A stretch of 64,000 nucleotides of DNA, taken from the NCBI RefSeq assembly GCF_007860075.1, contig NZ_SJPP01000003.1, positions 806,001 through 870,000 on the forward strand, in the 5' to 3' direction. The notes beneath the pieces are model-generated. The model saw only the letters and a program-made list of their open reading frames with translations, did no database searches and was not told the origin of the DNA. This DNA comes from Symmachiella macrocystis (GTDB taxonomy: Bacteria; Planctomycetota; Planctomycetia; Planctomycetales; Planctomycetaceae). How positions within the stretch are numbered: position 1 is the first letter of the stretch; the number at the start of each line of letters is the position of its first letter. Shown here one piece after another: positions 1 to 64,000 of the stretch. Made by a program: the position numbers and the translations under genes.

Positions 1-308
1 ACACCATCGCTGCCATCATAAGTGCCAATTTCGAATGTTGACCCATCGGGAGCACTCCAGGAAGAGGGCAAGGGAATATCCTTAGGTAATTTCTCCTGGG
101 TGGCAGCATCCGGATGCAGAATGATACGCCCCTGCTGCGGATAAACAAGAGGCTTTCCATCGACCATAATCTTGCCCGTCAAAGGCACGACCGGGACTTT
201 GTTGCGTACGTCGACAAACCCCTCTTCTTTGCATCCGCTTGCCAATCCAACTAAGCAAAGGAGAGAGAGCAGTCCCAAATGTTTGCTGAAGCTGCGAGTC
301 ATGTTCAT
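1..308 (-). CDS. Small exported lipoprotein, 3' part cut by window edge
   Basis: The reverse-strand frame reads from an ATG at 306-308 out of the left edge, so only about 102 residues are visible. The N-terminus has a hydrophobic segment ending in a lipobox, LASGC, which predicts lipidation at that Cys. Then comes a Val-Pro-Leu-Thr-Gly-Lys-Ile stretch followed by VDGKPL. That arrangement is typical of the transthyretin/carboxypeptidase-regulatory-like lipoproteins that planctomycetes encode in large numbers, often beside DUF1559 genes. A second ATG two codons in is also possible. Function is unknown; the lipoprotein call is firm and the family call is by pattern only. Confidence 0.75.
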   Translation of the reverse strand, partial: MNMTRSFSKHLGLLSLLCLVGLASGCKEEGFVDVRNKVPVVPLTGKIMVDGKPLVYPQQGRIILHPDAATQEKLPKDIPLPSSWSAPDGSTFEIGTYDGSDG

Positions 309-881
309 TGAGTGAGTTAACCGCAAATAGACCTTCTTGCCGGAGCTGGACAAAATGGTTTGTTTGCCTTCAAATCTGGTCATAGACTGTAGTATTTCCA
401 CAAAAAGTTAAGCAATCACGTGCCTGTAGCGTCCCCGCAATGTCGTTGACCGTCACGTTTCTACAACACGTAAAGAATTTCTGAGAATAGCAGTATCAAG
501 ATTTCGTGACGACAAAAAATGACTAGATCAGCCAGTTTACCCGTCACGCCAGAATACAGAATGAATCGATAGGAACGTGGACCGACAAAATATTTGTCAG
601 CCTTGCCACAATGCCGATGAGCTAGAAGGGCACACGGCCAGCCGATTTTTTATACCGCTGGAAGTGTGAAGGCCCGTTGAAAATTGTTGAAAATTTAATT
701 TGCTTCGTGGTATTTATAACTAGACCAAAGCAAACACCCCTTGTCAAACGTATTTCCCGGCCTTGTAAGGACTTTTCTTAGTAGTTCGAACTAAAGCCCA
801 CCTTTAGCGATCGTGGCGGGTAGATGGCACTTCTAAGCGATTTTTAAGCCATTTTTGACACGATTTCGGTGCCCGCCCAGC
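309..881. other. Intergenic region, presumed promoter of the lipoprotein gene
   Basis: No convincing gene lies in these 573 bases. The stretch is AT-richer than its surroundings and carries a perfect tandem copy of the 10-mer GTTGAAAATT at 676-695, then more AT-rich sequence. Both flanking genes read leftward, so it should hold the 3' end of the response-regulator transcript and the promoter of the lipoprotein gene. I could not fix -35/-10 boxes with confidence. Confidence 0.4.
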
Positions 882-1577
882 TCACCCGTCGTACCGGTAG
901 CCCACGCCATGAACCGTCCGGATAAGCACGGGGCGATTGGGGTCAATTTCGATCCGTTTCCGCAGCCGCGAGACGTGTTGGTCCAACGTCCGGCTATTGG
1001 GAAAATAGTCCTCACCCCACACCCGATCAAAAATTGTGGCGCGGTCCAGGACTTCGCCGCGATGATCGTGCAGCAGTTGCAACAGCCGCACGTCCCGCAG
1101 GCTCAACTCAATCACCTGCTCGCCGCGTCGACCGCGCAATTCGGAGGTATTGATGTCTAGGTCTAGCATTTGAAAACAGCCGCCATTCTCTGTTTGCGAC
1201 CGGCGATGGCAGCGGCGGGTGATCGAGCGGATGCGAGCCACCAATTCCTTCACACCAAACGGTTTGACGATGAAATCATCGGCTCCCAACTCCAGCCCGA
1301 CGACTTTGTCGACCTCCTCGGACTTGGCACTGATGAACACTATCGGCACCTCCGCATCCGCGTCGCGCAACTTGCGGCAGACGTCGAAGCCATTCACTTC
1401 CGGCATCATCACGTCCAGAAAGACAAAGTCAGGACGATGCTCATGAAACAGCGTCAGCGCCGTTTGCCCGTCACTTGCCTGAAGCACTTGATACCCTTCA
1501 TCGGCCAAGACCTCAACCACGGCGCGGCGAATCAATGTGTCGTCCTCGGCGACTAATACTTTCATCGGCGGCCTCAA
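882..1577 (-). CDS. OmpR/PhoB-family response regulator
   Basis: A 231-residue two-component regulator. The receiver domain (about residues 5-120) has the acidic pair EDD at 11-13, the phospho-acceptor Asp55 in FLDVMMP, the switch Ser in VFISAK and Lys in VKPF. A C-terminal winged helix (about 135-230) ends in the typical HVSRLRKRIE...TVHGVGYRYDG signature. Its start overlaps the stop of the upstream sensor kinase by 4 bp (ATGA), so the two are translationally coupled; an ATG four codons later is an alternative. Its targets are unknown. Confidence 0.93.
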   Translation of the reverse strand: MRPPMKVLVAEDDTLIRRAVVEVLADEGYQVLQASDGQTALTLFHEHRPDFVFLDVMMPEVNGFDVCRKLRDADAEVPIVFISAKSEEVDKVVGLELGADDFIVKPFGVKELVARIRSITRRCHRRSQTENGGCFQMLDLDINTSELRGRRGEQVIELSLRDVRLLQLLHDHRGEVLDRATIFDRVWGEDYFPNSRTLDQHVSRLRKRIEIDPNRPVLIRTVHGVGYRYDG

Positions 1578-3184
1578 CTCTCATTGCGTGGAGTGTGTAA
1601 TGTTACGCGAAACCGCGCGCCCCGGTCCGCTGCTTCCCATTCGACATCGCCGCCGTGATCGCGGGCCAAATCGCGGGCGATCGATAACCCAATTCCTGTT
1701 CCCGGTGAGTCTTCCAAAGCATGTGAAACACGATGAAACGGCTCAAAGATCCGCTCACGCTGCCCCGCAGCAATGCCCGGTCCGCGATCCTCGACAACAA
1801 TTGTCGTGCGGTCGCCTTCTTGGCTGCTGGTAATTTTCAGTAGTTTTCCCGCAGCGGCGTATTTTTCGACGTTGCTGAATAAATTCACCAGAATCTGTTC
1901 CAGCACATCAACATCGACCAGCACACGTTGCGGCGCATTAGCATCGAATTCCACAACAATCTGTTTGTCGCGCAGCGGCGGAGCAAATCGTTCCAAACAA
2001 GCGGTAATCAGGTCGTCGATATTGGCCGCCGAATGTCGAATCGAAATGCCGCTTCGCTGTTGCCGCGCGAATGTCAGCACGTTGGTGATCAACCGACTGA
2101 GGCGTTGGCTTTCACTGAGAATCACCCCCAGTCGGCTGGTCGCAGATCCGGTCTCTGCGGGAGGCATCCCTTCCAAATCCCGTTCCAACAAATCAGCATA
2201 CATACGGATATTGGTCAGCGGAGTTTTCAGTTCGTGCGAAACCTGATTGACGAAATTGACGCGTTGGGTCGCTTCGGCCATTTCACGAGCGTATTCGCGG
2301 TAAAACACAACCGGCATCAACAACAGTGCCACGCCGCCTGCAATCAGACCGGCCAGAATGTTGAAATACTGCGACCCCGGTTGCGCCGTCGCCAGCCACG
2401 ATTCGGCCACCAAGTATTGCAACCGCCATGAACTGAGCGGACTGCTGATGGAAAGATCGACAAACGGGAGTTGATCCTCGGGCGGTTCGTAACGGCCCCA
2501 CTGATAGACGACGCTGCCGTCGGAATCCACCAGCCGAATACGTGCTTTCTCGTCAAGCCGATTGAGTTCGCCCGATATTCCTCCCGTTTGAGGAAGAATG
2601 TCGATGAGGTCCGCCATCCACCGAGCGCGTTCGAGGAGTACACCCACGATTTCGCCCGATTCACGACGATGCCAGAAAATAAGATTCACGCCGCGCCCCC
2701 AATAGAGCGCGTACCAACCGTGCGTCCGTTGAATCCCCCCTTCTCGACCGCTCGATTCTCCGGGCGCGTCGTTTTGCGCATTGGCCAAGCGCACAAAATC
2801 GCGGTCGTTGATCACCGGCGTGATCTGCACCAAAAACTGCCGTTCCGCGGTGTTCAGCGACGAACCGGGCAAAGGATGCCTGATCCGGCCTTCCGCATCG
2901 AGCACAAAGATTTGCTCCACGCGCGGTTCACGCCGAAGTCGTTCGCGAATGCCGCCGGGCGTCAGCGAGACTCCGCGGGCCAGGTCGAGCAACTCGCGTT
3001 CACGGTCCTCAAAATACGTGGCGATGACGCCGTCGGTCTCGTGAAGCTGCTGCCGAAAGATCTCCTGAAATCGCTGGCGAATGTGCGCCTCTTCGTCGCT
3101 CGCCAAACGCCACCCCAGAACCGCTAACAATGCCAGAGGCACCGTAGAGATGAGGATCAGCAGCAAAACTTGACGACGGGCCAC
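1574..3184 (-). CDS. Membrane sensor histidine kinase
   Basis: A 536-residue kinase, partner of the overlapping response regulator. It starts at a GTG preceded by GAGG. A first membrane helix lies at residues 6-27, then a roughly 250-residue extracytoplasmic sensor region with no recognisable fold, then a second helix near 275-297. The H-box reads NQVSHELKTPLTN with the phospho-accepting His near 316. The HATPase domain shows the N-box (LVNLFSNVEKYA), the G1 box (DRGPGIA), the F-box (IFEPFHR) and G2 (GTGIGLSIA). The stimulus cannot be inferred. Confidence 0.93.
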   Translation of the reverse strand: MARRQVLLLILISTVPLALLAVLGWRLASDEEAHIRQRFQEIFRQQLHETDGVIATYFEDRERELLDLARGVSLTPGGIRERLRREPRVEQIFVLDAEGRIRHPLPGSSLNTAERQFLVQITPVINDRDFVRLANAQNDAPGESSGREGGIQRTHGWYALYWGRGVNLIFWHRRESGEIVGVLLERARWMADLIDILPQTGGISGELNRLDEKARIRLVDSDGSVVYQWGRYEPPEDQLPFVDLSISSPLSSWRLQYLVAESWLATAQPGSQYFNILAGLIAGGVALLLMPVVFYREYAREMAEATQRVNFVNQVSHELKTPLTNIRMYADLLERDLEGMPPAETGSATSRLGVILSESQRLSRLITNVLTFARQQRSGISIRHSAANIDDLITACLERFAPPLRDKQIVVEFDANAPQRVLVDVDVLEQILVNLFSNVEKYAAAGKLLKITSSQEGDRTTIVVEDRGPGIAAGQRERIFEPFHRVSHALEDSPGTGIGLSIARDLARDHGGDVEWEAADRGARFRVTLHTPRNES

Positions 3185-3465
3185 ACACGCCTCGAGTTCC
3201 AGAGTTAGGGTGAAGCGCTATTGTCACGCCTATGAGGAGAACACGTTAATGAAATAGCCCTCGTTGCGTGAGTCGCGACACACCATTCTACATAGTAAGA
3301 GAGCTATATATACATATATACCCTAATGCAGTGCCGTCAAAACGATCGTCTCCCGGCAATTCAACGCCTCAACCAAGACAACGACAGGATTCGGCAGCCC
3401 GGACGCGAGCGCGATCCGGGTGCCTGCCTTATCCCTCTATAAAGGCCTCATGCCACTTCATACTC

Positions 3466-4788
3466 TTAATACTTCTGTTGCGTTTGATCTTTATATTGAA
3501 AACGCCGCATCTGCTTACGATTGGCCTTCCAGTCCTTTTCATCCAATTTTTTGGATTGTTCTTTATTGGTGGCACAGCGAAACATCAGCAGTTCCGACCC
3601 AAGCAGTTCGCCATTTTCGCCCAGGTAAACGCTGTTATTGATCAACACTTGTCGCGCACCTTCGATGTCTCCTTTGTCGCGCAGTTGCGTCGCGAATCCG
3701 TTGGCCCGGTTGGCGACTTGCAAGACAGCCTGCTCCATTACGTCGCGGTTGAGCGATTTCTCAACGTCGGCAACGTTTTCAGAAAATTTCACACTGACCT
3801 CACTCGATAGACGGTCGGTTGTATTGGTCTGCATGTTGGCGTAGGACACGTTCACGGCTGCCACTTTGAGCGTCTCCTCTGGTTTAGCAGCGGGGATCTC
3901 GACTTCCAGCAAGATATATTTTTCCTGTTCGCTGTAAATCTGATTCATGCCGACCACGACTGTTTGGCCATTGATCTCCGCATCACCGTTGAGCATGCGG
4001 ACCGGACGGACGCCGTTTTCGCAGGTGATGGTGATCGCAACTTCCTGGGCCACGACCGACAGCACGTCGTCAAATTCATAGTTGAAGATCTTCACCAAAT
4101 CGGCAGCGTCTTTGATAAAGATATGATTGCCGTCGCTATTTTGTGCCAACTGCACCATCAGGTCTTCATTGTAATGCAGCCCGAGTCCCATGGTGCTGAC
4201 GGCAATTCCCTCTTTTCCGAGCGACCGCCCCAATTCACCCAATTCGCTCGGCGATTTGGGGCCGACGTTGGCCAGTCCATCGGACAAGAGGATGATGCGA
4301 TTCACCCGTTCGCTGTCCAAAAACTTCCGAAGTTCGCCCGCCCCTTTGCTCACGCCGGCGAACAATGCCGTCGACCCGCTCGCACCGATCGATTTGATCT
4401 TCTCGATGATTTGTTTTTTATCGCTCAATTTCGTGGCCGGGACCAAAACGTTCACGGTCGCATCGTAGGTGATTACCGAAACAATATCGTTCTCGTTGAG
4501 TCGTTCAATCGCGCTGATCGCCGCTTCACGCGCCCGTTTGATTTTTTCGCCCTTCATCGATCCCGACTTGTCCAACACCAACGCCACATTCACGCTAGGA
4601 CGTTTTTTGTCGCTTTGGAATTTGAATCCGGTCAGCCCCACCTTGAGATAGGCGGTCTGTTTTTTTCCAGCAAGCAACGTCGGCTGCGCCATCGAGACAT
4701 CAAGTTTAACTTGGCCCGCTTGGACCGTTGAACCAATTAGAGTCGCCGCCGCCACGAAGGCGGCCAACTTGCGAGTGCACTGGGACAT
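3466..4788 (-). CDS. Secreted von Willebrand factor A domain protein
   Basis: A 440-residue exported protein. I start it at the ATG at 4788, not at the 28-codon longer frame, because AGGAGC sits about six bases upstream and the new N-terminus is a clean signal peptide ending near TVQAG. The VWA domain begins around residue 65 with the MIDAS motif DKSGSM (DxSxS), then ASGSTALFAG and LLSDGLANVG for the other metal-site residues. The C-terminal half is a beta-rich region followed by a helical tail. It probably binds a ligand outside the membrane; no partner is evident. Confidence 0.88.
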   Translation of the reverse strand: MSQCTRKLAAFVAAATLIGSTVQAGQVKLDVSMAQPTLLAGKKQTAYLKVGLTGFKFQSDKKRPSVNVALVLDKSGSMKGEKIKRAREAAISAIERLNENDIVSVITYDATVNVLVPATKLSDKKQIIEKIKSIGASGSTALFAGVSKGAGELRKFLDSERVNRIILLSDGLANVGPKSPSELGELGRSLGKEGIAVSTMGLGLHYNEDLMVQLAQNSDGNHIFIKDAADLVKIFNYEFDDVLSVVAQEVAITITCENGVRPVRMLNGDAEINGQTVVVGMNQIYSEQEKYILLEVEIPAAKPEETLKVAAVNVSYANMQTNTTDRLSSEVSVKFSENVADVEKSLNRDVMEQAVLQVANRANGFATQLRDKGDIEGARQVLINNSVYLGENGELLGSELLMFRCATNKEQSKKLDEKDWKANRKQMRRFQYKDQTQQKY

Positions 4789-4916
4789 GACAATTGCTCC
4801 TAGTTTGAGTGATACGTGCGCGAACATTTCTTCGGCAGCCGGTTCCATCCGTTTCCCGACCCATGCACGCATTATTCACGAATCTCCCCCGTAGGTGGTC
4901 TGATGGGTGTCACAAC

Positions 4917-4936
4917 TTTGTAACAAATTTGTAACA
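4917..4936. promoter_or_regulatory. Direct repeat TTTGTAACA, 11-bp period
   Basis: TTTGTAACA occurs at 4917-4925 and again at 4928-4936, one helical turn apart, between the VWA gene (leftward) and the HesB-like gene (rightward). A regulator dimer could contact both on one face of the helix. Which gene it would control is not clear. Confidence 0.35.
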
Positions 4937-5117
4937 CCCTTTTATTCGTGGAATGAGTCGCGACATGACTGTAGATACTACCTCATAAGGGGGAGTTGTA
5001 TTTCGCATTGGGTGACAGGTAACATCGACAAACGCCAATCGCAGGTGTTGGTTTTCGGGGTCGATCAAAATCGGGAATTGTTGTGGGGTCAAGCAACTTG
5101 AGACTGTGGAAGGTAGT

Positions 5118-5507
5118 ATGGGAATAATTTCAAAACTGCTATCGTTGTTTGGCAGCAATGCGCGACAGCAATCGAACATCGCTGACAATATTCAGCAAGG
5201 AGCGATTGTGGCGTTTACCGATATCGCCTTAGCAAAAGTGCGGGAATCTCAGAAAGCCGATGGTAGGCCATTTTTGCGGGTGATGATCAACCAAGGCGGC
5301 CCCGGCGTGTACATGTATGACATGGACTTCGACGATCAAGTGAACGTCGCAGAGGACATACTTGACCTTTCTCACGGAATTCAAGTCATCGTCGATCGCC
5401 GCAGCGCCATTTTTCTCGATGCGACGACCATTGACTGGCAACGTACTCCTCAGGGAGCTGAGGGATTTCACTTTGATAACCCAAACGCCGTGCAATCGGA
5501 TGGATGA
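5118..5507 (+). CDS. HesB/IscA-fold protein lacking all cluster-ligand cysteines
   Basis: A 129-residue protein. I start it at the ATG at 5118, which has GGAAGG a few bases upstream; a GTG at 5106 is in frame. From about residue 32 it follows the A-type Fe-S carrier fold: a TDIALAKVRE opening, GRPFLRV, YDMDFDD, IQVIVDRRSAIFLDATTIDW and a terminal GFHFDNPNA. Family members normally have one Cys in the central GGCSG loop and a CGCG pair after NPNA. Here these read GGPGV and VQSDG, and the protein contains no Cys at all. It therefore cannot carry a cluster in the usual way. It overlaps the next gene by 4 bp. Confidence 0.85.
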   Translation: MGIISKLLSLFGSNARQQSNIADNIQQGAIVAFTDIALAKVRESQKADGRPFLRVMINQGGPGVYMYDMDFDDQVNVAEDILDLSHGIQVIVDRRSAIFLDATTIDWQRTPQGAEGFHFDNPNAVQSDG

Positions 5508-6409
5508 CCGTGACCAAACCACAACCCCAGGGCGTACTGCCCGTGTTTCAAACGCCGTTTCACGAAGACGAATCACTCGATTTCGACACGCTCGCCCGCG
5601 AAATCGAGTGGCTATTTAATAATGGTGCCGACGGGATCGTGATGGCGATGGTCTCTGAAGTGTTGCGATTATCCGATGCGGAGCGGCGGGAGTTGGCTGC
5701 GCGCGTTTGCCGTTGTGCTGAGGGCCGCGGTACGGTCGTGATCAGCGTCGGGGCGGAGAGCAGTTTGCTGGCCCAGGAATCCGCGCGGCATGCCGAGAGT
5801 GTCGGCGCGACGGCGGTGATGGCGATTCCGCCGATTTCGGTGGCGCTGGATGACAGTGAATTGCGGCGGTATTACGAGCGAATTTTGAACGCGATTTCGA
5901 TCCCCGTCATTGTGCAGGATGCGAGCGGATATGTCGGACGACCGATGTCGATTGATATGCAAGCCGGGCTGTTCGCCGAATACGGGGACCGCGTGATGTA
6001 CAAACCCGAAGCCAACCCCATCGGTCCGCGGTTGACGGCGCTCAATGAAGCAACAGGCGGCAAGGCTAAGGTCTTTGAAGGGACCGGCGGGATTGCTCTC
6101 GTCGAAAGTTACGCACGCGGAATCGCAGGGACAATGCCGGGGGCGGATTTGATTCGAGTACTCACCGCATTGTGGCGCGCCTTAAACGCCGACGACTTCA
6201 AAACCATCAACCGCTTGCATCCGCCGCTCTGTTCAATGATTTCCCTACAGACCAGCCTCGATGCATTTTTAGCGATCGAAAAATACCTGTTGGTCAAACA
6301 GGGGGTTTTTAAAAACACGGTCACCCGTGGCCCGGTTGGTTATCGGTTGGATGCGGCAACGCGCGTGGAAGTCGATCGGTTGTATGAGTTGTTGATGGCT
6401 GGTTTATGA
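5504..6409 (+). CDS. Dihydrodipicolinate synthase (DapA) family aldolase
   Basis: A 301-residue class I aldolase-type TIM barrel. The probable Schiff-base lysine is Lys167 in VMYKPE. The usual GTTGE phosphate/carboxylate loop is replaced by AMVSEVLRLS, and the conserved active-site YN pair of true DapA reads QD at 138-139 (VIVQDAS). So it is probably not the lysine-pathway enzyme but a relative acting on another 2-keto acid or lyase substrate. It overlaps genes on both sides by 4 bp each, suggesting one operon with the HesB-like protein and the methyltransferase. Confidence 0.85.
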   Translation: MTVTKPQPQGVLPVFQTPFHEDESLDFDTLAREIEWLFNNGADGIVMAMVSEVLRLSDAERRELAARVCRCAEGRGTVVISVGAESSLLAQESARHAESVGATAVMAIPPISVALDDSELRRYYERILNAISIPVIVQDASGYVGRPMSIDMQAGLFAEYGDRVMYKPEANPIGPRLTALNEATGGKAKVFEGTGGIALVESYARGIAGTMPGADLIRVLTALWRALNADDFKTINRLHPPLCSMISLQTSLDAFLAIEKYLLVKQGVFKNTVTRGPVGYRLDAATRVEVDRLYELLMAGL

Positions 6410-7077
6410 GGTTGGAGACGTGTGCAATGATTGCTGATTTGCCCGAAATCGCCGGGGGTTGGCGGGTTGAGCGAATCCATGTCGGACAGCATGATTTTAA
6501 AATCTGCCGCCCCACCGACCCCGATGCGCTATTGGATGGGGCGACCGATGAGAACATTCCCTACTGGGCGTATTTGTGGCCAACGTCATACGATTTGGCT
6601 GCTTGGATCTTAAGTACTGACTGGCAACCGCCCGGTGAGGTGCTGGAGCTCGGTTGCGGTATCGGCCTGGTTGGACTCGCCGGATTAGCGGCAGGTTGGC
6701 AGGTCACGCTCAGCGACTACGAACCATTCGCCGTGCAAGTCGCACTAGCCAACGCGCGGCTGAATGGTTTTACCAACGCGCCGGGCAGCGTACTCGATTG
6801 GCGCGAAGAACCACCGCAACAATATGCGGCCATTGTCGGTTGCGATGTGACGTATGAGCGCACCGACCATGAACCGCTGCTCAATTTCCTCGACACCGCA
6901 TTACTCCCCGACGGCACCGCCTGGCTCGCCGACTGCAACCGCGCCGCGACGGAGGAGTTCCTGACCACCGCGAGGGAGCGTGGGTATGACATTCGCCGCA
7001 ACGAATTACCGGCCGTCGATTTCTCCAACCGGCCGAAATCCACATCCGTCCTGCGGCGGCTGACGCGCCGCGGGTAA
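6406..7077 (+). CDS. Class I SAM methyltransferase, METTL/methyltransferase-16-like
   Basis: Up to 223 residues. The ATG at 6406 overlaps the aldolase stop (ATGA); an ATG at 6427 with GGAG nine bases upstream is an equally good start. Motif I is LELGCGIGLVGLAG, followed by an acidic motif II (LSDYEP) and CDVTYER. The YWAYLWPTSYDLAAWI stretch before motif I is typical of the family that includes small protein-lysine methyltransferases. The substrate is unknown. Third gene of the tight set starting at 5118. Confidence 0.85.
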   Translation: MRLETCAMIADLPEIAGGWRVERIHVGQHDFKICRPTDPDALLDGATDENIPYWAYLWPTSYDLAAWILSTDWQPPGEVLELGCGIGLVGLAGLAAGWQVTLSDYEPFAVQVALANARLNGFTNAPGSVLDWREEPPQQYAAIVGCDVTYERTDHEPLLNFLDTALLPDGTAWLADCNRAATEEFLTTARERGYDIRRNELPAVDFSNRPKSTSVLRRLTRRG

Positions 7078-7201
7078 CCGGTCCTTTGTCCGAACGTCGC
7101 ATTGTGAAAGTCGGGAATTTTTTATATTTGTGAGACTTTTGCCGGTTACCTGCCCAAAACGTATCTGTGTAGATGGAGCGTGCCTTCTGGGCTTTGAATT
7201 C

Positions 7202-7945
7202 ATGCCACAACAATCCAATACAAATTCGCTGTTGTACCGTGATGACCTCGCCGAAATCCATGTTGATGGCTACGGGTTTCATTGGACGGGCGCGGCAGAT
7301 TCTATTCTTGAGTGGTTCTCTCAATATGGCATTTGCAGCGGAAAAGTGGTTGACTTGGGCTGCGGTGGAGGCCAATGGCTCGCCCATTTGGATGAACATG
7401 GTTACGAAACCTATGGAATCGACGTGTCCGAAAGCATGATTCGGATTGCTAGCAGGAATGCTCCCAACTCTGAATTGCAGTGTGGTTCATTCGCTGATGT
7501 TGCGATTCCAAAATGCGATGCGGTGACATCGTTAGGCGAACCATTAAACTATTTGAACAGTCGGCGTGCGATGCAACGCACGCTACGAAAGGTATTCGCC
7601 GCACTCAGGCCCGGCGGGGTTTTTATATTCGACGTACGGCACCCCGCAAAGGGGGCAGTTGCACCGCAGTCCCCTCATCGAATCTCGGAGGATTGGTGTT
7701 GCCTAGCCCACATCGAAGAAGACTTTCGGAAAAATCTACTAACGCGACATATCACGACCTTCCGGCGTCAAAAGGATGGCAAGTACCATCGCGACACCGA
7801 AGTACATCGCCTGAAAGTGTTCTCTCGCTCGGATGTGTCCGCGTGGCTGCGGGCAACCGGATTTCGGGTACGAACGAAAACTGCCTACGGCACCTATCAA
7901 TTAAGCAAACGGCAATCAATCTTCATCTGCCGAAAGCCTGAATAG
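7202..7945 (+). CDS. SAM-dependent methyltransferase
   Basis: A 247-residue protein from the ATG at 7202; an in-frame GTG at 7130 would add 24 residues and no start has a clear ribosome site. Motif I is VVDLGCGGGQWLAHL, motif II YGIDVSESMI, and the post-I region CDAVTSLGEPLNYL fits class I enzymes. The C-terminal part (RHITTFRR...HRLKVFSRSDVSAWL) resembles small-molecule or ubiquinone-type methyltransferases but does not fix a substrate. It is unrelated in detail to the preceding methyltransferase and is separated from it by over 100 bases. Confidence 0.85.
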   Translation: MPQQSNTNSLLYRDDLAEIHVDGYGFHWTGAADSILEWFSQYGICSGKVVDLGCGGGQWLAHLDEHGYETYGIDVSESMIRIASRNAPNSELQCGSFADVAIPKCDAVTSLGEPLNYLNSRRAMQRTLRKVFAALRPGGVFIFDVRHPAKGAVAPQSPHRISEDWCCLAHIEEDFRKNLLTRHITTFRRQKDGKYHRDTEVHRLKVFSRSDVSAWLRATGFRVRTKTAYGTYQLSKRQSIFICRKPE

Positions 7946-7985
7946 AGTGTAGTTGGGCAGACTCCCACCTGCGGCATTCACAGGT

Positions 7986-8000
7986 TTGGCCGAAGGCCAA
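7986..8000. terminator. Hairpin between convergent genes
   Basis: TTGGCC-GAA-GGCCAA is a perfect 6-bp stem with a 3-base loop in the gap between the rightward methyltransferase and the leftward membrane protein gene. It has no T-run, so a terminator role is only inferred from position. Confidence 0.35.
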
Positions 8001-8099
8001 CGGGCTGGTTGGGAAAGGATCCCACTTATCCCTATCCCGTCGCTGCGGAGGATAGCCTTCAGGCGGGAGCCCCACGTACTTACTTTCCGAAACGTCACC

Positions 8100-8591
8100 C
8101 TACCAAGAATACCCCCGTTCCATCCTCCATTCACCATCAACGATCTTCAAACCGAAAAATACATATGTCTGGTTCGCTTCTTCTTCGAAATCGACGCGTA
8201 CCGTCCAAAAACCACTCTTGCCTTTGCGTGCCATCGATATTTTGCATTTTGGGGGATCGATTCTCTTGTATCCAGCACAAAATTCTTCAAACGTCCTTGG
8301 CTCTCCGATTCTCTTGGACGGCCCGTAAAATAACTTCCGTGCGGCGTCATAATTGTCCGCTTCGACAAGTTCCAAGAACTTCCTTACCGAATCATCCGAC
8401 AGGTTGCCCTTTTGATCCTCTGGCAGCGGAAAAAAAGGGAAGTATTCATAAACGCCCCAGCTGACTATGGCAGACAGCGCCACCAGACCAAACACGGCCA
8501 AAGACGCCGGCAGGAGATACCTAGAAACGTCCCGCCGGGGCGTCTGGTTTGATTCCGCTGCAGAGGTATTTCCATGGTTCTGTGCTGTCAT
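8100..8591 (-). CDS. Hypothetical single-pass membrane protein
   Basis: A 163-residue protein. The start at 8591 is chosen because AGGAAAT lies just upstream; the longer open frame to 8882 has no support and would overlap the next gene's promoter and start. A hydrophobic helix lies at about residues 24-50, followed by a soluble domain. The end (TYVFFGLKIVDGEWRMERGY) is a beta-strand pattern like small DUF3887/DUF4864-type or NTF2-like extracytoplasmic domains. Convergent with the methyltransferase and divergent from the isomerase. Function unknown. Confidence 0.75.
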   Translation of the reverse strand: MTAQNHGNTSAAESNQTPRRDVSRYLLPASLAVFGLVALSAIVSWGVYEYFPFFPLPEDQKGNLSDDSVRKFLELVEADNYDAARKLFYGPSKRIGEPRTFEEFCAGYKRIDPPKCKISMARKGKSGFWTVRVDFEEEANQTYVFFGLKIVDGEWRMERGYSW

Positions 8592-8743
8592 CGTATTTCC
8601 TCGACGGTTTAGTTGTGGGTAACCCCAAACGATTCTTGCAGGGGCAAGCTGCATACGTTCGCCAAACTGGAACCCCTCCGCCCAAAACAGTACGATACCC
8701 CTCACTACGTTTGAAACTGTAAACGACAGAGGAGATGACTGCG

Positions 8744-9589
8744 ATGGAGAAATGGCCAATTGGTGTGTTCGCTTCGGTCGATGCCGGGCTGGGGGTGCAT
8801 CTGGATGTTGCGCAAGAACTCGGTGTGCCGACCGTACAGGTGCATGCGCCGCATCAGGCGACGCGGACGGAAAAGACCGCACAGGAGTTCCTTGCCAAAT
8901 GCAACGATGCGGGGATCACGATTACGGCTGTGTTTGGCGGATTTGATGGCGAAAGTTATGCCGACATCCCCACGACCGTTCGCACTGTCGGTTTGGTGCC
9001 CGAAGATACGCGGGCGGCGCGCGTGCAGGAGATGAAAGAGATCTCCGACTTCGCCAAGTTGTTGGGGTGCGACACGGTGGCTTTGCATATCGGCTTTGTG
9101 CCGGATGCTGCTTCGGAGAGTTATCAAGACTTGCTGACCGTCACCCGCGACTTGCTGGATCATGTTGCTAACAACGGCCAACAGTTGAATCTTGAAACGG
9201 GACAAGAGTCGGCCGAGCATTTGCTGGCCTTCATCTCCGATGTGCAGCGGGACAACCTGTTTATCAATTTCGATCCGGCCAACATGATCCTGTATGGCAG
9301 CGGCGAACCGATTGATGCGCTGAAAAAAGTCGGCCATCTGGTGCGGAGCGTACATTGCAAGGATGGGACTTGGGCGGCCGATGGCCAGCGCGGCAAGGAA
9401 TGGGGGGCCGAAGTGCCGCTCGGCGCGGGGGACGTTGGTATGGAAACCTATCTGCGGACGCTGCTGGAAATCGGCTACGACGGGCCGTTGACCATCGAAC
9501 GGGAAATCGCCCACGACCCCAAACAGCAAAAAATCGACATCGGAGCGGCAGTCTCACTGCTGCAGGAACTGCGTGCCAAGATTCTCTGA
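8744..9589 (+). CDS. Sugar phosphate isomerase/epimerase (xylose isomerase-like TIM barrel)
   Basis: A 281-residue AP-endonuclease-2 family barrel. The start at 8744 is favoured over the ATG at 8735 because AGAGGAGA lies directly on the earlier codon and eight bases before the later one. Metal-ligand motifs of the family are visible: His in VALHIGF, Glu in LNLETGQ, Asp in INFDPANM, His in RSVHCKDG and the final Glu in LTIERE. Planctomycetes carry many paralogues, probably for sugar catabolism; the substrate cannot be told. Confidence 0.88.
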   Translation: MEKWPIGVFASVDAGLGVHLDVAQELGVPTVQVHAPHQATRTEKTAQEFLAKCNDAGITITAVFGGFDGESYADIPTTVRTVGLVPEDTRAARVQEMKEISDFAKLLGCDTVALHIGFVPDAASESYQDLLTVTRDLLDHVANNGQQLNLETGQESAEHLLAFISDVQRDNLFINFDPANMILYGSGEPIDALKKVGHLVRSVHCKDGTWAADGQRGKEWGAEVPLGAGDVGMETYLRTLLEIGYDGPLTIEREIAHDPKQQKIDIGAAVSLLQELRAKIL

Positions 9590-9659
9590 GCGATTGGCTG
9601 CGGTAAGAATTGGCGTGTGGAGTGGCAAGAATTTCGAGTCACTCAAACAAATTTCGGTC

Positions 9660-9694
9660 GGCGGAGTATCCTTACCCACGAGGAGTACTCCGCC
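9660..9694. terminator. Strong hairpin after the isomerase gene
   Basis: GGCGGAGTA pairs with TACTCCGCC, extended by TCCT/AGGA next to the loop (arms about 9660-9672 and 9681-9694). It is the only strong structure in the 169-base gap and could end the isomerase transcript, or act as a leader element of the next gene. There is no T-run after it. Confidence 0.45.
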
Positions 9695-9758
9695 GTTCGT
9701 CATTTGAGGTAGCGGCCACCCCGTTCCCCCTGCGTCTCGTCTATCAGGTAACATCGCG

Positions 9759-10655
9759 ATGAAGACCTGCCCGAATTGCACCGCTGCGGTTCCCGAATTG
9801 GCCAGTTTTTGCGCAAGTTGCGGTTCTGAATTCCACGGAGCGGATGCGGTGCCGCTCGAACCCGCACCCCCGCCTCCCGTGGTCCCGCAGAGCCCTTGGA
9901 AGTGGGTCGTGGGGATTGGCCTACTTTTTGTGTTGCTGGTCGGCTGTTTCGTAGCGATACAAACAATTCTGATCTATCGGCAAGCGGCAAATTCCAGAAC
10001 GGTTGCTGCCGTACCAACCCAAACTACCTGGAACGAAAGAAATCTCAAGCAGATTGGCTTGGCACTGCACAATTATCACGACGTTTACAACGTGATGCCT
10101 GCCGGTGGAATTTTTGACGAACAGGGAACGGAGTTCCATAGTTGGCAAACTGCGCTGCTACCGTTTCTCGGGTACAGCGCAAAGTACGAGAACGTTCACT
10201 TCGATTTGCCATGGAACGACGTGGAAAACCAGTGGGCGTTTGATGAAGTCATCCGAGAATATGTCAATCCATCCATCCCGATGACTCACACCGGCAACGG
10301 CTATGCGCTCAGCCATTTGGCCGGGAATTCGCAGGTCTTTCCGGACAATCAAGGGCTGGCGTTCAAAGAAATCGTGGATGGAACCTCGAATACAGTGATC
10401 GCCGGTGAGGTGGTGGACGGTTTCGCACCGTGGGGATATCCTCGAAATGTCCGCAATCCCGCGGATGGGCTGCAGGGGGACAGCCTTACGTTTGGTAGCC
10501 TGGGCAAAAGTGATGGAGTCATGTTCCTCAAAGCGGATGGCTCGACAGTGTTTTTGAACCAGGATATCGATCCCAGTGTGCTCAAGGCGCTTAGCACGCC
10601 TGCAGGCGGGGAAGAAACTCCTGAAATGCCCAGGATGCGCAATTCGCCACCGTAA
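9759..10655 (+). CDS. Zinc-ribbon / membrane / DUF1559 fusion protein
   Basis: A 298-residue protein. Residues 1-22 form a zinc ribbon (CPNC...CASC), followed by a Pro-rich linker, one membrane helix (about 48-72) and then a DUF1559-type domain beginning [17 protein letters not shown] and including DGTSNTVIAGE and FLKADGSTVFLN near the end. Classical DUF1559 proteins instead begin with a type IV pilin-like methylation helix ([10 protein letters not shown]), as the gene at 36662 does. This protein is anchored another way and is unlikely to be processed by a prepilin peptidase. Role unknown. Confidence 0.85.
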   Translation: MKTCPNCTAAVPELASFCASCGSEFHGADAVPLEPAPPPPVVPQSPWKWVVGIGLLFVLLVGCFVAIQTILIYRQAANSRTVAAVPTQTTWNERNLKQIGLALHNYHDVYNVMPAGGIFDEQGTEFHSWQTALLPFLGYSAKYENVHFDLPWNDVENQWAFDEVIREYVNPSIPMTHTGNGYALSHLAGNSQVFPDNQGLAFKEIVDGTSNTVIAGEVVDGFAPWGYPRNVRNPADGLQGDSLTFGSLGKSDGVMFLKADGSTVFLNQDIDPSVLKALSTPAGGEETPEMPRMRNSPP

Positions 10656-10891
10656 ACGGTGTTGCCCACCGGCTATTTGCAGAAAACCTCTCTCACATTT
10701 TGAGACGAGGACCTTGGCTTAAAGTAGCCCCCCGTCACGGTTCGATGAGATTGATATCAGATGCTCACAATCTGGATCGATCGACGCACGTCATAGGTCG
10801 ACTGCCGGTTTTCCTACGAATCGGTCCACTGAGATTGTCGGGGTCTGCATTTATGTCCATTACCCCCCGCTGCGTCTCAAGGACCGAGGCC

Positions 10892-12709
10892 ATGTACGAA
10901 TCACATTTTCAATTCCAACGACGTCCGTTTTCGGCAACTCCCGATTCCGACTGTCTGTTTATCACGGACAACATCCGCGAGACCATTGCGGAGTTTGTGA
11001 TCAGTATGCAACGGGGACAGGGGATTGGCGTTTTGACCGGAGCCGCCGGGATGGGCAAGACCTTGCTCTGTGGTCGGCTCGCCGAGGAATTGTCCGAGCA
11101 ATTTCAAGTGGCGCTGCTCAAGAATGCGAACTTCGCCACCCGCCGGTCCTTGCTGCAAAGCGTGCTCTTTGAATTGGGCCAGTCCTACACCGGCATGGCC
11201 GAGCAGGAATTGCGGCTGGAATTGGAAAAATATTGCGAGTCCGCATTAGCTGATAGCGATGGCGTCGCTTTGATCATCGACGAAGCGCACTTGATGTCGC
11301 AACGTCTGCTAGAAGAAGTCCGTTGTATCACCAACTTAACGACCGGTGGAATTCCGCTGGTTCGCGTGGTACTGAGCGGACAACCGGCGCTTGAAGAGAC
11401 CTTGGCGAAACCGGGCATGGCGGCGCTCAACCAACGCATTGCTTCGCAACATCATTTGGAATCGTTGTCCCGTTTCGAATCGCGGCAATACATCGAGTAC
11501 CGCACGAACTGGGGCGGCGCGAATCCGCAGCAGATCTTTACCGACGACGCAATGGCCGCCATCGCCCATGCGGCCGACGGCGTGCCCCGCGCATTGAATC
11601 AACTTTGCGACCATACGCTGTTATTGGCGTTTGTCTCGAACCAGCCCTGTGCCGATGCGGCGCTGGTCGATGAGGCCTTGGAAGACCTGCGGCAATTACC
11701 GCTGCATTGGAACGAACGAACACGTGTCGCTGGACCGTTGGATGCCTTGAAACAGAAGTCCACCGATTTGGACGAATTCACTGACGCGGATGAAGACGTC
11801 GAACCGTTTGACTTCGAAGCGTTTTCCAACGACGGAATGGAGAGCATCGAAATCGGCGGCATGGACGAAAGCCCGGCCGAAAACGAAGTCCCGCACGAAG
11901 AAGTCAGCCTGCCGGTGGAAGAAGAGGAACAAATTGCCTATGCGATAGCCAATGACGACGAAGAGATCGCCATTGAAGCGGTGATTGTGGAAGCGGATGA
12001 CGTTATCGAGATGGACGCACTGGAAGTGGAGATCGAAAACGAGGAGGAGGTTCCTATGGAGACTGTTGCCATTTCATCGCATGAATCGTCTAAAAATTCT
12101 GCCGCCATTGCGGGGGTTGTGCCGTTGGTGGACGATCACCAAAGCGGAGCGGTGATGTTCGAAGAGGAACTGGTTGTCGATCGATACGCAGCACTCGATG
12201 CCGAGCGCCGTGAACGGCCACCTTTGACAGCAGTGAGTCACTCCGAAGAGCCACAACCGGAAATCCCCATGGAAACCCCGGTTGTTGAGGAATTGGCAGT
12301 TGTCGAAGAATTAGCGACTGCCGAGCCAGTAGCCGCAGACATGCAAGATGCGTCCACCGATTCTTGTGAGCTTGAGGATGAAAACGAGACGGAGCAGCAA
12401 GCCGAAGGACCGTCGGTCGATGCACTCAACGCAGCCATTTTGAACAAAAGTCTGAAATCGCACCGAAACGTCATCAATCAAATCAATGAGCTGGACTTTG
12501 GTGAAGTCGCCGCCTCAGAGGAACCAGATTTTGACGTTGTGGAATTGGAACCGGCAAAGCCATCGCAAACATTGCGTCATGACCGGCAACCAACTGCGAA
12601 TGATAAATCAGCGGCGAATGAAACCGAAGAGGGCGCCGTACCGCGTCCGAACCTGCGGCGGCTGTTTACTAAACTTCGCCGTGTGCAACACGAACGCTCG
12701 GGACGGTAG
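10892..12709 (+). CDS. ExeA/GspA-like AAA ATPase with long acidic C-terminus
   Basis: A 605-residue protein. The start is the ATG at 10892 (AAGGA eight bases upstream), which gives the typical MYESHFxFxxRPFSATPD opening of ExeA-type ATPases. Walker A is GAAGMGKT at residues 50-57, Walker B VALIIDEAH near 127-135, and a sensor region NQRIASQHHL follows. The ATPase module ends near residue 270. The remaining 330 residues are dominated by Glu/Asp with no recognisable fold, and the protein ends in a basic tail (NLRRLFTKLRR). ExeA relatives couple ATP hydrolysis to peptidoglycan or secretion functions, or act in mobile elements; no secretin or transposase is nearby. Confidence 0.85.
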   Translation: MYESHFQFQRRPFSATPDSDCLFITDNIRETIAEFVISMQRGQGIGVLTGAAGMGKTLLCGRLAEELSEQFQVALLKNANFATRRSLLQSVLFELGQSYTGMAEQELRLELEKYCESALADSDGVALIIDEAHLMSQRLLEEVRCITNLTTGGIPLVRVVLSGQPALEETLAKPGMAALNQRIASQHHLESLSRFESRQYIEYRTNWGGANPQQIFTDDAMAAIAHAADGVPRALNQLCDHTLLLAFVSNQPCADAALVDEALEDLRQLPLHWNERTRVAGPLDALKQKSTDLDEFTDADEDVEPFDFEAFSNDGMESIEIGGMDESPAENEVPHEEVSLPVEEEEQIAYAIANDDEEIAIEAVIVEADDVIEMDALEVEIENEEEVPMETVAISSHESSKNSAAIAGVVPLVDDHQSGAVMFEEELVVDRYAALDAERRERPPLTAVSHSEEPQPEIPMETPVVEELAVVEELATAEPVAADMQDASTDSCELEDENETEQQAEGPSVDALNAAILNKSLKSHRNVINQINELDFGEVAASEEPDFDVVELEPAKPSQTLRHDRQPTANDKSAANETEEGAVPRPNLRRLFTKLRRVQHERSGR

Positions 12710-12745
12710 TGGCACGCCCGACATCCTCGGGCGGATTTCAAGACC

Positions 12746-13708
12746 TCAATTGGCGAAGCGACTGATGGAGTGAAATTCATTGCGTAGCCAGATGCGGAAG
12801 TCCGCATCGATCTCGTCCATCGAATCAACGCCCAGCACCTTTTGTAACGTTGCCTGCCCATGGGGGTCGTCGCCGACCGCCGTGCGAAATTCGCGGTAAT
12901 ACTCTTTCAACAAGCCACGCTGTTGAAGGTACAGGCATAGGTAGCGGACGTGGGCGTACTGCAACCCCTCGCCCTCTTGGCGAAATGTCCGCGCACGGAT
13001 CAATTTCTCAATCGGTTTGAGCTGTCCCGACAGCAAGGCTTGTTTGAGCGAATTGAGTCGCCAATTGTGATGACCCAACAACGTTCTGCCATCCTCACTG
13101 AATTCTCCTTGCTCGTGCAGCGATGCTAAGCCTTCGTCGAACCATTCCGGACCGGTGGGAAAATCAAAACCAAACAGAGCATGCGTTAATTCGTGCGCCA
13201 ATGTGCCGTTGCCGCTCGAGAGATCCAACATGATCCGCCGTTGATCTCTGCGAAAATAACCGTGGTAGTGCGTGGCATCATAATCATCCAACTCGCGGGC
13301 AGCCAGGCGATAGTTCCGGACTGTGGTCAACATGACGATGGTGATCGGCTGATTGGGACTCGTTTCAAAATAGCTGCTTTGCAAGGCATGGACGATCGGC
13401 GTAATTGTAGTCTCATAATGCCTCCGCAAATCAGCCTCAGGCATATCCCCGGCGATCACATAGGGAGATTCGACCGCAACACGGTACTGCTCGCCTAAGC
13501 GGAGAATGAGCGCCGCGGCAGTCTTGTTGCAGGCCTCCACTAACGCGGGATGATCGCCCTGCCCCAAATCGAATTGTGGCGGTGTTAGATCAATAGCCGT
13601 GGCGGCCATAACTTCCCGCGCATTGTGGGGGAATTCAAATGTGACCCAGTAACTCCCGGCGATTAATATCACCGGGCCAATGACCAGGACCAAGAAACGA
13701 TTAGTGCT
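12746..13708 (-). CDS. Membrane-anchored HExxH zinc metallopeptidase, DUF1570-like
   Basis: A 320-residue protein from a GTG at 13708, chosen because a GAGAG sequence precedes it and the product then begins with an N-terminal anchor (FLVLVIGPVILIAGSYWV); a TTG at 13768 is the longest frame. The catalytic motif is LAHELTHALFG (HExxH), and WFDEGLAS about 20 residues later offers the third zinc ligand Glu, a gluzincin arrangement. The C-terminal half is helical and repeat-like (YAHVRYLCLYLQQRG). The family is common in planctomycetes with no assigned substrate. Convergent with the ATPase gene. Confidence 0.82.
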   Translation of the reverse strand, partial: STNRFLVLVIGPVILIAGSYWVTFEFPHNAREVMAATAIDLTPPQFDLGQGDHPALVEACNKTAAALILRLGEQYRVAVESPYVIAGDMPEADLRRHYETTITPIVHALQSSYFETSPNQPITIVMLTTVRNYRLAARELDDYDATHYHGYFRRDQRRIMLDLSSGNGTLAHELTHALFGFDFPTGPEWFDEGLASLHEQGEFSEDGRTLLGHHNWRLNSLKQALLSGQLKPIEKLIRARTFRQEGEGLQYAHVRYLCLYLQQRGLLKEYYREFRTAVGDDPHGQATLQKVLGVDSMDEIDADFRIWLRNEFHSISRFAN

Positions 13709-14318
13709 CACGATGAGTCTCTCAACTGTTGCAGATTCGAAACGGAGTGCGGCAGACCTGTTTCGCAAAGTGTACGTCAGAATTGAAGAGAATTCAGAGT
13801 ATCACTTGAGGGATATCCAGGAATTCCTCACAATTGCAGGTGCCGTCTGCGGAAAACGCGTTGCAAACGGGCAACGTCACGTGTTTGCCATAATCGCTGG
13901 ATTGCTCAAGGTGACTCGTTGCGAGGCAACAATTCCGAGGAATGCGAACAGCACTTTGGACTTGACACAAAAGTGCCTGAGTAGACAGTACGGCAATTTA
14001 GGTAATCGCAAGAGGAGGGACCTAAGTACATGACCAAGTATCTGTTACGGCGTTTTTCATCAAGAACGAGCCGTCTGACAGGAAATCACGATCAGCCCTC
14101 AAGTGCAGGCCCTTTGGCGGACGAAATCCACTTAGGAGTCTTGTTTTAATCCTCATAACCGACATGATGGTCGCATTCGGGTCGCTTTGCCGATTCTGAG
14201 TCGTTGAGGTCACTGCGTGGGTTTGGAAATCGCAGGACGTGCGCAACTTCGCGTTGGTTACCGAATCAATGGGTCTAGTTTTTCTGGGCCTTGCCTATTT
14301 TTTGAAGTGCAGAAAATC
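13709..14318. other. Intergenic region upstream of glgB
   Basis: About 610 bases with no gene I can support. A rightward 117-codon open frame (13680-14033) overlaps the peptidase start and has no family resemblance or ribosome site. The region should contain the divergent promoters of the peptidase and glgB genes, but I found no clear boxes or strong palindromes. Confidence 0.4.
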
Positions 14319-16298
14319 ATGGACGATCTTTCACCGAAACCGATGTCACAACGCCCCTCCGTCCCTTGGCGGAATTCCAACAATCGCGTTCGCAGTTGCG
14401 GTCCGTTATTTACTGAAACCGATATTCAAAATATGCGCAATGGCATGCACGCTTCTATCTATCAATTCCAGGGTGCCCATCTCGACGAAGTCGACGGGAT
14501 TACCGGGACCCGATTCGCCGTCTGGGCGCCGAACGCCCTCGAAGTCTCCGTTCTCACCGACGCCAACCATTGGTCGCACGGTCGCAATGCGTTGCGTCCT
14601 TCGGACGAAGGGATTTGGAACGGCTTTGTCCCCGACTTGGCGCATGGCGACGCCTATAAATTTGGAATCAAAGAACAATCCGGCGTCGTCACCGAACGTA
14701 GCGACCCGTTTGCGTTTTTCCAGGAGTTGCGGCCCAAAACCGCGTCGATCGTCTATGACATGAGCGACTTTGTCTGGCAGGACCAGGCGTGGATGTCGCG
14801 ACGGGAAATGACCGACTGGATGGCGCAACCCATTTCCATGTATGAGGTCCATTTGGGATCGTGGAAAAAGCCCACCGATGGTCGGGAGTTTTTTAACTAC
14901 CGCGAATTGGCGCACATGCTGGTCGATTATTGCCGTGAAATGGGATTTACCCATTTGCAGCTTATGCCAGTCAGCGAACATCCGTTCGACGGCTCTTGGG
15001 GTTATCAGGCAACTGGTTATTTCGCACCAACCAGTCGATTCGGCACGCCGCACGACTTCGCCTATTTTGTGGACTACTGCCATCAGGCGAACATCAGTGT
15101 GTTGATCGATTGGGTCCCTGCGCACTTCCCGATCGATGGCCACGCGCTGGCGCGCTTTGACGGCACGGCGTTGTATGAACATGCTGACCCCCGCCAGGGG
15201 TTCCATCCCGATTGGGGCACGGCGGTCTTCAATTATGGCCGCAACGAGGTGCGCAACTTCTTGCTCTCCAGCGCGCGGTTTTGGCTGGAAAAATATCACG
15301 TCGACGGCATCCGGGTCGACGCTGTTGCCTCGATGTTGTACTTGGATTATTCACGCAACGCCGGCGAATGGGTCCCCAACGAATTTGGTGGTCGCGAAAA
15401 CCTAGAAGCGGTGCGGTTCCTCAAAGATTTCAACGTGATGGCCCACGGCGATTTCCCGGGAATCTTGACTGTGGCCGAAGAATCGACGGCTTGGGGCGGC
15501 GTTTCGCATCCTGTCTACAACGGCGGACTCGGCTTCAGTATGAAGTGGGATATGGGTTGGATGAACGACTCGTTGCGCTACATGCAACTCGATCCGATTC
15601 ATCGTGCACACCATCAAAACGACCTTTCCTTCCGCATGGTGTACGCCTTTACGGAGAACTTCGTGCTGCCGTTATCGCACGACGAAGTCGTCCACGGAAA
15701 ACGTTCGCTGCTCTCGCAAATGCCGGGCGACCATTGGCAACAGTTCGCCAACCTGCGGATGCTCTACGGTTACCAATACACCATGTCCGGCAAAAAGTTG
15801 CTCTTCATGGGCGGGGAATTGGGGCAATGGCACGAATGGGACCATGACGGCGAAATCGACTGGAACCTGCAAGGCCACAAATACCACGATGGCCTACGGC
15901 GCTATATCGGTGACTTGAACGAACTGTATCGCAGCCAAGGCGCGTTACACGAACTCGACTTCTCCGGAGAAGGGTTTGACTGGATTCAGTGTGATGACTC
16001 CGCGAATAGTGTCTTCGCCTTTTTGCGCAAAGGCCAGGACAAGGATGATTTCCTGGTCGTCATCAGCAACTTCACCCCCGTACCGCGGCAGAAATACCGC
16101 ATCGGTATTCCTCGCCCCGGGTTTTATTCTGAAGTGCTCAACAGCGATGCCGGAATCTACGGGGGAACGAACGTCGGCAACCTCGGCGGCGTCTATAGCG
16201 AACCGGTCCCCAGCCACGGTCACAAACAGAGCATCGAAGTGCATTTGCCGCCGCTGGGCATCGTGGCGATGAAACCGATGTCAATGCCCAACGCCTAA
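14319..16298 (+). CDS. glgB: 1,4-alpha-glucan branching enzyme
   Basis: A 659-residue GH13 branching enzyme that creates alpha-1,6 branches in glycogen. It has one N-terminal CBM48 domain (about residues 45-140, [13 protein letters not shown]) instead of the two in E. coli GlgB, then the catalytic barrel. The GH13 signatures are visible: DWVPAHFP, the nucleophile Asp in DGIRVDAV, the acid/base Glu in TVAEES and the third acid Asp in [12 protein letters not shown]-terminal beta-domain closes the protein. No other glycogen gene is in the window. The start is uncertain: ATGs at 14319 and 14343 both lack a strong ribosome site. Confidence 0.95.
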
Positions 16299-16308
16299 CC
16301 CGCAGACT

Positions 16309-16348
16309 CCTCTCCACCCCTCCGGTTCCGCCGGGGGGTTGGGGGAGG
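16309..16348. terminator. GC-rich hairpin between convergent glgB and tilS
   Basis: A C-rich arm (about 16309-16325) faces a G-rich arm (16331-16348) with a short loop, giving a long imperfect stem that fills most of the 52-base gap between the two convergent genes. It could serve as a bidirectional transcription end. No T-run is present. Confidence 0.4.
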
Positions 16349-16350
16349 GA

Positions 16351-17382
16351 TCACGTGAAGTGGGACTGTCGCCTCAAGACGACCAATTCCCCGCGACGCT
16401 CGGCAACAATTCCGCCCGGTAAGTTCGCCGTTCCTCCGTTTTGCAACAGTGTTGCCAAGCGGTCGTAGTGCGAAAAATTCATCCGCTGCCGCGGCCAATG
16501 CTGTTGTTTCCACAACATCGCAAAGCATTCGCGAATAACGTGCCGCGTTTGTTCGTTGAGCGGTTGCCACCGCAACCGAACGATGTCCGCATTGACGTCG
16601 AGCAAGGCGCCGCGCAATTGTTGATGCACGATCTGTTCCAGAGCATCTTGCAGGTCGCCGGCCTGCTGGCTCAATTTGCTCAATGCATCCCGGATATTGG
16701 GATTGAACGACGTTTCCAAAAGCGGCAGTAACTCGTGTCGAATTCGATTGCGCGTGAATGCCACATCGACGTTCGACGGGTCGTCACGGTAGTCCTGGCC
16801 TACGGTCCGTAAATAATCAACCGCCTGCGCACGAGTGACCGTGAGCATCGGGCGCAACAATGCGATCTCCGGTTGACCGTCCGACAATGGAACGAGCGCG
16901 CGCCGCTCCGGCATCCCCCGCAAACCGGCAACGCCGGTGCCTCGCAACAGATGATGCAGAATCGTCTCGACCTGATCATCGCGTGTGTGAGCAACAAGAA
17001 CTTGCGTAAATTGGTTGTCGAGTGCCGTCTGCTTGAAGAAGGCATAGCGGGCATTGCGGGCGGATTCCTCGATCCCCTGCCCCGATTCAGCAGCGAGTTG
17101 GCCGACATCCGACGCCCCCAAGTGAAAGGGGATGTCAAGCCGTTCACATGTCTGTTGCAACCAACGGGCGACGTCGTCGGAGACGGCTGGTTGCAAGTTA
17201 TGGTTGAAATGGGCCACCGCCAAGCGGCCGGAGTGGGCTTGGTTCAGGTCCAACATGCCCCGTAACAGCGCCATGCTGTCCGCTCCACCGGAGACCGCCA
17301 ACAATGCGTCACCGGCGTCCCAAACCGTCTTCACCGCTTGACTGAGCGAACCGAGGAAGGGGTGTTGGTGGGGGTCTGACAT
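16351..17382 (-). CDS. tilS: tRNA(Ile)-lysidine synthetase
   Basis: A 343-residue enzyme that converts C34 of the CAU-anticodon tRNA-Ile to lysidine, using ATP and lysine, so that it reads AUA codons. The PP-loop motif is LLAVSGGADSMALL near residue 30, followed by VAHFNHNLQPAVSDDV, GIEESARNARYAFF and the VLVAHTRDDQVET motif, all hallmarks of the family. It is shorter than E. coli TilS (about 430) and seems to lack most of the C-terminal domain, as in several other phyla. Essential in most bacteria. Confidence 0.95.
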   Translation of the reverse strand: MSDPHQHPFLGSLSQAVKTVWDAGDALLAVSGGADSMALLRGMLDLNQAHSGRLAVAHFNHNLQPAVSDDVARWLQQTCERLDIPFHLGASDVGQLAAESGQGIEESARNARYAFFKQTALDNQFTQVLVAHTRDDQVETILHHLLRGTGVAGLRGMPERRALVPLSDGQPEIALLRPMLTVTRAQAVDYLRTVGQDYRDDPSNVDVAFTRNRIRHELLPLLETSFNPNIRDALSKLSQQAGDLQDALEQIVHQQLRGALLDVNADIVRLRWQPLNEQTRHVIRECFAMLWKQQHWPRQRMNFSHYDRLATLLQNGGTANLPGGIVAERRGELVVLRRQSHFT

Positions 17383-18255
17383 GTTTGAATCGTGTGAAAG
17401 TGCGGAGTCCGCCGGGATGATCTTGGAATCACCGACAATACCAACCCAATTGTCGTTTCTCGGTTGAATATCGGTTTTGCTTTGGTAGTATGGACTTACG
17501 ATTATTCATCGTCCAGAGGTCGGGCGTAAAAAATTGATGCCCAGCGTCTCCGGGGGATGGACAACTTCGTTGTCTTCGATGAATCTTTCACAATTCGACA
17601 CCCTGAGGGTGGCGACGTTGGTGAGAAACGGGGAATCACAACGGCAGCCGTTTAACGGTTTTATCTCAGTCTGAATGTGTTAAGCGTGGTATCCAGTAAC
17701 CTACTGCGGACTGCAGGGCGATGCTTCATAAAATTCTACTGGCGTTGATTTCGATCATCCGGCTTTGGGGCCGGATTGGGACGACACCCGCGCGGGCGGC
17801 TTACGCCGCATTGCGCGAGGACGTGACGCTGCGGAATTTTTGGTTGAATCTCGCTACCGAGAATCCGTGGTTACGTTCCATCTTGTCCAGCCGCAGGATG
17901 CGGGCTTATGTTCCGGTGTTGTCGCGGATTCCGCGCGAACATTACGGATGGCATCCGCCGCTCCCGGCAAGAGAGATCACGTTTTTGCATCCCAGATTGA
18001 AGTAACGACCGGCCTGCGGTTCGCTGCTGCGTTCGACCAATTCTTCATCAAACGGAACTCGATCTTTTCATGGCGATTTTGGCCATTGAAAATCGCGTGT
18101 CCGTCGCTTCGCTCCCCTGTAATTTGTCATATGACCGTGGCATCGGTGCGTATCGATACCCGGTCGACAACTCAGTTTAACACGGGACGCCCCGCCACTT
18201 GCTTTGGCGAGCGCCGGGATTTTCGTGATTACAAAAATAATGAAGGAATCGGTCT
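17383..18255. other. Long intergenic region upstream of rny
   Basis: 873 bases between the divergent tilS and rny genes. A 94-codon rightward frame at 17721-18005 starts with a hydrophobic Met-Leu-His-Lys stretch and has GGGCG just before its ATG, but it resembles nothing I know; I give it about 0.2 as a real gene. The rest is non-coding by appearance. I looked for tRNA, tmRNA, SRP and RNase P signatures and saw none. It may hold a long leader for rny. Confidence 0.35.
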
Positions 18256-19836
18256 ATGGGGAACGCAATTACTGCGGTGTTGGCGGTATCCGAAACGGTC
18301 ACCGCCATCTCCGCCGCCCTGGCTTTGATTGTTGGTCTGGGAATCGGACTGGTCATTGAACGGATCAGCCGTGGAGCTGCCTACCAACGTCGCGATGAGA
18401 TCATCGAACAAGCGCGGCAGGAAGCGGAGAACGTCAAGAAGTCGCAGGAGCTGGAAGCCAAGGAAGAGCTGATTGGCCGCCGCGAAGCTGTGGAGAAAGA
18501 ACTGAACTCGGCGCGCGAAGAACAACGCGAACAAGAACGCCGACTCGACCGCCGCGAAACCACGCTCGGCGAACTGCAGCAAGACATCAACAAAAAGGAA
18601 CGCATGATCGAGGGAGTCCAGACCAAACTCGCCGATCGCCAAAAGCAAATGGACGCGCGTGAGGCGGAGTTGGAACAAGTCCTCCGTGAGGAACGGGACC
18701 AACTGTTCCAAATCAGCGGACTGTCTCCCGAAGCGGCCCAAGACAAGCTGCTGACGCAACTGCGTGTGGAACTCAAAAACGAAACCGGCGCGGTGATCCT
18801 GAAACACAACCAGGAACTCAAGGAAACGTGCGACAAATTAGCCCGCGAAGCGGTCGGCATGGCAGTCCAACGTTGCGCCGCCAGTCACGCCTCGGAAACA
18901 ACAGTCTCGACGGTCGATATCCCCAACGACGATATGAAGGGCCGCATTATCGGCCGTGAAGGACGCAATATTCGCGCCTTCGAAAAAATCACGGGTGTGG
19001 ATGTCATTGTCGACGACACCCCCGGCGTGGTGATCGTCTCCGCATTCGATACCGTGCGGCGGGAAATCGCCCGTTTATCGCTGACTAAGCTCATTCAAGA
19101 CGGTCGGATTCATCCTTCGCGGATTGAGGAAATCGTCAACGAAACCGAAAAGGAAATGGATGAACACATCCGCACCTTGGGGAATGAGGCCATTCAAGAA
19201 GCGGGGATCGTCGACGTCCATGAAAAACTCATCATGCTGATGGGCCGTTTGAACTTCCGCGTCAGCTACAGCCAAAACGTCCGTCGACACTCGATCGAAG
19301 TCGCCTATCTGACCGGGCTGTTGGCGGAATCCTTGGGCCTGGACGGAACCTTGGCTCGCCGTTGTGGATTCTTTCACGACATTGGCAAGGCGGCCGACCA
19401 CGAAATGGAGGGGGGACACCCCGCCGTGGGAGCCGAGTTGCTCAAACGTTACGGAGAAGGGCCCGAGGTGGTGCATGCGGCATTTGGACATCACGACGAC
19501 ATTCGCGTGGATCATATCTACACAGTGCTTGTCGCTTCGGCCGATGCGATTTCCGCAGCCCGTCCCGGGGCACGCCGCGAGACCTTAGAAAAATATGTGC
19601 GACGGTTGGAAGAACTGGAAGCCTTGGCTTGCGGTTTTCCCGGCGTTGATCACGCCTATGCGGTCCAAGCAGGTCGCGAAGTCCGCTGTGTCGTCGACGC
19701 CAAGCAGGTCAATGACCGCGAAGCCGCCAAGATGTGTCGCGACATCGCCAAAGGCATTGAACAAGCACTCACGTATCCCGGTGAAATCAAAGTCACCGTG
19801 CTACGGGAAACGCGGACAATTCAATACGCGAAGTAG
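18256..19836 (+). CDS. rny: Ribonuclease Y
   Basis: A 526-residue membrane-tethered endoribonuclease that initiates mRNA decay, close to the usual length of about 520. Order: an N-terminal membrane helix (about residues 15-38), a long charged coiled coil (about 45-170), a KH RNA-binding domain with [15 protein letters not shown], then the HD domain with RRHSIEVA and [12 protein letters not shown] supplying the metal-binding His and Asp residues. The C-terminal [14 protein letters not shown] is typical. Its presence suggests RNase Y-based mRNA turnover in this organism. Confidence 0.96.
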
Positions 19837-19912
19837 TTGGCATATGCCGTGAAAAAGTGATTCCCACAGATAGCCATCACGAACTAGAACTAGTTTCCAG
19901 GAGATACGGCTG

Positions 19913-20860
19913 ATGCGTTCCCTATTCCCTTTGACCATCGTCGGTTTGCTGTGCGGCGGATTTTCCGGAGTCGCGACTGCTGAGGAAAATCATCCCTTGC
20001 CGCCTACTGTCGCTGACGGCGACGAACTGGTGGAAGAATACGGCGACGATCGTTTTTTCGAAGGCCCGACTTGGGACCCTCAGACGCAGCGGTTGTACTT
20101 CACCGCTTTTCGCGACAATGACACGCAAATCCTACGTCTGGACGGTCCCGGCAAGGTGCATGTCTGGCTGGATGACACCAAGGGAGTCAACGGGACTTGC
20201 TTAGCTCGCGATGGCCGATTGCTGGGTGCACAGGCTTATGGCAACAAGCTGATGAGTTACCAAATCGCCCGTGAAGCTCCCAGCGACACAAAGATCCTTG
20301 TGGATGATCCGACGCTCAATCAACCGAACGACGTCGCCGCTTCGCCAAAAAAAGGGGGCGGGATCTATTACACCGACCCCGATTTCAAAAACCGCCTCAC
20401 CAGCGCGGTCTATCACCTTTCGACGACTGGCAAGGTGACGCAGGTTTTGAATGATATGCAGGTTCCCAATGGCTGTTTGGTCTCCAACGACGGGAAAACG
20501 TTGTATGTTGGCGACAGTTACCTGAAACATTGGCGGGCTTACCCAATTCAAGCGGACGGTTCGGTCGGTCCGGGAAGCGTATTTTTTGATCCCGATACCG
20601 AGCGCAACGACTCTCCAGACGGCATGACGATCGACGAGCAGGGGAACTTGTACCTCAGCGGCCGCGGCGGCGTTTGGGTCTGCGATAAGTGGGGCAAATC
20701 GCTCGGTTTGATCCCGGTTCCCGAATTCTGCTCCAACGTCGCCTTTGGTGGTGAAGATGGCAAAACGCTGTATCTGACCTGCTCGAAGAAACTATACAGC
20801 CTCAAGATGAACACCCGCGGACCTAAGTCCGCCGGCAAAGGCAAATCCAAAAAACACTAA
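19913..20860 (+). CDS. Secreted SMP-30/gluconolactonase-like beta-propeller
   Basis: A 315-residue exported protein preceded by CAGGAG. The signal peptide runs to about residue 23 (VATAEE). The propeller shows the family's metal-site landmarks: Glu in FFEGPTW, Asn in NQPNDVA and Asp in SPDGMTID, plus VNGTCLARDGRLLGA. Members hydrolyse lactones or act as calcium-dependent hydrolases; the substrate is not given by sequence. It ends with a Lys/Gly-rich tail. The esterase gene follows 51 bases downstream, so the two may be co-transcribed. Confidence 0.9.
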   Translation: MRSLFPLTIVGLLCGGFSGVATAEENHPLPPTVADGDELVEEYGDDRFFEGPTWDPQTQRLYFTAFRDNDTQILRLDGPGKVHVWLDDTKGVNGTCLARDGRLLGAQAYGNKLMSYQIAREAPSDTKILVDDPTLNQPNDVAASPKKGGGIYYTDPDFKNRLTSAVYHLSTTGKVTQVLNDMQVPNGCLVSNDGKTLYVGDSYLKHWRAYPIQADGSVGPGSVFFDPDTERNDSPDGMTIDEQGNLYLSGRGGVWVCDKWGKSLGLIPVPEFCSNVAFGGEDGKTLYLTCSKKLYSLKMNTRGPKSAGKGKSKKH

Positions 20861-20911
20861 CCCAAACCGACCGCTCGCGGTCACCAGCAGCGTCTGATTT
20901 GGAGAACAACC

Positions 20912-21802
20912 ATGCCACGTCAAAACTTGCTGATCTATCTTTTGGGAACGGCCGTTTGCCTCACGGTCACGTGCATGACGCGCACGGGTCTTTCCGAGGA
21001 ACCGTTGGAGTTTGAATATCACGAGGATGTGATCTACGGCGTCGGTGGTGGCGAACAATTGATCTTGGATTGGGCGCGCCCGAAGAAATTCGACAAGCCG
21101 CTGACAGCGATCATCTATATCCACGGAGGCGGATGGACCTTTGGCAACAAGAACGGCCATCGCGACGAAATTCAAAAGGCGGCCCGTGAAGGTTATTTTT
21201 CCGCGACGATTGGTTATCGCTTGGCCCCAGCGCATCGTTTTCCCGCCCAAGTCGAGGACTGCAAATGCGCGATTCGTTTTTTGCGAGCCAATGCCGATGA
21301 ACTGGGCCTAGACCGCAACAAAATCGGCGCCATCGGTTTTTCCGCCGGTGCACACTTGGTGATGATGCTCGCCACCATGGATGACGGGGACGGATTGGAA
21401 GGCAAAGGGGGCTGGTTCGATTGGTCTAGTAAAATCCAAGTGGGTGTTAGTTTTTTCGGGCCGACGAATCTGCAGTCCGAATTTCCTACGGGTTCGAATA
21501 AACTCGTCGTGCAATTCCTCAACGGAACCGCAGCACAGCAACCCGAAGCGTATCGCCTCGCCTCGCCGATCACGTATGTCAACGCCGGCGATCCCCCGCT
21601 GTTGATGTATCAAGGGACCAAGGACACTCTCGTCCCCCACGACCAAGCGATACAAATGGTCGAGGCCTTGACCGCGGTTGAGGTCCCTGGACGCGTGGAG
21701 TTTTTAATCGGCCAAGGGCACGGTTGGCGTGGCCCCGAAGCGAAGCGCACGTTTCAAGAGGCGATTGAATTCATCGATGAGCAGACCAACAAAACCGAAT
21801 AA
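20912..21802 (+). CDS. Secreted alpha/beta-hydrolase (HSL-type esterase)
   Basis: A 296-residue exported esterase with TTGGAG upstream of its ATG. After a signal peptide (about 28 residues) come the oxyanion-hole motif YIHGGGW, the nucleophile elbow GFSAG, an acid Asp in GTKDTLVP and the catalytic His in GQGHGW, in correct order. This is the hormone-sensitive-lipase/BD-FAE-like group that often deacetylates plant or algal glycans. The neighbouring lactonase-like gene supports a carbohydrate-ester role, but that is inference. Confidence 0.9.
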   Translation: MPRQNLLIYLLGTAVCLTVTCMTRTGLSEEPLEFEYHEDVIYGVGGGEQLILDWARPKKFDKPLTAIIYIHGGGWTFGNKNGHRDEIQKAAREGYFSATIGYRLAPAHRFPAQVEDCKCAIRFLRANADELGLDRNKIGAIGFSAGAHLVMMLATMDDGDGLEGKGGWFDWSSKIQVGVSFFGPTNLQSEFPTGSNKLVVQFLNGTAAQQPEAYRLASPITYVNAGDPPLLMYQGTKDTLVPHDQAIQMVEALTAVEVPGRVEFLIGQGHGWRGPEAKRTFQEAIEFIDEQTNKTE

Positions 21803-21942
21803 CAGATCGCTGCCGTAAGAGCGCTGCTGCGCAATAACACATTGCGTGGTTGATTCGCTACCCGATAGGAATAGCTTGTTGGCGGTCGGCCGTTTTCGTC
21901 GGGCCGTGCGGTCTCTCGACACGTCAATGGGCGGAGAACATC

Positions 21943-23631
21943 ATGCCGGACTCATCACGTACTGACGCGCCAACAGTGACTTCGGCGGACCGCCGCTTGG
22001 TCGCCGCACATCCCACTTCCATGCCGCTGGATTTGGTCGTTCGCGATCCCGATACGATCGCCGAATTAACGAGTCTGGCTGCGGGGGATCCGCGGGAGCA
22101 GTTCGCCCTTTCGGCGCTACGAATCGGCGTGCTAGCGTTGCGGCAGGCGCGGGGGCAAATCGACACCGAACAAATCCGCCGCGAAAGCGAACGCATGCTG
22201 TCGGGCCTGGACAAACAACTCAGCGAACATGGCCGCGACGTCCACACCAAAATGGCCGCGATGCTCAAGGAGTATTTCGATCCTGAGGACGGACGGCTGC
22301 AGGAACGGGTCAATCGACTGATTCGCAAAGATGGCGAATTGGAAGAACTGCTCCGCCGGCAAATTGGCGGCGAAGATTCAGAACTTTGCAAAACGCTCGA
22401 CAGCCATTTCGGGCAAAGCAGCCCGTTGATGAGTCTGCTCAGCCCCGAGGAATCGCAAGGCTTGTTGGCGGCATTTCGCGAGACCTTTGAAAAGCAGCTG
22501 ACTACGCAGCGCGAACGGGTGCTGAATGAGTTTTCACTCGATAACGGCGAAGGGGCACTGGCGCGGCTGGTGAAGGAACTCAACGAAAATCATGGCAAAC
22601 TGAGCGGCGACCTGCAGAAAAAAATCGATGTCGTGGTCGGTGAGTTTTCACTCGATGAGGAAAACTCAGCCCTGAGCCGGTTGGTCCGCAATGTAGACCG
22701 CGCGCAGCGAACAATCACTAGTGAGTTTTCGCTCAACGACGAAAACTCGGCCCTGTCACAACTAAAATCGATCCTGGACAGCACCAAGGACACGATCAAC
22801 AGCAACCTGACGTTGGACGATGAAAAATCGTCATTGGCCCGCCTGAAAGGCGAAATCCTCAAGGTGCTGGAAACGCATTCCGAAGCGAATCAGAAATTCC
22901 GCGAAGAGGTCAAGCTATCACTCAACGAGATGGTCACCCGTCGCGAAGAAGCAGCACGGTCCACGACGCACGGCCTCGACTTCGAAGATGCGGTCTACAC
23001 GTTTATACAACAGGAGTCACAACGGACGGGTGACATTGCCTCCCACACCGGCAATACGACGGGGCTGATTAAGAACTGCAAAGTAGGGGACTGCATGATC
23101 GAACTCGGCCCGGAAAATGCCGCCGCCGGGGCGAAGATCGTTGTCGAAGCCAAACAGAAAAAAGAATACAACGTCGCCAAGGCGCTGGAAGAGATTGAGA
23201 CGGCCCGCAAGAACCGCGCAGCTCAGACCGGTCTGTTCGTATTTTCCAAAAAGTCCGCTCCCGACGGCATGGAACCCTTTGCGCGCTACCGTAACGACGT
23301 GCTCGTCGTCTGGGATCCTGAACAACCCGACAATGATCTGTATTTAAAAACAGGCTTAACACTGGCCCGCGCGCTCTGCGTCCGTTCCGGGCAACACAGC
23401 GAAGCGAAAGCCGCTGACTTCCAAGCCATCGACGTCGCCGTGCTCGAGATCGAAAAGCGGACCGGCAACCTCGGTAAGATCGAATCCTCCGCTCAATCGA
23501 TCAGCAAACAGAGCGACACGATCCTCAAAACGGTTGAACTCTCACGACGTTCGATCGAACGGCAATTGGAAATCTTGCGGGACAAACTCGGCGACCTCAA
23601 ACGCCAAGAGGCCGCTGGAGAAAACACGTAG
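21943..23631 (+). CDS. Coiled-coil protein with EFSLD repeats and PD-(D/E)XK-like domain
   Basis: A 562-residue cytoplasmic protein; the ATG at 21943 has GGAGA six bases upstream. The N-terminal third is helical and charged. Four related repeats follow, each starting with a version of EFSLD-x-E-x-SALxRL, at residues 196, 234, 261 and 288; the last three spacings are 27, 27. A globular domain spans about 340-460: DFEDAVYTFIQQ, then Asp383 in KVGDCMIEL and Glu402-Ala-Lys404 in VVEAKQKKEY, then a GLFVFSK strand. That D-x18-ExK layout, with the preceding Glu helix, matches the PD-(D/E)XK nuclease fold, and the coiled-coil-plus-nuclease design recalls RmuC. It ends in another coiled coil. I know no named family; DNA repair or defence is a guess. 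Confidence 0.75.
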   Translation: MPDSSRTDAPTVTSADRRLVAAHPTSMPLDLVVRDPDTIAELTSLAAGDPREQFALSALRIGVLALRQARGQIDTEQIRRESERMLSGLDKQLSEHGRDVHTKMAAMLKEYFDPEDGRLQERVNRLIRKDGELEELLRRQIGGEDSELCKTLDSHFGQSSPLMSLLSPEESQGLLAAFRETFEKQLTTQRERVLNEFSLDNGEGALARLVKELNENHGKLSGDLQKKIDVVVGEFSLDEENSALSRLVRNVDRAQRTITSEFSLNDENSALSQLKSILDSTKDTINSNLTLDDEKSSLARLKGEILKVLETHSEANQKFREEVKLSLNEMVTRREEAARSTTHGLDFEDAVYTFIQQESQRTGDIASHTGNTTGLIKNCKVGDCMIELGPENAAAGAKIVVEAKQKKEYNVAKALEEIETARKNRAAQTGLFVFSKKSAPDGMEPFARYRNDVLVVWDPEQPDNDLYLKTGLTLARALCVRSGQHSEAKAADFQAIDVAVLEIEKRTGNLGKIESSAQSISKQSDTILKTVELSRRSIERQLEILRDKLGDLKRQEAAGENT

Positions 23632-23660
23632 CACGAGTTTTGAATTCTCTGAAAGAAAAC

Positions 23661-23818
23661 CTCGCGCAGAGACGCAAAGGCGCAAAGAAATCAACAGGTA
23701 AGCATTTCGGTCCACCCGGACTTTTCTTGACATCTCGTGCGCACGCAATTCACTTGTCTTACGGCTTGCAACGGGCGAACAGCCTTCTTCTCTCTGCGCC
23801 TCCGCGTCTCTGCGCGAG
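23661..23818. repeat. MITE-like element with 28-bp terminal inverted repeats
   Basis: The 28 bases at 23661-23688, starting CTCGCGCAGAGACGC, are the reverse complement of 23791-23818 with only three mismatches. They enclose about 100 non-coding bases. GAAAAC flanks both outer ends in inverted orientation. The arm sequence recurs singly at 62428-62455 and, degraded, near 38084. No coding capacity. Confidence 0.6.
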
Positions 23819-23943
23819 TCTGTTTTCAAAACAATCCCACTGCTAAATACAACACCCGCCGCTTGCCCTTTTTTGTTCGACCCACGATAATCGTGGTAGC
23901 TAAAAAACTTTCTAACTACGGCTCCACAAACGAGAACTGTGAT

Positions 23944-26550
23944 ATGTTGAAGATGCGCACCATGTTCCTACTGGCGTTGATCGGACTCTGTGCCGGCAAC
24001 GGGTTTGCTGAAGAATCCGGTCCTTTGAAACTTAATAAGGGGGACCACGTTGTCCTCATCGGGAATACGCTGGCAGAGCGGATGCAGCATTTCGGCCACT
24101 TTGAGTCGCTGTTGCATAGCCGGTTTCCGCAGCATGAATTGGTGGTCCGTAATCTAGGTTGGTCGGCCGATGAACTCACCTTGCGGCCGCGCTCTAAAGA
24201 TTTTCAGGATCATGGCCACAACCTCGAAGACCACAAACCCAACGTGGTGATCGCTTGCTTTGGTTTCAACGAATCCTTTACCGGCCCTGAGGGGTTGCCG
24301 AAGTTTGTCGCCGACCTGGAAGACTTCATCAAGACCACCACGACCACCAAGTACAACGGCAAAGCGCCGCCGCAATTGGTCCTGTTCTCACCCATCGCCC
24401 AAGAAGACACCGGCCGACCGGGCGTGACCGATGGCAAAGCCAACAACGAAAACATCAAAGCCTATACAGAGGCAATTGCGGAAGTCGCGAAGCGAAACAA
24501 CGTGATCTTCGTCGATCTGTTTACACCGTCGCAAAAACTGATGCACGATGCCGACCAGAAACTGACCATCAACGGCGTTCACCTAAACGATTACGGTTAC
24601 AGCCAATTGGCACCGGTAATGGAAACAGCGTTGTTCGGGCCGCGGCCCGCCTCAGCCGGGCAAGCCGACTTGAACAAAGTCCGGGCGGAGGTCAACGAGA
24701 AGAACCGTCAGTTTTGGTACGACCACCGCGCGGTCAATGGGTTCTATATTTACGGCGGCCGCAAAGAACCGTTCGGCGTCGTGAATTTTCCGGATGAATT
24801 CAAAAAGCTCCGCAAAATGATCGCTCTGCGTGACCGGCGGGTGTGGGATGTGGCGCAAGGAAAATCGGTACCGGATAAAATCGACGACACCGTTGCCGGC
24901 GAAATCAAAAAGGTGCCCACAAACTTCGAACGCGAAATCGTAATCACCAAGCCGGAAGATACGCTCAAGACGTTTACGTTGCCCGACGGGTATGAAGCGA
25001 ACCTCTTCGCATCCGACGATCAGTTTCCCGAGTTGCAAAACCCCGTGCAATTCACCTTCGACGCCCGCGGGCGGTTGTGGGTCTGCACGATGAATTCCTA
25101 TCCGATGTACCTGCCCGGGACGCCGGTGGACGATAAGATTCTGATTCTCGAAGACACCGATGGCGACGGCCGCGCCGATAAGAGCACCGTTTTTGCCGAC
25201 GGCCTCCATGTTCCTACCGGCATCGAATTGGGAGACGGCGGCGTCTATGTGGCGCAGCAACCCAACTTGATGTTCCTCAAAGATACCGATGGCGACGATG
25301 TGGCTGACGAGCGGTCGATCGTGCTGCACGGCTTCGATACGGCGGATTCGCACCACTCGCTCAGTGCCTTCACCTGGGGACCGGGCGGGGGTTTGTATTT
25401 TCAGGAAGGAACTTTCCACCACACACAAGTCGAAACCCCCTACGGTCCGGTTCGCTGCAAAAATGCGGGCGTGTATCGCTATGAACCCAAGACCGAAAAG
25501 CTCGACGTCTTCGTCTCTTATGGGTTTGCCAATCCTTGGGGGCATACGTTCGATGGTTGGGGACAAAATTTCGTCGCCGATGCTTCGGGTGGAGCCAACT
25601 ACTACGGCACCGCTTTCTCGGGCCAGGTCGACTATCCGCACAAACACGGAAAAATGAAACAGTTTTTCACCAAACAATGGCGGCCGACGTCGGGGTGTGA
25701 ATTTGTCTCCAGCGGTAATTTTCCGGACGACGCTCAAGGGAACTACCTGCTGAATAACTGCATCGGTTTTCACGGTGTTTTGCAATATCGCATGAAAGAT
25801 GACGGTTCGGGATTCGCCGCCGACCCGGTGCAGCCGTTGTTGCAATCGTCCGATCAAAACTTTCGCCCGGTCGATTTGCAATTCGGTCCCGACGGCGCGC
25901 TGTATCTCGTCGATTGGTTCAATCCGTTGATTGGCCACATGCAGCATTCGCTCCGCGATCCCAATCGCGACAAAAACCATGGACGCATCTGGCGGATTCG
26001 TCACAAAGATCGCCCGCTGGTCACGCCGGCCAAAATCGCCGGACAACCGATTCCTGCATTGCTGGATCTGCTCAAGACCTACGAAGACCGCACCCGATAT
26101 CGGGTTCGCCGTGAACTACGTGAACGCGATACCGCGGAAGTCATGGCGGCACTGGATGCCTGGATCGCCGGGCTGGATCAAGCGGATGAGAATTACCAGC
26201 ACAATCTGTTAGAAGCGTTGTGGGTCCACCAGCATCACGACGTCGTCGATGAAGACTTCTTGAAACAATTGCTGCGTTCCCCCGACTATCGCGTCCGCGC
26301 CGCTGCGACGCGAGTGTTGTGTTATTGGCGGGACCGCGTGAACAAGCCATTGGCATTACTGCAGGTACAAGTCAACGACGAACATCCTCGCGTGCGTCTC
26401 GAAGCCGTGCGTGCTTTGAGCTTTTTCGATTCCGCTGAAGCACAAGCGGTTTTGTATGAAGCCCTGACTCATCCGGATGACGACTACTTGAAGTACACAT
26501 TTAAAGAGACTTTGGACACCTTGGATCGCCGCCTGGGCAACCAAAAATAG
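23944..26550 (+). CDS. Secreted SGNH-like / PVC-type dehydrogenase (TIGR02604) fusion
   Basis: An 868-residue exported protein from the ATG at 23944, with a signal peptide ending near NGFAEE. Residues about 30-240 form an SGNH/GDSL-like domain, but the nucleophile block reads LIGNTLAER (no GDS Ser), the Asn block GFNES and the His block INGVHLND, so catalysis is doubtful. From about 345 the TIGR02604-type propeller runs (LPDGYEANLFASD, FDARGRLWVC, DTDGDGRADKSTVFADGL, ...FRPVDLQFGPDGALYLVDWFNPLIGH), followed by HEAT-like helices. Many family members end in a CxxCH cytochrome domain; no CxxCH is present here. Confidence 0.88.
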   Translation: MLKMRTMFLLALIGLCAGNGFAEESGPLKLNKGDHVVLIGNTLAERMQHFGHFESLLHSRFPQHELVVRNLGWSADELTLRPRSKDFQDHGHNLEDHKPNVVIACFGFNESFTGPEGLPKFVADLEDFIKTTTTTKYNGKAPPQLVLFSPIAQEDTGRPGVTDGKANNENIKAYTEAIAEVAKRNNVIFVDLFTPSQKLMHDADQKLTINGVHLNDYGYSQLAPVMETALFGPRPASAGQADLNKVRAEVNEKNRQFWYDHRAVNGFYIYGGRKEPFGVVNFPDEFKKLRKMIALRDRRVWDVAQGKSVPDKIDDTVAGEIKKVPTNFEREIVITKPEDTLKTFTLPDGYEANLFASDDQFPELQNPVQFTFDARGRLWVCTMNSYPMYLPGTPVDDKILILEDTDGDGRADKSTVFADGLHVPTGIELGDGGVYVAQQPNLMFLKDTDGDDVADERSIVLHGFDTADSHHSLSAFTWGPGGGLYFQEGTFHHTQVETPYGPVRCKNAGVYRYEPKTEKLDVFVSYGFANPWGHTFDGWGQNFVADASGGANYYGTAFSGQVDYPHKHGKMKQFFTKQWRPTSGCEFVSSGNFPDDAQGNYLLNNCIGFHGVLQYRMKDDGSGFAADPVQPLLQSSDQNFRPVDLQFGPDGALYLVDWFNPLIGHMQHSLRDPNRDKNHGRIWRIRHKDRPLVTPAKIAGQPIPALLDLLKTYEDRTRYRVRRELRERDTAEVMAALDAWIAGLDQADENYQHNLLEALWVHQHHDVVDEDFLKQLLRSPDYRVRAAATRVLCYWRDRVNKPLALLQVQVNDEHPRVRLEAVRALSFFDSAEAQAVLYEALTHPDDDYLKYTFKETLDTLDRRLGNQK

Positions 26551-26560
26551 TTTGGCGACT

Positions 26561-26589
26561 CAACGCCCGGTTTGAAGCTCCGGGCGTTG
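26561..26589. terminator. Hairpin after the PVC dehydrogenase gene
   Basis: CAACGCCCGG and CCGGGCGTTG form a perfect 10-bp stem with a 9-base loop, ten bases after the stop codon. It is the best terminator-like structure in the window, although the following bases are mixed rather than a T-run. Confidence 0.6.
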
Positions 26590-26683
26590 GGTGCCCCAAA
26601 AAACGGCGATCATTTTCTGTTAACTTCCTGGCGGAACGGCGGTCGTCTACCCGTACCGTTTGAGAATACAGAAAGCAGTCCCC

Positions 26684-27424
26684 ATGAAAATCCCCGTGGT
26701 TCGTGGCGTGATTGACCGGCGGATTCTGGTCAATTACCGCATCAAGCTCGATGTGTTGGCCACTCTCCTACCATCACCGTTTCGGCCGAAACCGGTTAAG
26801 GGCTACGGCATCGCCGGGATCTGTCTGATCCGACTCAAGCAGCTTCGCCCGCGCTTTCTGCCGCCACTGGTTGGCATCTCCTCGGAAAATGCCGCTCACC
26901 GCATTGCTGTGGAGTGGGAAGAGGAGGGGCAATTGCGCGAGGGGGTCTACATCCCTCGCCGCGATACGTCCTCGCGCTTTAATACCCTGGCCGGTGGCAC
27001 GATCTTTCCCGGCCTGCACCATCATGCACAGTTCCAGGTTCAAGAAAACGGGGGCCACTACAAGGTCCAACTCGACAGCGATGATGACGATACACACGTC
27101 GCTGTCGAAGGCACGATTACAGAAGCATTCCCTGACACGTCGATCTTTGAATCGATCGCTGAGGTGTCGGACTTTTTCGAGGCGGGTTCACTCGGCTACT
27201 CAACAACACGCAAGTCCAACGAGTTTGATGGCTTGGAATTGCTCACTTTCAATTGGCACGTCCAACCGCTGGAGATCACCAATGTGAAATCCAGTTTCTT
27301 TGAAGATCCGACTCTCTTCCCACCCGGCTCAGTGGAGTTCGACTGTGCACTATTGATGACCGGTATCGAGCATGAATGGCACGGGCGGCCGTTGATGAAA
27401 TCAATCGCGGTCCCGGCCAGTTAA
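26684..27424 (+). CDS. DUF2071 (YqjF-like) family protein
   Basis: A 246-residue protein starting at the ATG at 26684; an upstream TTG at 26660 is in frame but unlikely. It follows the DUF2071 pattern: NYRIKLDVLATLLPSPFRP at the start, GIAGICLIRL, then VYIPRRDTSSRFN and LHHHAQFQV. The family is related to acetoacetate decarboxylase folds and has no agreed function. It converges with the DUF4173-like gene and their stop codons share four bases (27421-27424). Confidence 0.8.
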   Translation: MKIPVVRGVIDRRILVNYRIKLDVLATLLPSPFRPKPVKGYGIAGICLIRLKQLRPRFLPPLVGISSENAAHRIAVEWEEEGQLREGVYIPRRDTSSRFNTLAGGTIFPGLHHHAQFQVQENGGHYKVQLDSDDDDTHVAVEGTITEAFPDTSIFESIAEVSDFFEAGSLGYSTTRKSNEFDGLELLTFNWHVQPLEITNVKSSFFEDPTLFPPGSVEFDCALLMTGIEHEWHGRPLMKSIAVPAS

Positions 27425-29067
27425 AACCATTGATACGCGTATTTGTGGAATCGATCGAGTGCTGCTTGGCGGACTTGGGGATCGGTATACTGCTGCCATG
27501 CTTCCTGGTTCCGGCGAAATTCCTCCAGCGCGATTTCATCCGCAATCTGATACGTCGTCCATCCCAAAGCAGAGCGGCGTGTCGCTGTTGATTCCGCTTC
27601 GCTTTGGTGCAAAGCCAGTAACGCGCGCACGCCTTCCCGGATGATTTCGTTGTCGCTGTTGAGCAACGGTTGCAGCTGCAAAATCCCTTCGGAATTGATG
27701 GGATGTACGCTGATTTGAACCGACGGCGCCGGATCACCATCGAGAATCCTGCGGACGTTGTAGCCGACAACAAGCGTGTCCAGCGGCGTTAAGGCGAGCA
27801 GGTACAGCGCAATGGCCAGCGTCCACAAGTGACGTCGGGCCAGCCAAAACAAATTGCGATTGCGGGCGATTTTCCAGATCACTAACAGGAATCCCACCAC
27901 AACCGCCGTCATACCAAACAACCCTACAATCCGCATCCGCGACATGCCGTTGAAGCCGATGTAAATGAACAGCCGGTTATAGACCGATGCCGCCAGAAGC
28001 ATGTTTTCGATCGACCACAGCCAGGCCAGTCGCCGTAACGAACCAACGCGTCGTTCTCGCAGAATATCTCCGCGAAAGACGAGTGAAAGCATGATCGTCG
28101 CCAATGCAAGCGCCGCCGTCAGCCACGCGGCCCCTTCGTGGGCATAACCTGAATAGTGAAATCCAGGTGGGAATTCGTGAAACCACATGCTCTGAAATTC
28201 AAAGACCAAATAGACGCCGAACAGCACCACGACGGTGACTAATGTGTTTCGCAGCGCGGGATAGAGATCGGCATCGATGGCTTCGGGGGGTTCGTCAGTC
28301 GGAGTTTCGCCGGTTGACGAAAAGACTTGCGAATCCACTATGACCGGCCGCAGCAATCCCAAAGCGATCCACAAAACCGCCGCCCAAAATCCGATTTGGA
28401 GCGGATCGGGCGAGTACTGCTCGACCCATACCTGCACGGACTTGAACAGTTGCGTCATTCCCTGCCCGAACCAAACATTCAAGTCGGGATTCGCCAGCAC
28501 AAATATCCAGCTGAATACCAAGAAGGCAAGTAATGGAAGGACAATGCTGACCCAGCCGGCACGTGGAATGATCGGGCCGAGGCGATTCAATTGTCGACCA
28601 AAACGAACGATTCCGTAAAATCCGGCTTGCGCCGTTTGCAGCGCAAAAAAGAGCATTTCGAGTACATAAGGACAAAGCCCCACCAACGTCATCGCAAAGG
28701 CCACAATCAACGCGAACCCGACGGCCACCAGCGCGTTGGATCCGCACCACAGCATCTTAGCTGCCAAGGCGAGCATCATGAACGATACAATCCAAAACGC
28801 CGGTCCGCCGCTGCGTCGGTTGGAGCTCACCCACAATAGAACTGGAGCAATCAGGAACAAAGCCGCATAGCCGGCGAAGCCTTGGCCGTGATAAATCGTG
28901 ACATCGCACAAGACGATCAGCAGAAAGACACCGATCAACTCGACCCAGCGAAGCGACGATTGCTTCGTTCCAGGCGCGCGCTCCGCTGGAGTCGTAACGG
29001 GATCATCGTGAAACGTTTCGATGACGAGCGCATCATCGGGTTGCGCCGGTTCCTGTTGACCGTTCAT
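27421..29067 (-). CDS. Polytopic membrane protein, DUF4173/DUF4153-like
   Basis: A 548-residue protein; the ATG at 29067 with AAGGGTGG upstream is preferred over a GTG two codons earlier. The first 40 residues are soluble, followed by about a dozen hydrophobic helices to residue 440. The central HYSGYAHEGAAWLTAAL and YNRLFIYIGFNGMSRMRIVGL segments match the conserved core of DUF4173. The C-terminal 110 residues are soluble and helical (LQLQPLLNSDNEIIREGVRALLAL), possibly a HEAT-like cap. No transport or enzymatic role is established for the family. Confidence 0.8.
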   Translation of the reverse strand: MNGQQEPAQPDDALVIETFHDDPVTTPAERAPGTKQSSLRWVELIGVFLLIVLCDVTIYHGQGFAGYAALFLIAPVLLWVSSNRRSGGPAFWIVSFMMLALAAKMLWCGSNALVAVGFALIVAFAMTLVGLCPYVLEMLFFALQTAQAGFYGIVRFGRQLNRLGPIIPRAGWVSIVLPLLAFLVFSWIFVLANPDLNVWFGQGMTQLFKSVQVWVEQYSPDPLQIGFWAAVLWIALGLLRPVIVDSQVFSSTGETPTDEPPEAIDADLYPALRNTLVTVVVLFGVYLVFEFQSMWFHEFPPGFHYSGYAHEGAAWLTAALALATIMLSLVFRGDILRERRVGSLRRLAWLWSIENMLLAASVYNRLFIYIGFNGMSRMRIVGLFGMTAVVVGFLLVIWKIARNRNLFWLARRHLWTLAIALYLLALTPLDTLVVGYNVRRILDGDPAPSVQISVHPINSEGILQLQPLLNSDNEIIREGVRALLALHQSEAESTATRRSALGWTTYQIADEIALEEFRRNQEAWQQYTDPQVRQAALDRFHKYAYQWF

Positions 29068-29186
29068 GACCACCCTTTGAGTGCATTATGGGACGTCGTG
29101 CCGTATGACGTCCTATGCGCCAGCAGGCTATGCGTTAAACGGGGAACAGGAGACCGGCATCACCTTCCGGCGTCAGAACGTCAAAA

Positions 29187-29840
29187 TTAGTCCAATTCCT
29201 TGATGCGGATGTTCCGCCAAGCGACTTCGTACGGTCCTTTGTCCTTGCCGATGCCGTGCACCTGCAGGCCGATAAAGCCTTTGGGGTACGTTTTGTAGAT
29301 CGACTCATTAGTTAGGTCGGCAATCGGTTTGCCGTTGATCCAAGTCTGAATCCGCGGGCCGCTGGCAACGACGCGGTATTTATTCCACTCACCGTCCTTA
29401 AAATGTTTGTGCGGTTTTCGGATATCATCCGGTATCAACCAACCAAGCTTGGTCCCTTCGGCGTAGATGTAACCCGCTTCGTCGCCATTGGCGCCGCTGG
29501 CTTCAATTTCCACCTGCGGACCATTCACGCGACCGGTGGGGGTCTTTTTGGTTTGGGAGCGGATTTGGACGCCGGAATTCAACTTGTCGTGCACCTTGAC
29601 TTCGAATTCTAGCTCGAAGTCACCGTAGTCTTTGTCACTGCACAAAAACGAATTTGGACTGCCCGTATTGGTTTTTCCGACGATCGTTTTATCTTCGACA
29701 CGATAGGTGGCGGTGCCATTGCGTTGTGTCCAGCCATCGAGCGTCTTGCCGTCGAACAGCTCCACCCATTCCCCGGCGAATGCGGGAACGGCGGCGAGGG
29801 AGACGAACAGTGCGGCGGCGAATCTTAGCGGCAATTTCAT
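29187..29840 (-). CDS. Secreted DUF1080 (3-keto-disaccharide hydrolase-like) protein
   Basis: A 217-residue exported protein. The ATG at 29840 lies nine bases after AAAGGATG, better placed than the ATG at 29849. A signal peptide ends at PAFAGEW. The DUF1080 concanavalin-like domain shows WVELFDGKTLDGWTQRNG, DFELEFEVKVHDKLNSGVQIRS, EWNKYRVVASG and the final VAWRNIRIKEL. Some relatives hydrolyse 3-keto-glycosides. It follows the DUF1501 and PSD1 genes on the same strand and may be the last gene of that group. Confidence 0.9.
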   Translation of the reverse strand: MKLPLRFAAALFVSLAAVPAFAGEWVELFDGKTLDGWTQRNGTATYRVEDKTIVGKTNTGSPNSFLCSDKDYGDFELEFEVKVHDKLNSGVQIRSQTKKTPTGRVNGPQVEIEASGANGDEAGYIYAEGTKLGWLIPDDIRKPHKHFKDGEWNKYRVVASGPRIQTWINGKPIADLTNESIYKTYPKGFIGLQVHGIGKDKGPYEVAWRNIRIKELD

Positions 29841-29941
29841 TGAGGTCATCCTTTGGTAAATGAGTAAATCTGCTCTGATACAGAATACCCACCAGGATGA
29901 ATTTGTCCAAGGCGCCGGCAGTACTCAATGCGTGCTGAGCA

Positions 29942-31402
29942 TCAAACCCGCACCGGACCATGGAACAATTCACCCTCGACGCGGGCATCGGTCACGCGGG
30001 CATCGGTCAGTGTTTCGTCGCTGCCGTGATGCTCATACGTCAGTCGTGTATGATCCAGCCCCAATTGATGCAATAGTGTCGCATGCAAATCCGAGACTCC
30101 CACCGGGTCGACGACCGAACGATAACCGATGTCGTCGGTCGCGCCGTGCACATGCCCCGCTTTAAAACCGCCGCCGGCGAGAATCAGGCTAAATGCATTG
30201 CGATTGTGGTCGCGGCCTTTGCCGTTTTGCGACACAGGTAAGCGGCCGAATTCTCCCGACCAAACGACAATCGTGCTCTCCAGCAGTCCTCGTTGCTTGA
30301 GGTCCTTGATCAGGGCAGCAGAGGGCAAATCGCACTTGGCGCAGATGGCCTCATTATCGGTCTTAGAATTATCGTGCGCATCCCAAGGCTGCGAATTGGG
30401 TTTGACCGGCGGCAAGATTTGCACAAAACGAACACCCGACTCGACCAACCGGCGGGCCATCAAACACCGCAGCCCGTACCCGGCAGTTTCGGGTTCATCC
30501 AGGCCGTACATCTTGCGCGTCGCCGGTGTCTCCCGTGACAGGTCCAACGTTTCCGCAGCTGCCAGTTGCATGCGCGCGGCGAGTTCGTAATTTTGGATCC
30601 GCGCTTCCAGCGAGGATTCGTAGGCAAAGTCCTGCTGATGCCTTCGATTCAATTTGGCCAACAGGTCCAAATTTTCGCGCTGTACCGCCGGGGGAATCGG
30701 TTGGCTGGGATTGAGATTCAGTACCGGCGTCCCCGCGGTGCTGACTTCGGTGCCGCGATACAGCGCGGGCATCCAACCGTTTTGCCACAACAACGTGCCG
30801 CTCGTGTTATACCCCTCGGGGTCGCGAAGCACGACGTAGGCGGGCAAGTTTTGGTTTTCTGTACCGAGTCCGTAACTGACCCACGAACCGAGGGCGGGAC
30901 GACCTTGGAAGATCTTACCGGTGTTCAGCGCCACCAGTGATTCCGTGTGATTGTTATGCAGATTATACATCGACCGCACGAGGCAAATCTCATCCGCCAC
31001 CGAACCGAGGTGCGGCAGGATTTCGGCCATCTCGATACCGCTCTCGCCGTATTTGCGAAACTTCAGCGGACTGCCTAACAGCGTGTTTCCCTCGCTGCCG
31101 GGTTGAAACATCTCGACTTTTTCGACGTGCACCTTGCCGCTGTGCTTGGTGAGATCCGGCTTGGGGTCAAACAGATCCATCTGCCCCGGGCCGCCGTTTT
31201 GCATCAGCATGATCACCGCTTTGGCGGGAGCCTCAAAATGCCCCGACTGGGGAGCCAGTCCATTGTCGACAGGCGCGGCTGCGGCGGATTGTTCCATACC
31301 GTCAAGATACGAGCACGCAATCGAACCAAATCCCAACGCGCCGATTTTCAACATTTGCCGCCGGGACAAGCGTGATGCAGTTTCGATAGGTCGCTGTGCC
31401 AT
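29942..31402 (-). CDS. DUF1501 protein with Tat signal
   Basis: A 486-residue protein. The N-terminus carries a twin-arginine pattern (SRRQMLKIGALGFGS), so export in folded form is likely. The alkaline-phosphatase-related DUF1501 fold is recognised by AVIMLMQNGGPGQMDLFDPKP, GRPALGSWVSYGLG, TIVVWSGEFGRLP and GRDHNRNAFSLILAGGG. It sits 24 bases after the PSD1 cytochrome gene, the standard planctomycete pairing. The biochemical role of the pair remains unassigned; a polysaccharide-related function is often proposed. Confidence 0.93.
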   Translation of the reverse strand: MAQRPIETASRLSRRQMLKIGALGFGSIACSYLDGMEQSAAAAPVDNGLAPQSGHFEAPAKAVIMLMQNGGPGQMDLFDPKPDLTKHSGKVHVEKVEMFQPGSEGNTLLGSPLKFRKYGESGIEMAEILPHLGSVADEICLVRSMYNLHNNHTESLVALNTGKIFQGRPALGSWVSYGLGTENQNLPAYVVLRDPEGYNTSGTLLWQNGWMPALYRGTEVSTAGTPVLNLNPSQPIPPAVQRENLDLLAKLNRRHQQDFAYESSLEARIQNYELAARMQLAAAETLDLSRETPATRKMYGLDEPETAGYGLRCLMARRLVESGVRFVQILPPVKPNSQPWDAHDNSKTDNEAICAKCDLPSAALIKDLKQRGLLESTIVVWSGEFGRLPVSQNGKGRDHNRNAFSLILAGGGFKAGHVHGATDDIGYRSVVDPVGVSDLHATLLHQLGLDHTRLTYEHHGSDETLTDARVTDARVEGELFHGPVRV

Positions 31403-31426
31403 GGTTGAACCCCGTCGTCTAATTCC

Positions 31427-34400
31427 TCAGCGGACGTACAAATACTCGTTGGTGTTGAACAGAACCTTGCAAAGCTGCGCCAAAGCCAATTGGTCCACCT
31501 TCTCGGCTGTTTTTTCATCCGTACGGAACCGTTCTGCCTGCCGGTGCAGCAATTCCGTGCACCAGCGGATCTCCTCATCCGTGGGGAGTCGGCCCAATGC
31601 GATGCGATAGGCGGCCGTGATTTGCTCCGCTGGGGTTTTGTGCGCGGCGAGTCGCTCTGCGAAGAACGCGGCTTGCTCCAGTACGAAATCATCGTGTAAT
31701 AACGTCAGCGCTTGCGTGACGACCGCCGACGGTTCGCGCTGTGTGCAATTGCGAGCCACGATCGGTTGGTCAAAAATCCGCAGCATGGTTAGGTGATAGT
31801 TGCGCCGTGCCAACACATAGATGCTGCGGCGCCATTGATAGGTGGGCGTGGGCAACCCCGCTTTTTTGATGACCACCATGCCATCGGGACGGACATCGAC
31901 CGGGATAAACTCGCCAAACAAGCTGCGGTCCAACTTGCCACTGCTGACCAAGATTGCGTCGCGGACATATTCCGAATCCAACCGCCGCAAATTCATCCGC
32001 CACAGCAGAGCGTTTTCCGGATCCGTCTTTTCCGCAGCCACCATCTCCGACGTGAGAACCGCTGCCTGTCGATACGCATGGGACATCACCATCTGTTTGA
32101 TGATCGGTTTGGCCCGCCAACCATTTCGTAAGAACTCGGACGTCAGCCAGTCCAGCAATTCCGGGTGGGAAGGCGCCGCCCCAGCAACACCGAAATTGTC
32201 GCTGGTCGCCACAATGCCCCGCCCGAAAACCTGCTGCCAAAATCGATTGACGATCACCCGCGCGACGTATTGCCCCGCCAGTTTGTCCCCGTTAGTCAGT
32301 TGACGGGCCAATGCCAATCGGCGCCCGCTGGAATTCCCGGCCGCGGCAACCGTATTTGATTCCTCCGTGCTCGGTGTTTCCAGAATACTTAACAATCCAG
32401 GCTGCACCTCCAAACCGGGCCGCAGATAGTTTCCGCGGCGGAGCACATACGTCGGCGGCGGGGGGTACGTCTCGTGCACGTGTTGTATCGTTCCGTAGGC
32501 GCGCTTGCTGCTTTGCTGTTTGGCAATTTGCTGGGCGATCGATGCGCATTGCTGTCTGTGTTCGTCGCTTAGCGCCGCCTTGATTTCTTCAGTCGTTACG
32601 TTCAACTGGGTTTCATATTGAACGGCGAGTTGCTTTTGCGAGTCGCTACGTTTATCAGCCGGTGTGGCGACGGCGGTTTTCGCATCCTCCCGAATGGTAG
32701 CGGGCAACGCGGCGAGTTTTTTGTCATAAACGTTTTGTCGGACCTGCGCAAGAATCGCTGCGTCCTGCTGCGTTAGCTTGGCAATTTCGGCGTCGGCCTG
32801 TTGATTGATACTGTCGATCTCGGTTTTCACCGCATCGGGAACATCCGCGCGCGCTTTACCGGTCGAGACAACCCAGTGCCGCACATTGAACGCTGGCGCA
32901 AAAACCGCTTGCAGACGATAATAATCGGCTTGCGGTAATGCGTCGTATTTGTGGTCGTGGCACTTTGCGCACTGCAATGTTAGAGCCAACAGACTGTTGG
33001 CGACCAGTTCCGATGTGCGTTGTACGACATGATGCCGCACATCGGGCGTATTGAGTTCGTTTTGGTCGGTGTCGTCGTTGGCGGAGAGCAAAAACCCAGT
33101 GGCAATCAAGCATTCCAGCATCTCTGGTGTAAATGCGTCGGCGGATTTCCAGTCGTACAATTCATCCCCTGCCAACTGCTCGACCAAAAACCGGTCAAAC
33201 GGTTTGTCGGCATTGAAGGCGCGAATCACGTAATCGCGGTACCGCCACTTTCCATTGAGCGGCTTGATGATTGCCGCATCGTTGTCGCTGCCGAACATAT
33301 CCACATACCCGACAACATCCAGCCAATGCCGTCCCCACCGTTCGCCGAAATGTTCCGAATTCAAAAGTCCGTCCACCAAACGCTCATAGACATCAGGGCG
33401 CTTGTCTGAAATAAACGCATCGATCTCCTCTGGTGTGGGTGGCAGACCGATCAGGTCAAAGTAGACGCGGCGAATCAACGTCGTGCGATTTGCCGGTGGT
33501 GAGAGTTGCAGGTTTTGTTCTTCAAGTTTCGCGACGACGAAGCGGTCGATGTCGTTTTCGATACGATCGGTTGCGACAACCGACCGCGGTTTTTCGACCT
33601 TCAACAGCTGGTAGGCCCAGTGCTGACGTTGTTCGGCGGTGATGTTCGTTGCGTCAGCCGTTAAGACGATCTTTTCTGTTGACGGCGCATCGGCTTCGAT
33701 CCAATCGCGCAGCATGCGAACCTCGTCGGCTGAGAGCGGGTTCTCCCCGTCGGGCGGCATCTTGCCGGTTTTTATCATGGCGACAATTTCGCTGCGATCG
33801 GGAAAGCCGCGAACGATGACCGGTCCCGCTTGCCCGCCACGAAGCATGTCCGAGACTGTCCGCAAATCCAATTCCGCTTCCCGCACATCGCCGCCGTGGC
33901 AATCTTGGCAATGCGACGCCAGAATCGGTCGGATGTCCCGTTCGAACTGCGGGATCGGACGAAAATCGGTCTTGAGCGCGTATTTCTTTGACAGATACTG
34001 CCCCGTTTCGTACTGCTGTGTCGCCGTCAATGCCCGGTCATAGACCAGTACCTCAGCGATGTCCCCTTCGAAGTAAGAATCGGTCGCATCGACTTGGCCG
34101 AAGTGTTGCCCAAGGGCCAACGAGACCAGCGGTTGGAATCCGAGAAAATGCGTACCGTTGAACACCCCCCGCTGTTCGCGACGGCCATTGACGTGCAGCG
34201 CAAACGCTTGTTCGCCGGTATAGGCCGCTTCGATCAATGTGGGGTGATCATTCCAAGCTGCGCTTTGCCCCTCACCTTCGTCGCCATTGTGAATGCCGAT
34301 CCGGAGTTTCTTGCGGCCTTGTTGATAACCGACCCACAGGCCCGCGCGTTTGGGGAAATCTCCCGTGGCCACGTCACGGGAATTGAGATCGATCAACCGC

Positions 34401-34786
34401 TGCGCCATGTGCGAGGAATTCGCTCCGCCGCGCATGACGATCAGAATATGAAACGGCCGGTCGCCGGTTGCGAGTCCTGCAAACTTCTCGGCAACCAATA
34501 GATCATCGCCATCAAAGTGAACTGCGGGATGTCCGTCCCAGGCATCTTTGCTGAAAGTCGGTCGCCGCTCTGCGATTTCCTGGACGACATAATTCCCATG
34601 CCCGCTTTTGTCGGTCCATTTCGAAATCGCCCCATCAGGCAGCGCATCGCTGTCGATTTCACTCGCGTCCAACCACAGGATCAATCCCTCCTGTGGCGGC
34701 GCCGCTTGCGCATTGCCCGACTCCACAAATCCCGCCATGACAGCGAGTAGAATCGCCAGCTGTTTGAGGAGTGTTCGCGAGTTCAC
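31427..34786 (-). CDS. LamG - cytochrome c - DUF1549 - DUF1553 (PSD1) protein
   Basis: A 1119-residue secreted protein. I use the GTG at 34786, which has AGGGGCG upstream and gives a proper signal peptide ([23 protein letters not shown] region); the longest frame adds 27 residues. Order: a LamG/concanavalin-like domain (about 30-260), a planctomycete cytochrome segment with one haem motif CQDCH (near 295) and the distal-ligand region [11 protein letters not shown]1549 with [14 protein letters not shown] (about 400-610), a Lys/Gln-rich helical linker, and DUF1553 with [14 protein letters not shown] (about 840-1090). It probably passes electrons in the periplasm during degradation of some substrate; unproven. 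Confidence 0.92.
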
Positions 34787-35019
34787 GAAGATCGCCCCTA
34801 TGAAAGGTCGGCCAATTCCAGGATCGATCGTCGCATTGAGATCGCCGCGGAACCGCTCGACCGTCAAAGTGATTTTATGCCGACCGCGTTCATCGTGTGT
34901 ACGGTCGTGATACTTCCATTCTAATTCCGTTTTGAAAACTCGTCCAGGAGGACTGACTCGCCAAGCTGTTTTGGGGAATTCAGCATCACCACACTAACAA
35001 TCTCATGATGCAGCCGGTT

Positions 35020-36333
35020 TTAGCTTTTCGGTTCGATGATTTGGATTTCCGAATCGCTTAACAACGCCGTCACCGGTGTGCCGCGGCCCGCTTCGAAGTG
35101 TACGTAGTTCTTTTCCGCCACAACCGATGCCGCTTCGATTACTCTTACAACGTCTCGTTGGCTGGCGGCTGTCGGGTAGGAATCACCGATGGCTTCCAGC
35201 GATTCGCCCAAGATGCGTCGACGAATCACGGCCAACATCCCGGCAGCAATGGAGGCTTTCCCGTAACCAAAAATTTCCAACTCTCCGCCAATATGATGAA
35301 TCCGCCCGCCGAACGAGGGGTTCCGTGTGCGTGATCCGTCGCCGATGATGGCTTCGCGGTAACCGCGATCTTGTTGATCGACATAGCCCCGGCCGTAGAT
35401 ACCGTACAGTTCGATCTCCTGATTGACCGCCCCTTCAAACTCCGCCGGGTTGATCCAATTGTTGTTGTAATCGCCCCGCATGCCGTTGTCATACGTTACT
35501 GCCACGTCAACGCTGTCCCAGGTTTTGATCGCATGTTGCCGTTTGAATGTCGAGGGGTCGACGCCGCGACGGCGGGCGATCTCTTTGTGGTGTTCATCCC
35601 AATTGAGCAGTAGGTTCTTTTGCCCTGTGGCAAACACCGTGACCGGTTTGACGCCCAAGTAATGGTGGACGACATCCAACCAATGGCAACCGACATAAGC
35701 GAACGGATTGCTTTGTTCGGCCCAGGCAAAAATGTCTGTACTGACCTCCAGTGGTTCCTCGAGCACCGTCCGCACGCGGTTGATCGGGCCGTATTGCTCG
35801 GGGGCTTTGGACATCATCTCCCGCACGAACGGGTCGTACCGTTTGTGCATATCGACAGCAACAATACGACCGGTCTCGCGGGCCTTGGCGATGATTTCAT
35901 CCGCTTCGCTGGTCGTCAAACAGAGCGGCTTTTCGGTAATCACATCGCAACCGGCATCCAGCGCATCTAAAATGGGCTCCGCATGCACATGATCGGGCGT
36001 GGCAACGAACAGCACATCCGGTTTGTGCGTGGCCAGTATGTCTTTCCAGACGGCGTCTCCATAACAGGCATCAATTTTGCCGTCCGGAAAGTCCTCGGAA
36101 AACCATTGGACAATCCGTCCCGCGGTGCCGCTCTTTTCGCTCCGCGTCCCGACCGCACACACGCGAATCTCCACATCAGCCACGTCCGCTGCCATGTGGC
36201 TCATGCCAATGCTGTTGAGCGCGCCGGCCATTCCCCCCCGCATAAAGTCCTTGAAGGTCTGGCCAATAATATCATCAAAAAACATCCCGCCACCAATAAT
36301 GGCAACGTCGATCGTCCGTTTGCTCGCAGTCAT
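35020..36333 (-). CDS. Gfo/Idh/MocA family oxidoreductase
   Basis: A 437-residue NAD(P)-dependent enzyme. The start at 36333 (AGGA ten bases upstream) places the Rossmann motif VAIIGGGMF near residue 12; the longest open frame adds 38 unlikely residues. The family motif TEKPL with the conserved Lys is present, as are VDMHKRYDPFVREMM and GCHWLDVVHHYLGV. It is longer than typical members (about 340-390), with extra C-terminal sequence. Unlike many planctomycete homologues it has no Tat signal and so should be cytoplasmic. Substrate probably a sugar or cyclitol. Confidence 0.88.
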   Translation of the reverse strand: MTASKRTIDVAIIGGGMFFDDIIGQTFKDFMRGGMAGALNSIGMSHMAADVADVEIRVCAVGTRSEKSGTAGRIVQWFSEDFPDGKIDACYGDAVWKDILATHKPDVLFVATPDHVHAEPILDALDAGCDVITEKPLCLTTSEADEIIAKARETGRIVAVDMHKRYDPFVREMMSKAPEQYGPINRVRTVLEEPLEVSTDIFAWAEQSNPFAYVGCHWLDVVHHYLGVKPVTVFATGQKNLLLNWDEHHKEIARRRGVDPSTFKRQHAIKTWDSVDVAVTYDNGMRGDYNNNWINPAEFEGAVNQEIELYGIYGRGYVDQQDRGYREAIIGDGSRTRNPSFGGRIHHIGGELEIFGYGKASIAAGMLAVIRRRILGESLEAIGDSYPTAASQRDVVRVIEAASVVAEKNYVHFEAGRGTPVTALLSDSEIQIIEPKS

Positions 36334-36554
36334 GTCGGAAATATCCTGAACGGTAAGGCAGCGGTCATAGAATCGGTCGTGCGCGCTAATCGCAGGCGCG
36401 CCAGCGAGTTTTTTTGTAGCAGACCGAGGACAGCCCGGTCCAGTCAACGGCCAGTTTCACGCCCACCCGTTCAGCCTGTGTTTGTGACGAATTGCTTAAA
36501 TTCACAGGATTTCCGCGTCAAAACGGCCTAAACCGGCGCTAGGCGAGCCAACTT

Positions 36555-36572
36555 ATTTTGATTAATCAAAAT
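36555..36572. promoter_or_regulatory. 18-bp perfect palindrome upstream of the DUF1559 gene
   Basis: ATTTTGATTAATCAAAAT is a perfect inverted repeat in the AT-rich promoter region between the Gfo/Idh/MocA and DUF1559 genes (gap 36334-36661). It is 90 bases before the DUF1559 start, a reasonable operator position. Nothing else is apparent in this gap. Confidence 0.45.
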
Positions 36573-36661
36573 TTATAGTTGCCTTATTGGAATTATTTGT
36601 TATGCTCATCCTTCCTCGCGATTTCCCCCCCAACAAAATACTACACCCGTAGGATAAAGCT

Positions 36662-37735
36662 ATGTCAGCCACACATCGGCGACGCGGATTTACGCTCATT
36701 GAATTGCTGGTTGTGATTGCGATCATTGCCATACTCGTCAGCTTATTATTGCCCGCTGTGCAACAGGCCCGTGAAGCCGCGCGGCGGACGCGTTGCAGGA
36801 ACAATCTCAAACAACAGGGATTGGCACTGCACAATTACCACGATGCCCACTCCGCATTTCCCGCCGGTTATTACTCGTACGGAACCAGCAACGGTTCAGG
36901 TCCCTCTTGGGCGAACATCGATCCGCTCACCTGGGATGCAGCACCGGGTTGGGCGTGGGGGACCATGCTGTTGCCCTACCTTGACCAGGCCCCGCTGTAT
37001 CAGACATTGGACTTGAATCGCCCTTGTTGGGATGCTGCCAACGCGACCGCAATTCAAACCACGCTTCCGGTTTTCTTATGTCCTTCTGCCAGCGGAGCGA
37101 CGGAGCCCTTTACAGTACGAGACGCAGCTGCAGACCCGTTGTTGGTGGATGGAGCAGAGGTGCAATTGGGACGATCACATTATGTCGCCAGCCATGGACA
37201 GGAGTCCTGTTGGGGTGAGTGCGGTGCTGCTCCCGCGGGCGTGGTGTTTTCCAACATCTACACCTCAACAACTCAAACAGTGTCGATCAATGGAGACGCG
37301 TCGCAGGTCGCAGACGGGCCGTTTTATCGCAACTCCGCCACGCGTATCAAACATGTCACCGACGGCATGACCAACACGGTCTTCCTCGGCGAACATTCGT
37401 CGAACCTCAGCGAAAAAACCTGGGTTGGCGTTGTACCCGGTGCGTTTACGCATCCGAATTTCACCTCACCTGAAAACGGTCCCGACGCAGCGGCGACGCT
37501 TGTGCTGGTCCACGCCGGTCCTTCAGGCGGCGAACTGGATATCACCGGCTTTCCCATCATCCACCCCATTAATTTTCCCACCTATCACGTGGGGCAAATG
37601 TACTCCGAACATACCGGCGGCGGGTTTGTCTGCCTGGGGGATGGTTCAGTCCGTTTTGTTTCCGAAAACATCGACCTATTTGTCTGGGCCGAGCTGGCTA
37701 GCATCGGCGAAGGCGAAATCATAGGGGAATACTAA
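36662..37735 (+). CDS. DUF1559 protein with type IV pilin-like N-terminus
   Basis: A 357-residue member of the expanded planctomycete DUF1559 family, with AGGA before its ATG. Residues 9-30 are a prepilin-type signal ([19 protein letters not shown]), predicting cleavage before Phe by a prepilin peptidase. The body opens with [19 protein letters not shown] and includes [11 protein letters not shown] and a C-terminal [20 protein letters not shown], the H-x9-DG signature. Such proteins probably form envelope pseudopilus-like structures. The downstream lipoprotein gene starts two bases after its stop. Confidence 0.95.
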
Positions 37736-37737
37736 TC

Positions 37738-38058
37738 ATGCGACTTCGTCTTCACCAGAGATGGGCCATTACGATTCTTGCCGCGGCATTCTGCACACAA
37801 CTCAGCGGTTGCGGTTACCCGCAGGTTAGCCCCAAAGCCTACGAAATCAGTAAAGCCTTGTACTCGGTCTGCAACCAGAAGAGCACCGAGCGGCTGCCTG
37901 CCATCAGCGAACTGATTGAAGATGCTCTCGCCGACGGATCGCTTCAGGAAACCGAAGGTGTTTGGCTCAACGACATCGTCACAGCGGGCCAAAACGGAGA
38001 TTGGGAATCCGCCGCGCGGGAGTCCCGCCGTATTATGGATGATCAGGTCGGCCGTTAG
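37738..38058 (+). CDS. Small lipoprotein downstream of DUF1559
   Basis: A 106-residue protein beginning two bases after the DUF1559 stop, so the pair is almost certainly co-transcribed. A basic N-region and hydrophobic helix lead to a lipobox-like LSGC at about residues 22-25. The mature part (KAYEISKALYSVCNQK...ISELIEDAL...QETEGVWLNDIV) is helical. DUF1559 genes are often followed by a small lipoprotein of this kind; the function is unknown. Confidence 0.8.
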   Translation: MRLRLHQRWAITILAAAFCTQLSGCGYPQVSPKAYEISKALYSVCNQKSTERLPAISELIEDALADGSLQETEGVWLNDIVTAGQNGDWESAARESRRIMDDQVGR

Positions 38059-38181
38059 TTGCGTCGTTTCAGGCGGTGAAAAGCCTCACGCTAAGGCGCA
38101 AAGCTAGCGAAGGAGTTGGGTGGGGAGGCCGTGTTCTTGGCGTCGCACAGCTGCTTTTTATGAGATTCACTCATTGTGCGT

Positions 38182-38208
38182 GGCTCGGCGGGAGCCTCGC
38201 CATCCCTT
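38182..38208. repeat. Dispersed palindromic repeat (family D)
   Basis: GGCTCGGCGGGAGCCTCGCC here matches the repeat at 63698-63725 and the inverted copy at 63616-63642. The core GGCTCGGCGGGAGCC can fold on itself. A degraded copy of the 23661 repeat (AAGGCGCAAAG) lies just upstream at about 38084-38101. Confidence 0.6.
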
Positions 38209-38232
38209 GTCGCTGGTTCTGTAAATTGAGGA

Positions 38233-38655
38233 TTAGGGATTGGGGGGTGATGTGCAGATCAGGACAACCAACATTTCGGTGCCGGTGTTTTCGATGCCGT
38301 GCAGACACCACGGCGGCAGGTAGACGAAATCGCCTTTTTTCACCGGGCGCGAACCGCTGCCGAATGTCATTGTCCCGGCGCCTTCCATGATTACGTAGGT
38401 CTCTTCCGTCTCGTGTGACCCGGGTTCCAGAATCGCGTGTGGCGGAATGTAGAATACGACCAAGCCCATATTCTTTGCCGGGGCGTTGGGATTGACGGGA
38501 TGCACGACTCGTACGGCGGGGGCGACGCAGTTGGGATAGACGACCGGCACCCCTTCTTGAACGGTGACGATCATCGGCTCAGGCGGCGTCTCCGGCTTGG
38601 GGATCTTGGGAGGTTCCGTACCTTGGTAGCCGACAAATTGTGTGAACTTGGCCAT
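38233..38655 (-). CDS. Cupin-domain protein
   Basis: A 140-residue protein starting at the ATG at 38655 (AGGA upstream). The single cupin domain lies at about residues 60-135: PGSHETEETYVIMEGAGTM gives motif 1 with a His and Glu metal ligand set, and VYLPPWCLHGIENTG gives motif 2 with the third His. The short N-terminal part is Pro-rich. It follows the SDR gene on the same strand with a 76-base gap, so they may form an operon. Substrate unknown. Confidence 0.85.
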   Translation of the reverse strand: MAKFTQFVGYQGTEPPKIPKPETPPEPMIVTVQEGVPVVYPNCVAPAVRVVHPVNPNAPAKNMGLVVFYIPPHAILEPGSHETEETYVIMEGAGTMTFGSGSRPVKKGDFVYLPPWCLHGIENTGTEMLVVLICTSPPNP

Positions 38656-38731
38656 GACTGGAATCCTATTAGAGAGGGTGAATTGCAACTGAAGAAAGGG
38701 GCTGGATCCGTAGGCTGAGCAATAACGTCCA

Positions 38732-39514
38732 TTAAAAGTCGCGGGTGTAGCCGGCAGTCCAACCGCCATCGACGGTGAGAATGTGACCGGTGATGTAACT
38801 ACTTTCCGGAGCGGCCAAAAACAGTGCCGCATGGGCGATTTCTTCCGTGGTCCCCGGCCGCGCCAGCGGGATGTGTGCCAACAGCTGTTGTACGGAATCA
38901 CGAAACGAGCCGTCCTCGCCATAAAACAATTGGCGGGTCCCCTGGGTCATAATCGATCCCGGTGCGATGCCATTGACCAGAATGCCGTATTGCCCCAGTT
39001 CGATCGCCATGGCTTTGGTGAGATTGATGACCCCCGCCTTGGCGGCGACAAAGGCGCATTGCAATCGCAGTGGTACCAAACCGGCGATCGAGGCGATGTT
39101 GATAATCTTGCCACTCCCCTGCCCCCGCATAACGCGCGCCGCCGCTTGGCTGACAGCGAACAGCCCGTTCAGATCGACGTTGAGCAACCGATCCCATTCT
39201 TCGCGGGGAAATTCATCGATCGTTACGCGGTGAGCCATGGTATTGACGCCGGCGTTATTGACGACAATATCCAGCCGCCCCCATTCGTCGACGGTCCCGG
39301 CGATCACCTCAGCAATCTGCGCCTCATTGGTGACATCCAATTGCCGCGCGAGACAACCATCATGCCCGGCTGCGGTTTCGGTCACGGTCGCGAGGTCGAC
39401 ATCCGTAAACACAACCCGCGCCCCATTAGCGGCCAGCGCCTCAGCAATTGATTTTCCAATCCCTTGCGCCGCTCCGGTCACGAGGGCGACTTGGTCCTGC
39501 AGGTTCACTTTCAT
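38732..39514 (-). CDS. Short-chain dehydrogenase/reductase with Tyr-to-Phe active site
   Basis: A 260-residue classical SDR from the ATG at 39514. The cofactor motif TGAAQGIG is at 13-20, Asp38 after the second strand suggests NAD preference, and NNAG is at 86-89. The catalytic Ser142 (INIAS) and Lys159 are present. The catalytic Tyr, four residues before Lys, is Phe155: FVAAKAG where YxAAKAG or YxASKAG is expected, read from TTT in the sequence. C-terminal ITGHILTVDGGW is standard. Either it lacks the usual reaction or it uses another acid. Confidence 0.9.
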   Translation of the reverse strand: MKVNLQDQVALVTGAAQGIGKSIAEALAANGARVVFTDVDLATVTETAAGHDGCLARQLDVTNEAQIAEVIAGTVDEWGRLDIVVNNAGVNTMAHRVTIDEFPREEWDRLLNVDLNGLFAVSQAAARVMRGQGSGKIINIASIAGLVPLRLQCAFVAAKAGVINLTKAMAIELGQYGILVNGIAPGSIMTQGTRQLFYGEDGSFRDSVQQLLAHIPLARPGTTEEIAHAALFLAAPESSYITGHILTVDGGWTAGYTRDF

Positions 39515-39690
39515 CGAGCAGCCAATCGACAGAGGCCATGTTAGGTACGATTCGTCAACCCCGGTGACCGGGGCGAAAGGTGAATCAAAAGTATACCAAA
39601 GCACGCGCTGCTTCGCTGCACCCTGCCTCTCAACGCACACGTACAATCTCGGAAAGACGATCAACAAGAGCATGCTGGCGGAACATACCC

Positions 39691-40245
39691 TTAGTCTTGC
39701 CGCTGCCGATAAAGCGACGGATCGACGACGTTCGCCATGGCTTCCAGATCGAGTTGCAGTTCCAAGAAATCGGCAACGCTGCGGGCGGCATCAAGTGGTG
39801 CGTCGACGACTGAGCGAAATTCCAATTCCATCGATCGAATATGATTTTGCTGCAGCAACCATTTGGCCAGATCTTGGAGATGCCGCTCAAAGTGCAGACG
39901 GATGTCCATTCCCGCTTGCTGAGGAGCCGTGTCCGCCAGCATTTTGTCTTGGGAGCGAAGAATCTCATCCATGTTCCGACGCATAAAGACCACGCGGTAT
40001 TCCAAGTCGCTCGGCAAATTGTACAGTAGCAACGAGACGACCTTGAGCGCCATCCCGTCCGCTTCGGCCAGCCATGCGTTCTCTTTGGCCAAAGCCTTCA
40101 CGCGGCGATCTTCGTAATAACCGCGGAGGTTGTGCGTATCCGCTTCCCGGACATTGTCCGTTTGCAGACGCAGGCCCCCCGCTTGCAGCATTTGCATCAT
40201 CAATGAGGTGCCCGAACGCGGGAGTCCGGAAACGATGGTGATCAT
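39691..40245 (-). CDS. Small sulfotransferase-family protein
   Basis: A 184-residue protein with GAGG before its ATG. It begins directly with the PAPS 5'-phosphosulfate-binding loop (VSGLPRSGTSLMMQML), and YRVVFMRRNMDEILRSQDKML supplies the 3'-phosphate-binding region, so it should move a sulfuryl group from PAPS. It is shorter than most sulfotransferases (250-300). It lies 28 bases after the membrane protein gene and is probably the last gene of the leftward set that starts at 47911. Confidence 0.82.
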   Translation of the reverse strand: MITIVSGLPRSGTSLMMQMLQAGGLRLQTDNVREADTHNLRGYYEDRRVKALAKENAWLAEADGMALKVVSLLLYNLPSDLEYRVVFMRRNMDEILRSQDKMLADTAPQQAGMDIRLHFERHLQDLAKWLLQQNHIRSMELEFRSVVDAPLDAARSVADFLELQLDLEAMANVVDPSLYRQRQD

Positions 40246-40273
40246 GAGACGCCTCGAAAAGTGAATAACCGAT

Positions 40274-41098
40274 TCAAAAGCTGACCTTCATCACCCGTCC
40301 GATCAACAGGCCGAAAATCATCGTCAGGAGCAGGAACGCAATCACCCAAGGAATTTCGTAGCCAGCCACAAAAAGTTGCCGGTGGGGATATTGCACGGAA
40401 ACCTGTTTGATAGGTCCCACGTTTTCAATGGGAGGTTCAGCCGGGTGAAATAGTTCGTCCCAAAATCCACTGCTGACGCGCTGGTCGGATACTTTAAGCA
40501 AACGGTTGCCAACGACAATCTGCTTGCGGACGGATTCTTGATCGGTCTGGACCTCAATCCACTGGGAGCCATCTGCCTCAGCCCGCAAACGCCAATTCGC
40601 CTGGCTCAAGGCGGGGACGCGCATACTTTCGGTTTCGACCAGCAGTCCCGCTGAGGGAATGAACTGGATGTCTGCACTCATCAAGGGAAAATCGTCGGTG
40701 AAATCAACCTGCACAAGAATCGATTCGTCGACAGCAAACGGGCGATATTCATACCAGCAGGAGAGCTGAATCAATACCAGCAACGCGGGGACGAGGGTCA
40801 CGCCGATTGGCTTGAGCAGCTCCCCTAGGTAACTCAGATTGGCAACCGCAAGTCGTCCAAAGGCGGTCACACTGACGATCATATCATGCCGAAAGATCAG
40901 CAACTCCAACGCGCGAGCCAACATCCGCCCTTTTTTACGCTTCAATGCCTGCTGGTTGGAGAAGACTTTGAAAGCCCAAACGAAAACGATCGATGTGACG
41001 AACGAAATCGCCAGCATTGCCGGCCAAGGATTCTCCCCGCGAAACGGAGAGATGAGTAAATCGCCAAGCGTGTTGCAGATAAAATTGACATAGGTCAT
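40274..41098 (-). CDS. Membrane protein of the phosphatase cluster
   Basis: A 274-residue protein not matching a family I can name. It has a membrane helix at about 25-46, a basic cytoplasmic stretch (SNQQALKRKKGRMLARALEL), a hydrophobic segment at about 92-113 (LKPIGVTLVPALLVLIQLS), a 120-residue beta-rich presumably periplasmic domain, and a last helix at about 248-268. The first half vaguely recalls the Oxa1/DUF106 layout (helix, basic loop, hydrophobic pair), which is a weak comparison. It starts five bases after the RHH-like gene, so it belongs to that operon. Confidence 0.75.
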   Translation of the reverse strand: MTYVNFICNTLGDLLISPFRGENPWPAMLAISFVTSIVFVWAFKVFSNQQALKRKKGRMLARALELLIFRHDMIVSVTAFGRLAVANLSYLGELLKPIGVTLVPALLVLIQLSCWYEYRPFAVDESILVQVDFTDDFPLMSADIQFIPSAGLLVETESMRVPALSQANWRLRAEADGSQWIEVQTDQESVRKQIVVGNRLLKVSDQRVSSGFWDELFHPAEPPIENVGPIKQVSVQYPHRQLFVAGYEIPWVIAFLLLTMIFGLLIGRVMKVSF

Positions 41099-41103
41099 GG
41101 TTG

Positions 41104-41295
41104 CTAATCGATGTATCCCAGTCCCTGCAATCGTTTTCGCACTTCTTCCTCGGACTCAACCTGTTCTGTTTCGGCGGCTGCTTTTTCCAGGATGTTGATG
41201 ATGAATTCATCAACGCTCGAGCAACCCACTGCCTGGGAGGCTTTCTTCAGACTCTCGTAAAGTCCCGGTTCAATTTTCACTTTTGGACCGAACAT
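41104..41295 (-). CDS. 63-residue ribbon-helix-helix-like protein
   Basis: A small gene from the ATG at 41295 with AAAAGG upstream; the open frame extends further but only as a shadow of the neighbouring gene. Residues 5-38 (VKIEPGLYESLKKASQ...SSVDEFIINILEKAA) have the strand-helix-helix pattern of CopG/Arc proteins. The last part, EEEVRKRLQGLGYID, ends in an LxxLGYxx motif also seen in the sulfatase-like protein of the same cluster (NLRSLGYVA). It is 32 bases downstream of one phosphatase gene and 5 bases upstream of the membrane protein gene. Regulator or structural partner cannot be decided. Confidence 0.75.
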   Translation of the reverse strand: MFGPKVKIEPGLYESLKKASQAVGCSSVDEFIINILEKAAAETEQVESEEEVRKRLQGLGYID

Positions 41296-41327
41296 GTTTG
41301 CCTTTTCTGAAATATCAACACTGGGAA

Positions 41328-43346
41328 TTAAAGTATGTTTTGCCCCGACATCTCCGTCGGAACGGGGACTCCAAAGGCCGACAGAATGGTGGGAGCCAAG
41401 TCGGTTAGATTGGGATCCTGTTTCTGGATCGCCCGGTTGCACAGTAAGACTCCCGGTACAATTTGTGAATTCACACAATGATCCCCGCTCCAGGCATCGG
41501 TATTGTCCAACAGATGCTCGCGAGGAAACGAGCCCAAGACCGTGTCCCATGATGCGCGGTAATAATTGCTATAAGCTACGATAAGATCCGGCGCGTCCTG
41601 AAGATAGGGACCGCTATAAATCTCCTCGGCTCGAAAGACGTTTGCAATGACTTGCTCGCCGTTTTCGGGATCGCGGACTTCCTTCAATCGAGCAATCAAT
41701 TCGCTCTTGAGTTCTTCCGCCTCACTCCCTTGAGCCACGGTTCCTTGGGTTTCGCGGCCGGCGAGATTGAGGTAAAGCCCGTTGATCCCTAATCCATACG
41801 CGCGTGTGTTCGGCCAATCGACATCGAGGAGATAACTGTTGGCACCGCGGCTATTGGGGTTTTTGGCACCGACGTAGCCATTGTCCATCAGCCACGAATT
41901 CAAATTGAATTGCCGACGAAATGAGGTAAATCCGTGATCCGACATGACCATCAACAGGGTGTTTTCGTCCGCCTTCTCCATGGCTTGGCCGATTGCGCGG
42001 TCGAGTTTGCCATATAGCTCGGGAATGAAATCGCCATGCTGGTCGGCGAGCTCTTGCGAGTAGGCGGGATGCTTGCGGTCGCGGGTCCGCCAAAAGACGT
42101 GGGAATTCAAGTCGAGCGACGAAAAGTAAAAGAAGAGAAACCCGTCCTCGAAGCGTTCTAGTTCGTGCTCAAAAAACCGGAGCCGTTCCTCGATCACGAA
42201 TGTCGATTGCTGGCGGTATTCTTCCGGAGTCAAAATACCGGCCGACAGCGCGCTGGTATCCTCGATCATGCCTTGCGTATAGAAGTACCCCATCTCCCGC
42301 ACGAGCCGCTGAGCGTAATCGGGCGGAGTCGAAATCGGCATGGAGGAATCAGAGGGATCGATATTCACCGGCGAGACATACAAACCGAATCCGTCCTGAG
42401 CTTTCTTAAGCAGAACACGGCAGATTCCCGAGACTTCCACCAAGTGCGGTAGCATCGGGAATTTGACCACGATCCAATCACTCCATTCGCCTTCCCGGAG
42501 CAGTACCTCCGATTCGGGAAAAACGATTTTCGCCAACGGCCGCTGAGGGTCCAAGTAGACTTGAAACGGAACTTCCGAACTCGTCTCCTCGGCCAGGAAT
42601 GAATTCACCGGCCCCTTTAAAGAGCATTCCACAACGTGGTCTCGTACGGCCACCTTTTGGATGTTTCCGCCCGGCACATCATGCGTCCGTTGCCGCGAAT
42701 GATCCGTGAAATAGGTGAACGTGCCATACCCACCTTGTAGATCGGGGGTCCCCATGCCCGAGAGTGTGGTCGCATCGGTATCCGTGGCCGGAAAATTAGC
42801 GGGCACGCGAAAAATAGTACAAGGGACACCCGAATCCTGCAGGTCGTTCCAAAACGTCTTTCCGTGGCGACGGTTTTCGATTCTCCCTGGAGAGAGCGGG
42901 ACCTGCCAACCTCCCAACGAAAGCATGCCCGAAGCTGGCTCTGCCTGAGCGGTTGAGTGAAACGGCAGCATAGTCTTTGGGTCACGGGCAATGAAATCGA
43001 AAATCCCATGTCCACCGGGATTCGTCCCCGAAATGAAATTCGACCAAGCCACGGGGCTTTGCGGGGGATCGCAGGTTTGCAAGTTCCCAAAGGAACCCGC
43101 TTCCATCAAACGTTGACAATTCGGCATCCGTCCCTCGGCGACGAATTGCTCCAACAACTTCGGGTCCATGCCATCCACGCCGAGCACAATCATTCGCTCG
43201 ACGGGAGCATCGGTCCCTGCCCCACCTGTGGATTCACCACGGCGTGTCGATTTGCCGCAACCGGCGACCAACGCCGCCGAAGCCGCGGCTTGAAGAAAAC
43301 GACGCCGGGAAACAGCTGCTGCGGTTTGTTCGGATGGTGTTGTCAT
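41328..43346 (-). CDS. Alkaline-phosphatase-superfamily hydrolase, Tat lipoprotein
   Basis: A 672-residue type I phosphodiesterase/nucleotide-pyrophosphatase-like protein. Its N-terminus combines a twin-arginine motif (SRRRFLQ, 13-19) with a lipobox ending at Cys30, so it should be exported folded and lipid-anchored. Metal-site residues are visible: Asp58 in LGVDGMD, candidate nucleophile Ser97 in QSPVAWSNF, Asp and His in SSLDLNSHVFW, SDHGF, and the final His in SGDHC. Its start overlaps the stop of the next phosphatase gene by 4 bp. Physiological substrate unknown; a phosphodiester or phosphoglycan is plausible. Confidence 0.88.
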   Translation of the reverse strand: MTTPSEQTAAAVSRRRFLQAAASAALVAGCGKSTRRGESTGGAGTDAPVERMIVLGVDGMDPKLLEQFVAEGRMPNCQRLMEAGSFGNLQTCDPPQSPVAWSNFISGTNPGGHGIFDFIARDPKTMLPFHSTAQAEPASGMLSLGGWQVPLSPGRIENRRHGKTFWNDLQDSGVPCTIFRVPANFPATDTDATTLSGMGTPDLQGGYGTFTYFTDHSRQRTHDVPGGNIQKVAVRDHVVECSLKGPVNSFLAEETSSEVPFQVYLDPQRPLAKIVFPESEVLLREGEWSDWIVVKFPMLPHLVEVSGICRVLLKKAQDGFGLYVSPVNIDPSDSSMPISTPPDYAQRLVREMGYFYTQGMIEDTSALSAGILTPEEYRQQSTFVIEERLRFFEHELERFEDGFLFFYFSSLDLNSHVFWRTRDRKHPAYSQELADQHGDFIPELYGKLDRAIGQAMEKADENTLLMVMSDHGFTSFRRQFNLNSWLMDNGYVGAKNPNSRGANSYLLDVDWPNTRAYGLGINGLYLNLAGRETQGTVAQGSEAEELKSELIARLKEVRDPENGEQVIANVFRAEEIYSGPYLQDAPDLIVAYSNYYRASWDTVLGSFPREHLLDNTDAWSGDHCVNSQIVPGVLLCNRAIQKQDPNLTDLAPTILSAFGVPVPTEMSGQNIL

Positions 43347-45481
43347 GCGGTCACCTCTACGGAAGAGACGTTAGATTCTGCAGTGTCGACTGCTGGCAAC
43401 GGCGGCTTGCCGTTCCTTGTCAACGCTTTACCATCCATGTATAGCGGCACCGGGACGCCGAACAAATTAAGAATCGTCGGTGCCAAGTCTGTAATCGCGG
43501 GATTCTCGTCGCTGAATTGTTGGTTGGAGAGAAACACACCGGGGACCAGTTGCGGATCGACACAATGGTCGCCGCTCCAATAACGCGTGTTGTCGTAAAA
43601 CATCGGGCCATCGCTGCCCCCGACTGCAGTCTCCCACGAGACACGATATCCTTTCTCAAAGCCCACAATCAGATCCGGACCGTTATCGACATACGATCCC
43701 GAATAGACCTTTCGGCTGTCGTAGACTTCACGTATCGCACGGCATTGTTTTTCATCATCCATCATGTGCCGCAAAGCATCGGCAATTTCCGTACGCAACT
43801 CCGCCGCCTGTTCGGCTGGGACACATCCCTTCGACTCCCGCCCCACTCGATTCAGATAGATCCCATTGAGCCCCAAGGAATAGGCACGGGTCCGCGACCA
43901 GTCGACGCCGGCAAAGTAATCACCCTGTGTCGCCGCTTCGTCCATCACAAGATAGCCCTTTTCGCGCAACCAATAGTTGAGATTCATAGCGCGGCTAAAA
44001 TCGCAGAAACCGTGGTCGGAGAGGACCATCAAGACGGTGTCTTCATCGATCGAATCTCGCACCCGCCCGACCAGACCGTCCATTCGTTCGTACATATCAT
44101 CGAGGACGTGTGCGTGACGCTCGGAATCTTTGTCGGCATTCGCTGGATGGTCTTTGCGATTGTGGCGATAAAACATGTGCTGAATTCGATCGGATCCGTC
44201 AAACACACACATGCACAATCCACGGCGCGTCCGCTTGAGCGCGTCGAAGAACATCGTCTCGCGTTCGGCATGAATGTCGTAGGCCTGATCCAGAAACGCC
44301 TGCTCGTCGATGGCACCGGAATTCAAAGCCCACATATCTTCGGCCAAACCGAGGGTGGCAAACGAAGAGTGCAATTTGCCGAGATACAGCGAATAGAACA
44401 GCGGTGCGGAGATCGGCATCGCCGGACGTTCCGGATCGATGTTGATCGGTGTGACATACAACCGAAATTGCGGCGCGGCTGATTCCAAGCGAAACCGACA
44501 AATCCCGTGCACTCTCTTCAGCCACCCACAACGAAACGTTAGGTGGACCCATTCAGAATATTCCCCGGGTCGCAGATGAATGGTCTGGCCCGATATCGTG
44601 GCGTCGACTCCATCGTCTTTGGGACGCCGCTGGATGATCAAGGGAAGCGTCAATTCCGACGGTTGACGCCCCGCCTCATTCGGAGGTCCACTGAGACTTG
44701 TTTCGATCCGGTTGTTCGCCTCAGTCACATGAATCCAGACGCCGCCGGTCGAGTCTTTGCACTCCGCCTCGTTTGACGAATACATGGTGAACGTGCCTTG
44801 CGTGCCCCGTAAATCGGGAGTGCACATCGCCGAGAGCGTCAGGCCAAAAAACTTCTCGGGCGGAAAGGTTATCGGCACGCGAAGGATCGTGCTGAAAATC
44901 CCGTATTTGCCAAGCACGCGCCAAAAGGGTTGGTTCTTACGCAGCAGCCGAATTCCCGATCCTCCCAGACCAATCTTGGACAGCAGGCTCGTCTTGCCCG
45001 TGGCTGTCACTTTGGCTGAGGATAATTCGGGCAGATAGCTGCGTAGGTCACGGTTCAAGAAGTCAAAAATATTGTGCTTGCCCGGATTGACGCCGGTCAT
45101 GAACGACGACCAAGCCACGGGAGAAATGGGCGGCAAGGTCGTTCCCAGTTCGGAGAACGTTCCTTCCTCCTTGAGGGCTTTGAAATTGGGGAGCCGGTCT
45201 TCGTCGATCAACCGCCGCACACGCTCAGGGTCCAACCCGTCCAGCCCGACCACAACGACCCGCGCGACACCGCCGGTCACGCCGCTGCGGATCCGGCGCA
45301 CCCATTGCGTTACAAAACGGATCGGCCATGTCGCCAGCGAGATCAACAACAGACCAATCGCGGCGAACAGAACCAAAAATGAACTCAGAAATGTGAAGCC
45401 GGCACCGGGACCGATATACGCCAAATTTGGCGCAAGGGGAGGCGCGGCTGTGGCAATCATTTCGTAGAACGTTGGAATCAT
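43343..45481 (-). CDS. Alkaline-phosphatase-superfamily hydrolase, membrane-anchored
   Basis: A 712-residue relative of the downstream phosphatase. The N-terminus has AYIGPGAGFTF followed by a membrane helix (about 30-55), leaving the catalytic domain outside. Core residues match its partner: Asp in VVGLDGLD, Ser in ISPVAWSSF, then NPGKHNIFDFLNRD, the SDRIQHMFYRH region, SDHGF and SGDHC. The two proteins are clearly paralogues, so this looks like a duplicated pair, one lipidated and one membrane-anchored. The start at 45481 and an ATG seven codons later are both possible. Confidence 0.88.
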   Translation of the reverse strand: MIPTFYEMIATAAPPLAPNLAYIGPGAGFTFLSSFLVLFAAIGLLLISLATWPIRFVTQWVRRIRSGVTGGVARVVVVGLDGLDPERVRRLIDEDRLPNFKALKEEGTFSELGTTLPPISPVAWSSFMTGVNPGKHNIFDFLNRDLRSYLPELSSAKVTATGKTSLLSKIGLGGSGIRLLRKNQPFWRVLGKYGIFSTILRVPITFPPEKFFGLTLSAMCTPDLRGTQGTFTMYSSNEAECKDSTGGVWIHVTEANNRIETSLSGPPNEAGRQPSELTLPLIIQRRPKDDGVDATISGQTIHLRPGEYSEWVHLTFRCGWLKRVHGICRFRLESAAPQFRLYVTPINIDPERPAMPISAPLFYSLYLGKLHSSFATLGLAEDMWALNSGAIDEQAFLDQAYDIHAERETMFFDALKRTRRGLCMCVFDGSDRIQHMFYRHNRKDHPANADKDSERHAHVLDDMYERMDGLVGRVRDSIDEDTVLMVLSDHGFCDFSRAMNLNYWLREKGYLVMDEAATQGDYFAGVDWSRTRAYSLGLNGIYLNRVGRESKGCVPAEQAAELRTEIADALRHMMDDEKQCRAIREVYDSRKVYSGSYVDNGPDLIVGFEKGYRVSWETAVGGSDGPMFYDNTRYWSGDHCVDPQLVPGVFLSNQQFSDENPAITDLAPTILNLFGVPVPLYMDGKALTRNGKPPLPAVDTAESNVSSVEVTA

Positions 45482-45766
45482 CGGCTCGCACCATCACTCT
45501 TCATGAGACTCAACAGGATCCGCGAAGCCTCGATAATCATCAACAATTCCTGATCATTGCCACGCTCCGAATCGCCGACAAGTCGCTGGGGCCTGCGCAG
45601 CAAGTCTATATCTTGTATACCTTTACTGCCACGCAAACACAAGGACGCCTCACCACTCAGGGCAAAGCGAGACCGCTAATTAGAATACGCCCTCAGAACG
45701 GCCTTCGTTGGGTCTGTTTTGATTGTCCGTCACACTGAATGCCAACGGTTTAGCTGCCCAAACTGG

Positions 45767-47911
45767 CTAACGACTCCCTTTACGCAACGCTGCTTCGATC
45801 TGTCGGATTTGTTGCGTGGGACGTGGATCGTTGGGACGGATTTTCTGAGCTTCGCGCAACAGAAGAATGCCGTCTTCGTATTGTTGATTTTGGACCAGCA
45901 ACAGCCCCAGATTGAATCGCGTTTCGAACGACTTCGGGTTCAGGGTGATAGCCCGCATGCCGACTTGTATACCTTTGGTAGGCTGCCCCGTTTGCGCGAG
46001 GGCCATCATCAGATTCTCATGCGCAGCGACATTGCGGGGATCAATTTCGATCGCCTTCTCGAGGTAACCAACAGCCTCCTTCGGTCGCTGTAACCTCACC
46101 AGCAAATGCCCTAAATAAACGTTCGCCGCTACCATATCCGGCGCGAGACGTAATGCTTCACGAAACTCTGAAATGGCCTCGTCATATTTCTGCAGTCGTC
46201 CCAACACATTCGCCAATTCCAAATGCCCCGCGGGGTCATCCGGGTTGGCTTTGAGGAATTCACGGAAATTCGCTTCCACCTGTTCGAACTGGCCCTGGGC
46301 TGCCAGAACGCTGCCGAGCTTAAAATACGCGCTGACAAAGTCAGGCCGCCGTGCCAGCACGGATCGATAGACCGTCACGGCCTCCTCGTGGCGGCCCGCC
46401 TCAGCCAGAAGATCGCCGAGACTTAAGTCGGCCTCCGGATAGTCCTCCGTGGCATCCGCAATCTCCTGAAGCAGGACCATGGCCTCTTCCTGCTGACCCT
46501 CGGCGACGATGTGTTTAGCTTCTTCGAACTTTGAGACATAGGGCACCATGTCTTTGACATCGATGAGCGATTGGTCGGTGGTCACGACGGCATCCTGCTC
46601 AGAAGATGTACCGCCAGCCACATACCCTAATGATCTTAAATTCGCCACATCCTGTTCCGACAGTTCCACTTCTCCAGCTTGGGTACGTTGGAACGATTCA
46701 AGCATGTTGGTCAAGAGGGTTTGCAATCTGTTGGCTTCTTCACCAACGGTATCGACAAGATTATTGAGTTCTTCAGGATCCTCTTCCAGATTGTAGAGTT
46801 CGGGCCGCGTGGATTGGATGTACTTCCATTGCTCAGAAATCACCGCTCGTGGCGGACACCAACGATTCATGTAGTACGGCATTTCCGACTCGGCATAACA
46901 ATCTTGCGATTCGATCGACTCCCCCTTCAATGCCGGAAGCAAGCTCCGTCCGCTCATATGTTTGGGTGCCGGGATCTGTAACACGTCGAGCAGTGTGGGC
47001 ATGATATCAACGAGCGACACAACTTCCCCGACACGCGTCCCCGGTTTTACAAACTGAGGTCCGGCAAACGCAAACGGAACATGCACGGTCGTGTTGTAGA
47101 CCAGCATGCCATGCTCATATTCCCCATGATCATCGAGCCCTTCCCCATGATCGCCGGCGACGACGACTAACGTATTTGATTCCAGGCCGTTCTCTTTCAA
47201 AAAGGCATTCACCCGGTCGAACTGCTGAACTTCCCAAGCCACTCCGGCATCGTACGGTTTTTCCGCAAATCGATCCTGGTAAACTTCAGTAAAGGGGTCA
47301 TACGGACCGTGCGCGTCATACAGATGAATCCAACAAAAGAACGGCTCAGCGGTGCGTAGCCCCAACCACTCCAGCGCTAAGTCCACAACTTCTTCACCAT
47401 CACGACGTGCAACACCATAGCTCCGCGTTCGAGACAACATCTTGGCTGGGGCATCGTCATAGGTATCGAATCCGCGATTCAGACCGAATTGTGCACCCAA
47501 GACCGGGGCAGCGGCGATAAAGGCGCCGGTCTGATAGCCATTCTCTTTGAGGATTTCTGGCAGCAGTGGAATCTCGCTCGCCAAAGCGCCCGCCCCATTC
47601 ACACGCAAGCCATGTTCTGGCGGATAGAGGCCCGTTAACATCGTCGTGTGCGACGGCAAGGTAATCGGCGCCGGCGCATATGCCTGCTCAAACAACACAC
47701 CCCGCTTGGCAAAGTCATCGAAGGCGGTCGTCAGCCCCTGCTCATATCCGTAGGCTCCCAGATGGTCCGCCCGCGTCGTGTCGAATGTGACAAGAATGAT
47801 ATTCGGGCGAGGAGTTTTCCAATACCACCGAAGTGTGCCCGCCCCCACCAGAACGAGGAGCGCGCAAGCGACAATCCACATTCGACGAGAGAGAAATGAT
47901 TTGCCCCTCAT
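45767..47911 (-). CDS. Sulfatase-fold hydrolase/transferase with TPR domain
   Basis: A 714-residue protein. One N-terminal helix (about 10-27) anchors it. The alkaline-phosphatase/sulfatase fold runs to about residue 400: ILVTFDTTRADHLGAYGY, HLYDAHGPYDP and GDHGEGLDDHGEYEHG give the metal site. The sulfatase signature C/S-x-P-x-R is replaced by TLPSH, so a Thr sits where formylglycine would form; this predicts phosphate-type chemistry as in LtaS or phosphoethanolamine transferases. After LRSLGYVAGG come TPR repeats (about 470-710). It is first in the leftward cluster, 285 bases before the next phosphatase gene. Confidence 0.9.
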   Translation of the reverse strand: MRGKSFLSRRMWIVACALLVLVGAGTLRWYWKTPRPNIILVTFDTTRADHLGAYGYEQGLTTAFDDFAKRGVLFEQAYAPAPITLPSHTTMLTGLYPPEHGLRVNGAGALASEIPLLPEILKENGYQTGAFIAAAPVLGAQFGLNRGFDTYDDAPAKMLSRTRSYGVARRDGEEVVDLALEWLGLRTAEPFFCWIHLYDAHGPYDPFTEVYQDRFAEKPYDAGVAWEVQQFDRVNAFLKENGLESNTLVVVAGDHGEGLDDHGEYEHGMLVYNTTVHVPFAFAGPQFVKPGTRVGEVVSLVDIMPTLLDVLQIPAPKHMSGRSLLPALKGESIESQDCYAESEMPYYMNRWCPPRAVISEQWKYIQSTRPELYNLEEDPEELNNLVDTVGEEANRLQTLLTNMLESFQRTQAGEVELSEQDVANLRSLGYVAGGTSSEQDAVVTTDQSLIDVKDMVPYVSKFEEAKHIVAEGQQEEAMVLLQEIADATEDYPEADLSLGDLLAEAGRHEEAVTVYRSVLARRPDFVSAYFKLGSVLAAQGQFEQVEANFREFLKANPDDPAGHLELANVLGRLQKYDEAISEFREALRLAPDMVAANVYLGHLLVRLQRPKEAVGYLEKAIEIDPRNVAAHENLMMALAQTGQPTKGIQVGMRAITLNPKSFETRFNLGLLLVQNQQYEDGILLLREAQKIRPNDPRPTQQIRQIEAALRKGSR

Positions 47912-48379
47912 AGCGTAAACCTCAGTCTATTTCAGCGAATATCTCTCGTGGGGCACTCGACGGCGCAGACGCTTGGCCACCTAGCGGGTCGCAACAAGAA
48001 TGCGACCGTCGGGAGTATAAATGAATCATCGGAAAGCTAAAGTATAAGTGATCCAGGGGGGAAAATCCTAGTCCCGAACCAACGGAACTATTTCCCAGGC
48101 TCACACGATTGAACCTACGAAAGTTCTTGTTGATTTCGCAAACTTTTTGCTGTGTCTGCTCCACAACTTTGCAAATTCCACAGCAGAGACAACTTCCCCC
48201 TCCGTGTAGTCAACGCCCCAGAGACGTTCTGTCCTAAGTACGCGACAGATTCGCTCCAACTGTGCAATGACGCTGAGCCCCGACCAGCACAATCGGTAAC
48301 GACGACTTATTCCGTGGCTTTGGCAAAATCGAACCACGCACTGCCGACCGGCTTGCGTGTACTCCTCACGGATGCTCGC
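47912..48379. other. Intergenic region upstream of the phosphatase cluster
   Basis: 468 bases with no supported gene. A perfect 7-bp hairpin, GGTCGCA-loop-TGCGACC at 47987-48007, lies in what would be the leader of the sulfatase-like gene, or it ends the transcript of the creatininase gene. A 78-codon leftward frame at 48101-48337 shows no family features. No promoter boxes could be set with confidence. Confidence 0.4.
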
Positions 48380-49165
48380 CTAAAACGGAAACTGTTGATC
48401 CGTTTCCGAGTCAGCCAGTTCAACCAGAAACCCGGACAGTCGCTCAACGACGCCTTCGACAAGTCGCCGCCCTTTGTCGGCGGTCGCGGGGTGCGGATTT
48501 CCCGAACCGGTGTTGGATGTCAACAAATCCCAGCGACGAGTGATGCTGACCCATCCACGGTTGACCGCCTCAAAGCGCGTGGGATTGACCGCACCGTCAT
48601 CAGCCTCGATCGTTCCCGTGCTAGGATCGGTGGCGACCAAATCGGCGAAGTAGGCCAAACCGATCGCCGTTTCCATCTCCCCGGCGTGGTCACCAGCCTC
48701 GGCAAAGATCTCTTTTTGCAAATCAGCTGAGATCCCGCGAAACCAGTCACACAAGAACAAATGCGCTGGCGTCTGACCGTGTAATTCCCGCAACAGCGGT
48801 TTGAATTCATTGCCGCCATGACTGTTGAGAATCACGATCTTGTGCACGCCGTGATTGACGAGCGATTCAACCAAATCAGTGATGACCAGCCCCAAAGTCG
48901 AGGGATTGAGATTCATCGACAAGTGAAACGCGGATTGGTTGGTTTCGGTGCCGTAGGGAATCGCCGGCAGCATCACAACGCGCGCACCACGCTGAAAAGC
49001 TGCCTCACAGGCCAAACCGCCAATGACTTCCGATTCCAGCGTGTCGGTTCCGTAAGGCAGGTGCAAATTGTGCGGCTCCGTTGCTCCCATCGGCAACACT
49101 GCGACATCGTAATGGTGATTTTTGACGTAGCCGTAATTGACTTCAGAAAGAATCCACGGTCGCAT
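48380..49165 (-). CDS. Creatininase-family amidohydrolase
   Basis: A 261-residue protein from the ATG at 49165 (GAGG upstream). Family motifs: VAVLPMGATEPHNLHLPYGTDT with the metal-binding Glu, His and Asp, IVILNSHGGNEFKPLL, and DHAGEMETAIGL with His and Glu. The family contains creatininase and enzymes opening formamide or lactam rings in cofactor pathways, for example MftE and the ArfB type. The reaction here is not known. It may be the distal gene of the trxA operon, 138 bases after the flavin-oxidase-like gene. Confidence 0.88.
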   Translation of the reverse strand: MRPWILSEVNYGYVKNHHYDVAVLPMGATEPHNLHLPYGTDTLESEVIGGLACEAAFQRGARVVMLPAIPYGTETNQSAFHLSMNLNPSTLGLVITDLVESLVNHGVHKIVILNSHGGNEFKPLLRELHGQTPAHLFLCDWFRGISADLQKEIFAEAGDHAGEMETAIGLAYFADLVATDPSTGTIEADDGAVNPTRFEAVNRGWVSITRRWDLLTSNTGSGNPHPATADKGRRLVEGVVERLSGFLVELADSETDQQFPF

Positions 49166-49303
49166 AGTCCGCCTCGCGCGTTTGTTGGTTGCCGGATGCA
49201 AAACGGCATTTCGCAAGGCACCCGTTGCCCCTGCGTTACGCCGCTCGTGGTGTTTTACCCAATCGCACAGTCGGCTGACAATCCACGAAGCGAAACCGGG
49301 CCG

Positions 49304-49870
49304 CTAGCTCACTGCTGTTTGCTCAAGCATTGCCAATTCGTCCAAGGTATAGCGCGGTGTAATGTGCTGCGGACAATTCCAATCGAAGGCCTCAATCATG
49401 TAGACAACCACGCGTTCGATCCGAGCACGATAGGTCGGGCCTTCGACCTGCGACAACAATTCCGGGTTCTCCTCAGCGTCGACCACGTTGGCCCGTGCCA
49501 TGATTTTAAGGCGGCGGCGATTGGCATAGTCCATAAAAAACAGCGAGACACGGTCATCGTGAGCCAGGTTGCCGGTGGAAATGTACTGCCGATTGCCGCG
49601 AAAATCGGCGAAGGCCAGTGTGCGGTCATCGAGGACTTTGAGAAACCCCCGCGGCCCACCGCGAAATTGCATGTACGGCCAACCATCGTCGCCGACCGTT
49701 GCCATATAAAACCCGTCGCGCTGGTGAATGAATTCCGCTTCGCGCTCGCTCAATCGATCATCAACAACATCCATCTCCTCCATCCGTGCCGCTTGAGAAC
49801 GGGCCCCGTAGCGAGTCTGCGCTTGCTTGACCGATTCGGTAAATGTCAATTCCGTGTACTTACGTGACAT
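49304..49870 (-). CDS. Pyridoxamine 5'-phosphate oxidase-like flavoprotein
   Basis: A 188-residue split-barrel protein. It starts at the ATG at 49870. Residues about 40-130 show the FMN-binding PNPOx pattern: EAEFIHQRDGFYMATVG, WPYMQFRGGPRGFLKVLDD and DDRVSLFFMDYANRRRLKIMARA. Such proteins (Pfam Putative_PNPOx) reduce or protect small molecules, and few are true PdxH. It follows the AhpD-like gene by 79 bases and so probably belongs to the thioredoxin transcript, which fits a redox role. Confidence 0.85.
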   Translation of the reverse strand: MSRKYTELTFTESVKQAQTRYGARSQAARMEEMDVVDDRLSEREAEFIHQRDGFYMATVGDDGWPYMQFRGGPRGFLKVLDDRTLAFADFRGNRQYISTGNLAHDDRVSLFFMDYANRRRLKIMARANVVDAEENPELLSQVEGPTYRARIERVVVYMIEAFDWNCPQHITPRYTLDELAMLEQTAVS

Positions 49871-49949
49871 GGAACATGGCTTTCTAGGTTGAAGTGAAAA
49901 CACAAGGCCGACCGCGCAATACAGATCGCGCGGCTGGCCTGCTTGACGT

Positions 49950-50516
49950 CTATGCTGCCTGTATCGCGTCGGCCGTTTCGCCGAGCAAGGCGACTTCAGG
50001 GAAGTCGATGTCGATCTGTCCGGCTTTACCCAGGAAGTTGGTCCAGGTGTTCAATGCCACATGGGCAATGATCTCGACAATCTCGTCGTCGCCATATCCA
50101 GCGTCACGGACCGCTTGCAGTTCTGCCGCTGTCACTTCGCCGCGACTCTCCAAGACCTGCCGCGCGAATTGCACAGCAGCGTCCGCCTTGGCGTCGGCCG
50201 ATCCGCCTTGCCGGGCTGCCAGGATTTCGTCTTCGCTCAACCCGGCTTTGCCGCCCAGCGTGGAATGCGCTGAGACGCAGTATTGGCACGTGTTGGCCTC
50301 AGCCATGGCCAAGGCAATCCGCTCGCGGGTCTTGAGGCTTAACCGTCCCCGTCCCAGGTGCGTATGAAAATCCAAAAAGCCAGCCAACGTCGCTGGGGAA
50401 TTCGCCAGCACCCGCATAAAGTTCGGCACGCCGCCTAATTGTTTTTGCACGCCTTGCAAAAGCTCTGCGGAATCGTGATTGGTTTGTTGCGGATCAACGA
50501 GTTGAAAACGGGCCAT
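49950..50516 (-). CDS. AhpD-like / carboxymuconolactone decarboxylase-family peroxidase
   Basis: A 188-residue all-helical protein. The redox centre is ANTCQYCVSAHSTLG, the CxxC-x3-His arrangement of alkylhydroperoxidase AhpD, preceded by the RERIALAMAEA helix with its conserved Glu. The protein is the peroxidase-related-enzyme type, about as long as usual. It lies between trxA and the flavin-oxidase-like gene on the same strand, so thioredoxin is its likely electron donor. Confidence 0.9.
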   Translation of the reverse strand: MARFQLVDPQQTNHDSAELLQGVQKQLGGVPNFMRVLANSPATLAGFLDFHTHLGRGRLSLKTRERIALAMAEANTCQYCVSAHSTLGGKAGLSEDEILAARQGGSADAKADAAVQFARQVLESRGEVTAAELQAVRDAGYGDDEIVEIIAHVALNTWTNFLGKAGQIDIDFPEVALLGETADAIQAA

Positions 50517-50638
50517 GATCTTTTTCCTTTGCGAATGATTCGCAGAGAGTGAAATGGGACGTCGAGATTCGTCAGACTATGAGGCCGGACGAATCCTCCG
50601 CCCCGAATTGAGAAACCGTCGTGCTACAGCGGACGCTC

Positions 50639-50974
50639 TTAAACGCCCAATGCTTGTTCGTAACGCTTTTGCGGCTGAACGCCGACAATCCGTTCGACCA
50701 CTTCGCCTCCCTTGAAGACGAGCACGGTCGGGATGGAATTGATGCCATACAGACTGGCGGTCTGCGAACTTTCGTCGACGTGCAGTTTTCCCACGACCGC
50801 TTGACCAACATGGTCCGCCGCCAGGTTTTCGATGACCGGAGTCAGCATCCGGCAGGGGGCACACCAATCGGCCCAAAAATCGACAAGGACGGGAACGTCA
50901 CTCGACAAGACTTCCGCAGCGAAATTGTCGTCGGTGAAAGCGTGCGGGGCTTGTGTTGTTTGTGAGTTTGACAT
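50639..50974 (-). CDS. trxA: Thioredoxin
   Basis: A 111-residue cytoplasmic thioredoxin with the active site WCAPC at about residues 37-41, the buried Asp in VLVDFWADW and the cis-Pro in [12 protein letters not shown]. Length and order are standard. It is the first gene of the leftward redox group and has a sigma-54-type promoter about 57-73 bases upstream (51031-51047), so its expression should depend on an activator. The adjacent divergent gene encodes exactly such a protein. Confidence 0.95.
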
Positions 50975-51030
50975 TGTGTTTGCTCCTCAAGTTAAGTTCT
51001 GTGATCTGTTTCCGATTGAGACAACACACA

Positions 51031-51047
51031 AAGCACGTCGCGTGCCA
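51031..51047 (-). promoter_or_regulatory. Sigma-54 (-24/-12) promoter of trxA
   Basis: On the reverse strand the sequence reads TGGCACG-CGAC-GTGCT. TGGCACG is a perfect -24 element and the GC of the -12 element falls at exactly the right distance, against the consensus TGGCACG-N4-TTGCA; only the first T of TTGC is off. The predicted start would be about 45 bases before the trxA ATG. Confidence 0.7.
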
Positions 51048-51120
51048 AACGAAACAACAAAGCCGTAACTCATTTACTGAAAGCACCTTGCAAATATTTG
51101 TTACCGCCACCAAAAACAAT

Positions 51121-51170
51121 GACATTTCATGGATCACGATATTCCATTGCATCTCCCTGATATTTCATGC
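51121..51170. promoter_or_regulatory. Three direct repeats, possible enhancer or autoregulatory sites
   Basis: GACATTTCATG (51121), GATATTCCATTG (51138) and GATATTTCATG (51159) are similar words in the same direction, 17 and 21 bases apart. They lie upstream of the trxA promoter and run into the start of the sigma-54 activator gene, a typical place for activator binding sites. Confidence 0.35.
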
Positions 51171-52801
51171 ACAATACCCGCATGCAAGACCCCAGTTGTC
51201 CCGATCATGATTTGGATTCGCTCAAATGCCTGTTGCTCGAATTAGCGCGGCAACGGAGCGTGGAGGATCTGTTGCCGTTGATCGTTACACGGTTGTGCGA
51301 TTTGAATGGGGCAGCCTTAGCGCGGATTTGGACGATTAACCCGGGAGACATTTGCGACACCTGCCCAATGCGGCAGGAATGTCCGGACCAGACCCGTTGC
51401 TTGCATCTGGTGGCCAGCGCCGGCCGTTCACTCGACGGCACGGAGGACTGGTCGGGACTCAACGGCGGGTATCGGCGGTTTCCGCTGGGAGTTCGCAAGG
51501 TGGGACGGATCGCCGTGACGGGCGAGCAGTTAGAACTGACGATTCTCAAACCCGATGGCGAGTGGATCGCTGATCCCCAATGGGCGGTGCGGGAGAACAT
51601 TCGCGGGATCATTGGCCACCCACTGAGTTTCCAACAGGAAATTCTTGGAGTGCTGTTTGTCTTCTTGCGACAACCTCCCTCGGAAGAAGCAGTCACGTGG
51701 CTGCGGATGATCGCCGACCACGCCGGCGCAGCCATTGCCAACGCGCGGGCGTTTGAGCAGATCGAACATTTGCGATCGCAACTGGAATTGGAAAACGAAT
51801 ACCTCCGAGATGAGGTCAAAGCAGCCACCGGCAGCCCCGGCGGCGTCATCGGCCAAAGCCCCGGCTTGCGGAAGATTCTCGAACAGGTCGCACTGGTCGC
51901 AGCGACCGAAGCCACGGTGTTGATCACGGGGGAATCGGGCGTCGGCAAGGAACTGATCGCCCGCGCGATTCACGAACAAAGTCCACGCAGTCGCGGGCCG
52001 ATGATCAAAGTCAATTGCGCATCGATCCCCCGAGACCTTTTTGAAAGCGAATTCTTCGGCCACATTGAGGGGGCCTTCACCGGAGCGGTGCGCGATCGCA
52101 TGGGGCGTTTTGAATTGGCCGATGGGGGGACATTATTTCTCGATGAGGTCGGCGAGATCCCGCTGGAGATGCAAAGCAAACTGCTTCGCGTTTTGCAGGA
52201 AGGGACCTACGAACGGATCGGCGAAGAACAGACGCGGCACGCAGACGTCCGCATTATCGCCGCGACGAATCGTGATCTGCAGCAAGAAGTGGCCGCGAAA
52301 CGATTTCGGCAAGACCTGTATTACCGCCTCAGCGTATTCCCCATCGACGTGATTCCTCTCCGCCAACGAAAGGAAGACATCCCCGAATTAGCAGCCACCT
52401 TTCTCGAGACACAAAGCCGCAAGCTGGGCCTGGCTGTGCCGCCACTGAAAAAGAAACATATTCGCGATTTACAGGCCTATGATTGGCCCGGCAATGTGCG
52501 GGAATTGCAAAATGTGATCGAGCGTGCGGTAATCCGCGCGCGAACCGGACTGCTGCGTTTCGACCTCCCAACTACGGCGACAACGCTATCGCCGGTCGAC
52601 GTTGATAGCGCGACTGAAACGCACGAACCGCTGACGGACCGGGAGATGAAACAACTCGAGCGCAGCAACCTGCGGGCAGTTTTGGAATTGACCGGAGGCA
52701 AGATCTACGGCACCGGCGGAGCGGCGGAGTATTTGGGCGTGCACCCGGCGACGTTGTCGTCACGGCTAAAAGCTTTGGACGTCAAACGGCCTTCGCGTTG
52801 A
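51167..52801 (+). CDS. Sigma-54-dependent activator with four-Cys GAF domain
   Basis: A 544-residue regulator; an ATG at 51182 would shorten it by five residues. The N-terminal GAF-type sensor (about 15-195) contains Cys63, Cys66, Cys72 and Cys78 (CX2CX5CX5[17 protein letters not shown]), a likely Fe-S or zinc site. The AAA+ domain has Walker A GESGVGKE, the sigma-54 contact loop GAFTGA and Walker [11 protein letters not shown] Fis-type helix-turn-helix ends the protein ([23 protein letters not shown]). It faces away from trxA, whose promoter is of the sigma-54 type, so it most likely controls that operon in response to redox stress. Confidence 0.93.
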
Positions 52802-52858
52802 TTACGACTGCACTGCCAAGACATGCGCACATGAATTCAGCAGCACTCCAATTTCTTT

Positions 52859-52977
52859 TCTCTGTGATCTCGGTGAGCTCTGTGGCTCAAATCTTTTCCT
52901 CAATACGTGGGTGACGTATTGGTTCTTTGGGATGATCGTTCGTACTACATCGAAAGGTGCGTCGCAACGCACCCTAC
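52859..52977. repeat. Two dispersed intergenic repeats (families B and C)
   Basis: 52859-52893 holds CTCTGTGATCTCGGTGAGC, a short word type often scattered between bacterial genes. 52952-52977 holds GAAAGGTGCGTCGCAACGCA followed by CCCTAC, with the core TGCGTCGCAACGCA able to fold; a close copy lies at 62492-62517. Both fall in the gap between the activator gene and the S9 peptidase gene. Confidence 0.5.
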
Positions 52978-52984
52978 TGTTGTG

Positions 52985-54973
52985 TTATTTGCCGAGTAGG
53001 TGTTTTTTGAGGAACATCACGACGACCTGTTGGTACAGGTCGACGTTCTCTTTTTTGCGGTAACCGTGCCCTTCGTTGAGGGCGTTCATGTACCAGACTT
53101 TGGTCCCCTGCTCTCTGAGGCGTTTGACGATTTGTTCGGCTTCGGTGACCGGCACACGGGGATCGTTTTGGCCTTGGATGACGAGTAACGGCGTTGTCAT
53201 TTTGTCGACGTGGTTTGTCGGCGAGATACTCTCCAGAAAGGCCCGCATGTCGGGATCGCGTTCGTCGCCATATTCCACGCGGCGCAGGTCGCGACGATAG
53301 TCCTTGGTGTTTTTCAAAAACGTCACGAAGTTGCTAATGCCCACGATGTCGATAGCCGCTTTCAGTCGCTCGCTGTAATGCACCACGCTGGCGAGCACCA
53401 TGTATCCGCCATAACTGCCGCCGAACACGGCCACCCGCTCTTTATCCATGTCGGGACGCGTGCCGATCCAATCGAGCAGCGCGCCGATATCTTTGACCGA
53501 GTCTTCGCGGAGTTTGCCGTTATCCAACCGCAGATACTCTTTGCCGTATCCATCCGAGCCGCGGACATTGGGAGCAACGACGGCGATCCCCAGCTTGTCT
53601 GCCCAGAGTTGAAATGTACCGGAAAACCGCGGCCGAAACTGCGATTCCGGTCCGCCGTGGATCACGATCACGACAGGAAAAGGCCCCTCGCCGCGAGGAC
53701 GATAATAAAACGCCGGGATTTCGCGCTGCCGACCGTCGACTTTGTCGAAGGTGGGATAGGTAATTAATTTTGGTTCGATGAACTGCTTTGTATCCAATCC
53801 ACCCACTTCACTGAACGTCCACCGCACCAATTCACCATGTTCGAGCGGTTTTTCGTCGAGCGCCAGCACGTAGACATCACTGGGTGAAGTGGGCGAACTG
53901 ATGGTCAACGCTAATTGAGCATTGTCGGGACTGAAGGCAATGGAATTGAAGATGCCTTGTGGGATCGACTCAACGGGCGTATAGGTTTTGTCGGCCGGAT
54001 TAAACAAGTACAACTGACTGATCCCGCCGGCATTGATCGTAAAGGCACCACGCGTGCGGTCTTGGCTGAGGGCGAATTGTTCGACGTCCCAAGGGATATC
54101 GCCGGTAATGATCTCGACCGAGAGATCCTCAAGATTCAGGTAAGCCAATTGTGCGAAGTCGGAGGCGCGATCGGTGATGAAAAAGATCCCCTGCCCGTCG
54201 GCGTCAAAACTGTTGGCAAACTCGACGAGATTCCGCGACGGGTGTTCGGCCGATCCAACCAGCAATCGTTGCTTGCCTGTTTCACGATCTAACAGATGCA
54301 CGCGCGAGTCGGTCACGCTGACATACTGTTGAATCAACAACTGCCGGCCATCTTGGGTGAAGTCAGCGGGGATCCAGGCAGTGTTATCAGGAGCTTCCCA
54401 CAGCATCTCGCTTTTTTCGTCGGCCAGAGTGGTCAGCCACACATCGTTGGTGCGGCCGTTGCGGCGTGTGCTTTGATAGGCGACGGCCGTTCCATCGGGC
54501 GTCCAGAGGACATACCGATGCCGCGACTTGCCGTCGCTGATCATGCGGTAATCGCCCGAATCGGGACTCAGCAGGAAGATTTGTGCCGCTTCGTTGCCGC
54601 CGGCGTCCATCGTAAAATTGAGCAATTCACCGCCCGGCTGACGGCTCACGCCACCAATTGGTTCTTGGAAAAAAGTAATCTGCGTCCGGGCGCCGGCCGG
54701 TTGGTCGACCCGATGGATTTGCGAGACTTCGCCGAAACGGGTCGTGATGAATAGGCTTTTGCCGTCACGGGACCAGGCGCGCAAATAGGCGGAACGGATG
54801 TTTTGATATCGGTTCAAATCCGTCACGATTTCAGGCGGGACCGGCGGAATATCCTCGAGCACGACGTTGCCGTTATTGGCGGTCGTTTGGGATTCTTGGC
54901 CACTTGCCACCGAGTAGGGAGCAACGATTCCCACAAGGACTGCCAACAACAGACCGATTCTTTTGACTTGCAT
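52985..54973 (-). CDS. Secreted S9-family prolyl oligopeptidase
   Basis: A 662-residue exported serine peptidase. The ATG at 54973 (GAGGA upstream) gives a signal peptide ending near SVASGQ; the longer frame adds 46 unsupported residues. The N-terminal beta-propeller (about 45-400) is of the WD40-like/TolB type. The alpha/beta-hydrolase domain has the nucleophile GGSYGGYM, Asp in QGQNDPRVP and His in NEGHGYRKKEN. These enzymes cleave dipeptides or acyl-peptides from short peptides. It begins 52 bases after the RND pump gene, so co-transcription is possible. Confidence 0.92.
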   Translation of the reverse strand: MQVKRIGLLLAVLVGIVAPYSVASGQESQTTANNGNVVLEDIPPVPPEIVTDLNRYQNIRSAYLRAWSRDGKSLFITTRFGEVSQIHRVDQPAGARTQITFFQEPIGGVSRQPGGELLNFTMDAGGNEAAQIFLLSPDSGDYRMISDGKSRHRYVLWTPDGTAVAYQSTRRNGRTNDVWLTTLADEKSEMLWEAPDNTAWIPADFTQDGRQLLIQQYVSVTDSRVHLLDRETGKQRLLVGSAEHPSRNLVEFANSFDADGQGIFFITDRASDFAQLAYLNLEDLSVEIITGDIPWDVEQFALSQDRTRGAFTINAGGISQLYLFNPADKTYTPVESIPQGIFNSIAFSPDNAQLALTISSPTSPSDVYVLALDEKPLEHGELVRWTFSEVGGLDTKQFIEPKLITYPTFDKVDGRQREIPAFYYRPRGEGPFPVVIVIHGGPESQFRPRFSGTFQLWADKLGIAVVAPNVRGSDGYGKEYLRLDNGKLREDSVKDIGALLDWIGTRPDMDKERVAVFGGSYGGYMVLASVVHYSERLKAAIDIVGISNFVTFLKNTKDYRRDLRRVEYGDERDPDMRAFLESISPTNHVDKMTTPLLVIQGQNDPRVPVTEAEQIVKRLREQGTKVWYMNALNEGHGYRKKENVDLYQQVVVMFLKKHLLGK

Positions 54974-55025
54974 GGGCACGTTTTCCTCATCCGTAAGTAG
55001 TTTGCATGCAGTGATTCTGGCGGAA

Positions 55026-58000
55026 TTATACGTCAGCTTCAACGGCTGGTTCCGGTTCGGGCTGCTCGGCGATTTTTTCAAGGTCTCGATTCGAATCAGA
55101 GTCGATCGCAACGCCGGGTGCTGCCAAGACGCGTTTACGCCGGTTGGGAAAATCGACGATGTATTGCTTCATACCCAAGGTCAACGTGAACACCGTCGGC
55201 ACCAGGATTAGGGTGAAGATTGTCGAGACCAACAACCCGCCGAGTACGACGCTTCCCAGTCCTCGATACAGTTCGCTTCCTTCGCCGGGAAACAGCACCA
55301 GCGGCAACAAGCCCAACACGGTCGTCATCGTCGTAATGAAAATTGGCCGGATCCGGTTGCGCACGCTTTCAGGAATGGCTTCTTTGGGCGACATGCCTTC
55401 GACGCGCATATGATGCAGTGATTGATGCACGATTAAAATTGCGTTGTTGACAACCGTACCGATCAGAATGATGAAGCCCAGCATCGTCAGTACGTCCAGC
55501 GGTTGCAAGATGAACACGTTGAGAAAGCGCAGTCCCAATAATCCACCGACCGCTCCCAGCGGCACGGTCAGGATGATGACGAAGGGATACAACCAGGATT
55601 CGAAGAGCGCCGCCATCAGCAGGTAAGTAATCGCCAGCGCCAGCGCGAGGTTCCACTTAAGCGCCTCCCAGGTTTCTTCCAATTTGTCGGCCGTTCCGGA
55701 GATGTTAATCATGTATTCGCCATCGACGGCAATGTCGCTCAGGATCGGATTGACGATTTCTTGTTCGATCCGTTCCCGGGCTTCCTCCAAAGGAATTTCC
55801 GGCGGCGGAGATACCTGGATGGTGATCGCACGTAGGCGTTCGCGGCGATTGATCTGTTCGGGGCCGCTTTGCAAGGTGATATCAGCCAGCGCCCCCAACG
55901 GGACCAAATGCCCGGTTGGTGTGGCGATGGGTAGCGACGCCAAATCGTGAGTGTGCGCCTCGGTCGAGTTGCTCCCCATGATCGTTACGTCAATTTTTTC
56001 ACCACCGACGAAATAGTCCCCGGCATAGGCTCCGTCGACGAGGGAATTGACCGTATAGCCTAGCTCCTGTGCCGTGACACCCATTTCGGCCGCTTCCACG
56101 AGTCTCGGCTCGAGGTGGATTTCCGGGCTGGATAAGTCAAGACTCGGCCGCGGCAAGGCTTGAGCCTCGGGCATGATCTGTTTGACTTGCCCCAGCACTT
56201 TTTGCCCCATCGCCACGAGTTCTTTCAGATCGGGGCCGGTGATTTCGACATCGATCGTTCGTCCACCGGTGATGCCCCGCTCGAACAAGCTAGACTGCTT
56301 GGCGACGCCGATGGTGCCGGGGAATTTCGATCCGACCTCTTTGAGCAGCGGAATCAACTCGTGAACTCGCTTGGGATCCGCTGAACGAGCCCCCATAAAC
56401 ACCCGCCGACCCCGCACGACATAGAAATAGTAATTGATGCCGGGATATTCGCTGTTCTTGTCGTTCATCCCATCTTCGTCAAGATCCCAGTAAGGTCGCA
56501 ACTCATCTTCGATCTGCGTCCCCATTTCCAACAGCTGATCCATGTTGTACCCGGGCGGGGGGGAGATAAACATGAAGACGAAATTGCGATTTCCGCCAGG
56601 CAAATATTCGACTTTGGGCCAAAATTGGTAACTCAACGCGATGGATACGCCCAACAACAGCAACACCACAGCCACGGAGCGAATCTTGCTATGCTGAATC
56701 CAACGGTTGATGCCCACGACCATCTCGATAAACAGCACGCCGAATTTGCCGAGGATTCCAGAAACCTTGCGAACCGAACTCGCTGCGGCGCGCGCCTTTG
56801 CTCGCTGGGCTTTGCGACGGTTACCGTTTTGGTTGTTGTTCGTGGAATCCTGTTTGTGCCTCTTCTCTCCGCCCACGCGGAATAATCGTGAGGCCGCTGT
56901 AGGAATCACGGTGACGGAAACGATTAATGATAACCCCACAGCGAAACTGATTGCCAAAGCGATGTCGCGGAACAGTTGTCCGGACATTTCTTCGACAAAC
57001 ACGACCGGCAGGAAGACAGCGATCGTGGTCAATGTCGAAGCGACGACGGCACCCCAAACCTCTTGCGTCCCGCGAGCGGCGGCGGTCATGGCCGATTCAC
57101 CGAGTTGGAAGCGGCGGTGAATGTTTTCCAATACCACGACAGCATTATCGACCAACATCCCCACGGCAAAGGACATCCCGGCCAGACTGATGACATTGAG
57201 CGACCGGCCTGCAATCCCCAGTAGTAAAAACGTGCCCACGATACTGATGGGAATCGCCAAGCCCACAATCAGCGCGCCGCGGGCATACCAAAATCCCGCG
57301 CCAACGATCAGGGCCAAGCACAGTAGCGAATACCAGGGGGAAATGAAGGCGGCGGCCATAGCGGTTGCCACGATCACCGGCATTAACAACATGGTCCGTA
57401 AGCCGCGATGCAAGAACAGCATCAACACGATCATCGTCAGCGCACCACCGATGAAAATGTTTTGCTGAACGCGACTGATGGCTGCGTTGATATAGGTCGT
57501 TTCGTCGTAATATTGATACAACTCCAACTTGCGGTGACTGAGCACGCCCGCATTCAATTCTTCAGTCGCTTCACGAAGTCCTTTCATGACCTCCAAAACA
57601 TTGGCCCCGGTTTGGCGCTGGACCCCTAAGCCGTTACTAGAAATGCCGTATCGCCGCGAAATACTGGTCGGTTTCTTGTAGCCGACAGCCACGTCGGCCA
57701 CGTCGCGAATATAAACCGGCGTGCCGCCGCGTACGGCCAGCAATTGATTGCCCACCTGCTCAGGGCTGCGAAACTGCCCGAGCGTGCGCACCACCCAGCG
57801 GCGCTTGCCCTCCCACAGATCGCCGCCCGACGAATCTTGGTTTTGCGTTTGCAATACCCGGCGCACGTCACCAATCGTTAGCTGCCGCGCCGCTAACCGT
57901 GCGGGATCAACGATTACTTGTAATTCCTCTTCCATTCCGCCATATACATAGACGTCAGCGACACCGGGAACGCGCTCCATCCGGGACTCGATCACATTTT

Positions 58001-58640
58001 CGGCAAAGCGGCGCAACTTCTGCAAATCAATCTCGGCCGGCAGCACCTCTTTGAGTTCGGGATGTTCTTCACCGATCTGCTCATACAAATTATTCAATCG
58101 AAAGACGGCCAATCCCGGGTTCGCAGCGCGGACCACCGGTTGCAGGGCCTCTTTCAAATCAGGATGGGCCTCCGCGAATGTGGCGATCTGTTCCTTAGTC
58201 GGTGGCCGTGCCGTGAGCACAAATCGGGCGATCGCGCGGTCTGAAACGTTCCGCGTGCTGATCATCGGCTCCAACGCATCGATGGGATACTCGCGCACCT
58301 GTTGCAAACGCGTGTTGACCTTGAGCATCGCTTCATCGATGTCCATCCCGATAATGAATTCCAGCGTAATCCGCCCCTCGGAATCCATGCACTCGGAGGA
58401 CATCTTGATCAGCCCCTCGACCGACTTGAGCTGCTCCTCCTGTTCCTGCACAATCTCGCGTTCGATCTCTTGCGGAGAAGCGCCGGGCCATCGGGTTTCG
58501 ATCCGCAGCACGGGGGTTTCAACTTCCGGCGTCAACTGCTTGGGCATCGTGACCATCGCAATGATGCCAAACAGCGAAACTAACAGCACACCCACGGCAA
58601 CTTTGACCGGATTTCGTAAAAGTGCTTCGAGAAATTGCAT
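55026..58640 (-). CDS. RND-family efflux transporter (HAE1/AcrB-like)
   Basis: A 1204-residue inner-membrane pump from the ATG at 58640. It has the twelve-helix RND plan with two large periplasmic loops. The N-terminus (MQFLEALLRNPVKVAVGVLL) and the TM4 proton-relay region GMLVDNAVVVLENI are clear, as are GLRTMLLMPV and the C-terminal LGFIILIGTVVNNAILIVHQ and GLLPLVLFPGEGSELYRGLG. It is about 150 residues longer than AcrB, partly from a Lys/Arg/Asn/Gln-rich insert (near residues 595-640) in the cytoplasmic middle. No membrane-fusion or outer-membrane partner is encoded in the window, and the substrate is unknown. Confidence 0.93.
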   Translation of the reverse strand: MQFLEALLRNPVKVAVGVLLVSLFGIIAMVTMPKQLTPEVETPVLRIETRWPGASPQEIEREIVQEQEEQLKSVEGLIKMSSECMDSEGRITLEFIIGMDIDEAMLKVNTRLQQVREYPIDALEPMISTRNVSDRAIARFVLTARPPTKEQIATFAEAHPDLKEALQPVVRAANPGLAVFRLNNLYEQIGEEHPELKEVLPAEIDLQKLRRFAENVIESRMERVPGVADVYVYGGMEEELQVIVDPARLAARQLTIGDVRRVLQTQNQDSSGGDLWEGKRRWVVRTLGQFRSPEQVGNQLLAVRGGTPVYIRDVADVAVGYKKPTSISRRYGISSNGLGVQRQTGANVLEVMKGLREATEELNAGVLSHRKLELYQYYDETTYINAAISRVQQNIFIGGALTMIVLMLFLHRGLRTMLLMPVIVATAMAAAFISPWYSLLCLALIVGAGFWYARGALIVGLAIPISIVGTFLLLGIAGRSLNVISLAGMSFAVGMLVDNAVVVLENIHRRFQLGESAMTAAARGTQEVWGAVVASTLTTIAVFLPVVFVEEMSGQLFRDIALAISFAVGLSLIVSVTVIPTAASRLFRVGGEKRHKQDSTNNNQNGNRRKAQRAKARAAASSVRKVSGILGKFGVLFIEMVVGINRWIQHSKIRSVAVVLLLLGVSIALSYQFWPKVEYLPGGNRNFVFMFISPPPGYNMDQLLEMGTQIEDELRPYWDLDEDGMNDKNSEYPGINYYFYVVRGRRVFMGARSADPKRVHELIPLLKEVGSKFPGTIGVAKQSSLFERGITGGRTIDVEITGPDLKELVAMGQKVLGQVKQIMPEAQALPRPSLDLSSPEIHLEPRLVEAAEMGVTAQELGYTVNSLVDGAYAGDYFVGGEKIDVTIMGSNSTEAHTHDLASLPIATPTGHLVPLGALADITLQSGPEQINRRERLRAITIQVSPPPEIPLEEARERIEQEIVNPILSDIAVDGEYMINISGTADKLEETWEALKWNLALALAITYLLMAALFESWLYPFVIILTVPLGAVGGLLGLRFLNVFILQPLDVLTMLGFIILIGTVVNNAILIVHQSLHHMRVEGMSPKEAIPESVRNRIRPIFITTMTTVLGLLPLVLFPGEGSELYRGLGSVVLGGLLVSTIFTLILVPTVFTLTLGMKQYIVDFPNRRKRVLAAPGVAIDSDSNRDLEKIAEQPEPEPAVEADV

Positions 58641-58805
58641 AAAGCTCGCGCAACCGCAACTGGAGGGGGGGGAGGGACATTGTGCGGCAGTGAGAAGGCA
58701 GTCCCCACTGCCAGCGAGGACGTCCCTAGATTGTATCACGTCCGCTAAGCAATGTCAGCCACAGGCAGCGCAAGGCAGCTATTTCGACCTCAAGCCTCGC
58801 CCCCC

Positions 58806-60008
58806 CTACGTCGTGTACTCCGAATTGAGCCGCACATACTCCGCCGTGAGATCACTCGTCCAGTACCGCACGGCGGACTCGCCGCTGCCACAGATTAAAT
58901 CGATGTGGATCTCTCGATTGTCACGCATCGACTGCGACACGGCCGCTTCGTCGTATGAGACGGGCGAACCTTGTTCGTAGAGCAGCGTGTCATTGAGCCG
59001 CAGCGTGATCTCTTCCTCGCGCAAGGTGACACCGGCGTAACCGACGGCGGAAACGATGCGGCCCCAGTTGGGATCAGCGCCGGTCACCGCCGTCTTCACC
59101 AACGCGCTATCAGCAACCGTCTTGGCAATGCGAAACGCATCTTCGCGCGTTGCTAAACCGGCAACGTCGATCGTAATGATGTGGTCGGCGCCTTCCGCAT
59201 CGCGAATGATCGCCTGCGCCAATTCGGCCGCGACCTCGTCGAACGCTTGTTGCAATGCGTCCCCGGCTGTTTCATCCATCGCACCACCGGCAGCGGCGTT
59301 GGCTAACAAGACCACCGTGTCACTGGTACTGGTATGCCCCTCGACGCTGATGCAGTTGAAACTGCGATCGACCGCGTGCCGTAACATCGCATCCGCAGTT
59401 TCAGGCGACAGTACCGCATCGGTCATGATCACCGACAACATCGTCGCCATGTTCGGCCCAATCATCGCCGCTCCCTTGGCGACACCGGTGACGGTGACTT
59501 CGGTCTCTCCCACCATGATTTTCCGGGTGGCGAGTTTGTGAAACGTATCGGTCGTCATGATCGCCTGCGCGGCTTGCACGAGCGATGCCGCATCGGGTTT
59601 AAGTTGCGCCGCCACTTGCGGAATACCGGCGGCGATTTTTTCAAACGGCAGAAAATGCCCGATCACCCCCGTCGAGCAAACCAGCACGCCTTGCGGTTCA
59701 CAACCGAGTTCAGCAGCCACCAACTCCGTCATCCGCTGCGAATCGGCCAACCCACGGTCGCCAGTGCAAGCATTGGCATTGCCCGAGTTGATCACCACGG
59801 CACGCGCCGTCGCCGCAGGTACCCGTTCGCGGGAGACCTTCACCGGCGCACCATGCACAAGATTCTGCGTAAACACCCCCGCCGCCGCACACGGGGTCTC
59901 GGAGGCAAACAGCGCCAAGTCCAATTTGCCAGGGTCGCTCTTGATCCCGCAAGCAACTCCGGCAACGCGAAATCCGCGGGGCAAGGAAATTTGATCAGTC
60001 ACAGTCAT
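58806..60008 (-). CDS. argJ: Bifunctional ornithine acetyltransferase / N-acetylglutamate synthase
   Basis: A 400-residue ArgJ, which moves acetyl groups from N-acetylornithine to glutamate in the cyclic arginine pathway, and can also use acetyl-CoA. The N-terminal part has SGNANACTG. The self-cleavage/nucleophile motif is [14 protein letters not shown], with the Thr that becomes the new N-terminus of the beta chain. DPNWGRI and the C-terminal NSEYTT complete the pattern. The size is normal. No other arg genes are nearby, so it is a stand-alone gene here. Confidence 0.96.
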
Positions 60009-60066
60009 ATCGTCCGCAGGGTTTTAATCAGAAGCTAGGATGCATGACGGACAACCACAAATTTTC

Positions 60067-60101
60067 TCTCTCTCCCGTGAAGGAGAGGGCCGGGGTGAGG
60101 G
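60067..60101. repeat. Dispersed intergenic repeat (family E)
   Basis: CTCTCTCCCGTGAAGGAGAG forms a short stem and is followed by GGCCGGGGTGAGGG. The word is of a type scattered between genes in many bacterial genomes. It occurs once here, just upstream of argJ. Confidence 0.5.
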
Positions 60102-60171
60102 CCGCCGCACGATTACGCTCGCCATCGTAACAATCTTGGCCCTGAAGACAAATGCTGCTCCTTGTTTCTGC

Positions 60172-60612
60172 TCAGTGCAATTTCCCAAGCAGAAACGCAC
60201 CCGCAACGTTAAAAATCACCAGTAGAATGGGGAGATTGAACAAGAGATTGTTACCTATGGGTAGGGCCTCTGCGTTGCATAGTGCGCAGAGTGCAGCCCA
60301 CGCTAAGACAATACCAGATGCAACAAGAAACAATGCAAACGCGGCACCTTCAACACCGCCGACCAAGTATCCAAACAGGACCAACCCCGCATTGATGCTG
60401 AGTGTGACGATGATCACCATGCGCACCAACCAGTTTTCCGCCTCCCGTTGGACTTGGCCTTGACGTTGAGCCACGGTGCGATCGTCGGCAACTTGTGGAG
60501 CAGCGACTTGAGTCGCTCCCTCGCCTACGGTTGCGACCTGCTCGCCGTCACATTGAGGGCAGACCGTGTCACTCAACAGGATTGCCTTTCCGCAATGTTG
60601 GCAAGGTCGCAT
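60172..60612 (-). CDS. Zinc-ribbon membrane protein, copy 1
   Basis: A 146-residue protein, the most divergent of three tandem paralogues. The first 22 residues form a zinc ribbon (CQHC...CPQC). A basic-to-mixed linker is followed by two or more hydrophobic helices from about residue 65, starting IIVTLSINAGLVLFGYLVGG, which is shared with the other copies. The middle and end (WAALCALCNAEALPIGNNLL...AGAFLLGKLH) differ from copies 2 and 3. No function can be assigned. Confidence 0.8.
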   Translation of the reverse strand: MRPCQHCGKAILLSDTVCPQCDGEQVATVGEGATQVAAPQVADDRTVAQRQGQVQREAENWLVRMVIIVTLSINAGLVLFGYLVGGVEGAAFALFLVASGIVLAWAALCALCNAEALPIGNNLLFNLPILLVIFNVAGAFLLGKLH

Positions 60613-60805
60613 GAAATCACCGGTCGTGTTGTCGGGCGAGTGACTAACGGCGCGTCAAAAATAGGATGCTACGGGCGGATTGACATTCAGTACAACTTGT
60701 ATCAGCGACAAAAAACGTCTGCATAAGTCAAAAACGGTACCCAGCACCAATACGATTACTATCGTAATGAGGTCACGGTCAATGAAAAAAGCTGCCGAGC
60801 TGGTC

Positions 60806-61318
60806 CTATGGAGTGAGTTTTAACAAGCAATAAAACGCACCGACACCATTGGCGACCACCAGCAGTAACGCTGCAAGATCCAAGGAAAACTCGAGATCCA
60901 ACTCGGGTTTTAGCTTGGGGAACACTGGAGACAAAACGATCAATAAAAATAGATAAGGGATAAGAGCAATCAGAAAGAACGTACCATCAAAATAGCGGAG
61001 CAACTGGGGTACCACTAATAGTAGCGCCACGATCGACATCGCCCACCCGGCACCTTGCGTACCGCCAACCAGATATCCAAAGAGGACCAACCCCGCATTG
61101 ATGCTAAGCGTGACGATGACCAACCTGCGTATCGACCAGCTTTCTGGGTACCATTGGATTTCTTTTTGGCGTTGATCCAGGGTGTGGTCATTCCTGACGC
61201 CTGATGCGGGGGCCTTAGCCACTCCCAAGCCTACGCTCGCGACCTGTTCGCCGTCGCACGACGGGCAGATCGTGTCACTCAGCTGGATTGCTTTTCCGCA
61301 ATGTTGGCAAGGACGCAT
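60806..61318 (-). CDS. Zinc-ribbon membrane protein, copy 2
   Basis: A 170-residue protein. Residues 1-65 (zinc ribbon CQHC...CPSC, then the linker ending DQRQKEIQWYPESW) are almost identical to copy 3, as are the last 16 residues (ANGVGAFYCLLKLTP). Between them lie hydrophobic helices that differ in sequence and length from copy 3, with a short charged loop (PKLKPELDLEF). So the ends have been kept while the middle changed. Function unknown. Confidence 0.8.
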   Translation of the reverse strand: MRPCQHCGKAIQLSDTICPSCDGEQVASVGLGVAKAPASGVRNDHTLDQRQKEIQWYPESWSIRRLVIVTLSINAGLVLFGYLVGGTQGAGWAMSIVALLLVVPQLLRYFDGTFFLIALIPYLFLLIVLSPVFPKLKPELDLEFSLDLAALLLVVANGVGAFYCLLKLTP

Positions 61319-61511
61319 GAAATCACCGGTCGTGTATTTGGGCGAGTGACTAACGGCACGTCAAAAATAGGATGCTACGGGCGGATTGACAGTCAGTACA
61401 ACTTGTATCAGCGAAAAAAAATGTCTGCATAAGTCAAAAACGGTACCCAGCACCAATACGATTACTATCGTAATGAGGTCACGGTCAATGAAAAAAGCTG
61501 CCGAGCTGGTC

Positions 61512-62099
61512 CTATGGAGTGAGCTTTAACAAGCAATAAAACGCACCAACGCCATTGGCGATAGCCAGCATTATCGCTGCAAGAAAGAAGGAAAACCCGA
61601 GATCGATCACGGATGTTGGTTTAGGCTTGCGGAACACTGAACATAAAACGATCAAATAGATCAACAAATAGATCGAAACGGTAAAATAGACCGAAGTGGT
61701 TGAAAAGGTTAAAAAGACAGCAGCGACGAAGTAGTAGAAGAGAAAGAAGAGAATAATGATCCTTAATTCTCCTATGGGCGAGACCGCTCCCACCGTGATA
61801 TAAAGCGCCACCAACGACATCGCCCACCCGACGCCTTGCGCACCGCCAATCAGATATCCAAAGAGGATCAACCCCGCATTGATGCTATGCGTGACGATGA
61901 CCAACCTGCGCATCGACCAGCTTTCTGGGTACCATTGGATTTCTTTTTGGCGTTGATCCAGGGTGTGGTCGTTCCTGACGCCTGATGCGGGGGCCTTCGC
62001 CACTCCCAGGCCTACGCTCGCGACCTGTTCGCCGTCGCACAGCGGGCAGATCGTGTCACTCAGCTGGATCGCCTTTCCGCAATGTTGGCAAGGTCGCAT
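61512..62099 (-). CDS. Zinc-ribbon membrane protein, copy 3
   Basis: A 195-residue protein from the ATG at 62099, set by alignment with the two other copies; the longest frame adds 35 unrelated residues. The zinc ribbon is CQHC...CPLC. The hydrophobic middle (about residues 98-170) is longer than in copy 2 and is rich in Phe, Tyr and Ile. It ends with the shared ANGVGAFYCLLKLTP. It is the upstream copy in the direction of transcription. Function unknown. Confidence 0.8.
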   Translation of the reverse strand: MRPCQHCGKAIQLSDTICPLCDGEQVASVGLGVAKAPASGVRNDHTLDQRQKEIQWYPESWSMRRLVIVTHSINAGLILFGYLIGGAQGVGWAMSLVALYITVGAVSPIGELRIIILFFLFYYFVAAVFLTFSTTSVYFTVSIYLLIYLIVLCSVFRKPKPTSVIDLGFSFFLAAIMLAIANGVGAFYCLLKLTP

Positions 62100-62532
62100 G
62101 AAATCACCGGTCGTGTTGTCGGGCGCGTGACTGACTAAGCAACTGTTCGTGTACACATCCGTGTAGCGGGAGTGCGAGGTTTCCGCCGAGCCGCGAATTG
62201 CCAAATGTCGTACATCAGAAGTGAATCATACCCGCAGATTCATGCAGATTAAACACAGACCAACAGAAGTATCACGTCGACAATCACGTCGGTGCGAATG
62301 AGCACACGCAAAGAGTTGCACGTGAAAGGAAGCTATCGTGGAACGTCGACGACTCACGCAGCTAGGTTGAATTCTGTGGCGACGGGCTGATTAAGAAAAC
62401 GCGTTTTTATACGTATTCTCTTTTTCTTCTTTGCGGCTCTGCGCCTTTGCGCGAGTCCTTTTTGAAGCGTATCATCTCTCGTCCTACCCGAGAAAGGTGC
62501 GTCGCGATGCATCCTACGAGCGGCGGTTCGAC
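62100..62532. other. Intergenic region with two dispersed repeats
   Basis: 433 bases between copy 3 and the sulfotransferase gene, with no supported gene. 62428-62455 is a copy of the 23661 inverted-repeat arm (it reads TTTGCGGCTCTGCGCCTTTG inside). 62492-62517 is a copy of repeat family C, GAAAGGTGCGTCGCGATGCA. A 60-codon frame over this stretch is just a reading of the repeats. Confidence 0.5.
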
Positions 62533-63519
62533 TCACCCGCGTAGCGCACGCAAACGATCACTGATCAGCTTGCGCGCCTTGTACACGTTGTCTTTCCAGT
62601 AGTCGGGATACCGGTACTGCAGAGCTTTATTTTCGCAGCGCCAGTACATTTTGGCCAGTGCCGACGGGTGATAGTCGGTCGGTTCGAATTCGGTTTCATA
62701 CCCGTACCGCTGCAGTTGCGGCTGCGCGAATTGCTCGAACTGGCGGCGCTGGGCGGGGGTCATCTTTTTGCGCCATTTGTCGAAATTGCCCGCATCGAGT
62801 TGTTCGTTCAGCAGCGGCTCCAACTCTTTGAGCAAAGCCTCGCGCGGTTCGATCTCTAAGAACTCGATGACCGCATCGAAAGTCGGAACCGGATTGGAGA
62901 GCAACTGTTCGTAGGTGATCTCCAGTTTTTGTTCAGACGGCAACGTTTGCAGAAATTCGTCGATCGCATCGACCGCTTCGATCCATTCTTGAGCCGCCGT
63001 ATAGATATTCTGCGCGCCCCAAAAACGTCCCATCACCGACAGCGCCACATCACGACCATCGCGGGCGAGATGAATGTACTTGGCATCGGGACAGATCTCA
63101 CCAATGACCGGCAAGTCGGTCGCATATCCGGGAGTCTTATCCCCCCAGCGAAGAGCCATGTGGTTGTACTGAGCGAGCTGCAAAAAGATCGCATCCAACA
63201 CCCCGCGATACGTCCGCTCCTTGACGGCGGAAAACGCCGCCTGTGGATCGAACGTAAAACCGAATTTCTTGTGGCAACGTTGAAACCAGCGTTCGCCGCT
63301 GATGTCCGTGATCAGCTTGCGAAGATTCGCGTCGTCGCTTAAGTCGCCGTAACGGTTCAACCTACGGTAATAGTCGACGACGAACTGACTTTCCGTCCCG
63401 AAGCTAACACGGAGGTGATTCCGCAGTAGCCTCGAAAAGATCGACGTCCCGGAACTCCCGTGGCCCACCAGGATCACCGGACACAGATTGCCATGTTGGA
63501 CTACAACTTTGTCGCTCAT
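62533..63519 (-). CDS. Sulfotransferase-family protein
   Basis: A 328-residue PAPS-dependent sulfotransferase-like protein from the ATG at 63519; the longer frame crosses a hairpin and is rejected. The 5'-phosphosulfate loop is ILVGHGSSGTSIFSRLL near residue 20, and the 3'-phosphate region is YIHLARDGRDVALSVMGRFW. RWGDKTPGY is typical of family members that act on glycans or proteins. It is unrelated in detail to the small sulfotransferase at 39691. The C-terminal 80 residues are helical and charged. Acceptor unknown. Confidence 0.88.
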   Translation of the reverse strand: MSDKVVVQHGNLCPVILVGHGSSGTSIFSRLLRNHLRVSFGTESQFVVDYYRRLNRYGDLSDDANLRKLITDISGERWFQRCHKKFGFTFDPQAAFSAVKERTYRGVLDAIFLQLAQYNHMALRWGDKTPGYATDLPVIGEICPDAKYIHLARDGRDVALSVMGRFWGAQNIYTAAQEWIEAVDAIDEFLQTLPSEQKLEITYEQLLSNPVPTFDAVIEFLEIEPREALLKELEPLLNEQLDAGNFDKWRKKMTPAQRRQFEQFAQPQLQRYGYETEFEPTDYHPSALAKMYWRCENKALQYRYPDYWKDNVYKARKLISDRLRALRG

Positions 63520-63571
63520 CGTATCAGTGTCAACATCGTTCACGGTCGCCAAAGGGTTCGATCCTCTAGAG

Positions 63572-63596
63572 CGTGTTTGCAAAACACGTATTTTTT
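63572..63596 (+). terminator. Rho-independent-like terminator
   Basis: CGTGTTT-GCA-AAACACG is a perfect 7-bp stem followed by TATTTTTT, the textbook form on the + strand. There is no rightward gene before it, which makes it an orphan. Confidence 0.5.
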
Positions 63597-63615
63597 GAAT
63601 TATCAATCAGCGGCA

Positions 63616-63725
63616 TGGGAGGGCGAAGCTCCTGCTGAGCCGTTTTCCCTTATACTTACAGCGACGCGTAGGGAACGGAAGCGTCTTGATCCATCGCGGC
63701 TCGGCGGGAGCCTCGCCCTCCCTTA
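63616..63725. repeat. Inverted pair of family D palindromic repeats
   Basis: TGGGAGGGCGAAGCTCCTGC at 63616 is the near reverse complement of the copy at 63698-63725 (GGCTCGGCGGGAGCCTCGCC). The two enclose about 55 bases, a REP-doublet arrangement. A single copy lies at 38182-38208. Confidence 0.65.
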
Positions 63726-63833
63726 ATGAAATCACACTCTGAGAATAGCAGGAGACTCTCGCCCGGTATCGGCGATTATTCAGCGGCACCCACAATTTGT
63801 TTTGAGATGGTCCCATCAATCGGAACGCAACGA

Positions 63834-64000
63834 TTATTCACAAATCGTAACCCAACAATCACACGCGTCCAAATACCATTTCTCGCTGGGTTGGGTCCGC
63901 GGCGGAGAATTATTGCCGTAATCGACGACCCAGATATTGCGAAAGCGAACCGGGTTGCTGTGATCCTGAATTTTGATCGGCAACGGTTCCGGTCCTTCCG
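63834..64000 (-). CDS. DUF1080 family protein, C-terminal end only
   Basis: The reverse-strand frame enters from the right edge and stops at 63834-63836 (TAA), giving about 55 residues. [20 protein letters not shown] is the standard final strand of the DUF1080 concanavalin-like domain, as in the gene at 29187. It is followed by a short Trp/Cys-containing tail ([15 protein letters not shown]). Only the end is visible, so no statement on export or the full domain set can be made. Confidence 0.8.

Follow-up and report, generated by a model that had tools for sequence, protein, structure and literature searches.

Two paralogous AlkP-superfamily enzymes (AlkP1 and AlkP2), a small RHH-like protein and a membrane protein (MEM) form, on sequence comparison across many bacteria, a deeply conserved cassette that recurs as a unit. 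We propose tentatively, at a probability of roughly 40%, that AlkP1-AlkP2-RHH-MEM is a PAPS-linked inner-membrane module, working on both sides of the membrane, whose task is to make or remodel an envelope molecule that is sulfated and probably contains a phosphodiester. In the portions of the literature available to our search, no description was found of the cassette, of a bacterial EMC3-like branch or of the LGY tail described below. If the proposal is true, a conserved bacterial system for which we found no assigned function, present in many phyla and mostly in uncultured bacteria, would have a bacterial branch of the EMC3/DUF106 family at its centre. The cassette thereby offers a handle on the way in which such bacteria may produce sulfated molecules of the cell surface, and the short peptide tail found on unrelated proteins is a directly testable docking candidate.

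Locus and gene layout

The window, which is the whole stretch of 64,000 nucleotides of Symmachiella macrocystis DNA that was analysed, carries six open reading frames (ORFs), all on the minus strand, in positions 39691-47911:

SulfTPR, 45767..47911, minus strand: accessory gene; N-terminal membrane anchor, AlkP/sulfatase-fold domain and TPR array
AlkP1, 43343..45481, minus strand: core gene; PF01663-type enzyme with a YIGPGAG stretch and one TM helix
AlkP2, 41328..43346, minus strand: core gene; Tat/lipoprotein-type signal and AlkP-superfamily fold
RHH-like, 41104..41295, minus strand: core gene; 63 amino acids, C-terminus RLQGLGYID
MEM, 40274..41098, minus strand: core gene; three TM helices, DUF106/EMC3 relative
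SulfoT, 39691..40245, minus strand: accessory gene; PAPS-type sulfotransferase, PF13469

Intergenic distances computed from the ORF coordinates, read from SulfTPR to SulfoT, are 285, -4, 32, 5 and 28 bases, which reproduces the six leftward genes and the gaps reported in a first-pass annotation. That annotation's gene identities largely hold as well: AlkP1 and AlkP2, called AlkP-superfamily paralogues, both match Pfam PF01663 (E=1.3e-30 and 1.4e-31; 107.6 and 110.8 bits, cut-off 23); the sulfatase fold with TPRs is recovered in SulfTPR (PF00884, E=1.9e-40, plus TPRs); and the PAPS sulfotransferase call agrees with a match of SulfoT to PF13469 (E=1e-9; 39.4 bits, cut-off 27). Its view of a six-gene cluster survives in part, in that the grouping is non-random by the locus and genome counts given below, but the conserved unit comprises four genes; a six-gene unit was rejected, SulfTPR and SulfoT being accessory. 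Consensus scans yielded 2 promoter-like sites against 5.2 expected and 12 terminator-like sites against 11.9 expected; the scans are uninformative on transcription.

Recurrence of the cassette

Related loci were anchored on the RHH-like protein, taking the best 80 of 331 confirmed matches. Among these 80, which span at least 12 phyla by their record titles, MEM adjoins RHH in 79 and AlkP matches are present in 75; L109, L116 and L117 carry RHH and MEM with 10 kb of upstream sequence in which no AlkP gene lies. Gene order is kept across phyla at only 22-33% MEM identity to the window MEM, and where MEM instead precedes RHH (L068, L073 and L086) the genes are still linked. Neighbouring genes were called by a simple greedy script, and some, probably clusters 6 and 7, are misplaced antisense frames. 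No glycosyltransferase was recognised among the sequences of the 14 neighbour clusters inspected.

A genome-level survey of the Planctomycetota gives a similar picture. Strong AlkP matches (at least 500 bits) occur in 39 of 246 genomes, and strong MEM matches in 37 of those 39 as against 0 of the 207 others, with up to five AlkP and up to ten MEM candidates scored per genome; the 500-bit line was chosen post hoc and marks no clear gap (504 versus 499.5 bits). Weak MEM-like matches in 11 further genomes (E from 3e-16 to 4e-4) were left out of the 37. The synteny check proposed in the first-pass annotation thus found the homologues together in nearly every locus or genome examined. The distribution is nonetheless patchy, MEM being present in 2 of 13 sampled genomes of the window's own family, the window genome included.

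The membrane protein

MEM, which the first-pass annotation could not place, is by sequence a bacterial relative of the archaeal YidC-like DUF106/EMC3 proteins (Oxa1 superfamily) that carries an Ig-like domain. In the consulted parts of two papers, the EMC3/DUF106 family is treated as archaeal and eukaryotic (PMC8887752, PMC8675477). A MEM profile aligns with MJ0480 (PDB 5c8j) at E=1.8e-10 over residues 7-120, spanning the TM1-hairpin-TM2 core, and a weak co-linear alignment of TM3 follows at residues 248-273. The structure prediction that the first-pass annotation had called for gave a model (pLDDT 96.3; helices at 25-46, 49-68, 73-116 and 251-269), in which an Oxa1-type three-helix core with a predicted cytoplasmic TM1-TM2 hairpin is present. 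Between TM2 and TM3 lies a predicted extracytoplasmic beta domain of ~130 residues, with its Ig-like part at ~118-199. Per sequence, the hairpin averages 7.8 K+R versus 4.0 D+E, and the beta domain 13.7 K+R versus 16.6 D+E.

In structure searches with Foldseek and VIA-align, the Ig-like part (119-199) took up all the rows, with Z values of at most 6.7, in the tool's middling range; as these searches saw the Ig-like part alone, the fact that Oxa1 structures did not appear there is no evidence. At the thresholds applied, neither Pfam nor NCBIfam yields a match for the window MEM, and PF01956 (EMC3_TMCO1) gives none at E<=1, a level at which 14 of 66 MEM relatives do match (best 3.8e-7); a search of the window's own genome with PF01956 gave no match at E<=0.001. 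The long branch of the window MEM (1.63) makes its tree placement unsure. In one relative (L106), MEM is fused to a sulfatase-fold enzyme.

The paired AlkP enzymes

Across 64 AlkP2 and 36 AlkP1 aligned rows (63 and 35 sequences selected by a domain-start pattern, plus the window's own), D58, D412, H416, D470, H471 and H623 are invariant, and S97 occupies the nucleophile position in 64/64 AlkP2 and 35/36 AlkP1. On the roles that we take these residues to have, as nucleophile and metal ligands, a complete active site is kept in both enzymes. The AlkP2 model (pLDDT 90.1, pTM 0.89) reaches its best Z of 25.6 with ENPP7, while the Foldseek top rank is the SPAP phosphatase and phosphonoacetate hydrolase scores Z 23.6; a search of the PDB with an AlkP fragment profile, A2, gave 0 matches at 1e-3.

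Charge and signal patterns predict that the two enzymes work on opposite sides of the membrane, AlkP1 facing the cytoplasm and AlkP2 the exterior. All 62 AlkP1 sequences have the YIGPGAG stretch, devoid of charged residues, followed by a single membrane helix and, after it, a segment rich in K/R, a charge pattern that places the catalytic domain in the cytoplasm by prediction. An upstream hydrophobic stretch that could use the ordinary Sec route is found in 58 of the 62. For AlkP2, export signatures were detected in 61 of 62 by crude patterns, sought in a stretch of at most 75 residues ahead of the domain and with start codons unproven; the Tat signal noted in the first-pass annotation is recovered in the window at 17 bits, just above the cut-off of 16.7. 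The same annotation had all three catalytic domains exported, a claim that we reject on the AlkP1 charge pattern. Compact AlkP proteins encoded in related loci likewise look cytoplasmic.

The accessory genes

SulfTPR has Thr at the nucleophile position and an internal LRSLGYV motif. Formylglycine sulfatases bear the active-site motif C/S-x-P-x-R; this motif was not found in SulfTPR, where the site reads TLPSHTTMLTG, so that SulfTPR is probably no sulfate hydrolase, and its identity as an ordinary sulfatase was rejected. Of the best 80 of 331 related loci, 19 have a sulfatase-fold gene (cluster 3) in the neighbourhood. With all proteins scanned, a C-x-P/A-x-R motif turned up in one of the 23 sulfatase-fold proteins and in none of the 142 AlkP-cluster proteins, the sole case belonging to L109, a locus that lacks AlkP genes; a separate nucleophile-site pattern matched nothing in 69 of the 142 and 14 of the 23. 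SulfoT is placed in the same order in two relatives, L191 and L192.

The RHH-like protein and its tail

The small protein downstream of AlkP2 stands as a conserved 63-residue ORF, but the RHH label given to it at first pass is weak: its match to PF08681 (TacA1) has E=0.087 and 13.2 bits, under the cut-off of 21, and its family profile matches NikR weakly at E=0.018. Far more regular is a C-terminal LxxLGY tail, present in 60 of 61 RHH-cluster genes of related loci. It also ends 29 of 819 other genes of these loci, where 0.07 would be expected (42 of the 922 called genes were dropped as running off the contig); these 29 fall into about six families and are therefore not independent events.

APS kinases are among the bearers. 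The strict tail is present on five of six in one neighbour cluster and on one more in L189, and on none of 12 further APS kinases (11 beside the cassette and the window genome's own), seven of which show a looser likeness only. For the most part, the Planctomycetota APS kinases examined have a degenerate tail or none. The idea that LGY serves as a tag throughout the genome of the window species was considered and rejected, with 22 matches against 37 in a reversed control; besides the RHH tail, the only in-frame LGY match within five residues of a stop belongs to a 38-residue frame. Three alignments to solved sulfatases end short of the LGY-tail position.

Association with sulfate activation and sulfotransfer

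The sulfate chemistry suggested at first pass is borne out and extended by APS kinase, ATP sulfurylase (Sat), CysH, sulfotransferase and arylsulfotransferase genes near the cassette. Among the best 80 of 331 loci, 37 have a match to Sat (14), CysC (17), sulfotransferase (22) or CysH (7). The raw Sat count was 16, of which the matches in L041 and L067 are the APS-kinase gene seen via fused references, making 14 the better figure; several of the 17 CysC matches are domains of fused Sat-CysC genes. As the other 43 loci have no such match in the available stretch, the link is frequent, not universal. In the Planctomycetota, at least 21 of the 37 genomes with strong MEM have an APS kinase no more than 10 kb from it, at least 19 of these kinases being upstream on the same strand, in a phylum where APS kinase (PF01583) is common (180 of 246 genomes). 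The window genome's only PF01583 match is on another contig.

Some related operons are considerably longer, with a second RHH gene, Sat, a compact AlkP and CysC preceding AlkP1 (L063, L184 and L186), the compact AlkP gene sitting between Sat and CysC. An arylsulfotransferase (PF05935, E=5.9e-25 and 1.2e-22) lies directly upstream of AlkP1 in L191 and L192. That the cassette so often stands beside sulfate-activating genes suggests an undescribed machine for a sulfated cell-surface molecule.

Proposed function and alternatives

In the sequence of events that we envisage, cytoplasmic PAPS would come from ATP sulfurylase and APS kinase, and a membrane-bound precursor would be modified or trimmed on the inner side by a sulfotransferase or by AlkP1. 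MEM, its Ig domain pointing outward, would organise this precursor or pass it across the membrane, and AlkP2 would cleave or transfer a phosphodiester at the outer side. The LxxLGY tails, on RHH and on those APS kinases that bear one, may serve to dock soluble proteins onto the AlkP enzymes, in place of the tail that is part of the same polypeptide in many sulfatase-fold relatives. The window genome encodes its APS kinase elsewhere, and only the sulfotransferase adjoins the cassette. An envelope polymer as the product is what we infer. A bolder version is speculative and, in our estimate, rather doubtful: a YidC/EMC3-type MEM, no longer a general insertase, would join two phosphodiesterase-type enzymes across the inner membrane, with RHH adaptors and some PAPS-making enzymes clipped on by a portable LxxLGY peptide, giving a membrane-bound sulfation metabolon of a kind not described before.

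Several other readings must be weighed against this module. MEM could be a dedicated protein insertase with AlkP1 as its client and the other genes as pathway partners of AlkP1. With a short tail outside and a single N-out/C-in helix, AlkP1 would be of the kind that YidC and EMC handle, and the match to MJ0480, the uncharged stretch before the helix of every AlkP1 and the confinement of strong MEM to genomes with strong AlkP matches are all consistent with such a role; however, most AlkP1 sequences could be served by Sec through their upstream hydrophobic stretch, and the size of the Ig-like domain and the fusion of MEM to a sulfatase-fold enzyme in L106 suggest a standing part, not a helper. 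We consider this reading unlikely. We are somewhat more sceptical still of a scavenging module, in which exported AlkP and sulfatase-fold enzymes would strip phosphate or sulfate outside the cell, Sat, CysC and CysH would assimilate the sulfate and the RHH proteins would repress the operon. RHH proteins are often DNA-binding, which the weak NikR match would fit, and both CysH and CysC recur among the best 80 of 331 loci; the C-x-P/A-x-R motif occurs once, though in a locus without AlkP genes. Against it, the 22 loci with sulfotransferases and the two with arylsulfotransferases point to synthesis of sulfate esters, the motif is otherwise missing from the sulfatase-fold and AlkP-cluster proteins, and AlkP1, like the compact AlkP proteins, seems to be cytoplasmic.

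The AlkP enzymes might alternatively control pools of PAPS, APS or PAP as nucleotide phosphodiesterases or phosphatases, with the membrane parts as tethers only. Two points speak for this: the AlkP2 model comes closest (Z about 25) to ENPP enzymes and bacterial NPPs, and compact AlkP genes sit between Sat and CysC. But AlkP2 looks exported in nearly all relatives, away from cytoplasmic PAPS, and we hold the idea to be quite improbable. That unrelated neighbours are held together by chance or by gene-cluster spread would accord with the patchy occurrence in the window's family, yet it is contradicted by the RHH-locus and Planctomycetota co-occurrence counts, by an order that recurs despite low MEM identity and by linkage that persists where the order differs; we give it hardly any credence.

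Comparison with known systems

The nearest likeness for MEM is the DUF106/EMC3/TMCO1 branch of the Oxa1 superfamily as represented by MJ0480, with which it shares co-linear TM1, hairpin and TM2, a weakly aligned TM3 and, in the model, the same order of elements; MEM differs in being bacterial, in its ~130-residue beta domain with an Ig-like part and in sitting within an enzyme cassette. AlkP2 shares a core fold with the NPP/ENPP enzymes (ENPP6, ENPP7 and Xac NPP; Z 25.0-25.6, rmsd 3.7-4.0 over 335-348 residues) as well as PF01663. NPPs use a Thr nucleophile, whereas AlkP2 has Ser at that position (64/64), and is accordingly likened to the NPPs, not classed with them; a beta-rich insert at ~230-345 and a paralogue, AlkP1, predicted to be cytoplasmic also set it apart. 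EptA and LtaS are phosphoethanolamine and phosphoglycerol transferases of AlkP fold, and SulfTPR would resemble them in a sulfatase-fold domain predicted to lie outside the membrane with Thr at the nucleophile position, but it has a TPR array or LGY tail that they do not. Rhizobial NodPQ-NodH is a dedicated PAPS and sulfotransferase module, and the grouping of ATP sulfurylase, APS kinase and sulfotransferase for one product is what the cassette's neighbourhood most resembles in it; the paired AlkP enzymes, MEM and an RHH protein with LGY tails distinguish the cassette from that system.

A conserved gene unit

AlkP1, AlkP2, RHH and MEM form a conserved cassette that is frequently linked to PAPS chemistry, and our favoured reading, which has rivals, is that this cassette builds or modifies a sulfated molecule of the envelope. 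In the window, the first-pass annotation had placed it within a cluster of six leftward genes, whose coordinates and gaps were confirmed:

39691-40245, minus strand: SulfoT, a PAPS-type sulfotransferase (PF13469)
40274-41098, minus strand: MEM, a membrane protein for which no Pfam family was found
41104-41295, minus strand: RHH, a 63-aa RHH-like protein (RHH-type Pfam match sub-threshold)
41328-43346, minus strand: AlkP2, a PF01663-type protein
43343-45481, minus strand: AlkP1, its PF01663-type paralogue
45767-47911, minus strand: SulfTPR, with a sulfatase fold and TPRs by Pfam

The catalytic genes matched related NCBIfam families, all below cut-off, and the Tat signal of AlkP2 scored just above the NCBIfam cut-off. 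Promoter and terminator scans of the cluster returned site numbers at or below chance and are uninformative on transcription. A separate ORF at 36662-37735 has what we take to be a prepilin-like N-terminus. Planctomycetes are known for large numbers of sulfatase-family genes; the window's genome has 67 PF00884 matches, and a frame of ~1046 residues elsewhere in it (within C2:1288000-1301000, L194) matches PF01663 (E=7.8e-25).

Searching 246 Planctomycetota genomes with the MEM sequence recovered 37 genomes; across 30 fetched loci, the window's own included, an AlkP adjoined MEM in every one, and RHH adjoined MEM in 28. A profile of 66 MEM relatives matched in 48 of the 246 genomes, and in 37 of the 48 the match was strong (E no higher than 3e-32). 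In a separate search with an AlkP2 profile, 39 of the 246 genomes scored 500 bits or more, a line drawn after the list was seen and with at most five candidates scored per genome. Every one of the 37 strong-MEM genomes is among them, the other two being G051 and G026, and strong MEM matches are absent from the other 207, which lack such an AlkP2 match. The matches in G051 (C189:4621-6405, 671 bits) and G026 (C85:8505-10271, 612 bits) are strong AlkP2-type matches without a MEM match.

Beyond the phylum, an RHH profile was run against a public genome collection and the best 80 of 331 matches were taken as loci, mostly from metagenome-assembled genomes whose taxon labels may be wrong. By record title, these 80 represent Acidobacteriota, Gemmatimonadota, Planctomycetota, Omnitrophota, Nitrospirota, Verrucomicrobiota, Lentisphaerota, KSB1, Eisenbacteria, Krumholzibacteriia, Latescibacterota, Sumerlaeota, Aminicenantes, Myxococcota/Deltaproteobacteria and others. 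Synteny across planctomycetes and other phyla, the check suggested in the first-pass annotation, was borne out for AlkP, RHH and MEM: among these best 80 of 331, MEM adjoins RHH in 79 and AlkP is matched in 75, and RHH is preceded by two AlkP frames (E<1e-100) in 60 loci and by at least one in 70. The sole locus without MEM (L055) stops 50 bases past RHH. Loci without an AlkP match include two whose sequence starts at the RHH gene (L084, L114); in L109, L116 and L117 (~10001-11037; Bryobacterales/Terriglobia records) an RHH-MEM pair is present and AlkP was not found in the 10 kb upstream. Gene order is swapped, with MEM before RHH, in L068, L073 and L086.

The window's nearest relatives carrying the cassette (L191 and L192) share its AlkP1-AlkP2-RHH-MEM-SulfoT order, with the SulfTPR position taken by an arylsulfotransferase (PF05935). 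The MEM tree, in which only these three rows are labelled and the window sits on a long branch, places the window apart from both and requires two changes (gains or losses).

Association with sulfate activation

At least one of ATP sulfurylase (Sat), APS kinase (CysC), sulfotransferase or CysH was matched in 37 of the best 80 of 331 loci (Sat 14, or 16 before removal of two cross-hits; CysC 17; sulfotransferase 22; CysH 7), and none of the four in the other 43. In nine loci, chosen because they carry additional upstream genes, AlkP1 is preceded by some or all of the following: a second, small RHH gene, Sat, compact AlkP (one or two copies) and CysC, with families confirmed on examples. All of these genes were called, tightly spaced, in L063, and all minus one AlkP in L095. 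The second RHH-type protein bears an LGYL tail and heads a long operon at ~0.9-2.8 kb in seven loci (L041, L049, L053, L063, L090, L095, L112), preceding Sat in several.

APS kinase is common in Planctomycetota generally (180/246 genomes), and lies within 10 kb of MEM in at least 21 of the 37 strong-MEM genomes. Among the matches listed, 19 of 21 lie upstream of MEM and share its strand, and for 17 of the 19 the distance is 5.2-6.1 kb, approximately where AlkP1 begins; the remaining two (G019, G192) are on the opposite strand. The full order RHH'-Sat-AlkP-CysC-AlkP1-AlkP2-RHH-MEM was called in two of 20 fetched regions (L184, L186), and parts of it were seen in others.

The paired AlkP proteins

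Both enzymes retain D58, D412, H416, D470, H471 and H623 (64 AlkP2 and 36 AlkP1 aligned), with Ser97 at the nucleophile position save for Thr in one AlkP1 of 36. The best structural matches of the AlkP2 model (pLDDT 90.1) are ENPP7, ENPP6 and Xac NPP (Z 25.0-25.6), phosphonoacetate hydrolase scores only slightly lower (Z 23.6), and Foldseek ranked the SPAP alkaline phosphatase top; chemistry on phosphodiesters may be offered as a best guess, no more.

Hydrophobic, Tat or lipobox signatures, by crude patterns, occur in 61 of 62 AlkP2. In all 62 AlkP1 (61 relatives and the window), YIGPGAG is followed by a single membrane helix and then at least three K/R within 20 residues, the stretch from motif to helix being uncharged; because of this pattern the catalytic domain is predicted to be cytoplasmic, whether or not an extra upstream hydrophobic stretch (58/62; lacking in the window's AlkP1) is cleaved.

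A shared C-terminal tail

At their C-terminus the RHH proteins carry a tail, Lx(G)LGY(I/L), that is rich in lysine/arginine. Counted as a fixed pattern within three residues of the protein end, it occurs in 60 of 61 genes of the RHH cluster and in 29 of 819 genes outside it (shuffled ends predict 0.07), the 29 representing approximately six families and not 29 separate events: APS kinase (5/6), the sulfatase-fold cluster (16/22), CysH (2/5), the AlkP cluster (4/142) and two singletons, one an L066 frame ending like CysC. The strict tail was present in none of 12 Planctomycetota APS kinases read (11 next to the cassette and one from the window's genome), seven of which show a looser likeness (e.g., LKALNFID, LKEKGYI); it is present in a further one, from L189. 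The genome of the window shows no enrichment of the LGY pattern. Some tailed proteins look cytoplasmic and others look exported, and therefore a receptor would be needed in both places; the AlkP/sulfatase fold itself is a candidate.

The membrane protein and its relatives

The MEM model is confident (pLDDT 96.3, pTM 0.87) and runs from a short helix through TM1, a hairpin, TM2 and a beta domain (~118-249) to TM3. The beta domain is in part Ig-like (best Z 6.7, rmsd 2.0, 74 residues). By charge bias, the hairpin is predicted to lie inside and the beta domain to lie outside, and we regard the membrane layout of the cassette as likely. In a Polyangia record (L106:10220-12937), a single 906-aa ORF is a fusion with MEM at 1-275 and a sulfatase-fold domain at 389-689, and ends in the LGY tail.

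The profile of the MEM family (A4) matched the archaeal YidC-like MJ0480 (PDB 5c8j; E=1.8e-10) across TM1-hairpin-TM2, with a weak, co-linear match at TM3. PF01956 (EMC3_TMCO1) was matched by 14 of 66 MEM members (best 3.8e-7), the window's own not among them; a search of the window's genome returned no match, and a control search was positive in three of 14 genomes, all three archaea. Eleven genomes having no AlkP match of 500 bits (G200, G243, G117, G145, G159, G010, G098, G079, G130, G017, G076) show weak matches that resemble MEM (E 3e-16 to 4e-4) and possibly represent a further branch of this membrane family in bacteria.

A literature search, with subscription papers and preprints mostly outside its scope, yielded no recognised description of the cassette, of a bacterial EMC3/DUF106 branch or of the tail. 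In one source DUF106 is presented as an archaeal family (PMC8887752), and in another the non-archaeal PF01956 members are taken as EMC3 and TMCO1 (PMC8675477).
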